Shown here piece by piece: positions 1 through 64,000 of a DNA stretch of 64,000 bases. The stretch lies in the NCBI GenBank assembly GCA_903861005.1, contig CAIOSP010000146.1, positions 1 through 64,000 on the forward strand, written 5' to 3'. The notes under the pieces are model-generated. The model had not been told where the DNA came from. It ran no database searches and worked only from the letters and a program-made list of their open reading frames with translations. Positions within the stretch are counted from its first letter, which is position 1, and each line of letters starts with the position of its first letter. The translations under genes and the position numbers were made by a program. This DNA comes from an uncultured Pseudomonadota bacterium (GTDB taxonomy: Bacteria > Myxococcota_A > UBA796 > GCA-2862545).

Positions 1-108
1 CCGCCCAGACGGTCCGAACGCAGGTACCCGCGCCACGTAAAGATCAAGATGAGCAACTACCAGCGAAACCGAGGCCGCCGACCTCCGAAAGGGATCGGCG
101 AAGCCTAG
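1..108 (+). CDS. possible C-terminal end of an unrecognised basic protein (partial)
   Basis: The frame starting at base 1 stays open to a TAG and would encode about 35 residues, very rich in Arg and Lys, if a gene enters from outside the window. An internal ATG at base 49 would give only 19 residues. I recognise no family. It may be a real protein tail or chance. Nothing else convincing is seen between here and the tRNA gene at 221. Confidence 0.25.
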   Translation, partial: PPRRSERRYPRHVKIKMSNYQRNRGRRPPKGIGEA

Positions 109-220
109 GAACTGCCCTAAGTGACCGGCATTGCGACTAGGCGTGGTCCCAGCTCGGTCAGGTCGGCCTGGACCCTTTGGTCGCGCAGCGGGCGCCCGCG
201 CACAGCGTTAGATGCGTGGT

Positions 221-320
221 GGCAGGTCGCGCCAGGCTGGTGCCGGTCCCGGTCTTCAAAACCGTGTGGAGCCCTTCGGAAGGAGGACTCGGTGGGTTCG
301 ATCCCCATGGCCTGCCGCCA
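221..320 (+). tRNA. selC: tRNA-Sec (anticodon UCA)
   Basis: This 100-nt gene folds as a selenocysteine tRNA. The first eight bases (GGCAGGTC) pair over 8 bp, with one G-U, with GGCCTGCC near the 3' end; 8 bp is the bacterial tRNA-Sec length, against 7 in ordinary tRNAs. The D arm GCGCC/GGTGC can extend to 6 bp. The anticodon loop CTTCAAA at 254-260 carries TCA at 256-258. A long variable arm of roughly 25 nt contains a CCTT/AAGG hairpin. The T arm has loop TTCGATC, and the 3' end is G-CCA, encoded in the DNA. It reads UGA as selenocysteine with SelA/SelB, whose genes are not in this window. The anticodon stem has one apparent C-T mismatch. Its presence implies the genome encodes selenoproteins. 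Confidence 0.93.
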
Positions 321-451
321 CACCCGTTCGTCCTCCACGCCGGGCGCGCCACGGTTGGCGTCCGCGGCTCTGAATGCGGGGCTCGCTGCACAAGGCACCC
401 GCGTGCACGGCACGAGACGTGCAGGGCGGCCCGACACCGTAGAGGCGCGCC

Positions 452-1132
452 ATGAGGTCCGTCGCCGCGATCTTCGTCCTCACCACCGCGTGCACATGCG
501 CCTTGGGCCAGCGGGCGGTGTTTTATGGTGGCGGCGATGTGTCCGTGACGCTCGCGCCCGTCGACCCAGGCGCGCCGCACGGCAGCTTCCAGACCACGGG
601 CGCGACGACCGAAGGGTTCGCCAATTTCGGGGAAGGCCTGGGCGCGGTGACTCAAGGGGCGATCGAACTTGGCGTGGCCCAGGCCGCGATGCGCACGTCC
701 ACGATCGCGAGCGACGCGTGGGAGGTTCAGGCCTCGTTCCTGGTCCCGGCCGACGCGAACCCACTGGATGGGTGCGGCGGCGAAGCGGAGTGGCTCGCCG
801 TGCGCTTGTGGGGCGACAAAGACGAAGCCGACCACGCGGTGCAGTTTGGCGTACGCAGCGTGACCGACACCGCCACCGTCGCCACGTTGGACACGTCGCC
901 CCGCGTGACGCGTAAGGGCGTAGGGACGCTCGAGACGGACGAAGCGAGCCGGTTCCCGTTGTCGGGGACGTTCCGGACCCGCGGGGAGACCTGGTCGTCG
1001 GGAAAGCGGCGCTGCGCCGACGGTGACTTGGGCGTGAGCGACATCGAACTCACATGGGCCTTCGATCCTGAGGTCCAGGTGGTCGTCGAGACGTGCAAGC
1101 CCACGACGACGATGCAGATCGACCTGTTCTAG
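452..1132 (+). CDS. secreted protein of unknown function
   Basis: A 226-residue protein with a clear N-terminal signal peptide (positive start, hydrophobic to about residue 18, then Gln-Arg) and no other membrane segment. The two cysteines of the signal region do not form a good lipobox, so it is more likely freely exported. The rest is predicted beta-rich, with several Cys (DGCGG, KRRCADG, ETCKP) that could form disulfides outside the cytoplasm. An AGAGG lies upstream of the ATG. It lies about 130 bp downstream of the tRNA-Sec gene on the same strand, but no functional link is evident and it has no in-frame UGA. I do not recognise the family. Confidence 0.75.
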   Translation: MRSVAAIFVLTTACTCALGQRAVFYGGGDVSVTLAPVDPGAPHGSFQTTGATTEGFANFGEGLGAVTQGAIELGVAQAAMRTSTIASDAWEVQASFLVPADANPLDGCGGEAEWLAVRLWGDKDEADHAVQFGVRSVTDTATVATLDTSPRVTRKGVGTLETDEASRFPLSGTFRTRGETWSSGKRRCADGDLGVSDIELTWAFDPEVQVVVETCKPTTTMQIDLF

Positions 1133-1190
1133 GCAGGTCTCGGGTCTTGAGGACGGACCGGTGACGCGCCAATCGCGTCAACCCCGGCGC

Positions 1191-2605
1191 CTAGACGTCG
1201 CGCCGCACGTAGTCGAAGTCCGCGGGCATCTTGTTGATCCCGCGCTTGGGCGCGGCGATCCAGTTCGCGACCTTCCCGTGGTCGAACACGCCGTGCATCA
1301 GGCTCGTGACGTAGGCGCGGTCGGCGTCGGTCGGCAGCCACTCAGTCTTTCGGGCCTCGAACTCGCCGGCGGAGATCAGGTTGCCCTCGAAGTCGAAGGG
1401 CAGACCCGCGTAGAGGCCCTGGCGGCGGAAGAAGCGGGGGTTCGGCAGGCGGACGCGGAAGGTGGTCCCGACCTCCTCCATCGCGCGGTTCCAGCGCACG
1501 ACGACCTTCTCCGCGTCCTCGATGTACGCGTTGCGGAGCAGCTCGTTCATGGCGTTGCGCACGGGCACGTCCTGGTCGACCAGGCGGCCGTCGACCGGCG
1601 TGGACATGCGGTAGGTCCCGGTCAGCGCCACGTGGTCGATGTCCAGCTCCTCCTCGCGGTAGCGACCCTTGATGCCGGACGCGAAGAAGTTCGCCGCGTT
1701 GGACGAGACCTCGCTGCCGAACAGGTCGATCGAATAGCTGAACCAATACGTGATGTACTTCTGGATAGTGGCGAAATCAACGCCACCATGCTTGCGTACG
1801 TCGCCGTTCGGATCCAGGCGCTCCAGCTCGGCGGCGCGCTCCAAGACACGGCGCACGCCGTCCTCGCCGACCGACAGGTGGTGGGCCTCTTCGGTGAGCA
1901 TGAAGCGGCAGGTGCGCGACAGCGGATCGAAGCCGGACTCGGCCAGCGCCGCCAGCTGGTACTTGCCGTCGCGGTCGGTGAACGTGGTGAAGCAGAAGAA
2001 GGTCAGCCAGTCCACGCAGGGCTGGTTGAACGCGTCGAGGATGCGGGGGTTGTCCGGATCCCCGGCGCGGCGGGCGAGCAGGGCGTCGGCCTCCTCGCGG
2101 CCGTCACGGCCAAAGTGGCGGTGCAGCAGGTAGACCATGGCCCAGAGGTGGCGGCCTTCCTCGACGTTCACCTGGAACAGGTTGCGCAGATCGTAGAGCG
2201 ACGGCGCGGTCGCGCCCAGGCGGCGCTGCTGCTCCACGCTGGCGGGCTCGGTGTCGGCCTGGGTGACGATGATGCGCTGCAGCGCGTTGCGGTGCTCGCC
2301 GGGGACGTCCTGCCAGACGGGCTCGCCCTTGTGATCGCCGAACGCGATGCGGCGGTCCGGGACGGCGTCGGCCAGGAAGATGCCCCAGCGGTACTCGGGC
2401 ATCTTCACAAAGCCGAACTGGGCCCAGCCGCCGGGCTCGGTGGAGATGGCGGTGCGCAGGTAGACGTCGTCGGCCTGCCAGCCGTCCGGGCCCATGTCGC
2501 CCCACCAGTCGAGGAACGCGGGCTGCCACTGCTCCAGCGCGCGCTGCAGGCGCTTGTCCGAGGACAGGTCGACGTTGTTCGGGATGCGCTCGGAGTAGTC
2601 GATGC

Positions 2606-2609
<4 letters not shown>
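1191..2609 (-). CDS. boxB: benzoyl-CoA 2,3-epoxidase, oxygenase subunit BoxB
   Basis: Diiron oxygenase component that, with the reductase BoxA, epoxidises benzoyl-CoA with O2 in aerobic benzoate breakdown. At 472 residues it has the family's full length. The N-terminus (MSIDYSERIPNNVDL), the NVEEGRHLW segment with its E-x-x-H pair near residues 151-154 and the TEEAHH segment near 240 match the iron-binding helices known for BoxB, and the C-terminus ends in the family-typical WIA-P-RGIN pattern. The ATG chosen overlaps the boxC stop (ATGA), indicating translational coupling; an ATG four codons upstream is less likely. No boxA, benzoate-CoA ligase or boxD is visible nearby, so reductase and ligase must be encoded elsewhere. 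Confidence 0.95.
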
Positions 2610-4261
<1,652 letters not shown>

Positions 4262-4386
4262 CGGGGCGACCTCTGTGGGGCGGGGATTGGGACGGCTAGC
4301 CGGTCGGGTCGGGCTTGGCACGAACGCGGCCACCGACGCGGTCGCGTGCTACTTGGGAGGGCGGTCCACCTGACGCGGAGCACCTC

Positions 4387-4935
4387 ATGATGGAGAAGCT
4401 TGCCGGCCTCATCGAGCGGCTGCGCGCCTGGGACGCCGCCGCCGCGCGCAACACGCTCGATCACTTCGAGCGCGTACACGGCCTGGATCACGAGCCCGCC
4501 GTGGTGCGCTCCGGCACCATCGCCGACGTGCAGGACGCGCTCAAGCCGCGCGGTCGGCCGGTGATCGAGCACCACTGGGCCACGTGGTGCGAGCCTTGCC
4601 TGGACGAGCTCCCCCAGATCCAGGCGATCGAGGCGGCGGTGCGCGGTCGTGCGGACGTGATCGGCGTGTCGTGGGAGCGCTTCACCGACGATCGCGGCGC
4701 GGAGGCGGCGGTCGAGAAGGTCGCCAAGTTCATGGCGTCACGCGGGCTCACGTTCCGCACCATCGTCGTGGACAACGTCCCGGACGACTTGATGGTCGAG
4801 CTGGATCTGCCCGCGACCACCATCCCCCAAACCCGCGTCTACGACGCGCGCGGCGTCGTCATCGGCGCCTTCCCCGAGCCGCTCGACCTTGAGACCGCGG
4901 CCCAGGTGCGTGCGCTGGTCGGCGTCCTCAACTGA
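4387..4935 (+). CDS. cytoplasmic TlpA-like thioredoxin-fold protein
   Basis: A 182-residue protein. After an N-terminal helical stretch of about 50 residues, a thioredoxin-fold domain carries the active-site motif WCEPC (Cys68 and Cys71), a TlpA-like WATWC context, and a cis-Pro region (TTIPQT). There is no signal peptide or membrane anchor, unlike most TlpA/ResA proteins, so it probably acts on cytoplasmic or unexported substrates, or as a peroxiredoxin-like reductant. GGAG lies 6 bases before the ATG; a second ATG follows immediately. It is divergent from boxC and 11 bases upstream of the Hint-like gene, with which it probably forms an operon. Confidence 0.8.
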   Translation: MMEKLAGLIERLRAWDAAAARNTLDHFERVHGLDHEPAVVRSGTIADVQDALKPRGRPVIEHHWATWCEPCLDELPQIQAIEAAVRGRADVIGVSWERFTDDRGAEAAVEKVAKFMASRGLTFRTIVVDNVPDDLMVELDLPATTIPQTRVYDARGVVIGAFPEPLDLETAAQVRALVGVLN

Positions 4936-4946
4936 CAGGAGGGCCC

Positions 4947-5390
4947 ATGCCCGTCGCGTTCGGCTTCATCGCGGGGACCAAGGTCATCACCTCAGACGGC
5001 GCAGTGGACATCGAGTCCCTGGGTGTCGGTGATCGGGTCGTCGCCTGGGATCTCTCGTCGTCCAAGGCCGTGTCTCGCACGGTGGCCGCGGTGTGGTCCG
5101 AGCCCGTCGACCAGCTGGTCGCGGTGGACGGTGGCGAGGTCCTGCTCGTGGGCACCACGCCGGGGACTGCCGTTTGGGACGCGTTCGAGGGCACCTTTCG
5201 CGGGGCGGGGAGCCTGTCGACGGCTGGCGAGCTGCTGGTGTGGGACGGCCCCGACACCCACGTGGTGCCGATCGACGATCTGCCGGAGCGCGCCGCCGAT
5301 GGCGCCAAGGTCTGGCACCTGACGCTGGACGGCGACGAGGGGACCTTCTTCGCGGATCGTGTGCTCGTGCGGCACCGGGAGTCCATGTGA
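4947..5390 (+). CDS. stand-alone Hint (hedgehog/intein)-like domain lacking catalytic residues
   Basis: The 147-residue protein is essentially one Hint-like domain. The start FIAGTKVITSDG, the middle IESLGVGDRVVAWD, and the end TFFADRVLVRHRE match the usual C-F-x-A-G-T-x-V, I-x-x-L-x-V-G-D and GT-x-F-V-x-x-x-VLVHN blocks. The catalytic Cys of block A is Gly6, the TxxH of block B reads T-P-G-T, and the terminal His-Asn is replaced by Arg-His. It should therefore not splice or cleave itself. A strong AGGAGG precedes the ATG. The stop overlaps the GTG start of the next gene (GTGA). Hint homology is inferred from motif spacing only; function is unknown. Confidence 0.6.
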   Translation: MPVAFGFIAGTKVITSDGAVDIESLGVGDRVVAWDLSSSKAVSRTVAAVWSEPVDQLVAVDGGEVLLVGTTPGTAVWDAFEGTFRGAGSLSTAGELLVWDGPDTHVVPIDDLPERAADGAKVWHLTLDGDEGTFFADRVLVRHRESM

Positions 5391-7168
5391 GGGCGTGGGC
5401 GCTTGTGCTCCTCGTCGGCTGCGCGCACGGGGCGGGGCCGGTTGTGCCGGATCGACAGGACCCGATGCGCGCCGCGGCCGGCATCCAGGACCCGACCTTT
5501 CGCGCGCTGCTGATCAATCAGTGGACTTGGACCATGCGCCACTCGCCGGAGTGGGCCACCGCGCTCGGTGAGCACGCCATGGACGATCAGGTCTCGGCCC
5601 GGTCTGTCGCGTCCGCCGAGCAAGGCAAAGAGGCCCGCGAAGGCTTCCTGGGTCGCGCCAAGGCGCTGTCGGGGACGCTGGCTGACGCACGCGACGCCAT
5701 GTTCCTCGACGTGTTCGTCCAGACGATCCAGTCGCAGGTGGACACGGCGGTCTGCCACGATGAGTCGTGGAGCTTCTCGCCGCGCATGAACCCGATGGGC
5801 GATCTGTTCGACGCCGTCGAGCTCCAGCCGGTGGAGAATGACGCGCAGGCCGAGGCGCTGCTGCGTCGCCTGACGGCGTTTCGCGGCGCGCTCGCCGATC
5901 ATCAGGCGGCGCTGAAGGAAGGGCTGGAGCAGGGGCGGGTGGTGAACCGCACATCGGCCGAGCGCACGCTCGCCATGGTCGACGCGCAGCTCGCCAAGCC
6001 CACCGGCGACTGGTCCTTCGTGAACAAGGGGCCGACCAAGCCGGGCGCCGCGCCGATCCCGGAGTGGCCTGGCCGCCTGCACGCGGCGATCGACGGCACG
6101 CTTCGACCCGCGCTGACCGAGTATGGCGCCTTCCTGCGCGACATCATCGTGCCTGCAGCCCGCCCCGACGATCAGCCGGGCCTCTCGGGGCTGTCCGACA
6201 TGCAGGGCTGCTACGCCGCGCTGGTCCGCCACTACGTCACCCGCGACCTGTCGCCGACGGAACTCCATCAGACCGGCCTCGACCAGATGGCCAAGGTGCA
6301 CGCCGAGATCGCCAACGTGGGCGAGCGGGTGTTTGGCACCCGCGACGTGCCCACCATCCTGGCCCGGCTGCGCGATGATCCGTCCCTGCGCTTCACCAAC
6401 GCGGACGAGATCGTCGCGTCTGCCACCACCGCGCTCGCGCGCGCGCAAGGCGCGGTGCCGCGCGTGTTCGGGCATCTCCCCAAGACCCCGTGCGACGTCC
6501 AGGTGATCCCCGACTACGCCGCGCCCTACACGACGATCGCCTACTACCAGCAGCCCAACCCGGACGGCTCCAAGCAGGGCAGCTACTTTGTGAACACCTA
6601 CGAGCCGTCCACCCGCGCGCGCTTTGAGTCGGAGGTCCTGGCCTTTCATGAGTCGGTGCCGGGTCACCACCTACAGATCGCCACCGCCTACGAGCTGCCG
6701 GCGGCGCCCGCTTTCCACCGCTACGACGGGGCCACGGCGTTTGTGGAGGGGTGGGGGCTCTACAGCGAGCGGCTGGCCGACGAGCTCGGTCTGTATTCGT
6801 CAGATCTCACCCGGCTCGGCATGCTGTCGTTCGACGCGTGGCGAGCGGCGAGACTCGTTGTGGATACGGGACTTCACGCACAGGGTTGGAGCCGGGCGCA
6901 GGCCGAATCCTACCTCCGCGACAACACCGCGCTCGCCGAGCAGAACGTGGTGAACGAGGTCGACCGCTACGTCACATGGCCGGGTCAGGCGCTGGCGTAC
7001 AAGACCGGTCAAATCGAGATCTTGGCGCTTCGGGATGAGGCGGAGGCGCGGCTCGGTGACCGCTTCAACTTGTCCGCCTTCCATGACGTGATCCTGGGCG
7101 AGGGCGCGCTCCCGCTCGACGTCCTTCGTGCCCGTGTGGAGCGCTGGATCGCCGCCTCCGGTGGGTGA
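5387..7168 (+). CDS. DUF885 family putative metallopeptidase lipoprotein
   Basis: A 593-residue DUF885 protein, a family of bacterial exported zinc-peptidase-like enzymes related to the gluzincins. The signature H-E-S-V-P-G-H-H lies at residues 421-428, and downstream a TAFVEGWGLYSE segment matches the family. Starting at the GTG that overlaps the upstream stop gives the N-terminus VRAWALVLLVGC, a short lipoprotein signal with lipobox LVGC; starts further upstream would run through the Hint gene. It is therefore probably lipid-anchored in the envelope. It is translationally coupled to the Hint-like protein. Substrate unknown. Confidence 0.88.
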   Translation: MRAWALVLLVGCAHGAGPVVPDRQDPMRAAAGIQDPTFRALLINQWTWTMRHSPEWATALGEHAMDDQVSARSVASAEQGKEAREGFLGRAKALSGTLADARDAMFLDVFVQTIQSQVDTAVCHDESWSFSPRMNPMGDLFDAVELQPVENDAQAEALLRRLTAFRGALADHQAALKEGLEQGRVVNRTSAERTLAMVDAQLAKPTGDWSFVNKGPTKPGAAPIPEWPGRLHAAIDGTLRPALTEYGAFLRDIIVPAARPDDQPGLSGLSDMQGCYAALVRHYVTRDLSPTELHQTGLDQMAKVHAEIANVGERVFGTRDVPTILARLRDDPSLRFTNADEIVASATTALARAQGAVPRVFGHLPKTPCDVQVIPDYAAPYTTIAYYQQPNPDGSKQGSYFVNTYEPSTRARFESEVLAFHESVPGHHLQIATAYELPAAPAFHRYDGATAFVEGWGLYSERLADELGLYSSDLTRLGMLSFDAWRAARLVVDTGLHAQGWSRAQAESYLRDNTALAEQNVVNEVDRYVTWPGQALAYKTGQIEILALRDEAEARLGDRFNLSAFHDVILGEGALPLDVLRARVERWIAASGG

Positions 7169-7204
7169 AGGCGGGCAGGGAACGCATTACGGACCGTCTG
7201 CTTT

Positions 7205-7230
7205 TCCGGTGGCGTGCGCTGACCACCGGA
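7205..7230 (+). promoter_or_regulatory. perfect hairpin in the sucA leader
   Basis: TCCGGTGG and CCACCGGA form a perfect 8-bp stem around a 10-base loop in the short gap between the DUF885 gene and sucA, ending 3 bases before the TGAGG that looks like the sucA ribosome binding site. There is no T-run, so it is not a classical terminator. It could be a protein-binding operator, an mRNA-stability or processing element separating the two genes, or a structure tuning sucA initiation. Role is inference only. Confidence 0.4.
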
Positions 7231-7244
7231 TCCTGAGGCCTCCT

Positions 7245-10082
7245 TTGCTTTCTCCGAGCCTTCTTACCGGCGAGAACGCCGCTTTTCTCGATGAGCAGTA
7301 CAACCTCTGGCTGACCAGTCCGGACAGCGTCGACGCCAGCTGGCGCGCGTTCTTCGACGGCATGCGTGACGGCTCGGTCGACGAGGGCGCGTTTGTGCCC
7401 GCCGCACCTGACCGCCGCAGCATCTTCGCCAGCGCGTCTTCGTCGGTGGCGGTGGACGCGAGCAGCGCGCTGCGCATCGCCGTCCGCCAGACCGCGGTCG
7501 TGCAGTACATCAACGCGTGGCGCGTCCGCGGTCACTTCCGCGCGGACGTCGATCCGCTCGGTCGTCAGGCCAAGCGCGTGCACCCCGAGATCACCATCGA
7601 GCACTACGGCCTGAACGACGGGGACCTGGACGCGCGCGTCCCGACGGCCCCGATGTACGGCATGCCGGCGGTGGCGACCATCCGCCAGATCCGCGAGCGC
7701 CTGGCCATGGTCTACGGCGGCAGCATCGGCGCCGAGTTCATGAACATCGACGACCTGGACCAGAAGCACTGGGTCCTCAAGCGCCTGGAGGAGCTGCCGG
7801 ATCAGCAGGTCCTCACCGTCGAAGAAGAGCGCCGCATCCTGCGCAAGCTCGCGGACGCCGAGTCTTTTGAGCAGATGCTGCACACGCGCTTCCCGGGCAC
7901 CAAGCGCTTCTCGTTGGAGGGCGGCGAGACGCTCATCCCGCTGCTCGACCTGATGATCACCCGCGGCCGACGCAACGGCGTGCGCGAGATCGTCATCGGC
8001 ATGCCGCACCGCGGCCGCCTCAACGTGCTGGCGAACACGCTGGAGAAGCCTGTGCGCGCCATCGTCGAGGAGTTCCAGGACTTCCGCATGCCCACCCAGG
8101 GCACCGGCGACGTGAAGTACCACCTGGGCTACAGCTCGGACGTGCAGACCGTGGACGGCGAGACGGTCCACCTGTCGCTCACGCCCAACCCGTCGCACCT
8201 GGAGGCGGTGAACGCCGTCGTCGAGGGCCGCGTTCGCGCCAAGCAGGACCTCAACAGCGACCTGCACCGCGACTTCGCGATGGCTGTGCTGATGCACGGC
8301 GACGCCGCGTTCATCGGGCAGGGGTCGGTGGCTGAGACCCTTCAGCTGTCTGAGCTCGCGGGCTACCGCACCGGCGGCACGCTCCACCTGATCGTGAACA
8401 ACCAGATCGGCTTCACCACCGACACCCGCGACGCGCGCAGCACGCCCTACGCCACCGACGTGGCGCGTATGCTCGGCGTGCCGATCTTCCACGTGAACGG
8501 CGAAGACCCGCGCGCGGTCGCGGCCGTCGTGCAGATCGCGCTCGACTGGCGCCAGACCTTCCACCGCGACGTCGTCATCGACATGTACTGCTACCGCAAG
8601 CACGGCCACAACGAGGGCGACGAGCCGTCGTTCACGCAGCCGCTCATGTACGAGCAGATCCGCGCCCGGCCGACCCCGCGCCTGAAGTACGCCGCGCGCC
8701 TGGTGGCCGCGGGCCGCATCAGCGCCGCGGAAGCGGAGGCGATCGGCGTCGAGGCGCGCGCCGCGATGGACGCCGAGGCCTCGCAGCCGCTGGCCCCTGA
8801 GGCCAAGCACCCCACGATGAAGAAGGGCGGGGACGAGACGTCTCCGCTGCGCGGACGCTGGGCCCGCTGGCTGGGCGGCCACCCCGACGATCTCGTCCCC
8901 ACGCAGGTCCCGCGGGCCACCCTTCAGCATCTGCTAGAGCGTGTGAACCGCATCCCTGAGGGCTTCACGCCCCACGCGAAGGTTCGTCGCCTGATCGAGA
9001 ACCGCCTGGAGATCGCGCGCGGTGAGCGCCCGGTCGACTGGGCCATGGCCGAGCAGGCCGCGTTCGCGAGCTTGGTGGTCGAGGGCCACCCGGTCCGCCT
9101 GTCCGGTCAGGACAGTGGGCGCGGCACCTTCTCGCACCGTCACGCGGTCTGGACCGACGTGAACAACGGCGCCGAGCACTACCCGCTGCGCGGCATCGCC
9201 GACGATCAAGAGCAGGTCTGGGTCATCGACTCGTCGCTGTCCGAGTTCGCGGTCCTCGCGTTCGAGTATGGCTACACGCTCGACACGCCAGAGACGCTGG
9301 TGCTGTGGGAGGCGCAGTTCGGCGACTTCGCCAACGGCGCGCAGGTGATCGTGGACCAGTTCCTGGCGTCCACCGAGCAGAAGTGGAACCGCCACTCCGG
9401 CTTGGTGATGCTGTTGCCGCATGGCTACGAAGGGCAGGGGCCTGAGCACAGCTCGGCGCGTCTGGAGCGCTTCCTGCTGCTGTGCGCGCAGGAAAACCTC
9501 CAGGTCGCCAACTGCACCACGCCGGCCAATTACTTCCACCTCCTGCGTCGGCAGGTGATCCGCAAGCTGCGCAAGCCGCTGGTGCTCATGAGCCCCAAGA
9601 GCCTGCTGCGCAGCGAGCGCTGCGTGTCCACGCTGGATGATCTGGCGAGCGGCAGCTTCCAGCCGGTCTTCCCGGACGTGCGCAGCCCGGACCCGACCGG
9701 CGTCGAGCGCGTCGTCCTGTGCTCGGGTCACGTCTACTACGACCTGGCCGCCGCATTGGAGTCCATGCCGCCCGCCGAGCAGGCCAAGGTCGCCGTGGTG
9801 CGCGTGGAGATGCTCTACCCGTTCCCGGCCGAGGCCCTGCGCTACATCCTGCGGCCCTACTCGGGCGCCGAGCTGGTGTGGTGCCAAGAGGAGCCCAAGA
9901 ACATGGGCGCCTGGCCGGTCATCTCCGGCTGGATCCGGGACGAGCTTCCCGGGGGTGAGGCGGTGCGGTATGTCGGGCGCTCCGACTCTGCGTCGCCGGC
10001 CACGGGCTCGCACTCCGTCCACAAGCGGGAGCAGACCACGCTCGTGCAGGACGCGCTCACCATCTCGCCTGCGGGCAACTGA
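7245..10082 (+). CDS. sucA: 2-oxoglutarate dehydrogenase E1 component
   Basis: Thiamine-diphosphate enzyme that decarboxylates 2-oxoglutarate and passes the succinyl group to the lipoyl arm of SucB in the TCA cycle. At 945 residues it has full E1o length. The N-terminus (FLDEQYNLWL...DPxSVDASW type) is the E2-binding segment; the ThDP region contains GDAAFIGQG followed by NNQIGFTT; the transketolase-like middle has HRHAVW, and the C-terminal domain ends in the family pattern CQEEPKNMGAW. The TTG start is preceded by TGAGG with 6-base spacing; a CTG four codons upstream is the alternative, and no in-frame ATG or GTG fits better. sucB follows after 23 bases. Confidence 0.97.
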   Translation: MLSPSLLTGENAAFLDEQYNLWLTSPDSVDASWRAFFDGMRDGSVDEGAFVPAAPDRRSIFASASSSVAVDASSALRIAVRQTAVVQYINAWRVRGHFRADVDPLGRQAKRVHPEITIEHYGLNDGDLDARVPTAPMYGMPAVATIRQIRERLAMVYGGSIGAEFMNIDDLDQKHWVLKRLEELPDQQVLTVEEERRILRKLADAESFEQMLHTRFPGTKRFSLEGGETLIPLLDLMITRGRRNGVREIVIGMPHRGRLNVLANTLEKPVRAIVEEFQDFRMPTQGTGDVKYHLGYSSDVQTVDGETVHLSLTPNPSHLEAVNAVVEGRVRAKQDLNSDLHRDFAMAVLMHGDAAFIGQGSVAETLQLSELAGYRTGGTLHLIVNNQIGFTTDTRDARSTPYATDVARMLGVPIFHVNGEDPRAVAAVVQIALDWRQTFHRDVVIDMYCYRKHGHNEGDEPSFTQPLMYEQIRARPTPRLKYAARLVAAGRISAAEAEAIGVEARAAMDAEASQPLAPEAKHPTMKKGGDETSPLRGRWARWLGGHPDDLVPTQVPRATLQHLLERVNRIPEGFTPHAKVRRLIENRLEIARGERPVDWAMAEQAAFASLVVEGHPVRLSGQDSGRGTFSHRHAVWTDVNNGAEHYPLRGIADDQEQVWVIDSSLSEFAVLAFEYGYTLDTPETLVLWEAQFGDFANGAQVIVDQFLASTEQKWNRHSGLVMLLPHGYEGQGPEHSSARLERFLLLCAQENLQVANCTTPANYFHLLRRQVIRKLRKPLVLMSPKSLLRSERCVSTLDDLASGSFQPVFPDVRSPDPTGVERVVLCSGHVYYDLAAALESMPPAEQAKVAVVRVEMLYPFPAEALRYILRPYSGAELVWCQEEPKNMGAWPVISGWIRDELPGGEAVRYVGRSDSASPATGSHSVHKREQTTLVQDALTISPAGN

Positions 10083-10105
10083 ACCACTTCCTCGGAAGGT
10101 CTTGA

Positions 10106-11293
<1,188 letters not shown>

Positions 11294-11295
11294 TC

Positions 11296-12711
11296 ATGAA
11301 CGCCACCACTCGCGTCGACGTGCTCGCGCTGCCGGTCTCAGAGGCCGGCCTGCGCGCCTTTCAGGACTTGGGTCGCGGCCCCGTGTCGGCGGAATTCGCC
11401 GGCGCCGTGGAGTCCGCGCTCTGCGGCCAGGACGCCGTCGTGGCGCTGGACGACCCTGGCGCCGCCACGCGCCTGCTCGTCGGCTTGGCGATCGAGCTGT
11501 CGGACTCTGGCGCGGTGCTCGTGGTCGTGGCGGCCGCGGAGGTCGACGCGATGCGTGAGGTCGTCGCTCGGGCGGCGCGGCACGCGGGGCGGACCGTGGG
11601 CGACGCGGGCGCCGTTCGTGTGGTCGACGGTGGGGCGGACACGCTCCCGATGGACGGCGTGGTGGCGGTGCTCGGGCTGCTGGGCGGTCACATGCCCGCG
11701 GTGAGCGCGGCCGCGGACGTGCTCGGCATTCACCCGGTGCTGTGGGCCCACGCGCCGGACGCCGCGCGTGGCGCAGTCGAGCGCGCGTACCTTGTGGCGC
11801 TCCCTGACGGCGACTCCGTCGACGCGGTGGTGCGTGTGGTCGCGGCGCGGCCGGCGGACGCCGGTATGCTGGTGATCGTCGCGGACGCGGACGCGGTGTC
11901 GACGATCGCCGCGGGGCTGGCTTCGGCCGAGGTGGACGCGCTGGTGCTCGACGCACACGCCACGTCGCCGCGTCGACACGCGATGGCCACCCGCGCTCGC
12001 CGCGGTGAGGTCGAGGCCCTGATCGCAACCGAGGACGCGCTGCGCGATCTGGACGGTCGCGGTTTCGGCGGCGTGCTGTTCGTGTCGCCGAGCCAGGGCG
12101 AGGCCTGGGTTCGCCGCGCCGCACGCGCCCGTGAGGTCACGCTGCTGGTGTCTGAAGGTGAGCTGACGGAGTGGTCCGATGCCGTGATTCGCGCCGGTCG
12201 CGCCGCGGTGATCAGCGCGCTCCCGACCAACGATCAGACCGAGGCCAAGCGCCTGACGCGCGTGCGCCGCGCCGTGGGATCCCACGCCGGCAACCCTGAG
12301 CCCTGGCACGAGGCCCGCGTCCGCGAGCTACTCGCCGCACCTGGCGGCGCCGGCGTGCTGGCCGCGGCGCTGCGTGTGTTCCTCCGCGAAGAGCGCGAGC
12401 ACGTCGTGTCCGTCGCCAACCTGTCCGAGCACCACGCGTCGAGCGCCGAGCCGAACGCGTCGCGCGCCGCGGCCGAGCGCGAGGCTCCCAAGGCCGCGGA
12501 GCCTGCGCCCGCTCCCGCGGCCACGGACATCCCTCGCAAGAAGCGTCGGCGTCGGCGTCGGCGGCCTATCGGTGAGGCGGCGCCCGCTGACGGCGCCGCG
12601 ACCGGAGCCGACGGCGAAGACTCCGACGACGACGAGTCCCCCGAGGCCGTGGAAGACGGCCCCGTGGAGATCGACATGGCGGATCTGGACGCGGTGCTCG
12701 ATATCGAGTGA
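11296..12711 (+). CDS. degenerate DEAD-box RNA helicase-like protein (predicted catalytically dead)
   Basis: 471 residues, Ala/Val/Asp-rich. The layout follows a DEAD-box helicase but the catalytic motifs are gone. The Q-motif region (F-QDLGRG) leads into QDAVVALDDPGAATRLL, which aligns with rDvvxxAxTGxGKTxxF, so Walker A is lost. HPVLWAHAPDAARG aligns with the motif III segment (LLFSATMPxxIR). Residues 190-290 match the second RecA domain: LVIVADADAVSTIA (IV), LDAHATSPRRHAM (HGxxxQxxR), LIATEDALRDLD (V, LVATDVAARGLD) and RRAARAREVTLLV (VI, HRxGRTGR). No DEAD box is present. The C-terminus has an Arg/Lys run (415-423) and an acidic tail, as in DEAD-box RNA-binding extensions. It starts two bases after the sucB stop, probably as operon gene 3. 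Function unknown; non-catalytic RNA binding is a possibility. Confidence 0.6.
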   Translation: MNATTRVDVLALPVSEAGLRAFQDLGRGPVSAEFAGAVESALCGQDAVVALDDPGAATRLLVGLAIELSDSGAVLVVVAAAEVDAMREVVARAARHAGRTVGDAGAVRVVDGGADTLPMDGVVAVLGLLGGHMPAVSAAADVLGIHPVLWAHAPDAARGAVERAYLVALPDGDSVDAVVRVVAARPADAGMLVIVADADAVSTIAAGLASAEVDALVLDAHATSPRRHAMATRARRGEVEALIATEDALRDLDGRGFGGVLFVSPSQGEAWVRRAARAREVTLLVSEGELTEWSDAVIRAGRAAVISALPTNDQTEAKRLTRVRRAVGSHAGNPEPWHEARVRELLAAPGGAGVLAAALRVFLREEREHVVSVANLSEHHASSAEPNASRAAAEREAPKAAEPAPAPAATDIPRKKRRRRRRRPIGEAAPADGAATGADGEDSDDDESPEAVEDGPVEIDMADLDAVLDIE

Positions 12712-12732
12712 CGGCGGGCCCGGTGCCCGCCG
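12712..12732 (+). terminator. terminator-like GC hairpin between convergent genes
   Basis: CGGCGGGC and GCCCGCCG form a perfect 8-bp stem with a 5-base loop, beginning right after the stop codon of the helicase-like gene and ending 10 bases before the trmB stop on the other strand. There is no T-run on either strand, so it may only pause or stabilise transcripts. Its position between convergent genes supports an end-of-transcript role. Confidence 0.4.
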
Positions 12733-12742
12733 CCGCGGTCAA

Positions 12743-13543
12743 CTACCGACCCGTCGTTCGCTCGGGCGCGGGTGCGTCCGTGCGCACCACCTCGATCGCG
12801 TGCACCGGCAGGCCGCGCAGGCGGAACTTGCGCTGGTAGTTCGTCTCGACGTCCTCTGGCCACGGCGCCGGGTCACGGGTCACGTCGTAGGCGCGGGCGC
12901 GGATCTCCAGCGGCAGGCGAGGGGCGTCGTTGAGCTCGCCGTCGTGGTCGAGCATGGCGATCAGCCGCTCGATGTTGGGCAGGTGATCGGTCTTCATGCG
13001 CAGGTGCGCGCCCGGCTTGAGCAGGTCGACCACGTCCTCCAGGAACCAACGCGAGATCAGGCGGTTGCCCTCGTGTCGCTCCTTGGGCCATGGGTCCGGA
13101 TGGTTCACGTAGAGCCCGTCGATCGTGCTGGCATCAAACAGGTCGTCGAGGAAGGCCGCGTGGTACCGCACGATGCGTGCGTTCTGGACGCCCGCACCCT
13201 TGATCTTGGTCGCGCACATCACGGTGCGCTTGTACCGGATCTCGATGCCGACCCAGTCCCAGTCCGGACGAAGTCCAGCCATTCCGGAGAGGAAGAAGCC
13301 GTTGCCGCTGCCGATCTCCACGTGCAGCGGCGCCTGACGGCCGAACGACTCATGCCAGAGATTGCGTAGCTGGGACGCCTCGTTCGCGGGTATGAGCGGC
13401 AGACCGAAGGCCCGGTGCTCCTCGACGTAGCGGTTCTCGAGCGGGTGACGGAACCTGCCCTCGTCGCGATCCCGGTAGCGTGGACGCTCTCCTGGGGGGC
13501 GGGTGGTGGGCGCTTGGGGAGTGGGCCGTCCGAGCGAGGCCAT
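12743..13543 (-). CDS. trmB: tRNA (guanine-N7-)-methyltransferase
   Basis: SAM-dependent enzyme that makes m7G at position 46 of tRNAs. The 266 residues show HVEIGSGNGFFL (SAM-binding motif I), GIEIRYKR (motif II), then NARI and YVNHPDPWPKERHEGNRL, the TrmB signature that carries the catalytic Asp and the tRNA-binding basic residues. An N-terminal Pro/Arg-rich extension of about 35 residues precedes the core. AGGAAGG lies 6 bases before the ATG. It stands alone, convergent with the suc operon and divergent from the signalling operon at 14001. Confidence 0.95.
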   Translation of the reverse strand: MASLGRPTPQAPTTRPPGERPRYRDRDEGRFRHPLENRYVEEHRAFGLPLIPANEASQLRNLWHESFGRQAPLHVEIGSGNGFFLSGMAGLRPDWDWVGIEIRYKRTVMCATKIKGAGVQNARIVRYHAAFLDDLFDASTIDGLYVNHPDPWPKERHEGNRLISRWFLEDVVDLLKPGAHLRMKTDHLPNIERLIAMLDHDGELNDAPRLPLEIRARAYDVTRDPAPWPEDVETNYQRKFRLRGLPVHAIEVVRTDAPAPERTTGR

Positions 13544-14000
13544 GCCGTGCCTTCCTGGCGTGAGGTGAGGGCGCGTCCGCGCCGCGACGCCGCTTAACCG
13601 CGCGAGCGCCCTGACGGCGCCGCACGGCCTCCGAACGCGTAGCGTCCGCGTCTACGCCAGAGTGTGTGCATGCCCTTATTTCGCGGAACCGGCTTTGCCC
13701 GGTACACCTCGTTGGAGCCACTGGTGGCCGAACGTCCGTTGGGCGTCTGGTTCAGGCTCCGGACGCGACTGTGTGCCCCGATCTTCGCGTGGGTGATTGA
13801 TTTGACTGCAGTTCACGGCGCTCTGTTCCGATTGCGATCTCTAGGTGACTCAGCGCGCATGGTGTTGCGCCTAGCTGTCACACCGTCGCCACACGCCGCG
13901 GCAGGAAGCAAATGCAACCGACCGTTCCTTGGAGAGCGCCCGTGACCGCGCTAGACAATCACGTCCGCGGCGTTACCCAGTCGCGCCGGAGGATTCGAGG
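13544..14000. other. intergenic region upstream of the signalling operon
   Basis: About 450 bases between the divergent trmB and PilZ-fusion genes, visibly less GC-rich than its surroundings. A 93-codon open frame (13664-13945, plus) exists, but its third-position usage (TTA, TTT, GGA, ATT, CTA) is unlike the flanking genes and it has no recognisable product, so I read this as promoter or leader DNA. A TTGACT at 13802-13807 has no good -10 box at normal spacing. No clear operator or RNA element was seen. Confidence 0.5.
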
Positions 14001-17000
14001 ATGAGCGGCTTGAACGAAGCGTCGTCTCCCACCTCGTCCGACGAATCGATGTCGGATGAGACGCGACGCGCCGACAGTCGCGGCATCAACCGCATCCCGG
14101 TGCGCCTCGCCGTGTCCGCACGCGGCGTCAGCGCGCCGCTCGGACGGACGCGCGACATCAGCCTGCAGGGCGTGTTCGTCGAGACCACGGATCCGTTCGA
14201 CGTCGGCGCGGTGCTGCCGATCAGCCTTGATCTGGACAGCGACGGCAAGCCGCTCGTGATCCGCGCAGAGGTTGTGCGTCGCACCTCCAATGGCATGGGC
14301 CTGCGATTCGACGCAGAGGATCAGGCTGCGGTTCGTCGGCTGCGTCGTTGGATTGTCGATCAGACCTCAGTGGTAGGTACGCAGCGCCAGGTCGAGCAGC
14401 TCCACGCCGCCAGCTCGCACGTCGAGCCGATCCGCACGCTCGGCCGCCTCCGCGAGAAGCTCGAAGAGATCCAGGCCAGCCGCGAGAAGGTCACGCTTGT
14501 GCCGCCGGATCGTCTGGCCCGTGACTACGGTCGCCTCACGCGCGTCCAACGCGAAGGCATCGAGTTCGCGCTCGACGGTCGCAGCACGCTTCGCGAAGGC
14601 GAAGAAGTCTACGCGTTGATCACGCTGGCGTTTGTGTCGTACTCGTTTGGCGTGCGTGTGCTGAGCGTCGACGACAAGCGCGTCATGTGCGCGCTGCCCG
14701 ATGTCATCGTGTACTCCGAGCGCCGGTCGAAGGACCGCGCGACCGCGCCGGACGGCACGCGCGTGCGGTGGCCGGCTCCGTGGCTCCCCGGCGCCATGGC
14801 CGAGCTGCCGGTCGTCGACCTCAGTCACGAGGGCCTGAGCTTCAGCCTGCCCGCGGAGCACTGCCTGCTGACCCCCGGCACGCCGCTCGATGAGGCGGAG
14901 CTGGTGTCGCAGGGCGCTAAGCGCACGCTGCCGAGCGCGATGGTCCGCCACATCACGCGCACGGAGGGTCCGGACGGCGCGCCGTGGGTTCGCGTGGGCG
15001 TGTCGTACGGTGTGCCCGCGTCGCGTCGCGGGTCTCACGACTCGACGGCGATCGCTGAGGTGTCGCGCGGTGGGTTCGCCGAGCGCATGCAGCGCATGTG
15101 GGGCGACTTCACCACCAAGCTCGGGTACGCGGCGCACAAGGGTCGCGAGAAGATCACGCCGGTCGCAGTGGCGTCCACGCTCACCGCGCGTCGAATCACG
15201 ATCAACGGCGGCAAGTTCCCGCTCGTCGGCATCCTGGATCGATCGGCGTCGGGCGGCGACCGCCTGAAGTGCCCGCTGGTCATCGTCGTGCCGGGCTTCG
15301 CGGGCCGTAAAGAGCAGATGACGTTCCTCGCGGGAACCATCATCGACGGCTTCCGTCGGCAGCACCGCGACATCGCCGTCCTGCGCTTTGACGGCAGCAA
15401 CAACCTGGGCGAGTCCGGTAAGGACCCTGGCTGCGAAGCCGAGGGCACGCACGCCCTGCACTACACCCTCTCCGGGCTGGTCTCGGACGTGTTCACCGTG
15501 CTGACCTGGGCGCGCTCCAACACCGTCGTCGACCCGACGCACATCATCCTGGTGTCGGTGAGCATGTCGAGCGTGGCCGTGCGCCACGTCCTGACCAAGC
15601 CCGAGTCCGCCGACGTCGGCCTTTGGGTGTCGTACATGGGCGCGCCGGACCCGGTGGACGCCATCCGCCTGGTGTCGGGCAACATCGACCTGCACGCCTA
15701 TTGGCAGCAGGGGCAGAAGTTGGGCGTCGTGTCGCTCGGCGGCGTGCTGACCGACGGCGACCGATTTTGGGCCGATCTCCACGCCTCAGGCCTGACAGAC
15801 CTGGAGTCCGCGCGCCGTGAGATGTCGGAGATCAAGTCCGACGTCGTCTGGGTGCAGGGCAAGCACGACGCATGGATGGACCCGCGCCGCGTGAAGTCCA
15901 TGATGGACATGCCGTCGAGCGGCGCGCGTGAGTACGTCGAGGTCGACAGCGGGCATCTGCCGCGCACGAGCGACGTGGCGATCGCCCAGTTCGTGAGCAT
16001 CACGCAGCGCATCTACCGCGCCGTGTATCAGGACCAGCTGCCGCCGTTCTCCCCGCCGATTGGCCGCATGGCCGCCATCGCGGAGTCGGAGTGGGCGCAG
16101 GTCCGCCGCAGCCGCCTGACCGACCGCAGCGTCTGGTGGCGCAACTACCTGTTGGACTCCGAGGGGCTGGGCTTCGACATCCTCCAGTTCGACCCCGAGT
16201 ACCGCAAGCTCATGGACCTCCAGGCCGGCCGAGTGGCGCCCGTGGGCGGCCGCGCGCTGGAGATGGGTGCGGGGACGGGCAACCTGACGCGTCGCCTGCT
16301 GAGCGCGGGCGTGGCTGAGCTTGTGGCGACAGACTTCGTGCCCGAGGCCCTGGACGCGATCCGCGCCAAGATCGGGCCGGACGAGCGCCTGTCGCTCAAG
16401 GTGATCGACATCGAAGGCACGCCGCTCTGCGCGGTCCGCCGGTGGATCGCCGGTGACCTGTTGAGCGCGCGCGTGCTGGCCGAGCGTGTGCCGGGCGTGC
16501 ACCGCCCGTCGCTCGACCTGCTCATCGACATGGCGGACGAGGGCGTTCACGCCGCCCTCATTGGCCATGGCATCGACGTGGGCGCGCTGGCCACCCAGCA
16601 CCGCATGACCCCAGCGTGCACGCGCCTGCTGGCCGACCTCAACCTGCTCGGGCGGCATGTCCGCGGCCGAGTCACCCAAGACGAGGTTCGCGCCGCCTTG
16701 CAGGTGCTGCCTGCGTCGCTGCTGGACGCGCCGGCGGGGCTGCCGTTCCCGGACGCCAGCTTCGACGCCGTCGCCATGAGCCTGGTTCTGTCCTACCTGG
16801 ACCACCCTGAAGACGTGTTGTTTGAGGCCTGGCGTGTGCTGCGCCCCGGCGGGCGCCTCATGGTGTCGTCGATGGTGCCCGACTCCGAGAACAGCAAGCT
16901 CTACGTGGACCTCGTGTCTCGCATCGAAGTGATGCCTGATGCCGAGGTGCCCGCCGGGTTCACGCGTGAAAAGCTCCTGGACTCCGCCCGCAATTTCGTG

Positions 17001-17168
17001 GATCATGCGGCGGAGCTGTTCCGCATCGAAGAGGAGGGGCTCTTCCGCTTCTACGACTCGGCCTCGCTGGCAGAGCTCGTGACGCGGCGCGGCTTTGTCG
17101 ACATCCAGGTCGACACGGCCTTCGGAAACCCTCCACAGGCGGTCGTCATCACCTCCCAGAAGCCATGA
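14001..17168 (+). CDS. fusion: two PilZ domains, LuxD-like alpha/beta hydrolase, SAM methyltransferase
   Basis: A 1055-residue protein. PilZ-1 (about 27-120) has R31-x3-R35 and DISLQG (52-57), the c-di-GMP motif pair. A YcgR-like segment leads to PilZ-2 (about 240-340) with R242-x3-R246 and DLSHEG (273-278), so both PilZ domains look competent. Residues 395-675 are an alpha/beta hydrolase resembling LuxD acyl-ACP thioesterase: VPGFAGRKEQM, nucleophile S521 in SVSMS (not GxSxG, as in LuxD ASLSA), acid D623 and H652. Residues 705-1055 are a UbiE-like methyltransferase (LEMGAGTGN 753-761; LPFPDASFDAV about 914-924), split by an insert of about 105 residues. The ATG gives MSGLNEASS behind GGAGG. 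The stop overlaps the histidine kinase start (ATGA). It probably turns c-di-GMP level into an acyl or methyl modification. Confidence 0.85.
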   Translation: MSGLNEASSPTSSDESMSDETRRADSRGINRIPVRLAVSARGVSAPLGRTRDISLQGVFVETTDPFDVGAVLPISLDLDSDGKPLVIRAEVVRRTSNGMGLRFDAEDQAAVRRLRRWIVDQTSVVGTQRQVEQLHAASSHVEPIRTLGRLREKLEEIQASREKVTLVPPDRLARDYGRLTRVQREGIEFALDGRSTLREGEEVYALITLAFVSYSFGVRVLSVDDKRVMCALPDVIVYSERRSKDRATAPDGTRVRWPAPWLPGAMAELPVVDLSHEGLSFSLPAEHCLLTPGTPLDEAELVSQGAKRTLPSAMVRHITRTEGPDGAPWVRVGVSYGVPASRRGSHDSTAIAEVSRGGFAERMQRMWGDFTTKLGYAAHKGREKITPVAVASTLTARRITINGGKFPLVGILDRSASGGDRLKCPLVIVVPGFAGRKEQMTFLAGTIIDGFRRQHRDIAVLRFDGSNNLGESGKDPGCEAEGTHALHYTLSGLVSDVFTVLTWARSNTVVDPTHIILVSVSMSSVAVRHVLTKPESADVGLWVSYMGAPDPVDAIRLVSGNIDLHAYWQQGQKLGVVSLGGVLTDGDRFWADLHASGLTDLESARREMSEIKSDVVWVQGKHDAWMDPRRVKSMMDMPSSGAREYVEVDSGHLPRTSDVAIAQFVSITQRIYRAVYQDQLPPFSPPIGRMAAIAESEWAQVRRSRLTDRSVWWRNYLLDSEGLGFDILQFDPEYRKLMDLQAGRVAPVGGRALEMGAGTGNLTRRLLSAGVAELVATDFVPEALDAIRAKIGPDERLSLKVIDIEGTPLCAVRRWIAGDLLSARVLAERVPGVHRPSLDLLIDMADEGVHAALIGHGIDVGALATQHRMTPACTRLLADLNLLGRHVRGRVTQDEVRAALQVLPASLLDAPAGLPFPDASFDAVAMSLVLSYLDHPEDVLFEAWRVLRPGGRLMVSSMVPDSENSKLYVDLVSRIEVMPDAEVPAGFTREKLLDSARNFVDHAAELFRIEEEGLFRFYDSASLAELVTRRGFVDIQVDTAFGNPPQAVVITSQKP

Positions 17169-19690
17169 ACGAGCAAGTCTCCGAGCAGTTCGAACGGGAA
17201 CTTAGGCGCACCGGCGCTCCCATGGTCCGGGTGGCCACGGCGCTGGGCACCATGGCGATCGTCGGCATGGCGTTGGTGGACCCATACCTGGCGGTTGGGG
17301 ACGATCTGCACTGGGCGCGCTGGGTGCGCCTTGTGTCGTCGCTCATGCTCATGGCGATCTACGGGTCGACCTACATCGGAGACTGGAAGGGCGAGAAGGT
17401 CCGGCCCGCGGCGATCGCCAGCGCGGCCATCACGGGCGGCGCGGTCATCATGCTGGCCTATTTCACGGGCGGCGGCGACAGCGACTACCACGAGGCCGTC
17501 TACGTCACGATCTTCGGCTACGCGATTCTGCCCATCCCCTGGAAGCGGTGGGACACGCTGGCCGTGTACATCGGGTTCATCGTCTTCTACGACAGCCTGC
17601 TGCTGGTGGGCGGCCGGCCCGGCGCATGGGGCGCGCTCCTCACGCACAACGCGCTGCTCGCCGCTGCCGCGTTCATCTCCGTCATCTTGCAGGGCATCAT
17701 CCGCCGCAGCCGCCTCAACGAGTTCGCACAGCGCGCTGAGCTGGCGAGCGCCAACGAGCGACTGACGGCGCTCGACGAGGCCAAGACCCGCTTCTTCGCG
17801 AACTTGAGCCACGAGCTGCGCACGCCGCTGACCCTGACGCTGGCGCCGCTGGACGCATTGCTGGAGTCGTCCCGCGAGCCGCTATCGGACGGGCAGCGCG
17901 AGAAGCTGGCGCTGGCCCAGCGCAACGCCCTGCGCCTGCTGCGTCAGGTCGACGATCTGTTGGCCCTGACCCGCGCCGAGGCCGCCAGCCTTAACCTGCA
18001 GATCTCGGATCTGGACCTGGTGGCGACGCTTCGCGAGCTGGCCGCGGACATCGCCGAGCTGGCGCGCCGCAAGCGCATCACGCTCGAACTCAAGGCCGAC
18101 GACGGTCTGCCCTTGGTCAGCGCCGACGCGCAGCTGGTCGAGCGCGTGCTCCTCAACGTGATCGGCAACGCCGCCAAGTTCGTGAAGGAGGGCGGCCGCA
18201 TCGTGCTCGGCGCCCGACTTGTGGACAACGGCATCGATCTCACGGTCGAAGACAACGGCATCGGCATCAGCGCCAGCGACCTGCCGCGCATCTTTGACCG
18301 CTTCTACCAGGCCGACAGCGGCAACAGGCGTGCGTTCGGCGGCACTGGCATCGGCCTCGCCCTGGCGCGCGAGATCGTGGAGCTGCACGGTGGTCGCATC
18401 CGCGCCGAGAGCGAGCTTGGCGTCGGAACGACCATCCACTGCTGGTTCCCGTTGACCCTGCCGCCGTTCGCCGCCAAGCTGGCCAAGGTCGCGCCGTCCC
18501 GCTCCAACGCTGAAGACGCGGGTCTGCCTGAGTGGCACGACGCCATCCGCACCGCGGCGAACTACCGCTTCCAGGGCATCGCGGACGCCACTGAGCGCCG
18601 CATCGCCCCGCGCCCGCAGCCCAAGGGGCAGGTGCCGACCGTCCTGGTGGTCGAGGACAACCCGGACATGATCCGGTTCATCTCGGCGCTGCTCGGCCAC
18701 GACTACAACGTCCGCTCTGCGACCGATGGCGAGCAGGGGCTGCGCTACGCCACCGAGCACCGGCCCGATCTGATCATCAGCGACGTGATGATGCCGGTGA
18801 TGGACGGCCTGGAGATGGGCCGCGAGCTGCGCAAGTCGCCTGCGACCAGCGCCATCCCGCTGATCTACCTGACCGCGCGCGGCGCGCCGGACGACCGCGT
18901 GCAGGGCATGGGATCAGGCGCGGACACCTACCTCGCCAAGCCGTTCCGGAACGAGGAGCTGCTGGCGTCGGTCGAGTCGCTGCTCTCTCGTCAGCGCAAC
19001 GTGCGCGAGGCCGCCGTGCTCCGCCAGGACGAGGCGATCGTCTACATGGCGTCGGGGATCGCCGAGGCGCTGGACTCGACCGTCAACTCGCTGAGCGCGG
19101 CCCGCGACGCGCTGGCGGTGACGCCCAAGCTCTCAGCCCCTATCGAGGCCGCGCTCGTCCCGCTGCTCGACCTCTCGGTCGCGCTGACTGAGTTCACGCG
19201 CGCGGGCGTGAAGGCGGTCGACGTGGCTGCCAGCCTGTCGGCCGTAATCGCGCAGGCGGTCGCCGCGATCAACGTCCGTCGTAGCGCCCCTGGCGTCGAG
19301 ATCCACGTGCAGGTCGAGTCCGGCGTGCGTGCTGGCCTTCGTGAGGACGAGCTAGCGCGCGTGGTCACCGCGGTGATGGGCCGCGCCGTTCGGGTCACGC
19401 CCGCGGGCCGGAACGTGTTCGTCAGCGCGCATGTGGGCGAGCCCGGCAGCGTCGCGCTGACGATCACCGACCAGGGGCCCACGCTCTCGCCGACGCAGCT
19501 TGAGCGTGTGTTCTTCCCGTTCAACGATGTGTCGCCGAGCGGCCCCGGGGGCATTCGCGCGGGCATGGCGCTGACCCACGCAGGCCGCCTGGTCACCGCT
19601 CGCGGTGGGGCGTTGTCCGTCGAGGTGGGCATCGCGGGCGGTACCACCGTGTCGATCCGGCTGCCCTTGTGGACCGAGCGTGCACCGTGA
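17165..19690 (+). CDS. membrane hybrid histidine kinase with receiver and a second degenerate kinase core
   Basis: 841 residues. Five or six membrane helices (about 20-175) form the sensor region, with no large periplasmic domain. A coiled linker leads to HisKA with phospho-acceptor H216 (SHELRTPL) and an intact HATPase (N331; DNGIGIS; FGGTGIGLAL). A receiver follows (about 490-610) with phospho-acceptor D540 (IISDVMMP) and K592. The last 220 residues look like another kinase core: a DHp-like helix (GIAEALDSTVNSL, His absent) and a weak ATPase domain (ITDQGPTLS, GGIRAGMAL) without the N-box Asn. The ATG overlaps the upstream stop (ATGA), and the TGA overlaps the next GTG start. Probably a sensor controlling the flanking c-di-GMP proteins. 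Confidence 0.92.
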   Translation: MNEQVSEQFERELRRTGAPMVRVATALGTMAIVGMALVDPYLAVGDDLHWARWVRLVSSLMLMAIYGSTYIGDWKGEKVRPAAIASAAITGGAVIMLAYFTGGGDSDYHEAVYVTIFGYAILPIPWKRWDTLAVYIGFIVFYDSLLLVGGRPGAWGALLTHNALLAAAAFISVILQGIIRRSRLNEFAQRAELASANERLTALDEAKTRFFANLSHELRTPLTLTLAPLDALLESSREPLSDGQREKLALAQRNALRLLRQVDDLLALTRAEAASLNLQISDLDLVATLRELAADIAELARRKRITLELKADDGLPLVSADAQLVERVLLNVIGNAAKFVKEGGRIVLGARLVDNGIDLTVEDNGIGISASDLPRIFDRFYQADSGNRRAFGGTGIGLALAREIVELHGGRIRAESELGVGTTIHCWFPLTLPPFAAKLAKVAPSRSNAEDAGLPEWHDAIRTAANYRFQGIADATERRIAPRPQPKGQVPTVLVVEDNPDMIRFISALLGHDYNVRSATDGEQGLRYATEHRPDLIISDVMMPVMDGLEMGRELRKSPATSAIPLIYLTARGAPDDRVQGMGSGADTYLAKPFRNEELLASVESLLSRQRNVREAAVLRQDEAIVYMASGIAEALDSTVNSLSAARDALAVTPKLSAPIEAALVPLLDLSVALTEFTRAGVKAVDVAASLSAVIAQAVAAINVRRSAPGVEIHVQVESGVRAGLREDELARVVTAVMGRAVRVTPAGRNVFVSAHVGEPGSVALTITDQGPTLSPTQLERVFFPFNDVSPSGPGGIRAGMALTHAGRLVTARGGALSVEVGIAGGTTVSIRLPLWTERAP

Positions 19691-21579
19691 GCGCGGGGCA
19701 GCGTTCACTCGCCCTGTCGGCGGTCGCGTCCGCGGCCATGGCCGCCGGTCTTGCGTCTCTGGCCTACACGGCGGACCATGGCGCGATCAGCGCGGGGATC
19801 GCGGGCGTCGCCGGCGGCGCGGCGGCGTGGCTCGGTATGCGTCGAGGCCTGCCGTCCGAGGAGGAGCAGCGGAGCCGACGCGTCCTCAGCGTCGGCTCGG
19901 GCGCGTGCCTGTTCACCTGGGGCTCCGACGACGAGATCTGGTTCTCGGATGGCTGGACCGAGGCCTTCGACATTCCGAGCGGGCGGCACACCAAGCCCGA
20001 GGTGTGGCTGGGTCGGGTCCATCCTGAGGACTTCGGCGCGCTTGTCCACGGGATCGGCGCGGTGCGGTCCGGTGAGCAGGCCGTGTTGCGGCAGCACTAC
20101 CGCATCCGCTGCGGTGAAGACTGGCACTGGTTCGACCTGCACGCGCGCCGTGTGGATGACGGCGGGGCGGCGTTGGTCACGGGCGCCGTTCAGGACGTCA
20201 CGCTCGCGCACTCCATGCAGACTCGGCTGGCACACTCGGCGTTCCACGACCCGCTCACGGGCCTGCCCAACCGCGCGCTCTTCCTGGACCGCCTGGAGCA
20301 CAGCACGGCGCGCGCGCGGCGCAACCCGCTGCACCGCTTCGCGGTGGTGTTCATCGACGTCGACAACTTCAAGGTGATCAACGACAGCTTGGGCCACCAC
20401 GCGGGCGACGAGCTGCTCGACATCGTGGCCAAGCGGCTGGCGACGTGCGCGCGGTCCGGCGACACCGTCGCGCGCATTGGCGGCGACGAGTTCACGGTCC
20501 TGCTCGAGCCGGTCGACAGCCCAGACGACGCAGACAAGGTCGCCCTACGCCTGCGCAACGCGGTTCACGGCAGCGCGGTCGTGGCGGGGCACCCCGTCGA
20601 GATCAGCACCAGCGTCGGCATCGCCTTCAGCAGCCCGGACTACACGGACGCCCTAGACCTGCTGCGCGACGCGGACACCGCGATGTACTACGCGAAGCGC
20701 GCGGGACCTGGGAACCAGCGCCGCTTCGATCAGGCGATGCATGAGTCAGCCAAGCGCCGCCTGAGCGTGGAAGCCGAGCTTCGTCGCGGGCTTGATGGCG
20801 ACGGACTGCTGGTCTACTACCAGCCGATCGTCAGTCTGGTGACCGGCCATCTCGACGGCTTTGAGGCGCTTGTCCGCCTGATCGCGTCGAACGGCGCGCT
20901 GATCAGCCCCGCCGAATTCATCCCGCTGGCCGAGAGCCAGGGGCTGATCGACAAGGTGCTCGACCGCGTGCTGGCCGACACCACGGCGCGCTTGGCCGAG
21001 TGGTCCAAGGTGATGCCCGACATCTACGTGAGCGTGAACGTGAGCGCGCGCTCGGTGGGAGCGGGTCTGGTCGGCAAGGTGCGCGACGCGCTCGCCCTGC
21101 ACGATCTGAGCACGGCCCGCCTGAAGCTCGAGCTCACCGAGAGCGTGCTGGTGGAGCCCTCCAGCCAGGTGGCGCAATCGCTGATCACGCTGGGCGCCAT
21201 GGGCGTGGGCCTGTTCATCGACGACTTCGGTACGGGCTATTCGTCGCTCGCGTACCTGCACCAGTTCCCGGTGTCGCGGATCAAGCTGGACCGCACCTTC
21301 GTCATGGCGCTCGACGGCGATCACGTGCCCGAGATCGTCGAGACGATCGTGACCCTGTCCGCGAGCATCGGCGCCAAGGTGATCGCCGAGGGCATCGAGA
21401 CGGCGAACCAGCTGGAGGCTCTGATCGCGCGAGGCTGCTCGTCCGGGCAGGGCTTCTTGTTCGCGCCTGCGCTGCCCGGCGAAAAGGCCGCGCAGCTGGT
21501 GCACGAGCGCCGCGGCTGGCCGCTCACCACGACGCCGCGACCGGCGCTGGTGTCGCGCGCACCGACCGCCAGCGCCTAG
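19687..21579 (+). CDS. PAS-GGDEF-EAL c-di-GMP synthase/phosphodiesterase
   Basis: 630 residues from a GTG overlapping the kinase stop (GTGA). The N-terminus has one or two membrane helices (about 7-50); a PAS domain (about 65-175, WFDLHARRV region) follows. The GGDEF domain has an intact active site (RIGGDEF, 263-269) and an I-site RSGD (256-259) exactly five residues upstream, so it should make c-di-GMP with product inhibition. The EAL domain keeps EAL (393-395), NVSARS, LTES, DDFGTGYSS, KLDRTF, EGIET and QGFLFAPAL, so it should hydrolyse c-di-GMP. Both activities thus look possible, set by PAS input or by the coupled kinase. Its TAG overlaps the stop of the convergent MFS gene within CTAG (21576-21579). 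Confidence 0.95.
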   Translation: MSAGQRSLALSAVASAAMAAGLASLAYTADHGAISAGIAGVAGGAAAWLGMRRGLPSEEEQRSRRVLSVGSGACLFTWGSDDEIWFSDGWTEAFDIPSGRHTKPEVWLGRVHPEDFGALVHGIGAVRSGEQAVLRQHYRIRCGEDWHWFDLHARRVDDGGAALVTGAVQDVTLAHSMQTRLAHSAFHDPLTGLPNRALFLDRLEHSTARARRNPLHRFAVVFIDVDNFKVINDSLGHHAGDELLDIVAKRLATCARSGDTVARIGGDEFTVLLEPVDSPDDADKVALRLRNAVHGSAVVAGHPVEISTSVGIAFSSPDYTDALDLLRDADTAMYYAKRAGPGNQRRFDQAMHESAKRRLSVEAELRRGLDGDGLLVYYQPIVSLVTGHLDGFEALVRLIASNGALISPAEFIPLAESQGLIDKVLDRVLADTTARLAEWSKVMPDIYVSVNVSARSVGAGLVGKVRDALALHDLSTARLKLELTESVLVEPSSQVAQSLITLGAMGVGLFIDDFGTGYSSLAYLHQFPVSRIKLDRTFVMALDGDHVPEIVETIVTLSASIGAKVIAEGIETANQLEALIARGCSSGQGFLFAPALPGEKAAQLVHERRGWPLTTTPRPALVSRAPTASA

Positions 21580-22811
21580 GCGCCTTCGGGTAGCGCGTCC
21601 GCGAGGCTGGTCTTGGCGATCAGCCTGCCGGACATCGCGAACAGGATGACGCCAAGCACGCCGAGCGCGGCCTCGGTCAGCAGCATGGCAGACGGCCCGC
21701 TGGCGTCGGCGACGCGGCCCAGCAGCAGGCCCAGCCACCAGATCGGGAAGTTCGAGAGCGACGCGTAGATGGTGTACTTAGACGCGCCAGAGCCCTTGCC
21801 CATGACGTCAAGCACGACCGCCGTGAACGCCGCGTACGCCAGACCCACGCCGAGCGCGTACACGATGTTCCACGCCATGTAGGCGAACGGCGTCGCAGGG
21901 GTGATCGCCATCAAGGCGGCGACCGCGGCCAGCGCCGCGCCGATCGTGGTGTACGCCCGCTGCGGCCCGAGGCGTGTGCAGAGCGCGCCCCCCATGAAGC
22001 AGCCCGCCGCGTTCACCGCCGCCGAGATCAGCCCGAACCACTCGACGTCGGACTCGCCTGCGCCCCAGTGCGCGGCCACCGCCGACTGCATGAGCACGCC
22101 CTGGCCCGCGCCTGTGCCGATCGGCAAGAAGCAGAGCGTCGCGGCCAGCAGGCCGCCCTTGGTGCGCGCGAGCGCGAGCACGTCCTGGAACACGCCCTGC
22201 ACCGCGACGACCGGGCCGGCCTCATGGCCGTGGCGCTTCACGTCGGGGATGGCCAGAAGCAGCAGCCCGCAGGCGAGGAAGCTCACGGCGAACACGGCGC
22301 CCGTCATCCACGGCGCAGGGAGCGCCTTGAGCAGGAACAGGCCGCCGCCGCCGGCGAGGCCCGCGCCGCCCAGATTGCCCGCCTGGAACCACGCGCTGTT
22401 GCGCGAGATGTCCTCGCGGGGCGTGGTCGCGGCGATGATCGCCTCCAGCGACATGCCGACCACGGTGTTCACCAGGCTGGCGATCGCGATGATCGGCAGC
22501 AGGACCGGGAGGTTCTCCGACGACAGCGGGATGGCCGACATCGCCAGGATCCCGATCGCCGACGTGACGATGGAGAACATGTACCAGAGCTTGGGCGACA
22601 GCGTGACGTCCACCGCAGGCGCCCAGGTCCACTTCCACCACTGACTCAGCATGTTGGCGCCGTTCAGCCAGGCGCCCTCGCTGATCGACATGCCGTTCTG
22701 GGTGGCCAGGAACGTCAGGGGGAAGCTGACGAAGCCGCCCAACGCGCCGAACGGGAAGTACAGGATGGTCCACACGATCGGGTGGAACGGCTGGCGGACG
22801 GGCTCGCTCAT
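21576..22811 (-). CDS. MFS-type transporter (AmpG/PAT-like)
   Basis: A 411-residue integral membrane protein with 11-12 predicted helices and the two-bundle layout of major facilitator transporters. Segments such as GALGGFVSFPLTFLATQNG in the first helix pair and LGLLLGRVADASGP late in the protein fit AmpG/PAT-type permeases, which import solutes such as muropeptides or acetyl-CoA, but nothing identifies the substrate here. It is the last gene of the minus-strand series rnz, dinG-like, moaD, moaE, about 50 bases after moaE. That gap contains a CGCCCC/GGGGCG hairpin, so it may have its own transcript or partial termination. Its stop overlaps that of the GGDEF-EAL gene. Confidence 0.8.
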   Translation of the reverse strand: MSEPVRQPFHPIVWTILYFPFGALGGFVSFPLTFLATQNGMSISEGAWLNGANMLSQWWKWTWAPAVDVTLSPKLWYMFSIVTSAIGILAMSAIPLSSENLPVLLPIIAIASLVNTVVGMSLEAIIAATTPREDISRNSAWFQAGNLGGAGLAGGGGLFLLKALPAPWMTGAVFAVSFLACGLLLLAIPDVKRHGHEAGPVVAVQGVFQDVLALARTKGGLLAATLCFLPIGTGAGQGVLMQSAVAAHWGAGESDVEWFGLISAAVNAAGCFMGGALCTRLGPQRAYTTIGAALAAVAALMAITPATPFAYMAWNIVYALGVGLAYAAFTAVVLDVMGKGSGASKYTIYASLSNFPIWWLGLLLGRVADASGPSAMLLTEAALGVLGVILFAMSGRLIAKTSLADALPEGA

Positions 22812-22863
22812 CTGGGCCTCGGCGTCGACCGTCGCCCCGTATCGGGGGCGGTTGGGGACCGCC

Positions 22864-23298
22864 CTAGCTTCCTGTAGGATCCTCGTGAATCGCGGCGTTC
22901 GGCTTCCATGCGTGGCCGTCGTCGTAGACCTCCTTCTTCCAGATCGGGACCCGCGCCTTCAGCGCCTCGATCGCGTAGCGGCTCGCGTCGTAGGCGTCGG
23001 CGCGGTGCGGCGTGCCGACCGCGATCACCACGCTCGCCTCGGTGACGGGCACGACGCCCAGTCGGTGCACCAGCGCCGCCCGCGCACCCGGCCACCGCGC
23101 GCCGATCTCGGCGGCGATCGCCATCAGCTCCGCCTGGGCGAGCGCGACGTAGGCCTCGTACTCCAGCCGCAGGACGGGCCTCCCCTCGAAGGTGTCGCGC
23201 GTGGTGCCGACGAACACGAGCACCGCGCCGCACGACGCGTCGCGCACGCTCGCCTCCACCTGGGCGACGTCGATCCCATGGTCGACCAGCGCGATCAT
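22864..23298 (-). CDS. moaE: molybdopterin synthase catalytic subunit
   Basis: Large subunit of molybdopterin synthase, which adds two sulfurs to cyclic pyranopterin monophosphate. The 144 residues have the MoaE motifs: GAVLVFVGTTRD, LEYEAYVALA, IGxxxxVHRLGVVPVTEASVVIAV, the RYAIEALKARVPIWKKE stretch with the catalytic lysines, and a W-K-P tail. The ATG overlaps the moaD stop (ATGA), so the two subunits are translationally coupled, which suits their 2:2 complex. Confidence 0.96.
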   Translation of the reverse strand: MIALVDHGIDVAQVEASVRDASCGAVLVFVGTTRDTFEGRPVLRLEYEAYVALAQAELMAIAAEIGARWPGARAALVHRLGVVPVTEASVVIAVGTPHRADAYDASRYAIEALKARVPIWKKEVYDDGHAWKPNAAIHEDPTGS

Positions 23299-23525
23299 CC
23301 GCCACCCACCGGCGGCAGGAAGGCGATCTCGTCGCCGTCTTGCGCGACATCGTGCGCGTCCGCGTAGGCGCCATTGCGGGCATAGGCGATCGGCAGCGCG
23401 AGCAGGTCGGGGAAGCGCTCGACGAACAGCGTGTGCAGCGTGGTGCCGGCGTCGATGTCGGCGTCCTCGGTGGTGCGCCCCGCGCGGTCGCGCACCGGCC
23501 CAAAGTACAACAGCGAGACCTTCAC
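23295..23525 (-). CDS. moaD: molybdopterin synthase sulfur-carrier subunit
   Basis: A 76-residue ubiquitin-fold protein ending in VGGG; the terminal Gly-Gly is adenylated and thiocarboxylated by MoeB-type enzymes and then delivers sulfur to MoaE. MKVSLLYFGPVRDRAG and the DGDEIAFLPPVGGG tail are typical. The GTG start lies directly after the stop of the upstream dinG-like gene, with GGAGG inside that gene's end, so it is read as part of the same operon. Confidence 0.95.
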   Translation of the reverse strand: MKVSLLYFGPVRDRAGRTTEDADIDAGTTLHTLFVERFPDLLALPIAYARNGAYADAHDVAQDGDEIAFLPPVGGG

Positions 23526-25979
23526 CTAGACCTCCGCGGGGCGAGGGGTGGTGGCGTAGAAGGTGCGGATCGCGTCGAGCACGCGGGTCCACGGTCCCTT
23601 CACCCGGCGCGCCGGCGGGAGCGCCGCGAGCAGCGTGTTGCCGTAGCCCTTGGTGTGGACGCGACCGTCGAGGATCAGCACGACGCCGCGGTCATCTTGC
23701 GCGCGCAGCAGGCGGCCGTAGCCCTGGCGCAGCTTGATCGCCGTCTCGGGCAGCGTGTACGCGCGGAACGGATCGGCCCCGCTCGCCGCGACCTTCTCGT
23801 GCCGCGCCAGGCGCAGCGGATCGGTCGGCACGCGGAACGGCAAGCGAGGCACGATGACCAGGCGCAGCGCCTCGCCGCGCACGCTCACACCCTCCCAGAA
23901 CGAGTCGGTGCCCACCAGCACCGCGTTCCGTTCGCCCTTGAAGCGCGCCAGCAGCGCCCCGCGGCCTTCGGTGCCTTGGCTGAACACCGGGATGCCCGGG
24001 CGCAGCGCCGCCCGCAGCGCGGCCGCGTAGGCCGTGACAGCGTCGTGGGAGGTGCACAGCACGAACGCGCCGCCGCCCGCGACCTCGATCGCGTCGACGA
24101 TCGCGCGCGCGCTCGCGCGCAAGAAGCCAGGCTCGTCGGGCGTGGGCAGATCGTTCGGCAGGCCCAGCAGCGCCTGCTGGAAGTGGTCGAAGGGCGAGGG
24201 GAGCACCAGCTCCTCGGGCGACTCCAGGCCGTGGCGGCTCTTCCAGAACTTGAAGTCGCCCGCGACCGACAGCGTCGCCGACGTGGCGACCGCGCCGCGC
24301 AGCTTCTCCCACAGGATGTTCTTGAGCATCGGCGCCACGTCGATCGGCGACGCGCACAGCGCCGCGGTGCCGTCCTCACGTCGGGTCTCAGCGCGCTCGA
24401 TCCAGCGCACGCGCGTGTCGTCGCTGGGCTCGGTGAACACGCGCACGCCGTCCGCTAGCCGGGCCAAGCGACCGGCCGCGCGCTGCAGATCGAGCAGCGA
24501 CTGCGACTGGCCCTCGGGCAGCTTGAAGTCGCCCAGCGCCTCTTGGATGCCGGCGAGCGCGCCCGACGCGTCCTCCAGCGCCATGCGCAGGTGCTGCGCG
24601 CGCGGCAGCACCACGTTGGTCCACAGCTCCGTGCCGCGGAAACGATCGTCGATGCGAACCTGCGGCGCTTCGGGCCCGAGCAGGTTGGCGATCTCGCCCA
24701 GCGCCTCGGTGGCGACCGACGTGAGCGGCACCACAAGATCCTTCGCCGCCGACGCCGCGGCCAGCGCCTTGTCCGCGACCTCAGGCGGGACCTTGGACGC
24801 GTTCGACACGGTGTCGGCGAAGCGGTCGAAGGCGCCAGGGCGCTTCTTCGCCGAGCGCAGCGGGAACACGGCGCGGCTGACCGCGCGCTGCGTGACGCGC
24901 GTGGCGCCCGCACCCGTCGCGACGTCCTCCAGGTGGTGGGCCTCGTCGAGGATCACCCGCTCGAAGCGGGGCAGCAGGCCAAAGCCCGCCTCTTCGCGCA
25001 GCACCAGATCGGCCAGCAGCAGCGCGTGGTTCACCACGATGACGTGCGCGCCCGCCGCGGTGCGCCGCGCGGAGTAGTAGTGGCAGCTGTCATAGTGCTC
25101 GCAGCGCATCCGGAGCGTGAGATCGCTGTCGGACTCCACGCGCTCCCACACGTCGGGCGGCACCGGGAAGCCGATCTCGCTGCGCGACCCGCCCGTCGTC
25201 GTCGCCGCCCAGCCGAGCAGCGCGTCGAACGCGATCTTCGCGTCGTCCGACAGCTCGGTCGCCTCGTCGCGCGCGAGCTGGAGTCGGCGCTTGCACAGGT
25301 AGTTGTTGCGCCCTTCGAGCACGGCCGTGCGCGCCTCGATCCCGCCGCGCGCCAGGATGGGCAGGTCGCTCGCCACCAGCTGCGCCTGCAGCGCGCGCGT
25401 GTGCGTGGCGATCACCACCTTGGCGTCGTTGGCCAAGGCCCACATGGCGGCGGGCAGCAGGTACGCGAGCGACTTGCCGGTGCCGGTGCCCGCCTCAACC
25501 ACCAGCGGGCGGCCCTCATTGAGCGCGGCCGTGACCCGCAAGGCCATCTCGCGCTGCGCGGGGCGTGACTCCCAGCCGGGGAGCGCGGTGGGCAGCGTCT
25601 CGTCGAGGAAGCGCAGGACGTCGTCTGGATCGATCTTCTTGGGCGCAGGCTGCCACGGCTCCACGATGAAGCTCGCGTTGCGGACGTCGTTGTCGACGAT
25701 CACAAAGCCGACGCCGTCCTCGGAGAACTGTCCGGCCAGCGCCATGTCGGGGTCGGAGGGCCGCAGATCGCCGGACGGGTGGTTGTGGATCACGACCTGA
25801 CCCGCGCGCGGACGACCCAGGATCGCCAACACCTGATCCTCTTGGCCGCGCGCCACGATCTCCACGCCGATCACCGTGCCGTGATCGACCTCACCGACCG
25901 CGAACACCTCGCGTCCGCCTACCTCCACGATGGCCGCGCGCATGGCTGCGGCGGCCTCGGGCGTGAAGCGCGGGCTCAC
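23526..25979 (-). CDS. JAMM (RadC-like) domain fused to a DinG/XPD-family helicase
   Basis: 817 residues. The N-terminal 100 carry a JAMM metalloprotease-like motif, HNHPSGD at 65-71 followed by P-S-x-x-D (D78), the RadC/JAB zinc-site pattern. The rest is a superfamily-2 helicase of the DinG/XPD type: Walker A AGTGTGKS (163-170), DEAH at 345-348, SATL, and the C-terminal VGTDSFWEGVSVRGEALR and RQGYGRLLR motifs. DinG helicases hold a 4Fe-4S cluster on four Cys between motifs I and II; only C229, C293 and C299 are visible here. It probably unwinds structured DNA during repair, but the JAMM domain's role is unknown. The GTG overlaps the rnz stop (GTGA), and its stop abuts moaD. Confidence 0.9.
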   Translation of the reverse strand: MSPRFTPEAAAAMRAAIVEVGGREVFAVGEVDHGTVIGVEIVARGQEDQVLAILGRPRAGQVVIHNHPSGDLRPSDPDMALAGQFSEDGVGFVIVDNDVRNASFIVEPWQPAPKKIDPDDVLRFLDETLPTALPGWESRPAQREMALRVTAALNEGRPLVVEAGTGTGKSLAYLLPAAMWALANDAKVVIATHTRALQAQLVASDLPILARGGIEARTAVLEGRNNYLCKRRLQLARDEATELSDDAKIAFDALLGWAATTTGGSRSEIGFPVPPDVWERVESDSDLTLRMRCEHYDSCHYYSARRTAAGAHVIVVNHALLLADLVLREEAGFGLLPRFERVILDEAHHLEDVATGAGATRVTQRAVSRAVFPLRSAKKRPGAFDRFADTVSNASKVPPEVADKALAAASAAKDLVVPLTSVATEALGEIANLLGPEAPQVRIDDRFRGTELWTNVVLPRAQHLRMALEDASGALAGIQEALGDFKLPEGQSQSLLDLQRAAGRLARLADGVRVFTEPSDDTRVRWIERAETRREDGTAALCASPIDVAPMLKNILWEKLRGAVATSATLSVAGDFKFWKSRHGLESPEELVLPSPFDHFQQALLGLPNDLPTPDEPGFLRASARAIVDAIEVAGGGAFVLCTSHDAVTAYAAALRAALRPGIPVFSQGTEGRGALLARFKGERNAVLVGTDSFWEGVSVRGEALRLVIVPRLPFRVPTDPLRLARHEKVAASGADPFRAYTLPETAIKLRQGYGRLLRAQDDRGVVLILDGRVHTKGYGNTLLAALPPARRVKGPWTRVLDAIRTFYATTPRPAEV

Positions 25980-26893
25980 GGGCTCTCGCGCGGCGGCAGA
26001 TCGAGGTGCAGGCCGTCGTAGGCCACGTGCACGTCACCGTGGTGGCGGCGCGCCTCCTCGGCGAACGGGGCGTCCATCGGGTAGCGCTGGCTGAAGTGCG
26101 TCAGCAGCAGGCGACGCGCCCCCGCCTCCTTGGCGAGCAGGCCGGCCTCGTCGGCGGTCATGTGCAGGTAGTTGCGGGCCTCTTCGGCCTCGGACGACAG
26201 GAAGGTCGACTCGCAGACCAGCAGGTCCACGCCCTTGGCGAGCTGGCGGGCGCCGTCGCAGGGGCGGGTGTCCATGAGGAACGCGAACGAGCGGCCTTTG
26301 CGACGGTGCGACACCTGGTCGACCGTGACCTCGCGGCCGTCGACTGTGACGCGGCCGTCACGCTTGAGGCGGCCCACAGCCTCGCCGCGGATGCCGAGCG
26401 CGTCCGTGGCGGCCGGATCGATCGTCCATCCGTCTGGCTCCTCGATTCGGTAGCCCCACGCGGGAGCGCCGTGCCGGAGCGGGGCGGTGGTGAGCGTCCA
26501 GTTGGGCGTCTGGGCGATCACCCCGGCGGCGTCGTGCGGGCGGGGGCGGATGTCGGCCTTGTCCTCGTAGATCGACGCGTGCCGGAGCCGCTCGTAGAAC
26601 TCGACGCCGCTGCCCGGGAAGTGCACGTGGACCGGGTGGTCGACGCCGTCGAGGCTGATGCGCTGCAGGATGCCGGGCAGGCCCAGGCAGTGGTCGCCGT
26701 GGAAGTGGGTGACGCAGATGCGCGTGATCTGGCTGGCCCGCGCGCCGAACACCGTCATCTGACGCTGCGTGCCCTCGCCTGGGTCGAACAGGAAGCCGTC
26801 GCCGTCCCACAGCAGCAGGTAGCCGTTGTGGTTGCGATGTCGGGTGGGCACCTGGCTGGAGGAACCCAGCACGACGAGCTGACGAAGGGACAC
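25976..26893 (-). CDS. rnz: ribonuclease Z (tRNA 3' endonuclease)
   Basis: Metallo-beta-lactamase-fold nuclease that trims tRNA 3' ends. The 305 residues include VTHFHGDHCLGLPG, the HxHxDH zinc motif, a VEFYERL exosite region, and downstream D, H and LLTHFSQRY motifs for the remaining zinc ligands, all in family order. The GTG giving VSLRQLVVLG is chosen because GGAG lies six bases upstream and the protein then begins at the first beta-strand; the open frame extends further but into Pro/Gly-rich sequence unlike the family. First gene of the minus-strand operon. Confidence 0.93.
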   Translation of the reverse strand: MSLRQLVVLGSSSQVPTRHRNHNGYLLLWDGDGFLFDPGEGTQRQMTVFGARASQITRICVTHFHGDHCLGLPGILQRISLDGVDHPVHVHFPGSGVEFYERLRHASIYEDKADIRPRPHDAAGVIAQTPNWTLTTAPLRHGAPAWGYRIEEPDGWTIDPAATDALGIRGEAVGRLKRDGRVTVDGREVTVDQVSHRRKGRSFAFLMDTRPCDGARQLAKGVDLLVCESTFLSSEAEEARNYLHMTADEAGLLAKEAGARRLLLTHFSQRYPMDAPFAEEARRHHGDVHVAYDGLHLDLPPRESP

Positions 26894-26966
26894 GGACGCT
26901 CCGGACCCACCCCTTAGCGTCGCGGGACGCCCCCCGCCTGGGATACAGCACGGACGTGGAGTGTCG

Positions 26967-28079
26967 ATGCTCGCGATCTGGGTGGTCGGGATGGTGGTGA
27001 GCCTCGCGGACACGGGCGCAGCCCCGTGCCCGACGCCGCCCGTCGCCGTCGCGATGAACCCGTGGGATGGCGCGACGACGTCGTTTACGCCGGTCACCCT
27101 CACCCTGAGCACCGACACCTGCGCGACGAGCGCCAACTACCTGCTCACCCGCGACGGGCTGCCGGTGGAGGAGGGCGCCGACGTCGAGATCGTGGGCAGC
27201 ACGGCCGCCTGGTCGCCGACGACGCCGCTGACCGACCTGACGACCTGGTGCTGGACCGTGCGCGCGATGGACGTGAACGGCGAGTCCGGCGGCGACACCT
27301 CGCCCTCATGCTTCACGGTGGACACCGAGAACCAGGCGCCTGGGCCGCCCAGCTGGGTGACGCCCCGCGCTGGCGCCGTGGTCCTGTCCACGCAGCGCTT
27401 TACGCTGGCCCCGGCCGTCGACCCCGAACACCGGGCGCTCCGCTACGAGATCGAGGTGGTCGCCGAGGCGGGCACGGTCGGCCAGGGGCATGATCTGCGA
27501 GAGAGCGAGCTGACGGACCGCGTGCTGACCAGCCTCGTCGAGGACACTTGGTATGTGGCGCGCGCGCGCGCGACCGACTGGGACAGCCTGGGCCCCTGGG
27601 CCTCCACCGCCTTCTTCGTCAACGACGACAACCGTGCCCCGAACGCCCCCGCGCTCGACCCGGCGCAGGTGGACCTCACCCTCGGGCGCGTGACGTTCTC
27701 AGCCCACGGCGCGGTCGATCCGGAGGGGTTCCCGGTCCGCTACACGGTCGAGCTGCGCGACGCGACGGGCGCCGCCGTGATGTCGTGGAGTGAGCTGCGC
27801 CCCGATCCGCAGGGGGTGGTCACGGTGATGACTCGCGCGATCACGCCGGGGTCCTACCAGTGGACCGCGCGCGCCATCGACTACCAGGGCATGCCCGGCC
27901 TGTGGGCGGGCTCGCAGGCGGTGCACGTCCCGTCGCCCGAGGATCTCCCGAGTGGTCGGCCGGTACCAGACGACGGCCTGGGCGGCCTTGAGCAGGTCGG
28001 CTGCGGCTGCGACACGCCCCGCGCGCCGTCGGTGGCGTGGGTTGGGCTGCTCGCGCTGGCCGTTTGGCGCCGCCGTTGA
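26967..28079 (+). CDS. secreted fibronectin-III-like protein with MYXO-CTERM tag
   Basis: A 370-residue exported protein: signal peptide (residues 1-15), two or three fibronectin type III-like beta-sandwich modules (repeated W-x-V-R-A / Y-x-A-R-A-x-D endings), then a C-terminal tag (GCGCDTP, a short hydrophobic stretch, Arg-Arg-Arg). That is the MYXO-CTERM layout, which in Myxococcota directs sorting, processing and surface anchoring. Probably a cell-surface or secreted binding protein. ATG 26967 follows GGA by six bases; a GTG two codons upstream is possible. The stop overlaps the TTG start of mutY (TTGA). Confidence 0.88.
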   Translation: MLAIWVVGMVVSLADTGAAPCPTPPVAVAMNPWDGATTSFTPVTLTLSTDTCATSANYLLTRDGLPVEEGADVEIVGSTAAWSPTTPLTDLTTWCWTVRAMDVNGESGGDTSPSCFTVDTENQAPGPPSWVTPRAGAVVLSTQRFTLAPAVDPEHRALRYEIEVVAEAGTVGQGHDLRESELTDRVLTSLVEDTWYVARARATDWDSLGPWASTAFFVNDDNRAPNAPALDPAQVDLTLGRVTFSAHGAVDPEGFPVRYTVELRDATGAAVMSWSELRPDPQGVVTVMTRAITPGSYQWTARAIDYQGMPGLWAGSQAVHVPSPEDLPSGRPVPDDGLGGLEQVGCGCDTPRAPSVAWVGLLALAVWRRR

Positions 28080-29182
28080 GCCCGGTCGCGTCCGGTGAGG
28101 CGCTGCGGGAACGGTTGGTCCCCTGGTATCGGGCGAACGCCCGGGATCTGCCGTGGCGCAGGGATCCGTCGCCGTACCACATCCTACTGTCCGAACTGAT
28201 GTGCCAGCAGACGCGCATCGACACGGCGGTGCCCTACTTCAACCGCTTCACGGTGCGCTGGCCCACGATCGAGGCGTTCGCGGCCGCGTCACCCGACGAC
28301 GTGCTCACGATGTGGGCGGGGCTTGGGTACTATCGGCGCGCGCGCCTTCTGCACGCGGCGGCGGTCGCGGCGGTGGCGCGCGGTGGCCTGCCTGCCGATC
28401 CGGACGCGCTGGCGGAGCTCCCCGGGATCGGCGCGTACACCGCGGGGGCGATCGCCTCGATCGCGTTCGGCGTGCCGGCGGCGGCGGTCGACGGGAACGT
28501 CGAACGGGTGATCAGCCGGGTCGATCGCCTGGACGCCGATCCGCGCTCTAAAGGCGGGAAGCAGGTGCTGCGCGTGCGCGCGCAGGCGATCCACGCGCCA
28601 GGCGTGGCGTCCGAGGTCACCCAAGGGCTGATGGAGCTTGGCGCCACCGTCTGCACGCCGCGCGCCCCGCGCTGCGAGGTCTGCCCGTGGGCCGACGTCT
28701 GCCTCGCCAGGCCTGCGGGGGACGTGACGGCCTACCCCAGGCTCCCGGCGCGCAAGGCCGCGGTCGCCGTGCGCGCGGTGGCGGGGATCCTGCGTCGCGA
28801 TGGGCGCGTCCTGTGCGGGCGCCGTCCGGAGGGCTTGCTGGGCGGCCTGTGGGAGCCGGTCGGCGCTGAGATCGGCCCCGAGGAGGACGCACAGGCCGCG
28901 CTGCGCCAGGCGTTCGCGGCCCGCGCAGGCATGATGGCGCACGTGGGGCCGCTTCGTGGGCAGATCGTGCACGTGTTCACGCACCGACGCCTCACGGTGG
29001 AGGTCTACGAGGTGAGCGCGGAGGAGGCGGTGGGTTTTGTGGGCGACGGCACGTACACCGAGCTCGCGTGGCTGGCGGCAGACGGCGACGGCGTGGGCTG
29101 GTCCAAGCTCGCGCAGAAGATCCTTGCTGTGGCGCCGGTCACAGGCGGTCACGTCGGGGACACCCCACCGGCTGCCGGTTAG
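28076..29182 (+). CDS. mutY: A/G-specific adenine DNA glycosylase
   Basis: Removes A mispaired with 8-oxoG. The 368 residues include catalytic E40 (LLSELMCQQT), a helix-hairpin-helix with ELPGIGAYTAGAI, catalytic D139 (AVDGNVERV), a 4Fe-4S cluster on C193, C200, C203 and C209 (C-x6-C-x2-C-x5-C), and a C-terminal NUDIX-like domain that senses 8-oxoG. The TTG start overlaps the upstream stop; it lacks a strong ribosome site, so translation probably depends on coupling to the MYXO-CTERM gene. Confidence 0.94.
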   Translation: MSPVASGEALRERLVPWYRANARDLPWRRDPSPYHILLSELMCQQTRIDTAVPYFNRFTVRWPTIEAFAAASPDDVLTMWAGLGYYRRARLLHAAAVAAVARGGLPADPDALAELPGIGAYTAGAIASIAFGVPAAAVDGNVERVISRVDRLDADPRSKGGKQVLRVRAQAIHAPGVASEVTQGLMELGATVCTPRAPRCEVCPWADVCLARPAGDVTAYPRLPARKAAVAVRAVAGILRRDGRVLCGRRPEGLLGGLWEPVGAEIGPEEDAQAALRQAFAARAGMMAHVGPLRGQIVHVFTHRRLTVEVYEVSAEEAVGFVGDGTYTELAWLAADGDGVGWSKLAQKILAVAPVTGGHVGDTPPAAG

Positions 29183-29191
29183 GGGCGGACT

Positions 29192-29911
29192 ATGTCCACC
29201 GCGGCCGTGATCATCATTGGCGACGAGATCCTCTCGGGCAAGTTCGCCGACGAGAACGGTCCGTACTTCATCCGCCGCCTGCGAACGCTGGGCGTGGATC
29301 TGCGTCGGCTCGTCACCATCTCCGATGACCTGGACGCGATCGCCGACGAGGTGCGCCGCTGCGGCGCCGCGTTCGACCATGTGTTCACCACCGGTGGCGT
29401 CGGCCCCACGCACGACGACATCACGTTTGAGGGCGTGGCGCGCGGCCTTGGCCTCCCGCTGCAGGTCGACGAGGAGCTGATGGCCTTGGCCGAGCGCCAC
29501 GGCTTCCCCAAGGACGGCGGCACGCTGCGCATGGCGACCGTGCCCGCTGGCATGGAGCGCATCACGGGCGCCGCGCAGATCTTCCCCGTCCTGCGCGTCC
29601 AGAACATCTACGTGATGCCCGGCATCCCGGCGCTCGTGAAGCAGCAGTTCGAATACATCGCGCCCTCGCTCGCAGGCGTCGCGGTGCGCTGCGTCCGCGT
29701 GTACGCGCGCAACCTGGAGAGCGACATCGCCGTGGCGCTCTCGGACATCGCCGCGGCCCATCGGGGCGTGGCGATCGGCTCCTACCCGCGCTTTGGCGAC
29801 AAGGCGCACCGGCTGGTGGTCACGCTGGAGTCGCGCGACGACGACGCGCTGACGCTGGCCGTGGACGCGGTGCACGGCATCCTCGACACCGTGCGGGTAG
29901 ACGGCCCATGA
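29192..29911 (+). CDS. CinA-type molybdopterin-binding-fold protein
   Basis: A 239-residue protein of the MoaB/CinA N-terminal (MPT-binding) fold, as in CinA and FAD-synthase domains. GDEILSGKFADEN near the N-terminus, the TTGGVGPTHDD loop and MPGIPALVK are diagnostic. It lacks the C-terminal nicotinamide-nucleotide amidase domain of full CinA. Function in bacteria is not settled; ADP-ribose pyrophosphatase or nucleotide-cleaning activity is known for some CinA proteins. Starts 10 bases after mutY and overlaps the next start (ATGA). Confidence 0.88.
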   Translation: MSTAAVIIIGDEILSGKFADENGPYFIRRLRTLGVDLRRLVTISDDLDAIADEVRRCGAAFDHVFTTGGVGPTHDDITFEGVARGLGLPLQVDEELMALAERHGFPKDGGTLRMATVPAGMERITGAAQIFPVLRVQNIYVMPGIPALVKQQFEYIAPSLAGVAVRCVRVYARNLESDIAVALSDIAAAHRGVAIGSYPRFGDKAHRLVVTLESRDDDALTLAVDAVHGILDTVRVDGP

Positions 29912-31389
29912 GCGGCCGCGTCCTGCTCCGCGCCACGGCGAGGGTGCGTGGGGTGGACGTCGGCGAGGTGATGGTGCCGTCCGGCACGCCGCTGGTGATC
30001 GGCCCCACGGGCGCGCTCAAGGTGCCGGCGCTGCCCGGGCAGACCTACGTGGCGCAGGTCCGCTGGACCGGTCGCGGTTCCGTGGAGCTGTCCGAGCCGC
30101 AGGGGTCCACGCGCTCGCTCGCCCCCAACGGGGCGCTGACGGTGGTGGCGGGAGATCTGTCGGTCACGCTCCGCGTGGTCGAGGCGCCCGGGTTGAGGCG
30201 CTTCGCGCTCTGGTCGCCCGACGGCTGGCTGCCGTGGTTCTTGGTGGTCTGCACGTTGACGGTGCTCACCTCGCAGGTCGAGGTGTTCGTGGAGAACCTC
30301 TGCCCGTGGTTTGGCATCGCCTGCCCGGTGGAGCAGGACGCGGGCGCCGGGCAGGGGATCGACGCCGAGTACATCGCGCGGCTCATCCGCCACGACTACG
30401 CCGGCGCGGAGGAGGCGACTTCGCCCGAGCGCAAGGTGGAGAAGGCCGAGAAGCTCGCGCCCGGCTGGCTGCCGCCTGGTGACGCTGATGGCGACCTGAG
30501 CCACCTGGGCGGCGCGCGTGAGGTCGACAACACCCCGCAGCGGGTCAAGCCGCTCGCCACCGACTCGGTGCCCGCCGCCGCGCGTCGCAGCACGCCCCAC
30601 GTCGCGGCTCCGCAGGCCACGCCCGCGCCGGTCGCGGCGCCCCAGGCGGACGACGGCACGGGCGACGACGCCGAAGGCATCACGACGGAGGCGCCGCCGG
30701 ACGACGTGCCCAAGCCGCCCTCCCCGCCGCTGCTGGAGCGCGACCAGGGCTGGGGCGTGCCCGACTGGATGCAGGCCGAGCCCGAGGAGAAGCAGATCGA
30801 GTACGTGATCGATCGCGCGCAGCGTCGCCTGCGGATCGATCCCGACGACCCAGGCGCCATCGCCACGCTGGCCTACTACGAGTTCCTGGCCGAGGACTTC
30901 GTTGGCGCCGAGAAGGCCTACGACCGCCTGATCATGATGGATCCGTCGGACGCCGCCGCGTACAACAACAAGGCGCTGATCTACAAGCGCAAGGGCGAGT
31001 TCGCGCGCGAGGAGGGCCTCTACCGTCTCGCGTTGGCGCTCGACCCCGGCGACACCACCGCGCTGAACAACCTCGCGGTCAACCTGGCGCACCAGGGCAA
31101 GTTCGACGAGGCCGTCAGGATCATGAAGGAGCTCGAGACGACGCTCCCGAACGACCCGTACTCCGACCTCCACCGCGCGAAGATCCAGGCGGCCATGGGC
31201 AACGACGCCGCCGCCCTGAAGTTCATGGAGCTCGCGCTCAGCGGCGCCGCCCGCATGGATCTGCTCCACCAGATCGAGTTCCGGCAGGACATCCGCGTGG
31301 ATCCGGCGTTCGCCCACCTGCGCGAGGACCCGCGCTTCCGCGACGTGCTCACCAAGTGGTATGGATCCGACAGCCCCCTCGGAAAGTGA
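29908..31389 (+). CDS. membrane-anchored TPR protein
   Basis: 493 residues: an N-terminal beta-rich domain of about 100 residues (unrecognised, FHA-like in length), a single membrane segment (about 107-124), a Pro/Ala-rich linker (about 200-270), then TPR-like helices (about 290-470) with pattern A-YNNKALIYKRKGEFAR. The architecture suggests a scaffold attached to the membrane. Its ATG overlaps the CinA-like stop (ATGA), so it belongs to the mutY operon by layout. Function unknown. Confidence 0.75.
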   Translation: MSGRVLLRATARVRGVDVGEVMVPSGTPLVIGPTGALKVPALPGQTYVAQVRWTGRGSVELSEPQGSTRSLAPNGALTVVAGDLSVTLRVVEAPGLRRFALWSPDGWLPWFLVVCTLTVLTSQVEVFVENLCPWFGIACPVEQDAGAGQGIDAEYIARLIRHDYAGAEEATSPERKVEKAEKLAPGWLPPGDADGDLSHLGGAREVDNTPQRVKPLATDSVPAAARRSTPHVAAPQATPAPVAAPQADDGTGDDAEGITTEAPPDDVPKPPSPPLLERDQGWGVPDWMQAEPEEKQIEYVIDRAQRRLRIDPDDPGAIATLAYYEFLAEDFVGAEKAYDRLIMMDPSDAAAYNNKALIYKRKGEFAREEGLYRLALALDPGDTTALNNLAVNLAHQGKFDEAVRIMKELETTLPNDPYSDLHRAKIQAAMGNDAAALKFMELALSGAARMDLLHQIEFRQDIRVDPAFAHLREDPRFRDVLTKWYGSDSPLGK

Positions 31390-31464
31390 CCGTCCGGGAC
31401 CGACAGTGGCAACCAGGACCCAGACGCCGTAAGGCGCAGGCCGAAAGTCAGAGGAGGTCGAGCG

Positions 31465-31956
31465 ATGGCGCGTACGGCGATCTACGCGGGATCGTTTGAT
31501 CCCGTCACCAATGGCCATGTCGACATCATCACGCGCGGCGCGCGGCTGTTTGACCGTCTGGTCGTCGCGGTGGGGAACAACCCGACCAAGAAGTACCTGT
31601 TCGACCTGGAGACCCGCACGCAGATGATCGCGGAGGCGTGCACCGAGGTCCCCAACCTCGAGGTCGTGCCGTTCCGCGGGCTGCTGGTCGACGCCGCGCG
31701 CAAGTACGACGCCGACGTGGTGCTCCGCGGCCTGCGCGCGCTGTCGGACTTCGACCTCGAGTTCCGCAACGGCCTCGCCAACCGGGCCCTGTCCGGCATC
31801 GAGACGTTCTTCCTGCTCGCCGACCCGTCGCTGATCTACGTGTCGTCGTCGCTGGTGCGCGAGATCGCCATGTACGGCGGCGACGTCTCCGGCTTTGTGC
31901 CCGGCCCCGTGGCCGAGGCCGTGCGTCGCCTGTACCCCGCGGCGCCCCCCGGATGA
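31465..31956 (+). CDS. coaD: phosphopantetheine adenylyltransferase
   Basis: Fourth enzyme of CoA biosynthesis, transferring AMP to 4'-phosphopantetheine. The 163 residues show GSFDPVTNGHVDI (the T/HxGH nucleotide-binding motif) and SSSLVREI near the end (the ISSTxxR motif), as in other CoaD proteins. A GAGGAGG lies just upstream of the ATG. The TGA overlaps the ATG of the next gene (ATGA), an unusual partner. Confidence 0.97.
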   Translation: MARTAIYAGSFDPVTNGHVDIITRGARLFDRLVVAVGNNPTKKYLFDLETRTQMIAEACTEVPNLEVVPFRGLLVDAARKYDADVVLRGLRALSDFDLEFRNGLANRALSGIETFFLLADPSLIYVSSSLVREIAMYGGDVSGFVPGPVAEAVRRLYPAAPPG

Positions 31957-34115
31957 CCTTGTTCGCGTGCCTGTTCGGCGTCGCGCTCGCCGCGTCGTCG
32001 GTCGACACCGCCGCGAACGAGGGCGCCAAGCTCCAGGTCGCCTCGTGGATCGACCTGGGCGAGTTCGGCAACGCGCTGGCGCTGAGCCGCCGCGGGTTCC
32101 GCTCGCACCCTGACGACCCCGAGTGGGCGACCGCCCGCCTGGACGCGCTCGCTGCCGCCGGCATGGACGCGTGGATCGGCGACGAGCTGTCCGACGCGCA
32201 CCTCAAGCCCGAAGTCCGGGTGGCCGTCCGCATGGAGCTGGTCACGCTGGGGCGGGCCCGCGCGCTGCCTGCCGCCGACGACGGGCCGGACGCAGAGTTG
32301 GCGCACGCCTGGATCTCGCTCGCCGCGCACGACACAGGGCCCGCCAAGCGGATCATGGGCGCGTCCTACGACATGGCGCATCTGCGGCTGCGCGCGGCGC
32401 TCGCCAAGGAGGAAGGGGATCGCGTCGCCCTGTCGGACCTCCTCGACATCTGGCCTGAAGACCCCGCCACCGACCTCACGCCGTTCACGCCGCTGTGGGA
32501 CGAGGACCTCCCGCGCGGCCAGGCGCGCGTCGTCGAAGGTGCGAAGGCGACGCTCCTGCTGCGCGTGGACGGGCTCATCGCGGGGGAGTCGCCGGTCGGC
32601 TGGCTCCGCGCGGCGGCGCTGCTCCTGGCGGTGAAGGACCAGGAGCGCCTGGGCGTGCTCGCCGATCGCGTGGACGCGGATCGCGGCGGACCGGTCACGC
32701 CTGAGCTCCTCGGCGTCGCGCTCACCGGCTCCACGGAGTCCTGGGACCTGTGGGAGGTGGCGCGCCGTCCTCGCTGGTCCAAGGAGATGATCGACGCGGC
32801 GGCCGGGGTGCTGGGCCGCCAGCCGGCGCCGGTCTTCCCCTGGGCGCGACCGGACGAGGCGCCCCGGCTGGCCGCGGGGATCGCCAAGTTGCTGGTCGCG
32901 CACGGGCAGGACGTCGACGCGGACAAGCTGCTGCAGGCCCACGGCGGCGCCTGCGCGCGGCCGGTCGGGGCCGAGTGGGCGGTGGTCAACACGATGAAGC
33001 GGGAGGGGCGGGCCTTGGCCGAGCACGTCCTGCTGCGCTGCGTCGGCTCGGTGGACCCGATGCCCGCGATCGATCCGACCAACCTCGACGTGGATCGGCA
33101 GATCAGCGAGGCGGCGGCGGGCTGGCGTGACTTCGGCCGCGTGATGGCGCTGGGCGGCTGGAAGACGGAGGCCGCCATCGCGTTTGGTGTGTCCGCGCAC
33201 CTGGCCCCCGACGACGAGGTGATCTCGCTCGCGCGGGCCGACGCCGCGGACGCCGACCTGCCTGTGGACGGTCATGGGCTCCCGACCGTCCCTGGGCTCC
33301 TGGCCGCGCTGGACCGCGCGTCCTTCCTGCAGCCGGAGTCGGCGTTCGAGCTGGCCCGGGCCTCGGCGGTGCGGGCGCGGACCGCGGCCTGGCTGGACCC
33401 GTCCCCCGAGCACATGGCCGCGCGCGTGACCTCGCCGCGGGCGTGCGGCGCGCCTCTACGCGACCGCTGCGCGCTGGAGGGGGCGGTGGCGGTAGAGGCC
33501 GCGCGGCGCGCCTCGCGCTCGGTTCCGGAGGGCCTGCCCACCGTGACGGACATGGGGGCCGCGCGCGCGGCGGGCGCGTGGATCGATCGCCTCCAGCGTT
33601 CGTGGTTCTCGCGCAGCGCCGCGCTTGACCGTCTATCGACTGAAGGCGCTCGACCTGACTTCTCCGCGATCCTGGCGCTCGGGACCGGCGTTCGGGTGGG
33701 GCGCCCCATCCCAGAGTTCGACCTGTCGGGCGTGAAGTCCACCGACCTGCGCGGCAACGTGCTCGTGCTGTCGTTCTGGGCGAGCTGGTGCCGGCCCTGC
33801 TTCGCCGAGCTCCCGCTGCTGGACTCGCTCGCCAAGGCGTGGGAGCGAGACCATCTGCCGGTCCGCGTGCTGGCGATCTCGGTGGACGACGACGTCAGCC
33901 GCTACGCCCGCGCGCTGGCCAAGCTACCGTGGGACACCATGAGCGTGTTGCGCGACCCGAGCATGCGGGCTGACTTCCAGGTCGATACCTTGCCGACGAC
34001 GTATGTGGTGGACACCACGGGCGTGCTTAGATCGGTCACGGTCGGCTACGACGGATCAAACCTGGGTGCCTTGGATCGCGCTGTCCGCAGCTGGTCCAGT
34101 CTGGCGTCGCAGTAG
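31953..34115 (+). CDS. exported helical-repeat protein with C-terminal TlpA-like thioredoxin domain
   Basis: 720 residues: a short signal peptide (MTLFACLFGVALAAS), about 570 residues of predicted helical, TPR-like Ala-rich sequence, then a redoxin/TlpA domain with FWASWCRPCF (Cys about 613 and 616), AISVDDD and a TLPTTYVVD cis-Pro loop. It is probably a periplasmic thiol-disulfide protein with a large protein-binding scaffold. Translationally coupled to coaD; glmS follows 12 bases later. It may be a redox chaperone for envelope proteins, but no substrate can be read from the sequence. Confidence 0.78.
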   Translation: MTLFACLFGVALAASSVDTAANEGAKLQVASWIDLGEFGNALALSRRGFRSHPDDPEWATARLDALAAAGMDAWIGDELSDAHLKPEVRVAVRMELVTLGRARALPAADDGPDAELAHAWISLAAHDTGPAKRIMGASYDMAHLRLRAALAKEEGDRVALSDLLDIWPEDPATDLTPFTPLWDEDLPRGQARVVEGAKATLLLRVDGLIAGESPVGWLRAAALLLAVKDQERLGVLADRVDADRGGPVTPELLGVALTGSTESWDLWEVARRPRWSKEMIDAAAGVLGRQPAPVFPWARPDEAPRLAAGIAKLLVAHGQDVDADKLLQAHGGACARPVGAEWAVVNTMKREGRALAEHVLLRCVGSVDPMPAIDPTNLDVDRQISEAAAGWRDFGRVMALGGWKTEAAIAFGVSAHLAPDDEVISLARADAADADLPVDGHGLPTVPGLLAALDRASFLQPESAFELARASAVRARTAAWLDPSPEHMAARVTSPRACGAPLRDRCALEGAVAVEAARRASRSVPEGLPTVTDMGAARAAGAWIDRLQRSWFSRSAALDRLSTEGARPDFSAILALGTGVRVGRPIPEFDLSGVKSTDLRGNVLVLSFWASWCRPCFAELPLLDSLAKAWERDHLPVRVLAISVDDDVSRYARALAKLPWDTMSVLRDPSMRADFQVDTLPTTYVVDTTGVLRSVTVGYDGSNLGALDRAVRSWSSLASQ

Positions 34116-34127
34116 CGGAGGTCTCGA

Positions 34128-35951
34128 ATGTGTGGAATCGTCGGGTTCATCGGGTCTCGTCGCGCGCTGCCCGTGCTGGTCGAGGGCCTGCGTCGCCAGG
34201 AGTACCGCGGGTATGACTCCGCGGGCGTGGCCCTGGTGTCCGACGGCGGGATGTGGGTCCGCAAGACCACCGGCCGCGTGGCTGAGCTGGCGCGCGCGGT
34301 GGCGGACGGCCCCGGCGGGGTGGTTGGGATCGCCCACACGCGCTGGGCCACGCACGGCGGCGTCACGGTCGCCAACGCCCACCCGCACCTGGACAGCCTC
34401 GAGCGCATCGCCGTCGTCCACAATGGCATCGTCGAGAACGAGCGGGCGCTGCGCCGCGCGCTCCAGGCCGAAGGCGTGGTGTTTCGTAGCGAGACCGACA
34501 CGGAGGTCCTGCCGCACCTGATCCGCAAGTTCTACTCGGGCAACCCGACCGACGCCGTGCTGCGGGCGCTCGAGCACATCCGCGGCACCTACGGCATCGT
34601 CGTCGCGTTCGCCGACCACCCCGAAATGCTGATCGTGGCGCGCAACGGATCGCCGCTGGTCTGCGGCATCGGTGACGGTGAGACGGTGATCGCGTCCGAC
34701 CCTCAGGCGGTCGTCGAGCACACGCGCCGCGTCGTCTATCTGCAGGATCGCGAGATGGCGATCGTGCGCGCGGGCGAGGTGGAGGTCCGCGGCTTTGACG
34801 GCGGCGTGCTGGACCTCAACGTCCAGCTGATCGACGCCGACTACGACGTCGCCAACCGCGAGGGCTTCCCGCACTTCATGCTCAAGGAGATCCACGAGCA
34901 GCCGCGTAGCATCCGTCGCTGCCTGCTCGGGCGCATCCAGCGTGAGGACGGCCTGGCCAAGCTCGGCGGTCTGTCCATGAAGCCCCGCGATCTGGTGGCG
35001 ATCCAGCGCGTGATCACGGTGGGCTGCGGCACCAGCTTCCACGCCGGCATGGCGGGCGCCATGGCGATCGAGGCGCTGGCGCGTGTGCCCGCGCACTGCG
35101 AGATCGCGTCGGAGTACCGCTACCGCCACCCGATCATCGAGCGCGACGCGCTCTTCCTGGCCGTCAGCCAGTCGGGCGAGACGGCCGACACCCTGGGCGC
35201 CGTGCAGGAGATCCAGCTCAAGGGCGGGCAGGTGATGGGCGTGGTCAACGTGGTCGGCTCGACCATCGCGCGCACCACCGGCCGCGGCGTGTACATCCAC
35301 AGCGGGCCCGAGGTCGCGGTGGCTTCCACTAAGGCGTTCACCTCGCAGGTGACGGCGCTGTTGGTGTTCACGCTCATGCTCGCCCGCACGCGCGACCTGT
35401 CGCTGCCGCGCGGACAGGCGGTCGCCGCGGCGCTGGACTCGGTGCCGGAGCACGTGACCCACTACCTGCAGAACCCTGGCCCCATCGATCAGGTCGTCGA
35501 GGTCGTGAAGAACGCCCGCTACGTGCTGTTCATGGGTCGCGGGTACTCGTACCCGGTGGCGTTGGAGGGCGCGCTCAAGCTCAAGGAGATCGCGTACCTG
35601 CCGTGTGAGGCCTACGCGTCCGGCGAGATGAAGCACGGCCCGATCGCGATGATCGAGGAGGGTACTCCCGTGATCGCGATCGTCCCGATGGACGATCAGC
35701 GCGAGAAGACGCTGTCGAACCTCAAGGAGGTCGAGGCGCGGGGCGCCCGCATCATCGCCATCCACACGGAGGGTGACGAGGAGATCGCGGCCCTGGCCGA
35801 CATCGCCATCGCCATCCCCGCCGTGGCGGACTTCGTCTCGCCGCTGGTGACGGTGCTGCCGCTGCAGCTCATCGCGTACCACACAGGCATCGCGCTCGGT
35901 CGCGACATCGACAAGCCTCGCAACCTCGCGAAGTCCGTCACCGTCGAGTAG
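34128..35951 (+). CDS. glmS: glutamine-fructose-6-phosphate aminotransferase (isomerizing)
   Basis: Makes glucosamine-6-phosphate for peptidoglycan and LPS. At 607 residues it is full length: N-terminal glutaminase with Cys2 nucleophile (MCGIVGFIG), then two SIS sugar-isomerase domains (CGTSFHAG; SQSGETADT; the C-terminal KSVTVE ending). GGAG precedes the ATG. The cluster coaD, TlpA-like, glmS is compact. No glmS ribozyme is seen, as expected outside Firmicutes. Confidence 0.97.
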   Translation: MCGIVGFIGSRRALPVLVEGLRRQEYRGYDSAGVALVSDGGMWVRKTTGRVAELARAVADGPGGVVGIAHTRWATHGGVTVANAHPHLDSLERIAVVHNGIVENERALRRALQAEGVVFRSETDTEVLPHLIRKFYSGNPTDAVLRALEHIRGTYGIVVAFADHPEMLIVARNGSPLVCGIGDGETVIASDPQAVVEHTRRVVYLQDREMAIVRAGEVEVRGFDGGVLDLNVQLIDADYDVANREGFPHFMLKEIHEQPRSIRRCLLGRIQREDGLAKLGGLSMKPRDLVAIQRVITVGCGTSFHAGMAGAMAIEALARVPAHCEIASEYRYRHPIIERDALFLAVSQSGETADTLGAVQEIQLKGGQVMGVVNVVGSTIARTTGRGVYIHSGPEVAVASTKAFTSQVTALLVFTLMLARTRDLSLPRGQAVAAALDSVPEHVTHYLQNPGPIDQVVEVVKNARYVLFMGRGYSYPVALEGALKLKEIAYLPCEAYASGEMKHGPIAMIEEGTPVIAIVPMDDQREKTLSNLKEVEARGARIIAIHTEGDEEIAALADIAIAIPAVADFVSPLVTVLPLQLIAYHTGIALGRDIDKPRNLAKSVTVE

Positions 35952-35987
35952 CGGCGGGGTGGGGGCGGCAGGGCGGACGCCGAGCCG

Positions 35988-37238
35988 TCAGCCGGTCGAC
36001 AGCAGCAGGCCTGACGCCGACCACATCCAGAGTCGGCCGTGGCGGGTGAGGCAGCAGTCCACCCCGAGCGTGGCCCAGGTGGGCGGCGGCGGGGTGCACT
36101 TGGGCGCGGTGGGCAGGTCGTGGACGTGCTCGACGGCGCCGTGGTTGGTGACCCGGACCCAGCGGTGATCGGCGCTGCCAAAGTAGGCGGCGTCGCCGAG
36201 CGCGCGCGCCGTGACCCAGTGCCCCTCCGGCATGCGGGTGCCGCCCAGGCTGGCGCCAGTGCGGGGGTCGAGCCAGCGCACGCGGCGGTGTCCGTCGCTC
36301 GTGGCCCAGCCGGCGCGGGTGGCGGCGGTGGGGCCGGGGCCGAGCAGGGAGCCGGTGGTGCGCGAGTGCGTCACGAACGACCAGATCGAGCCCTCGGGGC
36401 CGCCGATGTGCCCGTCGTCCCACACCGGCGGGCAAGACATCCACGCGAGCGCGGCGTCGTCGCCGGGCGCGAGCAGCGTGTCGGGGTCGAGCACGATGGC
36501 GCCGGGTTCGCGGACCCGCAGGCTCCCGTCGCGCGTGTCCAAGACGACCGCGTCGCCGTCGTGCAGTCCGGCCACGCGTGCGCCGTCGGCCGAGAAGCGG
36601 ACCGGGCCGTGCGGGTCAAGCGACAGCGCGAGCGAGGCGACGCTGTGGCTGGGGGCCGCGGCGCGTTCAACCCCGTGCTCGCCGAGCACCGCGACCGCGC
36701 CATACGGGCCCGCGATCAGCGACTCACCCTTGCCAATCGCGCCGACCGCGACAGGTTGCAGACCGCACGCTTGCCGGTAGATCCATCCAGAGTCGGACCA
36801 CACCACGCCAAGGCCGGCCGTGAAGGGCGCGGTGTCCGACGCGCGACGCGCGCCGTCGGTCAGGGCGAGCGCGTCCGTCGTCCAGCCAGCGCCCTGCCGA
36901 CGAAGGAGCACGCCGTCGCCGCGCCGGAGGTGCCGCTCCCTATCGAGGCTCCACCCGGTGCTCTCCGCGCGGATCTCACGGCCGGTGCCTGCGATCGCGA
37001 CGGCGTCACCCTGACGCGTGACGTGGGGCGCCTCGCCGACTTGGGCGGCCAGCACGTGATCCTTGAGCGGGATCCAGGCGACACCGCCGACCACCACGCC
37101 CGTGCCACCAGGCGCCGCGAACGCGTGCACGCCGCGGGGGAGGGCGTGCACCGCGGGGCGGGCGTCATGGGCGTCGCGAGCGAAGACGCTCACAGGGGCG
37201 CTGACGTCAGACCAACGGGCAGAGGTGTGAGGAGGCAT
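35988..37238 (-). CDS. unknown protein, beta-propeller-like
   Basis: A 416-residue soluble protein without signal peptide. It is rich in Gly, Ala, Asp and Trp with short alternating beta-strand repeats (patterns such as GD-x-V-L-D-x-R-x-G-S-L-R-V and W-x-x-R-x-G-x-x-G-x), suggesting a beta-propeller similar to WD40 or PQQ repeats, but I cannot assign a family. AGGAG precedes the ATG. It converges with glmS and is divergent from the lipoprotein at 37339. Confidence 0.6.
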   Translation of the reverse strand: MPPHTSARWSDVSAPVSVFARDAHDARPAVHALPRGVHAFAAPGGTGVVVGGVAWIPLKDHVLAAQVGEAPHVTRQGDAVAIAGTGREIRAESTGWSLDRERHLRRGDGVLLRRQGAGWTTDALALTDGARRASDTAPFTAGLGVVWSDSGWIYRQACGLQPVAVGAIGKGESLIAGPYGAVAVLGEHGVERAAAPSHSVASLALSLDPHGPVRFSADGARVAGLHDGDAVVLDTRDGSLRVREPGAIVLDPDTLLAPGDDAALAWMSCPPVWDDGHIGGPEGSIWSFVTHSRTTGSLLGPGPTAATRAGWATSDGHRRVRWLDPRTGASLGGTRMPEGHWVTARALGDAAYFGSADHRWVRVTNHGAVEHVHDLPTAPKCTPPPPTWATLGVDCCLTRHGRLWMWSASGLLLSTG

Positions 37239-37281
37239 CGACTCCTGCTAGCCGCGGGCACGCGCCTTGGCGAGCGCGTGG

Positions 37282-37316
37282 TTTTACGCGCGCGCCATCC
37301 CGCGAGGTGCTAGATT
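37282..37316 (+). promoter_or_regulatory. possible promoter for the MopE-motif lipoprotein
   Basis: TGCTAGATT at 37308-37316 resembles an extended -10 box, about 25 bases before the start codon region. A TTTACG (37283-37288) sits 22 bases upstream of TAGATT, which is longer than the usual 17, so the -35 is doubtful. Inference only. Confidence 0.3.
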
Positions 37317-37338
37317 GCGGTCATCGAGGAGTGCCCCG

Positions 37339-38046
37339 ATGGTCGTTCACGTCTCTCCGCACGGATGGAACCGCGTTCTTGTCGCGTGGGTCGCTGCTGG
37401 CGCGCTGGCGGGCTGCACCCCCGCGGACGTGCCGGACCCGGACGTCTCCGTCTACCCGCCGACCAGCCTGGAGCTGTCGCCGCTCGCGTACTCGGACTCC
37501 GCCGCGGAGTGGCACAACGTCTCCATCCTCAACCAGACCTGGTACAACCTGGACGTGAAGGACGTGGAGCTGCGGGATGTCTCCACAGACGTCGCGGCCA
37601 CGCTGCCGGAGGGCACGCAGGCAGGCGGCGCGGCCTTCCTCGAGGTCCAGGGTGTCCCGGCCGGCACGGTGGGCCTTGTGCTGGCGCCGCGTCAGAGCGT
37701 CTCCCTCCAGGTCCGCGTGGCCAGCGCCACGCAGGTCCCCCGCGAGCTCTGGACCGACAGCAAGTACGTCGCGCTGCTCCACTTCCAGGTGGGCGGCAGC
37801 GGCGTGGTCGACGCCGAGACCAACACCACCGACATCAATTCGTACCGCTCCATCACCAAGGAGATCCAACTCTCCTTCGAGCTGAACTGCGATCTCGACG
37901 GCGACGGCGTGGAGGCGGAGGTCTGCAGTGGCGCGGACTGCGATGACCACAGCTCAGCGATCGGCCCCAACGTGGACGAGGCCTGCGACGGCTTCGACAA
38001 CAACTGCTCTGGCTTGATCGACGAGGGTTGCCCGGCCTCCCCATGA
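37339..38046 (+). CDS. lipoprotein with C-terminal MopE-type metal-binding motif
   Basis: 235 residues. The signal peptide ends in lipobox LAGC, giving an envelope lipoprotein. The middle is a beta-sandwich-like domain. The C-terminus has CDLDGDGV...CSGADCDDHSSAIGP followed by EACDGFDNNCSGLIDEGC, the MopE-like Cys/Asp motif that binds metals (copper or calcium by family). GAGGAG lies 8 bases before the ATG. Its stop overlaps the start of the radical SAM gene (ATGA). Confidence 0.88.
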   Translation: MVVHVSPHGWNRVLVAWVAAGALAGCTPADVPDPDVSVYPPTSLELSPLAYSDSAAEWHNVSILNQTWYNLDVKDVELRDVSTDVAATLPEGTQAGGAAFLEVQGVPAGTVGLVLAPRQSVSLQVRVASATQVPRELWTDSKYVALLHFQVGGSGVVDAETNTTDINSYRSITKEIQLSFELNCDLDGDGVEAEVCSGADCDDHSSAIGPNVDEACDGFDNNCSGLIDEGCPASP

Positions 38047-40646
38047 ACCGACTCGTGAACGTGGGTGACGTACTCGAGCAGGAGATCCTGCCGATCGTCG
38101 AAAAGGCATCGCGCTACCTGGGCACTGAGGTCAACGCCGTCCACAAGGACAAGGCGTCGGTCGAGGTGCGCATCGCGCTGGCGTTCCCAGATCTGTACGA
38201 TCTGGGCTTGGGCAACCTGGGCCTGCACGTGCTGTACGCATGCGTGAACCGGCTGCCGTGGGCTTGGTGCGAGCGCACCTACGCGCCCGGCCGAGACATG
38301 GAGGACGCCCTCCGCGAGCGCGGCCTCCCGCTGTTCGCGCTGGAGAGCAAGGACGGCCTGGGCGTGTTCGACGGCATCGGCTTCACGCTGCAGAGCGAGC
38401 TGACCTACACGAACATCCTCAACATCCTAGACATGTCGCACATCGCCATGCGCACCGCGGACCGCGGCGAGCATGACCCGCTGACCTTCGCGGGCGGGCC
38501 CGCGGTGTTCAACCCTGAGCCGCTCTCGCCGTTCATGGACTTCTTCGTGATCGGCGACGGCGAGGACGCGATCCTCGAGATCGTCGAGGTGCTGCGCGCC
38601 ACGCGCGGACAGACCCGCGCGCAGCGCCTGCTGGCCATGTCCAAGCTGGAAGGCGTGTACGTCCCGGCGCTCTACCCGTTCGACGTCATGCCAGACGGCA
38701 GCGTGCTCCCCGCGGTGGGCGCGCCCAAGATCCGCAAGCGCGTGACCCGGGATCTGAACGGCGCCACATTCCCCACGGACTACATCATCCCGTACACCCA
38801 GCTGGTGCACGACCGCATCAGCTTGGAGGTCCTGCGCGGCTGCACCCAAGGGTGCCGGTTCTGCCAGGCCGGCATGGTGACCCGCCCCGTGCGCGAGCGC
38901 AGCCTGGAGAAGGTGGACGAGCTGCTCCGGCGCACGCTGGACGCCACCGGCTACGAGGAGGTGGGCCTGGTGAGCCTGTCCACCTGCGACTACAGCCGGG
39001 TGCGGCAGCTGGTCGAGAACACGGTGGAGGCCGTGCGCGACGAGCACGTCAGCGTCAGCCTGCCCTCGCTGCGGCTGGACAGCTTCTCGGTAGAGCTGGC
39101 AGACATGGTCGCCGAGACCCGCCGCACCGGCTTGACCGTCGCCCCAGAGGCCGCCAGCCCGCGCCTGCGCGCCGTGATCAACAAGTGGATCCCGGACGAA
39201 GACCTGCTGAACATGGCGCACCGCGCGTTCGAGCTCAAGTGGGACCACGTGAAGCTCTACTTCATGATCGGCCTGCCCACCGAACGCGACGACGACATCG
39301 TCGCCATCGCGGATCTGGCCCGACGCACGCTTGAGGTGGGCCGAAAGGTCAACAAGCGCGCGAGCGTGAATCTGGGCGTGTCGACGTTCGTGCCCAAGCC
39401 GTTCACCCCGTTCCAGTGGTCGGCGCAGATCAGCTACGACGAGACCGTCCGTCGTCAGGACGTCCTGGTGGCGGTGTTGCCACGCCAGGGCGTGAAGTTC
39501 GGCCGCCACCACCCGGAGGAGACCTTCCTCGAGGGCCTGATCTCACGCGGGGACAGGCGCGTGGGGGACTTGCTGGAGGCCGCCTGGAAGCGCGGCTGCC
39601 GGTTCGACGCCTGGAGCGAGCACCTGAACTTCGGCGCGTGGAAGAAGGCGATCGAGGACGTCGGCTTTGACGTCGTTCACGCCATCCGCGAGCGCGATCT
39701 GGACGAGCGCCTGCCCTGGGACCACCTGGACATGCTGGTCGACAAGAGCTGGTTCCAGGAGGACTACAAGCGCGCGCTCGAGCTCAAGCACGCCGAGGAC
39801 TGCCGCCACAAGCGCTGTCACAAGTGCGGCGTGATCGACAAGGAGCGCGACCTCTGCGCGACCATGCTCCGCGACAACGTGGCGAGCCGCAAGTCGGAGT
39901 CGGAGTGGACCCGCAAGCCTCCGTCCGAATCCCCTGCGCCCAAGGCGACGGTGCAGCGGGTTTGGCTGCGCATCGGGCGGACGGGCGTGGCTCGATACCT
40001 GTCGCACCTGGAGTCGCTGAGCGCGTGGGTTCGGGCGCTGCGCCGCGCGAAGACGCCGATCGGGTACAGCCAGGGCTTCCACCCGCACCCGTCGATCGCG
40101 TTCAGCGCCGCGCCGCCGCAGGGCGAAGAGAGCGTCGGCGACTACCTCGACATGGATCTGACCCGTCGCGTGGACGTGCCGGAGCTGATCGCGTCGCTGC
40201 GCCGCGTCCTGCCGGACGGGTTTGACGTGCTGGACGGGGCTGAGGTCCCGCTGAAGTCGCCGTCGCTGATGTCGGTGAACGCGGGCGGGGTGTACGTGCT
40301 CCGCTTCCCGGACCAGACGGACGCCAGCCTAGCGGCCCGCGTCGAGCAGCTCCTGGCGGCCGATCGCATCCTGGCCACGCGCCGGTCCAAGGCCGCCCGT
40401 GGGCCGGGCTCGGATGGCACCATCCAGGTCGACATCCGGCCCATGATCCACGAGATCGTCCCGCACCCTGACCGCGTCCCGGCGGTGAGGGTTGTGCTGC
40501 GGGACGTGGACGGAAAGCCGGCCAAGGCGGGGGAGGTGGCACGCTTGCTCACCGACCGCCCCGAGGCTGCGCGCATCCTCCGCGTGGAGACCCTGCGGCG
40601 CGATGGGGATGCGTACAGCGGCATCGGAGATTCTCTCCCACGCTGA
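38043..40646 (+). CDS. B12-binding radical SAM protein fused to a DUF2344 domain
   Basis: 867 residues combining, in order, a B12-binding-like N-terminal domain (PDLYDLGLGNLGLHVLY), a radical SAM core with the 4Fe-4S motif C-T-Q-G-C-R-F-C, a Cys cluster (RHKRCHKCGVIDKERDLC) and a C-terminal DUF2344 (radical SAM-linked) domain with ARYLSHLE and GFHPHPSIAFS. In other bacteria the TIGR03960 and TIGR03936 families are separate neighbouring genes or a fusion; both are here. The substrate is unknown; a methylation or cyclisation of a translation factor or ribosomal target is possible by neighbourhood in other genomes. Coupled to the lipoprotein upstream. Confidence 0.9.
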   Translation: MNRLVNVGDVLEQEILPIVEKASRYLGTEVNAVHKDKASVEVRIALAFPDLYDLGLGNLGLHVLYACVNRLPWAWCERTYAPGRDMEDALRERGLPLFALESKDGLGVFDGIGFTLQSELTYTNILNILDMSHIAMRTADRGEHDPLTFAGGPAVFNPEPLSPFMDFFVIGDGEDAILEIVEVLRATRGQTRAQRLLAMSKLEGVYVPALYPFDVMPDGSVLPAVGAPKIRKRVTRDLNGATFPTDYIIPYTQLVHDRISLEVLRGCTQGCRFCQAGMVTRPVRERSLEKVDELLRRTLDATGYEEVGLVSLSTCDYSRVRQLVENTVEAVRDEHVSVSLPSLRLDSFSVELADMVAETRRTGLTVAPEAASPRLRAVINKWIPDEDLLNMAHRAFELKWDHVKLYFMIGLPTERDDDIVAIADLARRTLEVGRKVNKRASVNLGVSTFVPKPFTPFQWSAQISYDETVRRQDVLVAVLPRQGVKFGRHHPEETFLEGLISRGDRRVGDLLEAAWKRGCRFDAWSEHLNFGAWKKAIEDVGFDVVHAIRERDLDERLPWDHLDMLVDKSWFQEDYKRALELKHAEDCRHKRCHKCGVIDKERDLCATMLRDNVASRKSESEWTRKPPSESPAPKATVQRVWLRIGRTGVARYLSHLESLSAWVRALRRAKTPIGYSQGFHPHPSIAFSAAPPQGEESVGDYLDMDLTRRVDVPELIASLRRVLPDGFDVLDGAEVPLKSPSLMSVNAGGVYVLRFPDQTDASLAARVEQLLAADRILATRRSKAARGPGSDGTIQVDIRPMIHEIVPHPDRVPAVRVVLRDVDGKPAKAGEVARLLTDRPEAARILRVETLRRDGDAYSGIGDSLPR

Positions 40647-40789
40647 AACCCGCGGCGTTTCTCGCCTTTTGTTTATGCTCCTGGATCGGTTTTTCCGAAA
40701 TGCTCTAAAGGTCTATCGGGACAAGACGATCGCAGGATATGCTTTCCCAGACCAAGGCTCTCGCGCCTCCCCGGGCGCACGAGGTGATG
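40647..40789. promoter_or_regulatory. A+T-richer leader upstream of the beta-helix gene
   Basis: About 140 bases between the radical SAM and MYXO-CTERM genes are clearly less GC-rich than the coding flanks. A short GGCG/CGCC hairpin followed by TTTTGTTT near 40660-40680 could be a weak terminator, and the following TTTTTCC...TCTAAAGG...GGATATGCT stretch could hold a promoter. No single box set is convincing. Confidence 0.35.
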
Positions 40790-43700
40790 ATGCGTTTCCC
40801 TGTCATGGCTGCCGCTCTGCTCGTCTCCAATGTCGCGTTCGCGCGACAGTGGGTCGTGGATCCGTCCAAGGTCGACGACCTCGTCACCCAGCTCTCCAAC
40901 GCGCGTGATGGCGACATCCTCGCCCTGGACCCTGGCGTGCACACGCTGACCCAGCCGATCACCGTGAACGTCAACATCACCATCACGGGCCTGCACACCC
41001 CCCGGGAAGTGGACGACAGCTCGGTCGGCGACTCCAGCGTCCTGTACTTCGACGTCCATACCGATAGCTGGACCGGTACGGACGTCGGCGTCATCAAGGT
41101 CGCCGCGGGCAAGACGCTGACCTTCCAGGACATCGAGTTCCGGGAGAAGGAGCTGCTCTGCACCGACGGCGTCGACAACGACGGCAACGGCCTGGGCGAC
41201 GACGCCGACCCTGCCTGCGACGCGCCGAGCGACACCGCCGCGGGCGGCGTGGGCCCGCCCACGGTCAACCCCGGCGAGCTGCGCGCGTTCTACCTGGTGG
41301 GCGCGACCACGCCGACCGGCCCGACCGCCACGCTGAACATGGTCCGCACCCAGCTGCAGGGCTGGTCCATCGGCATCAAGGGCGGCGCGATCTACGCCAG
41401 CTCCCGCACCAAACTGAACATCACGGACTCGCTCGTGCTGTTCAACCGCGGCCTGCTCGCCCCCAACGCGGCGGGCGGCGGCGATGGTGGCCAGGGCTCG
41501 ATCTACGCGACCACCAGCGCCAACGTCACCATCCGTGGCACGCGCTTCGAGAAGAACGCGGCCCGCTACGGCGGCGCGGTGTACGTCGCGGACGGCACCC
41601 ACCTGCTCGTCCAGAACTCGGCGTTCCACGTGAACAGCGGTGAGGACGGCGGCGCCATCTTCGCCGAGAACTCCTACGTCGACGTCAGCCAGACCTACTT
41701 CGTGTCGAACGACGCCACCCTGGACGCGTTCGGCGGCGGCCAACTCTGGCTCGAGTACGAGGGCGGCGCGATCTACACCGAAGACTCGGTGCTGAGCCTG
41801 ACCAACAACATCTTCCTTCAGAACAAGGCCAAGACCTGGGGCGCCGCGATCACCGCGCACCGCTCGCTCGGTGGCTCCAACCCGCCGGAGATCCTGAACA
41901 ACACGTTCGTCGAGAACAAGGCCAGCCTGCAGGGTGGGTCGGAGTGCTTCTTCAACGGCACCGACTTCATCTACCGCAACAACATCGCGTACGGTGAGTC
42001 CACTGGCGTGCTCGGCGCCACCAACTGGATCCTCGGCCAGTACCCCGACGCGCACTACAACAACTTCCCGACGCTCGCTGGCGTGGTGCCTGCCGTGTTC
42101 ACGGCGCAGCTGTCCGTCTTCAACGTCGACACGTCGACCAACCTGTTCGACGACCCGCTGTTCGTCTACTACCGCCCGGATGACGGCGGCTCCTTCCAGG
42201 AGCACGACGAGTGGCGCATCTGGCAGTTCTGGCTGCACCCGAACTCCCCGCTGATCGACGCCGGCGACCCCTCCATCCTCGACGTGGTCGGCGGCCAGTC
42301 GGACATCGGCGCGTACGGCGGCCCCGGCGCCGCGGTCCGTGACGACGATCTGGACGGCTGGGTCGACATCTACGACTGCAACGACCAGGACGCGACCATC
42401 AAGCCGTACGCCCAGGAGCTGTGCGACGACGTCGACAACGACTGCAACGGCGTGGTCGACGACCTCGAGCACCGCTGGTTCGCGGACCGCGACTTCGACA
42501 GCTACGGCAACTCGTCCGAGTACGTCGACGCTTGCCCCACGGACGTCCTGCCCTCGTTGGGCTCGAACGGCCGCTGGGTGCTGGTCGGTGGCGACTGCAA
42601 CCCGACCAACGCGCAGGTCAGCCCGGGCCGCGCCGAGTTCTGCGACGGCATCGACAACAACTGCGACGGCAGCATCGACAACGGCCTGCCCACCGGCACG
42701 GTCTGGTACGTCGACAACGACCACGACGGCTTCGGCCGCGTCTCCGCGAACGGCTCGGTGCAGGGCTCGTGCCCCCCGAACACCGAGTACGCGAACTGGT
42801 CGCCGTTCAACACGGACTGCAAGGACACCAACGCGGACATCCACCCGCTGATCACGTCTGCGACCCGCGTGCATCCGCCGCTGGCCGACGCGGCTGAGGA
42901 GGCGTCTGAGCTCGACCGTGACCCGGCGTTCGTCGGCGACGGCATCGACGAGGACTGTGACCTGGTCGACCTGTGCTACTCCGACGCGGACGACGACAAG
43001 TTCGGCGACCGTGGCGTGGAGGGCGAGCCGCCCCCCGTCATCCCCGACAACAACCTGTCCTGCCGCGATCGCAGCCTGACCTACACGGCCGAGAACTCGC
43101 TCGACTGTGACGACGCGGACCGCACTGTCAACCCCGAGGCCAACGAGGTCACGGGCGACGGCCTCGACCAGAACTGCGACGGCCACGACCAGTGCTACGT
43201 CGACGAGGACGGCGACAGCTTCGGCAACGATCAGGTCGTGCTGTCGGCCGGCAGCACCTGCGGCGAGGGCGACGACCCCACCGCGGACCGCACCGGCGAC
43301 TGCGACGACTCCACCCTGACCGGCCCCGCCTCCCGCCCCGGCGCGCAGGAGGTCTGCGACGGCCTGGACAACAACTGCAACGGCGAGATCGACGAGGTCA
43401 GCAGCCCTGACGCCACCGTCTGGTTCCTCGACGCCGACGGCGACCTCTGGGGCGACGTGAAGTTCCAGATCAAGGCCTGCGGCCAGCCCATTGGCTACGT
43501 CGCCCAGTCGGGTGACTGCAACGACGCCGAGAACCGCACCTACCCGCAGAACCAGGAGGTCTGTGACGGCCTGGACAACAACTGCGTGTCTGGCATCGAC
43601 GAGAACGCGGCGGTCGATGTCTTCACCTGGTACCAGGACGTCGATGGCGACGGCTACGGCAACAAGAACCTCGTGACCCAGTCCTGCGTGGCGCCGACCG

Positions 43701-43891
43701 ACGGCACCTGGATCAAGGCCGGCACGCCGCTCGACTGCGATGACGCCAGCGTGGACGTCGGTCCGTGCCCTGACCCCATCTGCGCGACCGGGGCCGGCTG
43801 CTCGCAGCAGGGCCTCGGCGGCATGGCACCCTACGGCATCCCGATGGCGGCCCTGGCGTTCATGCGCCGCCGCCGCCGCGCCGCCAAGTAG
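40790..43891 (+). CDS. exported right-handed beta-helix protein with MopE-type repeats and MYXO-CTERM-like end
   Basis: 1033 residues: a signal peptide (MRFPVMAAALLVSNVAFA), then about 500 residues of parallel beta-helix repeats (N-x-x-T-x-x-G and GGAxYVADG patterns, as in pectate-lyase-like and polymorphic outer-membrane proteins), then MopE-type metal-binding repeats rich in CDGxDNNCDG and DxDxDGxG, and a C-terminal CSQQGLGGM-hydrophobic-RRRRR tag. Probably a large surface protein that binds metal and carbohydrate or other polymers. The second of two tandem ATGs is chosen for spacing from GAGG and the signal peptide start. Function unknown in detail. Confidence 0.88.
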   Translation: MRFPVMAAALLVSNVAFARQWVVDPSKVDDLVTQLSNARDGDILALDPGVHTLTQPITVNVNITITGLHTPREVDDSSVGDSSVLYFDVHTDSWTGTDVGVIKVAAGKTLTFQDIEFREKELLCTDGVDNDGNGLGDDADPACDAPSDTAAGGVGPPTVNPGELRAFYLVGATTPTGPTATLNMVRTQLQGWSIGIKGGAIYASSRTKLNITDSLVLFNRGLLAPNAAGGGDGGQGSIYATTSANVTIRGTRFEKNAARYGGAVYVADGTHLLVQNSAFHVNSGEDGGAIFAENSYVDVSQTYFVSNDATLDAFGGGQLWLEYEGGAIYTEDSVLSLTNNIFLQNKAKTWGAAITAHRSLGGSNPPEILNNTFVENKASLQGGSECFFNGTDFIYRNNIAYGESTGVLGATNWILGQYPDAHYNNFPTLAGVVPAVFTAQLSVFNVDTSTNLFDDPLFVYYRPDDGGSFQEHDEWRIWQFWLHPNSPLIDAGDPSILDVVGGQSDIGAYGGPGAAVRDDDLDGWVDIYDCNDQDATIKPYAQELCDDVDNDCNGVVDDLEHRWFADRDFDSYGNSSEYVDACPTDVLPSLGSNGRWVLVGGDCNPTNAQVSPGRAEFCDGIDNNCDGSIDNGLPTGTVWYVDNDHDGFGRVSANGSVQGSCPPNTEYANWSPFNTDCKDTNADIHPLITSATRVHPPLADAAEEASELDRDPAFVGDGIDEDCDLVDLCYSDADDDKFGDRGVEGEPPPVIPDNNLSCRDRSLTYTAENSLDCDDADRTVNPEANEVTGDGLDQNCDGHDQCYVDEDGDSFGNDQVVLSAGSTCGEGDDPTADRTGDCDDSTLTGPASRPGAQEVCDGLDNNCNGEIDEVSSPDATVWFLDADGDLWGDVKFQIKACGQPIGYVAQSGDCNDAENRTYPQNQEVCDGLDNNCVSGIDENAAVDVFTWYQDVDGDGYGNKNLVTQSCVAPTDGTWIKAGTPLDCDDASVDVGPCPDPICATGAGCSQQGLGGMAPYGIPMAALAFMRRRRRAAK
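42370..43780 (+). repeat. MopE-type metal-binding motif repeat array (about seven copies)
   Basis: Within the beta-helix protein, units of about 60-80 codons recur: CNDQDATIKP / ELCDDVDNDCNG, EFCDGIDNNCDG, DGIDEDCD, DGLDQNCDG, EVCDGLDNNCNGEIDE and EVCDGLDNNCVSGIDE, interleaved with W/CY-x-D-x-D-x-D-x-[FWY]-G strands. Cys and Asp positions are kept while the rest varies, which is typical of Ca- or Cu-binding adhesive repeats in Myxococcota. Codons inside copies also vary, so these are old repeats, not recent duplications. Confidence 0.85.
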
Positions 43892-43915
43892 TCACGCGCC
43901 CTCGGGCGTGACCTC

Positions 43916-43949
43916 AAGGGCTCGCAGGGTGACACCTGCGGGCTCTTTT
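43916..43949 (+). terminator. intrinsic terminator after the beta-helix gene
   Basis: AAGGGCTCGCAGG and CCTGCGGGCTCTT form a 13-bp stem with two G-U pairs and a 6-base loop (GTGACA), followed by a TTTT run. A further GTCACGC/GCGTGAC hairpin overlaps the stop codon just upstream (43891-43912). This is the clearest rho-independent terminator in the window. Confidence 0.8.
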
Positions 43950-44061
43950 CGCTTTCTACGGGCTCAGGGCGGATGCGCACGAGCGGCCTGCTCGGCCGGC
44001 GCTCGGGGGCTCGGGAGGCGTGGGCCCTTCGCGGTCGGAGGTCGGACGTCCGCTGTCCGGA

Positions 44062-44856
44062 TCAGCCGTCCGCCGCCTGCGCGTGCTCCCGCAGGAGCGC
44101 GTTCACCAAGTCCGGCATCTGCGCGGTGACGCCGTGCCCGCCGTTGGGGATCGACACCAGCCGGGCGCCGGGGATCGCGCGGGCGAGCGCGTCGCTGCAG
44201 CGCGGCGGGACGAGGATGTCCGCGTCGGGGCGGATCACCAGGGTGGGCAGCCCAGCAAGCTTGTGCAGCTGCGACTCGGTCCGGTGGGTCAGGATGGACG
44301 CCAGCTGCACCAAGCGTGTGCGACCGGCCGCGGGTTCGGCGATCTCCTCGAAGGCGCCTTGCGCCACCGGCGCCTGGCCTGGCGGGTAGAGCAGCTGCTT
44401 GAGCACCTCAAGGCGCTCGGCCCCGGACGACGCGTTCGCCTTGCGGAACAGGCGCAGGGCCTGGAGGGAGGGGAGCGTGCGGTGCGGCCCGCCGCCGGCG
44501 TGCGTGGCGACCAGCGAGAGGCTCCGCACGCGCGCGCGGTGGTGGAGCGCGATGTGCTGCGCGGTCATGCCGCCCATGCTCACGCCGACGATGTGGGCGT
44601 CGGCCCAGCCCAGCTCGTCCATCAGGCCCACAGCGTCCGCCGCCAGCTCGCCCAGGCCGACGCGCAGCGTGCCCGCGGTGGACTCACCGATGCCGCGGTT
44701 GTCGAAGCAGCACACCGTGAAGTCGGACTTGAGGCCCGCCATCTGGTGGCGCCAGGCGACGCGCTGCATGCCAAAGCCCATCAGGAAGAGCATGGGCGGG
44801 CCTTGGCCCTCCAGGTCGTAGCCGACCACATGCCCACGAACGGTCACTTGAGCCAA
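44062..44856 (-). CDS. alpha/beta hydrolase (esterase-like)
   Basis: A 264-residue hydrolase of the canonical fold: oxyanion region LMGFGMQR, FDNRGIGES, nucleophile elbow GVSMGG, an Asp in IRPDADILV and His in NGGHGV. It resembles carboxylesterases, 3-oxoadipate enol-lactonases and similar small hydrolases; no substrate is evident. The TTG start follows AGGAG by 7 bases and begins 4 bases after the stop of the sulfatase-like gene, which shares its operon. Confidence 0.85.
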   Translation of the reverse strand: MAQVTVRGHVVGYDLEGQGPPMLFLMGFGMQRVAWRHQMAGLKSDFTVCCFDNRGIGESTAGTLRVGLGELAADAVGLMDELGWADAHIVGVSMGGMTAQHIALHHRARVRSLSLVATHAGGGPHRTLPSLQALRLFRKANASSGAERLEVLKQLLYPPGQAPVAQGAFEEIAEPAAGRTRLVQLASILTHRTESQLHKLAGLPTLVIRPDADILVPPRCSDALARAIPGARLVSIPNGGHGVTAQMPDLVNALLREHAQAADG

Positions 44857-44860
44857 GGCG

Positions 44861-46327
44861 TCACTCCTGATCGGCGGGGGGCGGCTTGGGGGCGTCCTTG
44901 GTGGGAGGCGGCGCCTCCTCGACGTAGCCGAGCTGCCGCAGGCGCTCGATCTCCGCGTCCGACAGCTTCTCGCGGTGGCCGCCGAGCTCCTTGCCGCGCG
45001 CGATCTGCGCGTCCACCAGCGCCTTGCCCTCGGACACGCAGGGGTCGAGCCGGGCGGCGTCCGTCACCGGCGCGAGCTCGTACGGGTCGGACGCGTGGTC
45101 CCACAGCGACGTGGTCCCGTCTGCCGCCCACTCGCACTTGAAGGTGTCGCTCGTCAGCGTGTAGGTCTGCGGCACGCCGAACTTGAGCTGGCGGATGCTG
45201 GTCTGGCTCAACACGCCGCGCGGCGTGTAGTCCGCGGCGAGCACGTCCTTGCCGCTGGCCTGGGCCAGGAACTCGGCCTCGCCGGGCAGGTCGACCAGGC
45301 CCAGGGCGGTGGGGAAGACGTCGGGCATGGAGAGCACGCCGGGGACGCGCCGCGCCGCCGCGCCCGGGGCGATCACCAGCAGCGGCGAGTGCAGCTGCTC
45401 CTCCCAGACCAAGCCGTGGCCGGGCTCGTTGTGCTGGTTCAGGCCTTCGCCGTGGTCGCCGACGAGGACGATCAGCGTCTTGTCGAGGCGGCCGCGCGCG
45501 GCCAGCCCGTCGAACAGCCGGGTGAGCTGGTTGTCCATGAAGCGGAGCTCGGCGTCGTAGGCGTCCATCGCGCCGCGGGCGTTGACCTGCTCGCCGGTGG
45601 GGCGGTGGGTCACGCGCGCCACCTGGTGCGACTCCATCCAGTCACGGATGGCGCCGCCGTCCTGATCGAAGCCCTCTCGGAAGCGCGCGGGCGCGGTCCA
45701 GGGGTTGTGCGGGTCGTAGTAGTGGACCCAGAGGAGCATGGGCGTGCGCGGCGCGTCGGCCACCCAGCGCAGGGCGGCGTCGGTGGTCTGGTCGCCCGAT
45801 CGCTCGGCCTTGGGCGCGGCGTTGAAGGTCTGAAAGCCGCGCTGGATGCCCGAGTCCGTGTTGAGCGGCGCGGCGGAGGTGAACGCGGCGGTCTGGTAGC
45901 CATGCGCGGCGAGGATCGACACCAGGCTCTGCAGATGGTCGGACGGGATGAAGCGCTCGCCGCCATGCTCCACGTTGCCCAGGACGCCGTGCTCGTGCGG
46001 CCAGACGCCCGTCAGCAGCGACGTGTGGGACGGCAGCGTCGTCGCCATGGGCACGATCAGGCGGTCGAACACCAGCGCGCCGTCCGCGAGCGCCTCCAGG
46101 CCGGGCATGGTGTCGCGGAAGTACCCGTAGCGCTTGAGGTGATCGGCGCGGGTGGTGTCGAGCGTGATCAGCACCACGTCGGGCGAGTTGGTCGAGGCGG
46201 GCGGGGGCGCGTCCGGCGCGGCCTCAGGCTCAGGCGGCGGGAGCGCAGCGGGCTCGAACCACGCGCAGGCGGTGAAGGTGGCGATCGAGGCCGCGACCAC
46301 GGCGAGCATCGGACGGGAGGGGGACAT
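44861..46327 (-). CDS. sulfatase-superfamily lipoprotein 1 (Thr at nucleophile position)
   Basis: 488 residues with an N-terminal signal ending in a Cys (TFTAC, lipobox-like), then the alkaline phosphatase/sulfatase fold: ITLDTTRADHLKRYGY (first metal-binding Asp), TTLPSHTSLLTG (nucleophile site), GDHGEGLNQHNEPGH (metal-binding Asp-His) and the LRQLGY ending common in this group. Sulfatases need a Cys or Ser converted to formylglycine in C/S-x-P-x-R; here it is Thr with His at the Arg site, as in phosphotransferases and phosphatases of the superfamily. May act on envelope lipids or polysaccharides. Confidence 0.85.
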   Translation of the reverse strand: MSPSRPMLAVVAASIATFTACAWFEPAALPPPEPEAAPDAPPPASTNSPDVVLITLDTTRADHLKRYGYFRDTMPGLEALADGALVFDRLIVPMATTLPSHTSLLTGVWPHEHGVLGNVEHGGERFIPSDHLQSLVSILAAHGYQTAAFTSAAPLNTDSGIQRGFQTFNAAPKAERSGDQTTDAALRWVADAPRTPMLLWVHYYDPHNPWTAPARFREGFDQDGGAIRDWMESHQVARVTHRPTGEQVNARGAMDAYDAELRFMDNQLTRLFDGLAARGRLDKTLIVLVGDHGEGLNQHNEPGHGLVWEEQLHSPLLVIAPGAAARRVPGVLSMPDVFPTALGLVDLPGEAEFLAQASGKDVLAADYTPRGVLSQTSIRQLKFGVPQTYTLTSDTFKCEWAADGTTSLWDHASDPYELAPVTDAARLDPCVSEGKALVDAQIARGKELGGHREKLSDAEIERLRQLGYVEEAPPPTKDAPKPPPADQE

Positions 46328-46437
46328 CGGGTTCGACCTGTCCTGGATCCACACCATGTACCGCGAGCCTCGCGCCCACGCTTGCTGTGGACCATTGCGT
46401 TTCCGCGGGGCAAGGTGTTGCGCCCTTCGGAGTCTCC

Positions 46438-48147
46438 ATGCGCCCCCTGTACCGTCGCACCCTTGGCCTCGCGGTCGTGTCGCTGCTGGCCGCGTCCTGC
46501 TGGTCCGGCAACGAGGAGCCCACCGAGGTCGCGCAGCGCCCGAAGGCCGGCAAGCGCTTGCAGGGCGCAGGCAAGGGGTCCAAGGCCACCGCGCGCCCGG
46601 TGAAGCCCAAGGGCCCCGCGCCCACCGGCCCGAACGTGCTCATCCTGGTCTGGGACACCGTCCGCGCGGATCACCTGTCCGCCTACGGCTACGGCCTGGA
46701 CACGTCGCCCAACCTCAAGGCGTTCGCCAAGGAGGGCGTGCTGTACGAGCGCGCCATCTCGCCCGCGATGTGGACCCTGCCGTCGCACTCCGCGATGTTC
46801 ACCGGCCTGCCTGAGTCCGCCAACGGCGCGACGGCGGACCACAAGTGGCTCGACGACAAGTTCCCGACCATGGCCGAGTCCTTCTCCGACTACGGCTACG
46901 ACACCTACTTGTTCTCCGCCAACCCGTACCTGCAGGACCACACCAACGTCGGCCAGGGCTTCGACACGCGCGAGTACCCCTGGGACCCCAAGTGGAAGCG
47001 CAAGGCCGCGGCCAACACACGCGCCAAGTTGATCGCCGACGACGCGTCGACCGAGCTGTCGCCCGCGTACGTCGAGGGTGAGTTCTCCTCGGGGCGCCCC
47101 AACGACAAGGTCAAGGAGGCCGGCCCCGTCAGCGCCGAGGCGCTGCTGACCTGGGTGGACGGCCGCGCCGAGGCCGGTCGCCCCTGGTTTGCCGTCATCA
47201 ACTACATGGAGGCGCACGCGCCGCGCATCCCGTCGATCGAGTCGCGCAGCGCGCTCTTCGACGTGGCGGCGATCGCCCAGCAGAAGAAGGTCGACGAGTC
47301 CTACGGGCGCCTGCTCGCCTACACGACCAACGTCCGCGAGTACACGGACGCCGAGCTCGCCACCATCGCGCAGGTCTACGACGCGTCGCTGCGTGATCTG
47401 GACCAGGCGACCGGAGCGCTGTTCGACACGCTCCGCGAGAGGGGCGTGCTCGACAACACCATCGTCGTGATCACCGCCGACCACGGCGAGCACCTGGGCG
47501 AGCAACACCTGCTCGACCACAAGTACAGCGTGTACAACGCGCTGATCCACGTCCCGCTGGTCATCCGCTACCCGGCGCGCCTCAAGCCCGGGGTGGTGAC
47601 CCAGGTGGTGTCCAACCTGGGCATCTGGGGCACGGTCGCCGATCTGGCCGGCGCGCCGCCGCCGCCCGCAGGGACGCTGTCGCCCAGCCTGGCCGATCCG
47701 TCCAAGCTCAAGCCCGAGGCCTTCTCCGAGCTGGTCGCCGCGACGCCCATGGCGCTCGGTCGGATGGCCAAGGCCGGCGAGCAGTTCGAGTGGGGCCCGT
47801 TCCTGCGTACCTACGCGGCGGTGCAGGACAACACGCACAAGTGCATCGTCAGCCACGCCAAGGACGGGACCGACGAGCAGCGCAAGCTGTTCGACCTGGT
47901 CGCCGACCCGCTGGAGGCCCGCGACCTACCCGCCGCCAAGGCCAAGGCCGCCGCCGCGCTGTGCGATCGGATCGTGCCGTGGCGCGCGACCTTCACCGCC
48001 TACGACCCCGCCACCGGCGAGAAGCCGCCCGCCCGCGCCGCAGACCCCGAGATGGCCGCGCGCCTGCAGGCGCTAGGCTACCTGGACGAGGGCACCAAGC
48101 CCGCGGACGCGCCCGCGGGCGACAAGCCCGCCACGGAGGGCAAGTGA
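46438..48147 (+). CDS. sulfatase-superfamily lipoprotein 2 (Thr at nucleophile position)
   Basis: 569 residues with lipobox LAASC, a charged Lys/Pro linker, VWDTVRADHLSAYGYG, a MWTLPSHSAMFTG nucleophile site with Thr in place of Cys/Ser, and TADHGEHLGEQHLL metal ligands. It is divergent from the minus-strand sulfatase-like gene, leaving 110 bp for shared regulation. GGAG lies before the ATG. The stop overlaps the GTG start of a close paralogue (48144), so these two look like an in-place tandem duplication that has diverged. Confidence 0.86.
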   Translation: MRPLYRRTLGLAVVSLLAASCWSGNEEPTEVAQRPKAGKRLQGAGKGSKATARPVKPKGPAPTGPNVLILVWDTVRADHLSAYGYGLDTSPNLKAFAKEGVLYERAISPAMWTLPSHSAMFTGLPESANGATADHKWLDDKFPTMAESFSDYGYDTYLFSANPYLQDHTNVGQGFDTREYPWDPKWKRKAAANTRAKLIADDASTELSPAYVEGEFSSGRPNDKVKEAGPVSAEALLTWVDGRAEAGRPWFAVINYMEAHAPRIPSIESRSALFDVAAIAQQKKVDESYGRLLAYTTNVREYTDAELATIAQVYDASLRDLDQATGALFDTLRERGVLDNTIVVITADHGEHLGEQHLLDHKYSVYNALIHVPLVIRYPARLKPGVVTQVVSNLGIWGTVADLAGAPPPPAGTLSPSLADPSKLKPEAFSELVAATPMALGRMAKAGEQFEWGPFLRTYAAVQDNTHKCIVSHAKDGTDEQRKLFDLVADPLEARDLPAAKAKAAAALCDRIVPWRATFTAYDPATGEKPPARAADPEMAARLQALGYLDEGTKPADAPAGDKPATEGK

Positions 48148-49778
48148 GCCGCGCCCGCCGCGCCATCACGCTGATCTGGTTCGGCGCGCTGCTCTCGGCG
48201 TGCTGGAGCGAGGCGCCCACGCCCGAGCCCGACGCCGCCCCCAAGGGCCGCAAGGGCGGGCGCGCCGAGCAGCCGGTGGACGCGCTCGCCGTGCCTGAGG
48301 GTTCGCGCGGCAACGGGAACGGACCGAACATCCTGTTCATCGTGTGGGACACCGTCCGGGCCGACCACACCAGCATGTACGACTACCCCAAGCCCACCAC
48401 GCCTCGCACCGCCCTGTGGGCCGCAGAGAGCGGCGTCCGCTACACCCGCGCGGTGAGCCCCGGCGTGTGGACGCTGCCTTCGCACGCCACCCTGTTCACC
48501 GGGCTGCCGGTTCGGACCCACGGCGTCGACGCCGACTACACCCACCTCGACGACGACTACACCACGTTCGCCGAGGCGTTCTACAGCGCAGGCTACGACA
48601 CCTACGCGTTCTCCGCGAACCCCTACATCATGGACTCGACCCACCTCTTCCAGGGCTTCGCCACCATCGAGCACCCTTGGGAGAAGCCGTGGAAGGCCAA
48701 GGTGGGCGCGTTCACCCGCGGCAAGCTGATCCCCGAGGACGCCAGCGGCGTGCTCTCGCCCAAGTGGCCCAAGCCCGCGGCCAAGCTGAACAAATATCTG
48801 TTCAAGGAGGCCGGCCCGATCGCGAGCGAGGCGCTCTACGCGTGGATCGATCGCCGGGAGGACAAGACGCGCCCCTGGTTCGCGTTCGTGAACATGATGG
48901 AGGCGCACATCCCGCGCATCCCGTCGTTGGCCGCCCGCAAGAAGGTGATGACCGACGCGCAGATCGCGCGGTCCTACACGCTCGCTGAGACCACCGAGGA
49001 CTTCCACCGCTTCATGACCGGCGCGCTCAAGTACACGCCGGAAGACTTGGCCACGATCGCGGCCGTGTATGACGCCGCGCTGGTCGACCTGGACGACGCC
49101 ACCGGCGTGATGCTCGATGAGCTGCGCACGCGCGGCCTGGACAAGGACACGATCGTGATCCTCGTGTCGGACCACGGCGAGAGCCTGGGCGATCACGATC
49201 TGCTGCTGCACAAGTACGCGGTCTACGACTCGCTGAGCCATGTGCCGATGGTCATCTCCTGGGTGGGCCACACGCCCGCGTCGCTGGAGGACCTGCCTGT
49301 GAGCACGTCCGAGGCGATCCCGCGCGCCATCGCCATGGCGAACATCCCGCTCGCCAAGGACTTCCTCGACGCGCTGGCCGCGCGCCCGGCGCTCCAGCAG
49401 CGCGGCGCCGTCACCGAGTACAACGCGGTCGCCAAGGGCTCGCTGTCCAAGCTGGAGGCTGAGCATGAGGGCGTGGGCTTGGAGCACCTGGAGCGCACCT
49501 GGCGGGCGATCGAGATCGACCAGTGGAAGCTCTCGTTGGCGTCCGACGGCACACGCGAGCTCTACGACGTGATCGCCGACCCCAAGGAGGTCCGAAACAT
49601 CGTGAAGCGCGACCACATCACGGTCGACCGCATCCAGGCGGGCCTGGACGCCTGGTTCGCCGCCGTGCCTGAGGTCGACAAGTCCAAGCGGACCGGCACG
49701 TACACGGGCCACACGTCCAGCGAGCAGAAGAGCGCGCTGGAGGCGCTGGGCTACCTGGACAACCACAAGGGCAACTGA
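48144..49778 (+). CDS. sulfatase-superfamily lipoprotein 3 (Thr at nucleophile position)
   Basis: 544 residues from a GTG overlapping the upstream stop (GTGA). The lipobox is LLSAC, followed by IVWDTVRADHTSMYDY, VWTLPSHATLFTG and SDHGESLGDHD. It is clearly paralogous to the preceding gene, sharing GYDTY-FSANPY, KLI-DDAS-LSP, KEAGP and MEAHxPRIPS segments, and ends in LEALGYLDNHKGN. Thr again sits at the nucleophile position. A GC hairpin follows before the convergent fourth family member. Confidence 0.86.
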   Translation: MSRARRAITLIWFGALLSACWSEAPTPEPDAAPKGRKGGRAEQPVDALAVPEGSRGNGNGPNILFIVWDTVRADHTSMYDYPKPTTPRTALWAAESGVRYTRAVSPGVWTLPSHATLFTGLPVRTHGVDADYTHLDDDYTTFAEAFYSAGYDTYAFSANPYIMDSTHLFQGFATIEHPWEKPWKAKVGAFTRGKLIPEDASGVLSPKWPKPAAKLNKYLFKEAGPIASEALYAWIDRREDKTRPWFAFVNMMEAHIPRIPSLAARKKVMTDAQIARSYTLAETTEDFHRFMTGALKYTPEDLATIAAVYDAALVDLDDATGVMLDELRTRGLDKDTIVILVSDHGESLGDHDLLLHKYAVYDSLSHVPMVISWVGHTPASLEDLPVSTSEAIPRAIAMANIPLAKDFLDALAARPALQQRGAVTEYNAVAKGSLSKLEAEHEGVGLEHLERTWRAIEIDQWKLSLASDGTRELYDVIADPKEVRNIVKRDHITVDRIQAGLDAWFAAVPEVDKSKRTGTYTGHTSSEQKSALEALGYLDNHKGN

Positions 49779-49796
49779 CGGGCGGTCGTCCGCCCG
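49779..49796. terminator. short hairpin between convergent sulfatase-like genes
   Basis: CGGGCGG and CCGCCCG form a perfect 7-bp stem around TCGT between the stops of the sulfatase-like genes on opposite strands. It has no T-run; a bidirectional pause or end site is plausible from its position. Confidence 0.35.
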
Positions 49797-49798
49797 GG

Positions 49799-52279
49799 TC
49801 AATGGTACCCGAGCGCCTTGAGCTGGTCGCTGACCTCGGCGTTGGTGCCGGACACCGCCACGCCGCCGGGCACCGGCGACCAAGTCAGGTCGACGGACAG
49901 CTTCCAGTCGCCGCTCTCCGGGATGGCCTCGCGCCGCCCGCCGTCGTCCGCGCCCGTCACCCCGGTGGACGTCCAGGTGCCGACGGACGGGCCGCCCTCC
50001 ACGCTCACCGTGAGGCCGGTCGTGTCGTTGGGGTCACCCGCAGGCTGCACGTAGATCACATTGGGCGCGCGCACGCCGGGCGGCAGCAGCAGCGTCATCT
50101 TGCCGTCGTGGATCTCGGGCTGGGGGCCCGCGTACAGGCCCTTGGGATCGTAGCCGGTCCAGGCGGCCTTCACGCCCGCCGGGTGCGACACCGTCAGCGT
50201 CACCGCCGCCGACGCCGGTCCGGGGCTGCTGGTCAGGCGCCAGACCTGCGGCACCTCGCGCCCCAGCGCCGTGGAGAGGGCCTTGGGGAACGCCGAGCGG
50301 TCGGTGGTGGCGGCGACGTCGTGGGCCTCGGTTGGGTCGGTGGCGAGCGCGTAGACGCTCTGCACGCCGTCGCGCGCGATCCACTTGTGCTGCAGCGACA
50401 CCACGCCCCAGCCGTCCGCGCCGTACAGCGGGCGACCGAACCCGAGCGCGCGCGCTTCCAGGCCCGCGATCGCGGCCGCGTCGCCACGACCCGCGGGCAG
50501 CACGGAGCGGCCCGGGGCGTCGTCGGGGAAGGGCAGCTTGAGCAGGTCGAGCACGGTCGGCGTCAGGTCGAGCACGCTGGTCGGCGCCTTCACCACGCCC
50601 ACCGGCACGCCCGGGCCTCGCACCACCATCGGCACGTGCAGCAACTCTTCGTGGAAGCTGTGGCCGTGCTCAAAGCCCCCGTGGTCCCAGAACTCCTCGC
50701 CGTGATCGGAGAAGATCACGGTGATGGCGTCGTCGCCCACGGCGCCAAACAGGCGGGAGACCTCGTCGTCCAGCACGCGGAGGTTCTGGTCGTAGCGCGC
50801 GGTGACGTAGTCGCGGACGGCGGGGAAGTCGGGCTCGTCGCCGTGGAACTTCACCAGTTCCACGCGGCTGACGTCCTTGAGGCCTGAAGGCGGGTCGCCG
50901 GCGAACAGGCCCTGGTAGGCGCGCGGCTCGCTGTACGGAAGGTGCGCCTCCATGAACTGCACCCAGATCAGCACGTCGCGATCGGGGAGGCGCTCCAGCG
51001 TCTCCAGCGCGGCGTCGACCACCTTGTCGGCCGGGCGGAGCATGTCGTACGTGTAGTCGGCGAAGCCGCGGTCCACGTCGAACACGGGAGACAGGTAGGC
51101 GTTGGCGACGATGCCGCGCGTGTACAGCCCAGCCTTGGCCGCGCGCGTGGGCAGGGTGTCCACGTCGTAGAAGGACTCGGGCTGGTAGCCGGTGAGCGCG
51201 GCGCGGGCAGATGGCAGGGTCCACGGCGCGATCGTGCGCTGCTGGTCCATGCGCAGGCCACCCGCGGCCCAGGCGTCGAGTTTGGGCGTGGTGGGGTGCT
51301 TGGTGTAGCCGTACATGCCCAGGTGATCGGGGCGCACGGTGTCGAGGAACGCGACGATCACACGCTTGGGGTGCGCGGACGGCACGTAGATCGTGGGGTC
51401 CTCAAAGAAGGCGAGGTCCATGTCCGCGGTGCCGGTGGGATCGCTCACCAGCCGAACCACGACCCGACGCCCGGCGTAGGCCGAAAGGTCGACGCGCAGG
51501 TCGCGCCAGTCGCCCAAGGCGACGGCCTGATCGGCGAGCACGGTCACCGCGTCACCGTCCACCACCTCCAGGCGCACGTGCGCGCCATCGGACGGCACGG
51601 CGGCGGTCACCGCGGGCGGCAGCAGCGTGGCGCGCGTGGTGAGCACCGCGCCCGCGGGCACGTGCACCGACCACGCGGCGACGCCCGGCGCCGGGAGCAG
51701 CACACCCGTGTACGACTCGTCGCCCACGGTCAGCGTGCGCAGCGCGAACGCCGACGGCGTGTGCCCGGACGTGGCGAAGTGGTAGCTGCGCTCCAGCGCC
51801 GTGGCCTTGGGCCAGGTGAGCGCGACGTCGGTCGGCGCGGGCGAGCCGGCCTTCAGACCGACCAGCAGGTGCTCGCGATCGTAGCCCCAGCTGTTCGCCC
51901 GCGACGCGTTGCGCTGGAAGCGGAGCACGCCGTCCGCCGCGGTCACCGTGAGGCCCACGGGCTCGTAGAAGCCAAACGTACGCGCGCCCACCTGCGGCGA
52001 CGGGAACAGGTTGGTGTCGATCGGCAGCGGCGCGGCCCACACGTCGACCTCTCCCAGGTGCTGGAACAGGACGAAGGGCGCGGACGGCCCAAAGCTGGCG
52101 GGCGCCTCCTCGCCGCTCGGGCGCGTGCTCGCAGGCACCGCGATCGACGCGGAGTCGGGCAGGCGAGCGAGCGCGTAGGCCGTGGCCTCCGGCGTGGGCG
52201 GCGGGGGATCCACGGCGGGGGTGGGCATGGGCGCAGGCGCTGAGGTGCACGCAGCGAGCAGGGCCAAGAGCAGCAGCAC
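49799..52279 (-). CDS. sulfatase-superfamily lipoprotein 4 with N-terminal beta-domain
   Basis: 826 residues from a GTG behind GGAG. A lipoprotein signal (LLAAC) is followed by about 290 residues of beta-rich sequence (galactose-binding-like by appearance), then the sulfatase-like domain with FLDTVRPDHLGMYGYT, PWTLPSARAALTG (Thr, with Ala-Arg downstream) and FSDHGEEFWDHGGFEHGH, and finally about 150 residues of extra beta-rich sequence ending in LKALGYH. It is longer than the other three in the cluster. The N-terminal domain may bind the polymer or lipid substrate. Confidence 0.83.
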   Translation of the reverse strand: MLLLLALLAACTSAPAPMPTPAVDPPPPTPEATAYALARLPDSASIAVPASTRPSGEEAPASFGPSAPFVLFQHLGEVDVWAAPLPIDTNLFPSPQVGARTFGFYEPVGLTVTAADGVLRFQRNASRANSWGYDREHLLVGLKAGSPAPTDVALTWPKATALERSYHFATSGHTPSAFALRTLTVGDESYTGVLLPAPGVAAWSVHVPAGAVLTTRATLLPPAVTAAVPSDGAHVRLEVVDGDAVTVLADQAVALGDWRDLRVDLSAYAGRRVVVRLVSDPTGTADMDLAFFEDPTIYVPSAHPKRVIVAFLDTVRPDHLGMYGYTKHPTTPKLDAWAAGGLRMDQQRTIAPWTLPSARAALTGYQPESFYDVDTLPTRAAKAGLYTRGIVANAYLSPVFDVDRGFADYTYDMLRPADKVVDAALETLERLPDRDVLIWVQFMEAHLPYSEPRAYQGLFAGDPPSGLKDVSRVELVKFHGDEPDFPAVRDYVTARYDQNLRVLDDEVSRLFGAVGDDAITVIFSDHGEEFWDHGGFEHGHSFHEELLHVPMVVRGPGVPVGVVKAPTSVLDLTPTVLDLLKLPFPDDAPGRSVLPAGRGDAAAIAGLEARALGFGRPLYGADGWGVVSLQHKWIARDGVQSVYALATDPTEAHDVAATTDRSAFPKALSTALGREVPQVWRLTSSPGPASAAVTLTVSHPAGVKAAWTGYDPKGLYAGPQPEIHDGKMTLLLPPGVRAPNVIYVQPAGDPNDTTGLTVSVEGGPSVGTWTSTGVTGADDGGRREAIPESGDWKLSVDLTWSPVPGGVAVSGTNAEVSDQLKALGYH

Positions 52280-52311
52280 GGAGGCTCCGGGGACGGCCCC
52301 TTGTATCGCGA

Positions 52312-54069
52312 TCAGTCCAGCGACGGGGACGTAGGCGACTCCGCCATGCCGGACGCGTTCAGCGGGATCTCGCCGATCACGGTGGTGCCGCGACCCGGCG
52401 CCGACTCGATCGTCACCGTGCCGCGCAGCAGGTTCGCGCGCTCCACCATGCTCATGACGCCCAGGCCGATGCCCACCTCGCGCGTCTTCTGGCGGTCCGG
52501 CGCGGCTGGATCGAAGCCCACGCCGTCGTCCTCAATGCGCACCTGGACGCGCTCCGCGTCGATGGTGAGCGTGACGTCGACGCGCTTGGCCTTGGAGTGG
52601 CGGGTGACGTTGGTCAGCGCCTCCTGGACGATGCGGTAGGCCGCAAGGCGGATGGTGGCGGACACGGTGCTTTCTCGCTCCACGCCGTACGCGCGCACGT
52701 CGACCGCGATCTCGGACGCGTCGCGCGTGTCCGCGGCCAGCCGTCGGACCGCGGCCGCCAGTCCAAGCTCGTCGAGCACGGACGGGTGCAGGCCGCGCGC
52801 GAGGCGCCCAATGTCGGCGACGACGGTGCGTAGCTGGTTTCCGAGCTGCGTGACCATGCTCTTCTGGTCTTCGCGCTCCAGCGTGTTTGCGAGGCCGCGC
52901 AGGCCCACGAGCAGCGCGGTGAGGCTGCCGCCGGTGTCGTCGTGCAGCTCGCGCGCCAGGTGGCGGCGCTCGTTCTCCTGCACCTCCATGACGGTCTCGA
53001 TGAAGCGCTCACGCAGGGCAGCGGCGGACTTGCGGATGGTCACATCGGCCGCGATGTGGATGGCGCGGGTGGACTGGCCGCCTTCGCCGACGCCGTACAC
53101 GCTGTGGCGGATCCAGCGGGTCTCGCCGCCGAACGTGATCCGGTACTCGTGATCGACGCCGTCCGGGCTGCGCGGCACGCGATCGTCGTCCTCCTCCAGC
53201 ACGCGCTCCAGCCACACCCGGGCATCCGCCTCAAGGCGTGTGCGCGACAGGTGGAAGACCTGCTCAAACCCAACGTTCGCGTAGACGACGCGGTTGGAGC
53301 GCAGATCGTGCATCCAGATCGCCTGCCCGATGTGCTCGGCGATCTGGCGGATGTTGAGCTGGCTGGCCCGCAGCGCCTGGTTGGTGTGCTCTAGCTGGCT
53401 GTAGGCCTGGAACAGATCGGCCGACACCGCCTGCCGCGTGCGCTCGTAGTAGCGGCCGACGAACGACACAAACGCCAGCACGACGAACTGCGCGTACAGG
53501 ATGTCGAGCGAGGTCGACGGGTCGGCGTCGAGCGGCTTGGGGAACGCGTGCCCCTTGAGGTCCAGCAGGTAGAATGACGTGAGCGTCAGGCCGACCACCA
53601 TCGTCGCGGTGGCGGTGCCCGCCGCACCAGACAGGAAGGTGGACAGCAACGGGACGGCCGCCAGCCACCACATCACGGGGCTGTGAAAGCCGCCGCGGAT
53701 GTACGCGAGCCACGCAAAGAACAGGACCAGCGAGGCCTGCAGGAAGAACGCCGCCGACCGACGCCCGCCGCCCGTGCGGGGCAGGAACGCGATCGACAGG
53801 TTCACGACGAGGTGCATCAGCAGCGCGGACACGGCCGGGGCCGGCAGCACCAGCGCGCCCACGTGCGACCACGGCCTCCACGGCACCAACAACAGCGCCA
53901 ACACATCGACGAACAGCAGCGCCAGCGCCGCGCCGACCACTAGGCGGGTGCGCCGGGCTTCGTCCGGGTCACGCCGCACGGAGTGCGGGATGAACCACTC
54001 GAGGAGGTTCTCCAGACGCCAGTCCATCGCGGTGGACGCGCCGCCGGCGCGGGGGTCGCGGTCGTTCAT
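52312..54069 (-). CDS. NarL-type sensor histidine kinase (HisKA_3) with PAS
   Basis: 585 residues: a cytoplasmic start, five or six membrane helices (about 42-205), a PAS domain (about 240-345), then a HisKA_3 dimerisation domain with phospho-acceptor H376 (ARELHDDTGGS), and an ATPase domain with NVTRHSKA, EDDGVGFD and GIGLGVMSMVERA. This is the type that partners with NarL/LuxR response regulators; none is adjacent, so it is an orphan kinase here. Divergent from the nucleotidyltransferase gene at 54184. Confidence 0.92.
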   Translation of the reverse strand: MNDRDPRAGGASTAMDWRLENLLEWFIPHSVRRDPDEARRTRLVVGAALALLFVDVLALLLVPWRPWSHVGALVLPAPAVSALLMHLVVNLSIAFLPRTGGGRRSAAFFLQASLVLFFAWLAYIRGGFHSPVMWWLAAVPLLSTFLSGAAGTATATMVVGLTLTSFYLLDLKGHAFPKPLDADPSTSLDILYAQFVVLAFVSFVGRYYERTRQAVSADLFQAYSQLEHTNQALRASQLNIRQIAEHIGQAIWMHDLRSNRVVYANVGFEQVFHLSRTRLEADARVWLERVLEEDDDRVPRSPDGVDHEYRITFGGETRWIRHSVYGVGEGGQSTRAIHIAADVTIRKSAAALRERFIETVMEVQENERRHLARELHDDTGGSLTALLVGLRGLANTLEREDQKSMVTQLGNQLRTVVADIGRLARGLHPSVLDELGLAAAVRRLAADTRDASEIAVDVRAYGVERESTVSATIRLAAYRIVQEALTNVTRHSKAKRVDVTLTIDAERVQVRIEDDGVGFDPAAPDRQKTREVGIGLGVMSMVERANLLRGTVTIESAPGRGTTVIGEIPLNASGMAESPTSPSLD

Positions 54070-54183
54070 TCCGACATCCTCGCCCGCATCCTAGAACGGC
54101 GCGGCCCTTGAAGCGAGTTGGTTTGGGATCGTCCGGCGCAGAACCGCCGCGTTATCGACCGAAGGTGGGCGCGTGGGGGCGGT

Positions 54184-55848
54184 TTGCAGGTTGTGATCCC
54201 GATGGCTGGGTTTGGAGAGCGCTTCCGGCGCGCCGGGTACGACCGGCCCAAGCCCTTGATCGAGGTGCACGGCCGCCCCATGATCGCCTGGGTGCTCGAC
54301 CTGTTCCCCGGCGTGGACGACGTGATCCTGCTGTGCAACCAGGACCACCTGGACGAGCCCGAGTGGGCCATGCGCGACACGTTGCTCGGCCTGCGCCCGG
54401 ACGCGCGCGTGGTGGGCGTGCCGTCGCACAACCTGGGCCCCGTGCACACGCTGGCCGAGGGCCTGCACGCGCTGGATCTGGACGACGACGTGCTGGTCTG
54501 TGTGTGCGACCTGAACTTTGCCTGGGACTATTCGCATTTTGTCGAGTGGATCCACGCGTCGGGCGCGGACGGCGCGGTGGTGGCCTACCGGGGCTTCCAC
54601 CCGCACCTGCTGCACTCGGTCCACTACGCGTTCCTGCAAGAGACGGACGGCTGGGCCACGCGCATCCAGGAGAAGCGCGCGTTCACCGACGACCCGATCG
54701 GCAACCAGGAGTGGTGCTCGAACGGCGTGTACTGGTTCCGCAGCGCGCGGCGTATGGCCGAGCTGATCGCCGGCGTCCGCCACGACGAGGAGCTGGCGAT
54801 CGCAGGGGAGCACTACCCGAGCCAGCTCTACCAGCCGGCGATCGACGCGGGCGACCGCATCGCCGTCTACCCGACCGACGCCTACTGCCAGTGGGGCAAC
54901 CCGCGTGATCTGGCCGAATACAACCACCACGCGACCGGGTTCGACCTGCGCGTCACGCCGGGCTCCGCGCCGCCGCCGCTCGACGGCACGCTGCTGATCC
55001 CGCTGGCGGGCCTGGGCGAGCGCTTCAGCCGGGCGGGGATCAACGAGCCCAAGCCGCTGGTCGAGGTCAACGGGCAGCCGATGGTGGTGTCTGCCGCCCA
55101 CGAGCTGCGCGCCGCTACCCGCTCGGTGTTCGTGCTGCGCCAGGATCTCCCCGGCCTCGACCGCATCCAGGCCGCGATCTCGGGCGCCTTCCCGGACGCG
55201 AACCAGGTGGTGCTCGACGGCCCCACGGACGGGCAGGCGCGCACCGTGTCGCTCGGCGTGGCGCTCGGCGGCGTGCCGCTCGAAAAGCCGCTGATCATCG
55301 GCACCTGCGACAACGGCTTGCGCTTCGACCCCACGGCCCACGACGTCGCGCTCGCCCACGCGGACCTGCTGGTCTGGACCATGCGCGGCCACCCCGGCGC
55401 GGTCCTGAACCCGCAGATGTACGGCTGGGTTGACGCGGACGGGAAGGGCAGGGTGCGCAGCGTGTCGGTGAAGGTGCCGCTGGCGGATCCGTCCCGCGAT
55501 CCGGCGATCGTGGGCGCCTTCTCGTTCCGGTGCGCATCGGACTTCAACAGGGCCGCGGAGCGCCTGTTCGCCCGCGACGGCCGCGTGAACGGCGAACTCT
55601 ACATGGACAGCCTGATCGACGACACGCTCGCGCTGGGCATGGACGTCCGCATCTTCGATGTGGCGGCCTACTACGGCTGGGGCACGCCCAACGACTGGCG
55701 CACCTTCAACTACTGGCAGGCCTACTTTCACAACTGGTGGGGCCACCCGTACCGCCTGGACCGCGACCCGTCCGTGCCGCCGGGCGCCGTGGCCGACCTC
55801 GACGCGCGTTACAGGCCCGCACCGCTGCCGCCGCTAAGGCCGCGCTGA
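54184..55848 (+). CDS. tandem sugar-phosphate nucleotidyltransferase fusion
   Basis: 554 residues with two GT-A nucleotidyltransferase domains in tandem. Each begins with a G-x-G-x-R-F loop and a K-P motif: IPMAGFGERFRRAGYDRPKPLIEV and, about 270 residues later, IPLAGLGERFSRAGINEPKPLVEV. Such domains attach NDP to sugar or polyol phosphates for surface polysaccharides. The second domain ends in WGTPNDWRTFNYWQAYF. The TTG start (LQVVIPMAG) is preceded by a GGGGGCGG stretch; GTG three codons later is possible. It heads a compact operon with GT2 and GDPD-like genes. The two halves may have divided catalytic and regulatory roles. Confidence 0.82.
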   Translation: MQVVIPMAGFGERFRRAGYDRPKPLIEVHGRPMIAWVLDLFPGVDDVILLCNQDHLDEPEWAMRDTLLGLRPDARVVGVPSHNLGPVHTLAEGLHALDLDDDVLVCVCDLNFAWDYSHFVEWIHASGADGAVVAYRGFHPHLLHSVHYAFLQETDGWATRIQEKRAFTDDPIGNQEWCSNGVYWFRSARRMAELIAGVRHDEELAIAGEHYPSQLYQPAIDAGDRIAVYPTDAYCQWGNPRDLAEYNHHATGFDLRVTPGSAPPPLDGTLLIPLAGLGERFSRAGINEPKPLVEVNGQPMVVSAAHELRAATRSVFVLRQDLPGLDRIQAAISGAFPDANQVVLDGPTDGQARTVSLGVALGGVPLEKPLIIGTCDNGLRFDPTAHDVALAHADLLVWTMRGHPGAVLNPQMYGWVDADGKGRVRSVSVKVPLADPSRDPAIVGAFSFRCASDFNRAAERLFARDGRVNGELYMDSLIDDTLALGMDVRIFDVAAYYGWGTPNDWRTFNYWQAYFHNWWGHPYRLDRDPSVPPGAVADLDARYRPAPLPPLRPR

Positions 55849-55860
55849 TCGGAGGCGAAC

Positions 55861-56571
55861 GTGCCCGCAGTCTCGCTGATCATCCCTTGCTACAATGAGG
55901 CCGACAACCTCCCACTCCTGGTCGACCGCTGCGCCGACGTGTTCGCCGGCCGGGACGACGTGGAGGTGATCCTGGTGGACAACGGCTCCACCGATCGCTC
56001 GGCGGATCTGCTGCCCGGCCTGATCGCGCCGTACGCGTTCCTGCGCAGCGTGCGGGTGCAGGTCAACGAGGGCTACGGCCACGGCATCCTCACCGGCCTG
56101 CGCGCCGCCAAGGGCAAGGTGCTCGCCTGGACCCACGCCGATCTGCAGACCGACCCGGGCGACCTGCTGCGCGGCCTGGACCTGATCCACGCGTCGTCCG
56201 ACCCAGAGCGCCAGTTCGTGAAGGGCCGCCGCTTTGGCCGCCCCGCGAGCGACGTCGTGTTCACCGTCGGCATGGCGGCGTTCGAGACCGCGCTGCTGCG
56301 CGTGCCCATGTGGGACATCAACGCCCAGCCGACGATGTTCCCCAAGTCCTTCTTCGACACCTGGGCTGACCCGCCCAAGGACTTCTCGCTCGACCTGTTC
56401 GCGTACTACTCGGCCGTGAAGGCGGGGTTGAAGATCAGCCGGTTCCCGGTCTACTTTGGCAAGCGCGCCCACGGCATCAGCCGCTGGAACGTGAACTGGC
56501 AGGCCAAAGCCAAGTTCATCCGCCGCACCTACGACTACAGCCTGAAGATGCACGCGGAGCGGGTGCGATGA
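55861..56571 (+). CDS. family 2 glycosyltransferase
   Basis: 236 residues of a dolichyl-phosphate-sugar-synthase-like GT2: SLIIPCYNEADNLP, ILVDNGSTDRS, the GYGHGILTGL segment and AWTHADLQTDPGDLL with the metal-binding Asp-x-Asp-like site (HADLQTD). No membrane helices. GTG start with GGAGG upstream. It follows the nucleotidyltransferase fusion by 12 bases and overlaps the next gene (ATGA), so it probably adds a sugar to a lipid carrier in the same surface polysaccharide pathway. Confidence 0.9.
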   Translation: MPAVSLIIPCYNEADNLPLLVDRCADVFAGRDDVEVILVDNGSTDRSADLLPGLIAPYAFLRSVRVQVNEGYGHGILTGLRAAKGKVLAWTHADLQTDPGDLLRGLDLIHASSDPERQFVKGRRFGRPASDVVFTVGMAAFETALLRVPMWDINAQPTMFPKSFFDTWADPPKDFSLDLFAYYSAVKAGLKISRFPVYFGKRAHGISRWNVNWQAKAKFIRRTYDYSLKMHAERVR

Positions 56572-57155
56572 TCGTCGTCGCGCACCGGCGCAACGCGCTG
56601 GAGGCCCTGCGCGCCACGCCGACCGACCTGGGCGTGGAGATGGACGTGCGCCTGCGCGGTGACCGCCTGGTGGTGGCGCACGACCCGTTCGAGGACGGCG
56701 CCGATCTGGACGAGTGGCTCGACGCCTACGGCCACGCCCTGATGATCGTGAACGTGAAGGAGGAAGGGCTGGAGCGCCTGATCCTGCCCAAGCTGGCGGC
56801 GCGCGGCATCCAGGACTTCTTCTTCCTGGACCAGAGCTTCCCGTTCCTGATGCGCACCCTGCGGTTGGGCGAGCGGCGCTGCGCGGTGCGGGTGAGCGAG
56901 CACGAGCACCCCGCCACGGCGCTGTCGCTGGCCGACAAGGCCGACTGGGTCTGGCTCGACGGCTTCTACGGCTTCCCGATTGCGGCCGAGGTCGCCCGAT
57001 CGCTCAAGGCCGCAGGCTACCGGATCTGCCTAGTCTCGCCGGAGCTGCACGGTCGACCCGAGTCCGAGATCGCCGCGTTCCAGCGGGCCGCCGCGGAGAC
57101 CGGCGTGGCGTTCGACGCCGTCTGCACGCGCGCTTGGTCGGCGTGGTCCGCCTGA
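56568..57155 (+). CDS. small GDPD-like phosphodiesterase-fold protein
   Basis: 195 residues. The start VVAHRR...EMDVRLRGDRLVVAHDPF follows the glycerophosphodiester phosphodiesterase pattern (AHR-, E-x-D, HDP), and later strands (VNVKEEGLE, WLDGF) fit a TIM-barrel. It is shorter than usual GDPDs, so part of the barrel may be trimmed. Translationally coupled to the glycosyltransferase; a role in removing or attaching a phosphodiester-linked group on a polysaccharide is an inference. Confidence 0.72.
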   Translation: MIVVAHRRNALEALRATPTDLGVEMDVRLRGDRLVVAHDPFEDGADLDEWLDAYGHALMIVNVKEEGLERLILPKLAARGIQDFFFLDQSFPFLMRTLRLGERRCAVRVSEHEHPATALSLADKADWVWLDGFYGFPIAAEVARSLKAAGYRICLVSPELHGRPESEIAAFQRAAAETGVAFDAVCTRAWSAWSA

Positions 57156-57170
57156 ACGCCTAGGAACCCC

Positions 57171-57941
57171 ATGCCCCCGTCCAAGAAGCCCGCGCCGCCC
57201 CGCCTGTCTCTCGTCGACGCGCTCTCCGAGCTTGAGGCCGCGGGCTCCGAGCAGACCCGCAAGATCTACCTGCGCCACGGTGCGGTCGAGCCGCTGTTCG
57301 GCGTGAGCTTCGCCAAGCTGAAGGCGCTGCTCAAGCGGATCAAGGTCGACCACGCGCTGGCGGTCGGCCTGTGGGAGACAGGCAACCACGATGCGCGGAA
57401 CCTGGCGGTGAAGGTCGCCGACCCGGCCGCGCTGAGCGCCGACGATCTGGACCACTGGGCGCTCACCGGGGCCGGGCGCCTGTGCACCGACTACGTCGCG
57501 CTGCTCGCGCTGGACGGGCCGCACGCGCACGCCAAGCTCGCGTCCTGGCTGGCCGCCGACGACGCGCGTCTGCGCACCGCGGGCTGGCGGCTGCTCGGAC
57601 ACTTGGCGCAGCGCGACGAGGCGCTCGCGGACTCGGAGTTCCTGGGGCGGCTCCACGAGATCCCGTCCGCGATCCACGCGGTGACGGATGCCGAGCGCGA
57701 GGCGATGAACGCCGCGGTGATCGCCGTCGGCTGCCGCAGCGAGGGCCTGCGCGCGGCCGCTGTCGAGGCGGCGACGCAGATCGGCAGGGTGGTCGTCGAT
57801 CACGGCCAGACGGCCTGCAAGACGCCCGAGGTGATGGCCACGCTCGACAAGACCTGGGCCTACGCGACGGGCAAGGGGTTCGCGTCGCCGGCGGCGGCGG
57901 AGCGGGAGAGGGAGAGGGAGCCGCTGCGGCTGCGGTGCTGA
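57171..57941 (+). CDS. AlkD-like DNA alkylation repair (HEAT-repeat) protein
   Basis: 256 residues, helical HEAT-like repeats of the DNA alkylation repair glycosylase family: an early YLRHGAVEPLFGVSFAKLK segment and the NHDARNLAVKVADP and CTDYVALLAL stretches match that family. Removes 3-methyl/7-methyl purines in characterised members. The C-terminus ends in a charged RERERE repeat encoded by a GAGAGGGAGAGGGAG run. Starts 15 bases after the GDPD-like gene but has no obvious functional link. About 209 bases without a gene follow. Confidence 0.85.
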   Translation: MPPSKKPAPPRLSLVDALSELEAAGSEQTRKIYLRHGAVEPLFGVSFAKLKALLKRIKVDHALAVGLWETGNHDARNLAVKVADPAALSADDLDHWALTGAGRLCTDYVALLALDGPHAHAKLASWLAADDARLRTAGWRLLGHLAQRDEALADSEFLGRLHEIPSAIHAVTDAEREAMNAAVIAVGCRSEGLRAAAVEAATQIGRVVVDHGQTACKTPEVMATLDKTWAYATGKGFASPAAAEREREREPLRLRC

Positions 57942-58150
57942 GCACGGTGGGGCGCGACGGATGCGGTCGCGGCGTCGCATTCGTCGGCGGTGGCGTGGGC
58001 GCGGGCGCCGTCCCGCGATCGTGGCTCGCGTCCCACTCGGCCCCCTGGTCGACCCACTGTGACCGCGTGGCGGCGCCCGCCGTCGTCGGCGTCGCTGGCG
58101 CAAGCGCGCGCCCCGGGCGACGTGCGGCATCCTCCGTCGAGGCCTGACCC

Positions 58151-58633
58151 ATGGCTGATCCCGCGCTCGTCCGCCGCGCCTGCTTCCTCCGCTGGGGCTT
58201 GAGCGTCTACCCGCCGTACCTGGGCGCGGGGATCCGCGTCCTTCACGTGAGCCCTGACTGTCGCCACGCGCGCGTACGGATGGGGCTGAGCTGGTACAAC
58301 AGGAACTTCGTCGGAACCCAGTTCGGTGGCTCGCTTTACAGCATGGTCGACCCGATGTACATGCTGCTGCTCATGCCGCTGTTGGGTGGAGACTACGTCG
58401 TGTGGGACAAGGCCGCGCGCATCGACTTTGTGAGCCCGGGCAAGAGTCCGGTGTTCGCCGAGTTCACCATCACCGACGCGCTCCTCGATGAGATCCGGGA
58501 GCGGACGGCGGGCGGCGAGAAGTTCTTGCCGGAGCTGGTGGTCGAGGTCCGGGACGGCGCAGGGGTGTTGGTCGCGACGGTGCACAAGACGCTGTACGTG
58601 CGGCTCAACCCCAAGGCGCGGAAGGCGGCCTGA
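58151..58633 (+). CDS. DUF4442 hotdog-fold putative thioesterase
   Basis: 160 residues with a hotdog-fold pattern: NRNFVGTQFGGSLYSMVDPMYMLLL and WDKAARIDFVSPGKSPVF match DUF4442, a family related to acyl-CoA thioesterases. Cytoplasmic. It may act on acyl-CoA, but nothing indicates the chain length. No operon partner. Confidence 0.85.
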   Translation: MADPALVRRACFLRWGLSVYPPYLGAGIRVLHVSPDCRHARVRMGLSWYNRNFVGTQFGGSLYSMVDPMYMLLLMPLLGGDYVVWDKAARIDFVSPGKSPVFAEFTITDALLDEIRERTAGGEKFLPELVVEVRDGAGVLVATVHKTLYVRLNPKARKAA

Positions 58634-58697
58634 GGGGCGGACGGTGAGCGAGCGTACGGTGGGCACGGTTTCATGAGCGGTCGGGCACAGTCGGCGC

Positions 58698-58703
58698 TAC
58701 AAT
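58698..58703 (+). promoter_or_regulatory. possible -10 box upstream of the VWA lipoprotein gene
   Basis: TACAAT, a near-perfect -10 hexamer in otherwise GC-rich sequence, lies about 75 bases before the start codon. No matching -35 is found at 17 bases, so it may be activator-dependent or coincidental. Confidence 0.3.
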
Positions 58704-58776
58704 GGCGCTCAAATCCCACGGGTCGGCGCACCAATTGCGCTCTGTTCCCACGGAACGACGGCCCTCAGGAGCTCCC

Positions 58777-59859
58777 ATGCGCGGTTGGATGATGGTGCTC
58801 GCGCTGTGCGCGCAGGGGTGCACGACGACTCCGGATGATCAGGGGGCGCCCTATGGTATCGGCGCCCTAGACGCGCCCAGCCTGGCGACGCCCTCCCAGC
58901 TCGATGTGCTGACCCAGTCCGCGCAGGCCGAACTGGACGTCCTCTGGGTGATCGACGCCTCCGCCTCCATGGCCGAGGAGCGCCCCAAGCTGCTCGACGC
59001 GCTCCCTTCCTTCATGGACGACCTGCTCGACTCGGGCCTCGACTGGCACGTCGGCGTGGTGACCATGGGCGAGGGGCCGACCCGACCGCTGGGCGGGCTC
59101 GTCGGCGCGGGCGGCGGGAACTTCCTCACGCCCGAGACGTCCAACCCGCTCGGCGCGCTGACCCAGCTGGTATCCGACGAGGACGACGCGTCTGACCCCG
59201 GCGGTCAGGGCTTCCGGGCTGCGCTCGACGCGCTCACGATGCCGACGCCGGAGCTGGCCGCGCGCAACGCGGGCTTCCTGCGCGACTCCGCCGAGCTGCG
59301 TGTGATCGTGGTGTCCGACCAGGACGACCAGTCCGCGCCCGCGGTCACCCGCGAGCAGTTCGTCGCCGCGATGCAGGCTCTGAAGCCCGACCCGTCCACG
59401 CCCGTGTCCTTCTCGGCGATCGTCGGCGACGCGCCGGGCGGCTGCGACGCGGCGAACCCGGGCGCCGACTACCTGGCCGCAGCGGCGGCGCTCGGCGGCG
59501 CAGTGGGGTCGAGCTGTGACGCGGACTGGACCGGGTCGATGCCGCAGGTCCCGCTGCAGGACGGAGACTTCAACGGCGAGTTCTTCCTGACGCAGCTGCC
59601 CGTGCCCGGGACGCTCTCGTTCTGGGTGGTCGATGGGGACGTGCGGTTTGACGGCCTAGACGAGGCGGCGCTCGAGGACCGCGGCACCAACATTCCAGAG
59701 GCTTGCACGGAGCAGGGCCTGACGAACTGCTTCCCGTACCGGTACGACATTGTACCGAACGTGGTCACCACGGTGAACTTCGCCCCTGGCCCGAACGCGG
59801 TGATCCACGCTCGCTACGACCTGCTGTCAGCGTCAGCGTCAGCGTCGGCGCCGGAGTAG
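58777..59859 (+). CDS. lipoprotein with von Willebrand factor A domain
   Basis: 360 residues. A short signal peptide ends at Cys15 (AQGC lipobox). A VWA domain (about 50-260) has the metal-ion-dependent adhesion motif D60-A-S62-A-S64 and a later IVVSDQDDQSA segment. The C-terminal 100 residues are beta-rich, ending in a low-complexity Ser-Ala run encoded by TCAGCG repeats. AGGAG lies upstream of the ATG. Probably a surface adhesion or assembly lipoprotein, as frequent in Myxococcota. Confidence 0.87.
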   Translation: MRGWMMVLALCAQGCTTTPDDQGAPYGIGALDAPSLATPSQLDVLTQSAQAELDVLWVIDASASMAEERPKLLDALPSFMDDLLDSGLDWHVGVVTMGEGPTRPLGGLVGAGGGNFLTPETSNPLGALTQLVSDEDDASDPGGQGFRAALDALTMPTPELAARNAGFLRDSAELRVIVVSDQDDQSAPAVTREQFVAAMQALKPDPSTPVSFSAIVGDAPGGCDAANPGADYLAAAAALGGAVGSSCDADWTGSMPQVPLQDGDFNGEFFLTQLPVPGTLSFWVVDGDVRFDGLDEAALEDRGTNIPEACTEQGLTNCFPYRYDIVPNVVTTVNFAPGPNAVIHARYDLLSASASASAPE

Positions 59860-60051
59860 GGCGGGGCGGGCCGACGAGGCGCAAGGCGCGCGAGGAAGGA
59901 CGGCGCGCCCGCATCGTCGTAGCGCGTAGTCGCGCATGGCATGGACAGGCCCGCACCGCCGCAGCGCTCAGGCGAACCGTGCAGCGCCATTCGCTCACCG
60001 TGGACCCCACGACGCCCGAGGGCGGCGCGCGCGCCCGCAACCGGCGCTCGC

Positions 60052-61101
60052 TCACCCGCGCCAGCGCACACCCACACGCCCGTCCGCGTGCGTCGACTCG
60101 ACCCCCGTTCTCCCACGTGGGTCACGCACAAGCGCCAGCGCGAGCATCCCGTCGTGGACGCGGCGATGGTGGAGCGGGCACAGCGTCACCAGGTTCTGCT
60201 CATCGTGTTTCCCTCCCGAGGTGCGCGATCGCAAGTGGTGCACGTCCAACCACAGCCGACACCGGCAGCCCTCGACCGCGCAGCGCGTCCCGTCGCGGTG
60301 CAGCACGGCACGACGAATCGCCGGAGGGATCGTGCGCGTCAGGTGTCCGTGACCGGGCCCCGGGCGCAGATCGACGACCTCCGCGTCGCACGCGGCCTGC
60401 GCCCCGACCGTCTCGCTGATCTCGGCGTCGGCCGCGTGCGCTTCACCGCAGGTGGGACAGCTCGTCACGATCACCCGGTACCGCTCGGCGATCGGCGCCG
60501 CGTCCCCCTCGGCATCGAAGACCACACGCTGCGCCATGGCCGCGAGCGCCGCGCCCTCGTCCATCTCCACGCCATGAAGGCCTGCCTGAGTGCGGAGAAT
60601 GGCGAGCGCGTCGCGCACCATCGCCGCGTCCGAAGCCTCCATCTCGACGACGAACCGCGTCCTCGCGGACCCACGTGGGTCATCCTTGAGCGCGCGCGGT
60701 GCCTCGCCGACCTGCGACTTGGAGACCATCGCCTCAAGGGTGCGGCTGGTGTTCTCGGTGGCTGCGGCGACCCACGCGGCGTCTGTGTCGGGCGTGATGA
60801 CGCGGATCAACTCGCGCGCCTTGGTCCAGGAGATCGTGCCCGCGGCGAAGGCGGCGTCGAGCGCAGGCAGCGACGGCAACATGCCGCCGATCTGCAAGAG
60901 GCCACGAGCCTGTCGTACCGACAGATCGAGCGCCTGCTCGGCGTAGTCGTAGATCGACGCGTAGCCGAGCGCTTGGTGGAGGGACTCGTCGGCGACGAGG
61001 CGAAGCAGCCGCGCGGCGGCGTGCTCGGCGGCGCGGCGCTGGCGGAGGGCGGTGAGGAGCTCGGCGTGGATCTGGTGGGCGCGATCGGGGAGGGCGTTCA
61101 T
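60052..61101 (-). CDS. HNH endonuclease-like protein with helical N-terminal domain
   Basis: 349 residues: an Ala/Arg-rich helical N-terminal part of about 170 residues (DUF222/13E12-like in layout), a CPTCGEAH zinc-type pair, and a C-terminal HNH domain with CAVEGCRC, DVHHLRSR, the DEQNLVTLC stretch and PLHHRRVH, which keeps the H-N-H metal-binding pattern. Such genes are repeated in many myxobacterial and actinobacterial genomes and may be mobile or domesticated nucleases. GAGG precedes the ATG. No phage or restriction partner is adjacent. Confidence 0.85.
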   Translation of the reverse strand: MNALPDRAHQIHAELLTALRQRRAAEHAAARLLRLVADESLHQALGYASIYDYAEQALDLSVRQARGLLQIGGMLPSLPALDAAFAAGTISWTKARELIRVITPDTDAAWVAAATENTSRTLEAMVSKSQVGEAPRALKDDPRGSARTRFVVEMEASDAAMVRDALAILRTQAGLHGVEMDEGAALAAMAQRVVFDAEGDAAPIAERYRVIVTSCPTCGEAHAADAEISETVGAQAACDAEVVDLRPGPGHGHLTRTIPPAIRRAVLHRDGTRCAVEGCRCRLWLDVHHLRSRTSGGKHDEQNLVTLCPLHHRRVHDGMLALALVRDPRGRTGVESTHADGRVGVRWRG

Positions 61102-61296
61102 GGTGGCCTCGGGATGAGACGAGGTATCACCACGAATTTCGACGCTACCGTTGGGCTCTGGCAGCGCAGCGGGCGGCCTCGGACGACGTGCGAGGTGGCA
61201 AAGCGCGTATCGGCGCGGCGTGGCGCGCGGCAGCAGGTTCAGGCGTCATCCGAAACGGTCGACGGCGACCGACGCGTCCGCAGCACAGCAAAAGTG

Positions 61297-62973
61297 TCAA
61301 GGTGAGAACTGCCGAAATGACAACGTCGCGGCCAGTAAGAGCGACGGCCCGGCGCTCGTCGTCCGCGGCGTCATGCCGTGCCTTCCTCCGACCCGTGCTG
61401 AGACGCGGCCACCACACCCGACTCGTCGTGGCCGAGGCCTCTGCGGCCGCGCCGCGACCCGCCGATCGCTACAACCCCGAACACCACCACACCGCCGGCC
61501 CCCCCTCCCGCAGCCGCTCACACCCTCCGCCATCCCCCTGCCGCGGCGCATCCATCGACACCACCAGCGCTTTTGCCCCCGGCCCCGGCCACAGTCATCC
61601 GACCGGAACCGCACACCGCGCAGCTCAAAGCAGTCCGTGTCGCCCTCACACGCCGTCGCGGGCGCGTGCGGCCCCCAGCTGTGGCCCACCAGGTAGAAGT
61701 GCAGGGTGGTGTGGCTGATTCGCGGCATCAGCCAGACCGGCGCGTCGCCGCGGACGGCGTCGAAGTCGCGCACGTGGTGGGCGAACCAGCCCATCGGGTC
61801 GGTCGGCGCCTCTGCCCGTGACCACTTGTCCACGACGCCGACCAGCAGCGGCGGGAAGAGCAGCGCCGACATCACTGGTCTCCACCGTCGCGGGAACACG
61901 GACGGGAGCGACGCGACGAGCGGCGCCACGGCGCTCAGCAGGATCACGGCGACGGGGGAGCGAACATGGTGCGCCGTCGCAAAGATCGCCGTCCCGCCGA
62001 GCACCCCGACGCTCGCCCCGATCAGACCGCGCTGCAGCCCCCCAAGGCGTCGCCAACACAGCGCCGCGATCGACAAAGCCATGATCACGAACCCTGCGAG
62101 GCCCGCGCGCTCCGCATCATGCCAGCCTCACACCAGACCACTGTCGATCATCCAGTCCAACCAGTCGCCAGGCAGCGACAGGTCGAGCGACCCGACCGCG
62201 AGCAGGCCCTCTCGCACGTCGCCGCCCTCCGTCGCGCGACTCTCCGACTGACCCCACGCCACCACCGCGATCGGCAGGAACACCAGCCCGGACACCACGA
62301 GCCCCGCCAGCAGCGGCCGCGCCGCGCGCACTGTCAGGAGCGCCGCGCCCAGGCCGAGCAGCAGCGGCACCCCCATGTAGTGCAGCTGCGGCAGCAGCAC
62401 GGCGAGCCCCGTAAAGCCCACGACCGACCCCCGGCGCGACGCGTCCTCGGGCGTGTCCAGCACCGCCCCGGCCGCCGCGAGCATCGCCGCCGTGCACGCG
62501 AGCGCCGGCGCGTAGGCGCGGAACTCGGTGCCGGTCTCCACGGCCATGGGCAGGACCGCGGCCATCGCGGCGGCGAACAGGCCCGCCACGTCGCTCCCGC
62601 GCGACGCGCGCCTCGCCACCGCGAACAGCCACAAGGGCGTGAGCAGGCCGCAGGCCAGCGACAGGATCCGCCCGGCGATCAGCGTGTCCCGGCACTCAAG
62701 CAGCAGGTTCAGCGCGACGCGTAGCAGGGGCGGGTTGACCCCCACCTCCGCGCCGCTGAGGTAGTACCCGAGCGAGCCGTGCTCGACGTCGCTGACCTCC
62801 TCGGGCGTCAGGCCGTGGCCGATCGCCCGCAGACGCAGCCACGCGCCAAGCACAACGAGGCACGCCAAGCCTACCCGCGCCCACACGTGCGGGGCGGGGA
62901 GGTCAGCGACAGAGTCCCTCGTTGCGGAGGCCACGAATACACCCCAGGCCGCGGTGTATCCAAGGCGCTCCAT
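61297..62973 (-). pseudogene. GT39/83-like membrane glycosyltransferase interrupted by an in-frame UGA
   Basis: One long minus-strand frame encodes a polytopic membrane protein with a single internal TGA at codon 282 (62128-62130). The first half has many hydrophobic helices, an early loop (LTPEEVSDVEHG) like the catalytic loop of PMT/ArnT-type enzymes, and ends in a loop (DWLDWMIDSGLV). After the TGA, the same frame goes on as GWHDAERAGLAGF and more hydrophobic helices. It ends near a C-E-G-D-T-D-C loop, and the remaining Arg/Gly-rich sequence is probably not real protein, so the true end is uncertain. The ATG follows AAGG. Options are a nonsense mutation, a TGG-to-TGA error, or UGA read as Sec (tRNA-Sec is encoded at 221). 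No convincing SECIS is seen. Confidence 0.6.
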
Positions 62974-63174
62974 CGAAGCCTTACCGACTCCGAGTTGAAT
63001 TGACGGTGAGGGTGGCCTGGTCAGTCTGGCACACAATCCGCGGCGCGCCGCAGATGCCGCCCAAGCCGTCCCGTCTTGGCGGCGCTGACCCGCCTCTCCG
63101 CCGCCCGTGTCGGAGGCCGTGCCGACCCGTCGCGCCAAACCACGCGCGTTGGAGCCCGCGCCGACCCGTCGAGC

Positions 63175-63603
63175 CTAGGGCGCGCCCTCGATCACCACCG
63201 GCGCCTCGCCCTGCACCAGCCGGAACCGATGCCCCGCCGGGAGCGTCACCGTCTCCGTCGTCCGGTCCGCGTCCGGCCAGCGCACCGTCACCTTGGCCTC
63301 GCACGCCGAACCCAGCCCAAAGGTCTGCACCAGGTCGTGCTGGATCCCATAGTGGCCGTGCCCGCCGCCCACCTCGTGGGTCTGCGTCAGGCCGTTGGCG
63401 GTGACCGACACGCGCGCGCCGATCGCCGCGCGGTTGGTGTGCGCGCCGCCGACCAGCTCCACCCACGCGTCGGAGGCGTCCTTGGACGCGTTCGCACCGG
63501 GCGACCACGCGGCGCTCGCGGCGCACACCGGGTCGGGCAGGCCGGACGCCTCAGGCGACGGCCAACCCCCAAGCGACAGCAGGAGGAGGGCGGAAAAGCG
63601 CAT
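63175..63603 (-). CDS. small exported ASPIC/UnbV-domain protein
   Basis: 142 residues: a signal peptide (MRFSALLLLSLGG), then an ASPIC/UnbV domain (about 46-110) with HTNRAAIGARVSV, GHGHYGIQHD and the GLGS...VTVRWPD motif. In larger proteins (CRTAC1-like) this domain sits at the end of an FG-GAP beta-propeller; here it stands alone, so it may be a leftover or a binding module. Located 200 bases upstream of the interrupted glycosyltransferase on the same strand. Confidence 0.82.
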   Translation of the reverse strand: MRFSALLLLSLGGWPSPEASGLPDPVCAASAAWSPGANASKDASDAWVELVGGAHTNRAAIGARVSVTANGLTQTHEVGGGHGHYGIQHDLVQTFGLGSACEAKVTVRWPDADRTTETVTLPAGHRFRLVQGEAPVVIEGAP

Positions 63604-63750
63604 GTCGATCTCTGCCGCGCCCGCCGGTGCCCGTCGAGTCTGGCCTGGCCCTCCCGTCGTTTGCTATGCAAGCTCACTCTGCTCGATCGATGAGGGCAAC
63701 GCGAGCGAGCGTGGTCACCTCCATCCCGCTCCAACCTGCTGGGGAAGGCC

Positions 63751-64000
63751 ATGAACTCGACACTGATCTCGATGAGTGACGCGACGGCGAGCCGGACCGC
63801 ACGAGCGGCGGCTGGCAGTGCCCCTCGCGCACCTAGGCCTCCGGCTTTTGTGTGGGACAAGCAGTTCGAGACCGGCGTGCCGCTGATCGACGAGCAGCAT
63901 CACGCGCTGGTCGATCTTATCAACCGGTTCGGCGACTCGCTGATCGACGACCGCGCCGCGCCTCCCGTCGCCCACCTCCTCGGCGATCTGGAGCGCTACG
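63751..64000 (+). CDS. bacteriohemerythrin N-terminus (partial, cut by the window end)
   Basis: About 83 residues before the window ends. After a 30-residue Ser/Ala/Arg-rich lead, FVWDKQFETGVPLIDEQHHALVDLINRFG matches the start of the hemerythrin fold, with the first iron-ligand His in DEQHH. Hemerythrins bind O2 or store iron; some carry a C-terminal GGDEF or chemotaxis domain, which cannot be seen here. GGGGAAGG precedes the ATG. Confidence 0.85.
   Translation, partial: MNSTLISMSDATASRTARAAAGSAPRAPRPPAFVWDKQFETGVPLIDEQHHALVDLINRFGDSLIDDRAAPPVAHLLGDLERY

Follow-up and report, generated by a model that had tools for sequence, protein, structure and literature searches.

A putative c-di-GMP-gated LuxD-like hydrolase–methyltransferase fusion encoded beside a membrane histidine kinase, a candidate lipid-signalling unit

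Introduction

What would a bacterium do with putative c-di-GMP receptor domains built into the same chain as an acyl hydrolase and a methyltransferase? The question is raised by one gene of the window, the 64,000-nucleotide stretch of contig from an uncultured bacterium that was analyzed here. The original prediction for this gene, made from the sequence, was of two PilZ domains fused to a LuxD-like hydrolase and a SAM methyltransferase.

The fusion gene and its relatives

The fusion lies at 14001..17168 on the forward strand. Its reading frame opens with ATG at 14001, runs uninterrupted to the stop codon at 17166-17168 and encodes 1055 amino acids; an alternative TTG upstream, at 13929, would make the product 24 amino acids longer. 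The reading frame, Pfam, family profiles and an AF2 model give the order PilZ, YcgR-like PilZN/PilZ, LuxD-like hydrolase and SAM methyltransferase. Pfam recognized the first PilZ domain (residues 22-118, 1.9e-16) and a split methyltransferase (Methyltransf_11, 5.6e-17), and detected neither the second PilZ domain nor the hydrolase. The profile of 28 full-length fusion homologues matched YcgR/MrkH chains (E 1.1e-3) and LuxD (2.3e-4) among solved structures. The AF2 model of the full-length protein has a pLDDT of 85.1 and a pTM of 0.67. As originally predicted, the fusion is confirmed in its coordinates, domains, motifs and resemblance to LuxD by the reading frame, Pfam, the family profiles and the motifs in the sequence. 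What the prediction overlooked was the YcgR-type PilZN-PilZ tandem, the existence of PilZ-poor members and the histidine kinase partner.

A search for homologous fusions, proposed along with the prediction, found 62 related loci, most of them with the identical domain order, and a chance or frameshift fusion is therefore ruled out. This number is a lower bound, as the genome contigs were scanned with a single peptide pattern that covers only members bearing that peptide. The record titles, from which the phyla are taken, name Proteobacteria, Deltaproteobacteria/Myxococcota, Acidobacteria/Aminicenantes, Ca. Anammoxibacter and WOR-1/Margulisiibacteriota/Saganbacteria; Ca. Anammoxibacter is represented by one locus, L104, possibly a contamination. 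At E ≤ 1e-20, the fusion was matched in 46 of 282 genomes of the phylum. Among 58 relative genomes, 54 showed a match at E ≤ 0.001, mostly to generic methyltransferases, and 15 hold the fusion by our reading of the match table. These two genome sets and the set of 62 loci overlap. No plasmid relatives of the hydrolase-methyltransferase part were found at 1e-5.

The alignments used below contain the window together with 52 of the 62 loci (53 rows), with 50 (51 rows) or, for the kinase sensor, with 43 (44 rows). They leave out truncated and broken loci, and L093 was excluded from those of 53 and 51 rows.

PilZ modules

PilZ1 (residues 22-118; 14064..14354, forward strand) carries R27xxxR31 and DISLQG. 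It is followed by a YcgR-like tandem (14487..15005, forward strand) composed of PilZN, about residues 163-235, and PilZ2, about 236-335, with R242xxxR246 and D273LSHEG278. The tandem was assigned from the profile match to YcgR/MrkH, the Foldseek match to 5kgo and secondary structure, with borders of our own placing. The predicted motifs are thus present in both domains (in PilZ2 as D273xS275xxG278), and both fit the receptor pattern of RxxxR followed by [DN]xSxxG.

When the full-length model was submitted to Foldseek, the PilZN-PilZ part matched the c-di-GMP-bound MrkH complex 5kgo (4.2e-11) and 3kyf (4.3e-10), in agreement with the PilZN and PilZ fold of solved c-di-GMP receptors. Across both domains together, the rmsd to solved receptors is high at 13 Å, indicating that each domain fits and that their mutual arrangement does not. 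The PilZN-PilZ tandem with RxxxR and DxSxxG is shared with YcgR and MrkH, whereas the additional N-terminal PilZ domain and the catalytic domains set the fusion apart from them.

Pfam PilZ was found in 25 of the 28 homologues of the first alignment. A rough pattern scan for PilZ2 had 54 rows, one of which (L093) was a wrongly picked reading frame; of the 53 real members, 48 have the pattern in a loose form and 35 in the strict form [DN]xSxxG. The pattern scan found no PilZ pattern in L105, L107 and L108, the first of which is also without a Pfam PilZ match, and the PilZ2 pattern is missing in L060 and L094 as well. Judged by region lengths, in a table that still included the L093 row, one Myxococcota clade has almost nothing in place of PilZ1. 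From the sequence, the natural inference is that c-di-GMP would directly control an acyl-hydrolysing enzyme.

LuxD-like hydrolase domain

Residues 405-690 (15213..16070, forward strand) were assigned to a LuxD-like alpha/beta hydrolase on the evidence of profiles, conservation, AF2, Foldseek and VIA-align. The LuxD-type S-x-S, acid and histidine that had been predicted are S519-V-S521, D623 and H652, and among solved structures LuxD matches the isolated domain best. Ser521, Asp623 and His652 show no variation across the 51 aligned full-length members, and the same holds for Arg462, Asp464 and Ser472. In the wider alignment of 53 rows the serine and the aspartate are invariant and the histidine nearly invariant.

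The hydrolase profile, built from 53 homologues, matched LuxD (1tht) at 1.6e-16 and the next structure at 5.1e-9, with profile positions 16-260 of 286 in the alignment. The domain alone was modelled by AF2 with a mean pLDDT of 95.6. Foldseek ranked LuxD first for this model, narrowly (2.5e-14 versus 1.4e-13 for a PETase), and VIA-align also placed it first, with a Z of 28.0 versus 26.1 for the next structure and 250 residues superposed at 2.4 Å. This superposition speaks indirectly against widely separated triad residues, which had been named as a refutation of the prediction. With the full-length model in Foldseek, other esterases outranked LuxD (8b4u, 9.6e-12; LuxD sixth, 1.8e-10), so its lead appears with the hydrolase domain alone.

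PF02273, the LuxD family, matched 27 of the 53 members at E ≤ 0.01, and one member from a WOR-1 record matched it at 4e-29. The window's own hydrolase matched no Pfam family, PF02273 included, at E ≤ 0.01. The NCBIfam LuxD equivalog NF052253 gave 101.8 bits for L105 against a cut-off of 420, and was absent for the window protein among the best 25 of 28 families. As the equivalog cut-off is missed, the hydrolase is described here as LuxD-like and not as LuxD. It resembles the myristoyl-ACP thioesterase LuxD of Vibrio harveyi in its whole-domain fold, its S-x-S context and its aligned Asp and His, and differs from it, apart from the low equivalog score of L105, in being one domain within a regulatory fusion.

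In the genome of the window, the family profile from the 53-row alignment found the fusion alone at E ≤ 0.001, with no second LuxD-like copy. The PF02273 profile was silent in this genome; it was equally silent in 14 of 14 control genomes and is hence uninformative. With a standard LuxCDE aldehyde role in view, the genome was also searched with a LuxC profile, which matched at 3.4e-17, but it found matches in 9 of the 14 control genomes as well and is unspecific.

Methyltransferase domain

The C-terminal part of the fusion (about residues 705-1055; 16113..17165, forward strand) is a class I SAM methyltransferase with a helical insert at about 805-905, as delimited by us from Pfam, alignment and secondary structure. 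The Methyltransf_11 match, which the insert splits, supports the SAM methyltransferase of the prediction. Part of the family lacks the insert. The methyltransferase matches are generic (CpaM, UbiE, BioC) and for the most part concern small-molecule enzymes.

Downstream kinase and gene order

Domain matches, hydropathy and alignment identify the next gene (17165..19690, forward strand) as that of a hybrid histidine kinase with a multi-pass membrane sensor, HisKA, HATPase, a receiver and a second HATPase-like stretch. A 4-base overlap between its start and the fusion stop is seen in the window and another 8 loci. A kinase was found downstream in 52 of the 56 loci that include the 3' end of the fusion, adjoining it in 42 and following an MMPL gene in 10. 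Kinases were counted as adjoining when they gave the first kinase match within 1.5 kb and no exporter match was present; the 42 are made up of 39 kinases and three kinase starts on contigs ending 499 to 608 bases downstream. The other four loci consist of one in which the contig ends after an MMPL gene, and three from Acidobacteria (L057, L081 and L082) with no kinase match downstream. In the upstream control, a same-strand kinase match within 1.5 kb was seen in 3 of 52 loci having at least 2 kb of upstream sequence. The two MMPL proteins that were scanned match Pfam MMPL; they also match NCBIfam HAE3 (hydrophobe/amphiphile efflux), with scores short of its cut-off. Because PilZ varies among members while the membrane histidine kinase is the constant partner, the core unit appears to consist of the enzyme and the sensor kinase, to which most members would add c-di-GMP as a putative gate.

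A comparable layout is found in the Phc system of Ralstonia. According to the available part of PMC8578825, phcB, which encodes a methyltransferase, shares an operon with phcS (kinase), phcR (receiver and kinase domain) and phcQ. PhcB synthesizes a 3-hydroxy fatty-acid methyl ester that is sensed by PhcS (available parts of PMC8578825 and PMC11960443). In both cases the methyltransferase gene precedes the histidine kinase gene, and a receiver and a further kinase-like region belong to the same operon. The Phc-type placement of a methyltransferase gene beside that of a membrane histidine kinase was found in the 42 adjoining loci and, with the exporter in between, in the other 10. Unlike in Phc, the methyltransferase here shares its chain with PilZ modules and a LuxD-like hydrolase, and the kinase itself contains the receiver and the second ATPase-like region. 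The family resembles the Phc system in layout, and membership is not claimed.

Kinase sensor domain

The first 200 or so residues of the kinase are a multi-pass membrane domain, mostly with 4 to 6 hydrophobic segments by a simple, rough scan. All 44 aligned sensors share D39, R55 and Y108, the kinases of L069, L090, L105, L107 and L108 being omitted from this alignment. The kinase of L105 carries a different sensor, HisKA_7TM.

At E ≤ 1e-8, the sensor profile matched 28 places in 27 of the 58 relative genomes. The 15 best matches (E ≤ 2.5e-39) are those of the 15 fusion genomes, each located 18 to 66 bases from the fusion. The 13 weaker ones (5.4e-33 or weaker) fall in 12 genomes without the fusion, and no such enzyme was seen around them when the starts of reading frames were inspected by eye, with several of the stretches cut by contig ends. 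Pairwise divergence of the sensor correlated with that of the hydrolase at r 0.96 and with that of its own kinase core at r 0.91, both uncorrected for phylogeny.

Pfam MASE8 matched the sensor weakly, in 10 of the 44 at E ≤ 0.05, and the window's own sensor had no Pfam match. The sole PDB match at E ≤ 0.01 was to a diguanylate cyclase, in its membrane part (8wcn, 2.6e-4). Neither MASE8 nor 8wcn is known as a quorum receptor. Established receptors of quorum signals include membrane kinases whose anchors span the membrane six times and whose ligands are lipophilic (available part of PMC4821796). In outline, the sensor is similar to the quorum receptors CqsS and LqsS, which bind lipophilic ligands in the known cases in the same source, in having a membrane bundle without large loops ahead of the histidine kinase; it differs in being nearest to MASE8 and 8wcn.

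A possible lipid-signalling unit and its alternatives

The near-constant presence of a membrane sensor kinase beside the fusion raises the possibility that the fusion makes a lipid signal. An acyl-chemistry enzyme, a methyltransferase, an occasional hydrophobic exporter and a dedicated kinase are best read as the anatomy of a signal maker and reader. It is quite possible, if short of probable, that the fusion synthesizes a fatty-acyl and perhaps methylated signal under gating by c-di-GMP and that the neighbouring kinase is the cognate receptor, the two being laid out like Ralstonia PhcB-PhcS. In favour of this proposal are the LuxD relationship of the hydrolase, the downstream kinases, the pairing of the strongest sensor matches with the fusion in 15 genomes, the parallel divergence of sensor and hydrolase, and the precedents of Phc and of the known quorum kinases. 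Counting against it are the missing Pfam match of the window's own hydrolase, the esterases ahead of LuxD with the full-length model, the three loci lacking a downstream kinase, the members without a PilZ pattern or with another sensor, the generic methyltransferase matches, the likeness of the sensor to MASE8 and 8wcn, and the weaker sensor matches in 12 genomes without the fusion.

In such a unit, c-di-GMP would bind the PilZ modules and gate the catalytic half, as suggested by the PilZ motifs and the neighbouring GGDEF-EAL gene. By homology, the LuxD-like domain would accept a fatty acyl chain carried by acyl-ACP or a comparable donor. The fused methyltransferase might then methylate the product, whether released or still bound, perhaps yielding a fatty-acid methyl ester; this is the weakest step. 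The product would leave the cell, in one clade perhaps through the neighbouring MMPL/HAE3-type exporter. Gene order and the conserved sensor suggest that the kinase encoded next door would sense it in the membrane. More tentatively, the loci might represent a widespread, undescribed lipid quorum or signalling system in about four phyla by record titles. In it, c-di-GMP would directly control a single polypeptide that releases a fatty acyl chain and methylates it, and the product would be read by a membrane hybrid kinase dedicated to it, so that an intracellular messenger would gate the synthesis of an intercellular one.

A rather doubtful but serious alternative involves no exported signal: under the control of c-di-GMP, the enzyme would act on acyl lipids or thioesters of the cell itself, remodelling or detoxifying them. 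The adjacent kinase could instead sense the state of the membrane and regulate the operon. The resemblance of the sensor to MASE8 and to a diguanylate cyclase membrane domain is consistent with this, as are the MMPL proteins, which weakly match hopanoid-type HpnN transporters too, and the GGDEF-EAL gene, which suits an intracellular circuit. Nevertheless, the roughly one-to-one linkage of sensor and enzyme and their co-divergence exceed what shared regulation needs, yet are compatible with it.

It is improbable that the kinase is the output, with c-di-GMP making the PilZ protein touch or inhibit it while the enzyme domains act locally. Precedents exist in PilZ adaptors that target a methyltransferase (MapZ-CheR1) or work with a kinase (HapZ-SagS) (available part of PMC12564702), and both the PilZ2 pattern in 48 of 53 members and the tight coupling of the two genes would agree with such a role. 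However, the catalytic residues are invariant, which indicates that catalysis is under selection, and the three members without a PilZ pattern retain enzyme and kinase.

A BioC/BioH-type pair, in which an acyl-ACP carboxylate would be methylated and the methyl group later removed as in biotin synthesis, is hardly credible: BioC (TIGR02072) is among the methyltransferase matches, but its 36.5 bits for the window and 41.6 for L105 are far under the cut-off of 184.95, the hydrolase is LuxD-like, and a listing of 18 BioC matches from the same genome does not contain the fusion, so the biotin role was rejected on the BioC scores and this listing.

Relation to described c-di-GMP effectors

Literature searches on PilZ enzymes, on LuxD with kinases or quorum sensing and on c-di-GMP-controlled autoinducer synthases found no description of such a system in the titles and abstract starts covered, with subscription journals largely outside their scope. 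The words thioesterase and hydrolase do not occur in the main text, as available, of a 2025 review of c-di-GMP effectors (PMC12564702), nor do methyltransferase, hydrolase and thioesterase in the available part of a survey of YcgR homologues (PMC11800159). If the lipid-signalling proposal is true, mostly uncultured Myxococcota, Acidobacteriota/Aminicenantes and others would gain a concrete, testable chemical signalling system, and c-di-GMP would have a direct biochemical link to signal production. Even without a signal, the fusion would be a putative c-di-GMP effector with an acyl hydrolase and a methyltransferase in one chain, a type that was not found in the titles and abstracts searched.

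Neighbouring GGDEF-EAL gene

The third gene of the apparent operon (19669..21579, forward strand) encodes a GGDEF-EAL protein, identified by Pfam and by its GGDEF and EAL motifs, with a weak PAS match below the Pfam cut-off. This protein could set c-di-GMP for the unit of the window. Six loci share this arrangement with the window, having a relative downstream on the same strand; L060 is a seventh, with the relative on the opposite strand. In four loci from Aminicenantes/Acidobacteria (L066, L071, L074 and L109), a weaker same-strand match of 86 to 98 bits was located at the end of the kinase gene.

Gene neighborhood of the fusion

Within the window, a GGDEF-EAL gene (19669-21579) overlaps the end of the hybrid histidine kinase gene that lies downstream of the fusion. 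Because both catalytic motifs are kept in its product, the protein is predicted from its sequence to be one that could both synthesize and break down c-di-GMP.

At ten fusion loci in other records (L085, L091, L092, L094-L099 and L101), the fusion gene and the kinase gene are separated by one for an MMPL-type exporter, and locus L093 was also grouped with these. The order fusion, MMPL-type exporter, kinase is a feature of one Myxococcota clade. Two exporter proteins of this clade were scanned, and matches were obtained to the MMPL model and, at scores under the cut-off, to the HAE3 model.

Twelve relative genomes without the fusion contain weaker relatives of the kinase's N-terminal sensor domain, which are located in kinases and in short proteins (places L139-L151).

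Divergent members and individual records

The three Margulisbacteria-type members (L105, L107 and L108) have N-terminal regions unlike those of the other members, and the pattern scan of fusion members did not find the PilZ pattern in them. In the L105 kinase, a HisKA_7TM sensor and a GAF domain take the place of the usual sensor.

In one Acidobacteria record, L081, the hydrolase and methyltransferase parts are carried on two overlapping ORFs (7950-10079 and 10028-11305). The break falls near the border between the two domains and may reflect either a genuine split or an assembly error.

Two further loci, L053 and L083, come from records titled as Bifidobacterium breve and a Klebsiella pneumoniae MAG. 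These titles look wrong, since the proteins cluster with deltaproteobacterial members.
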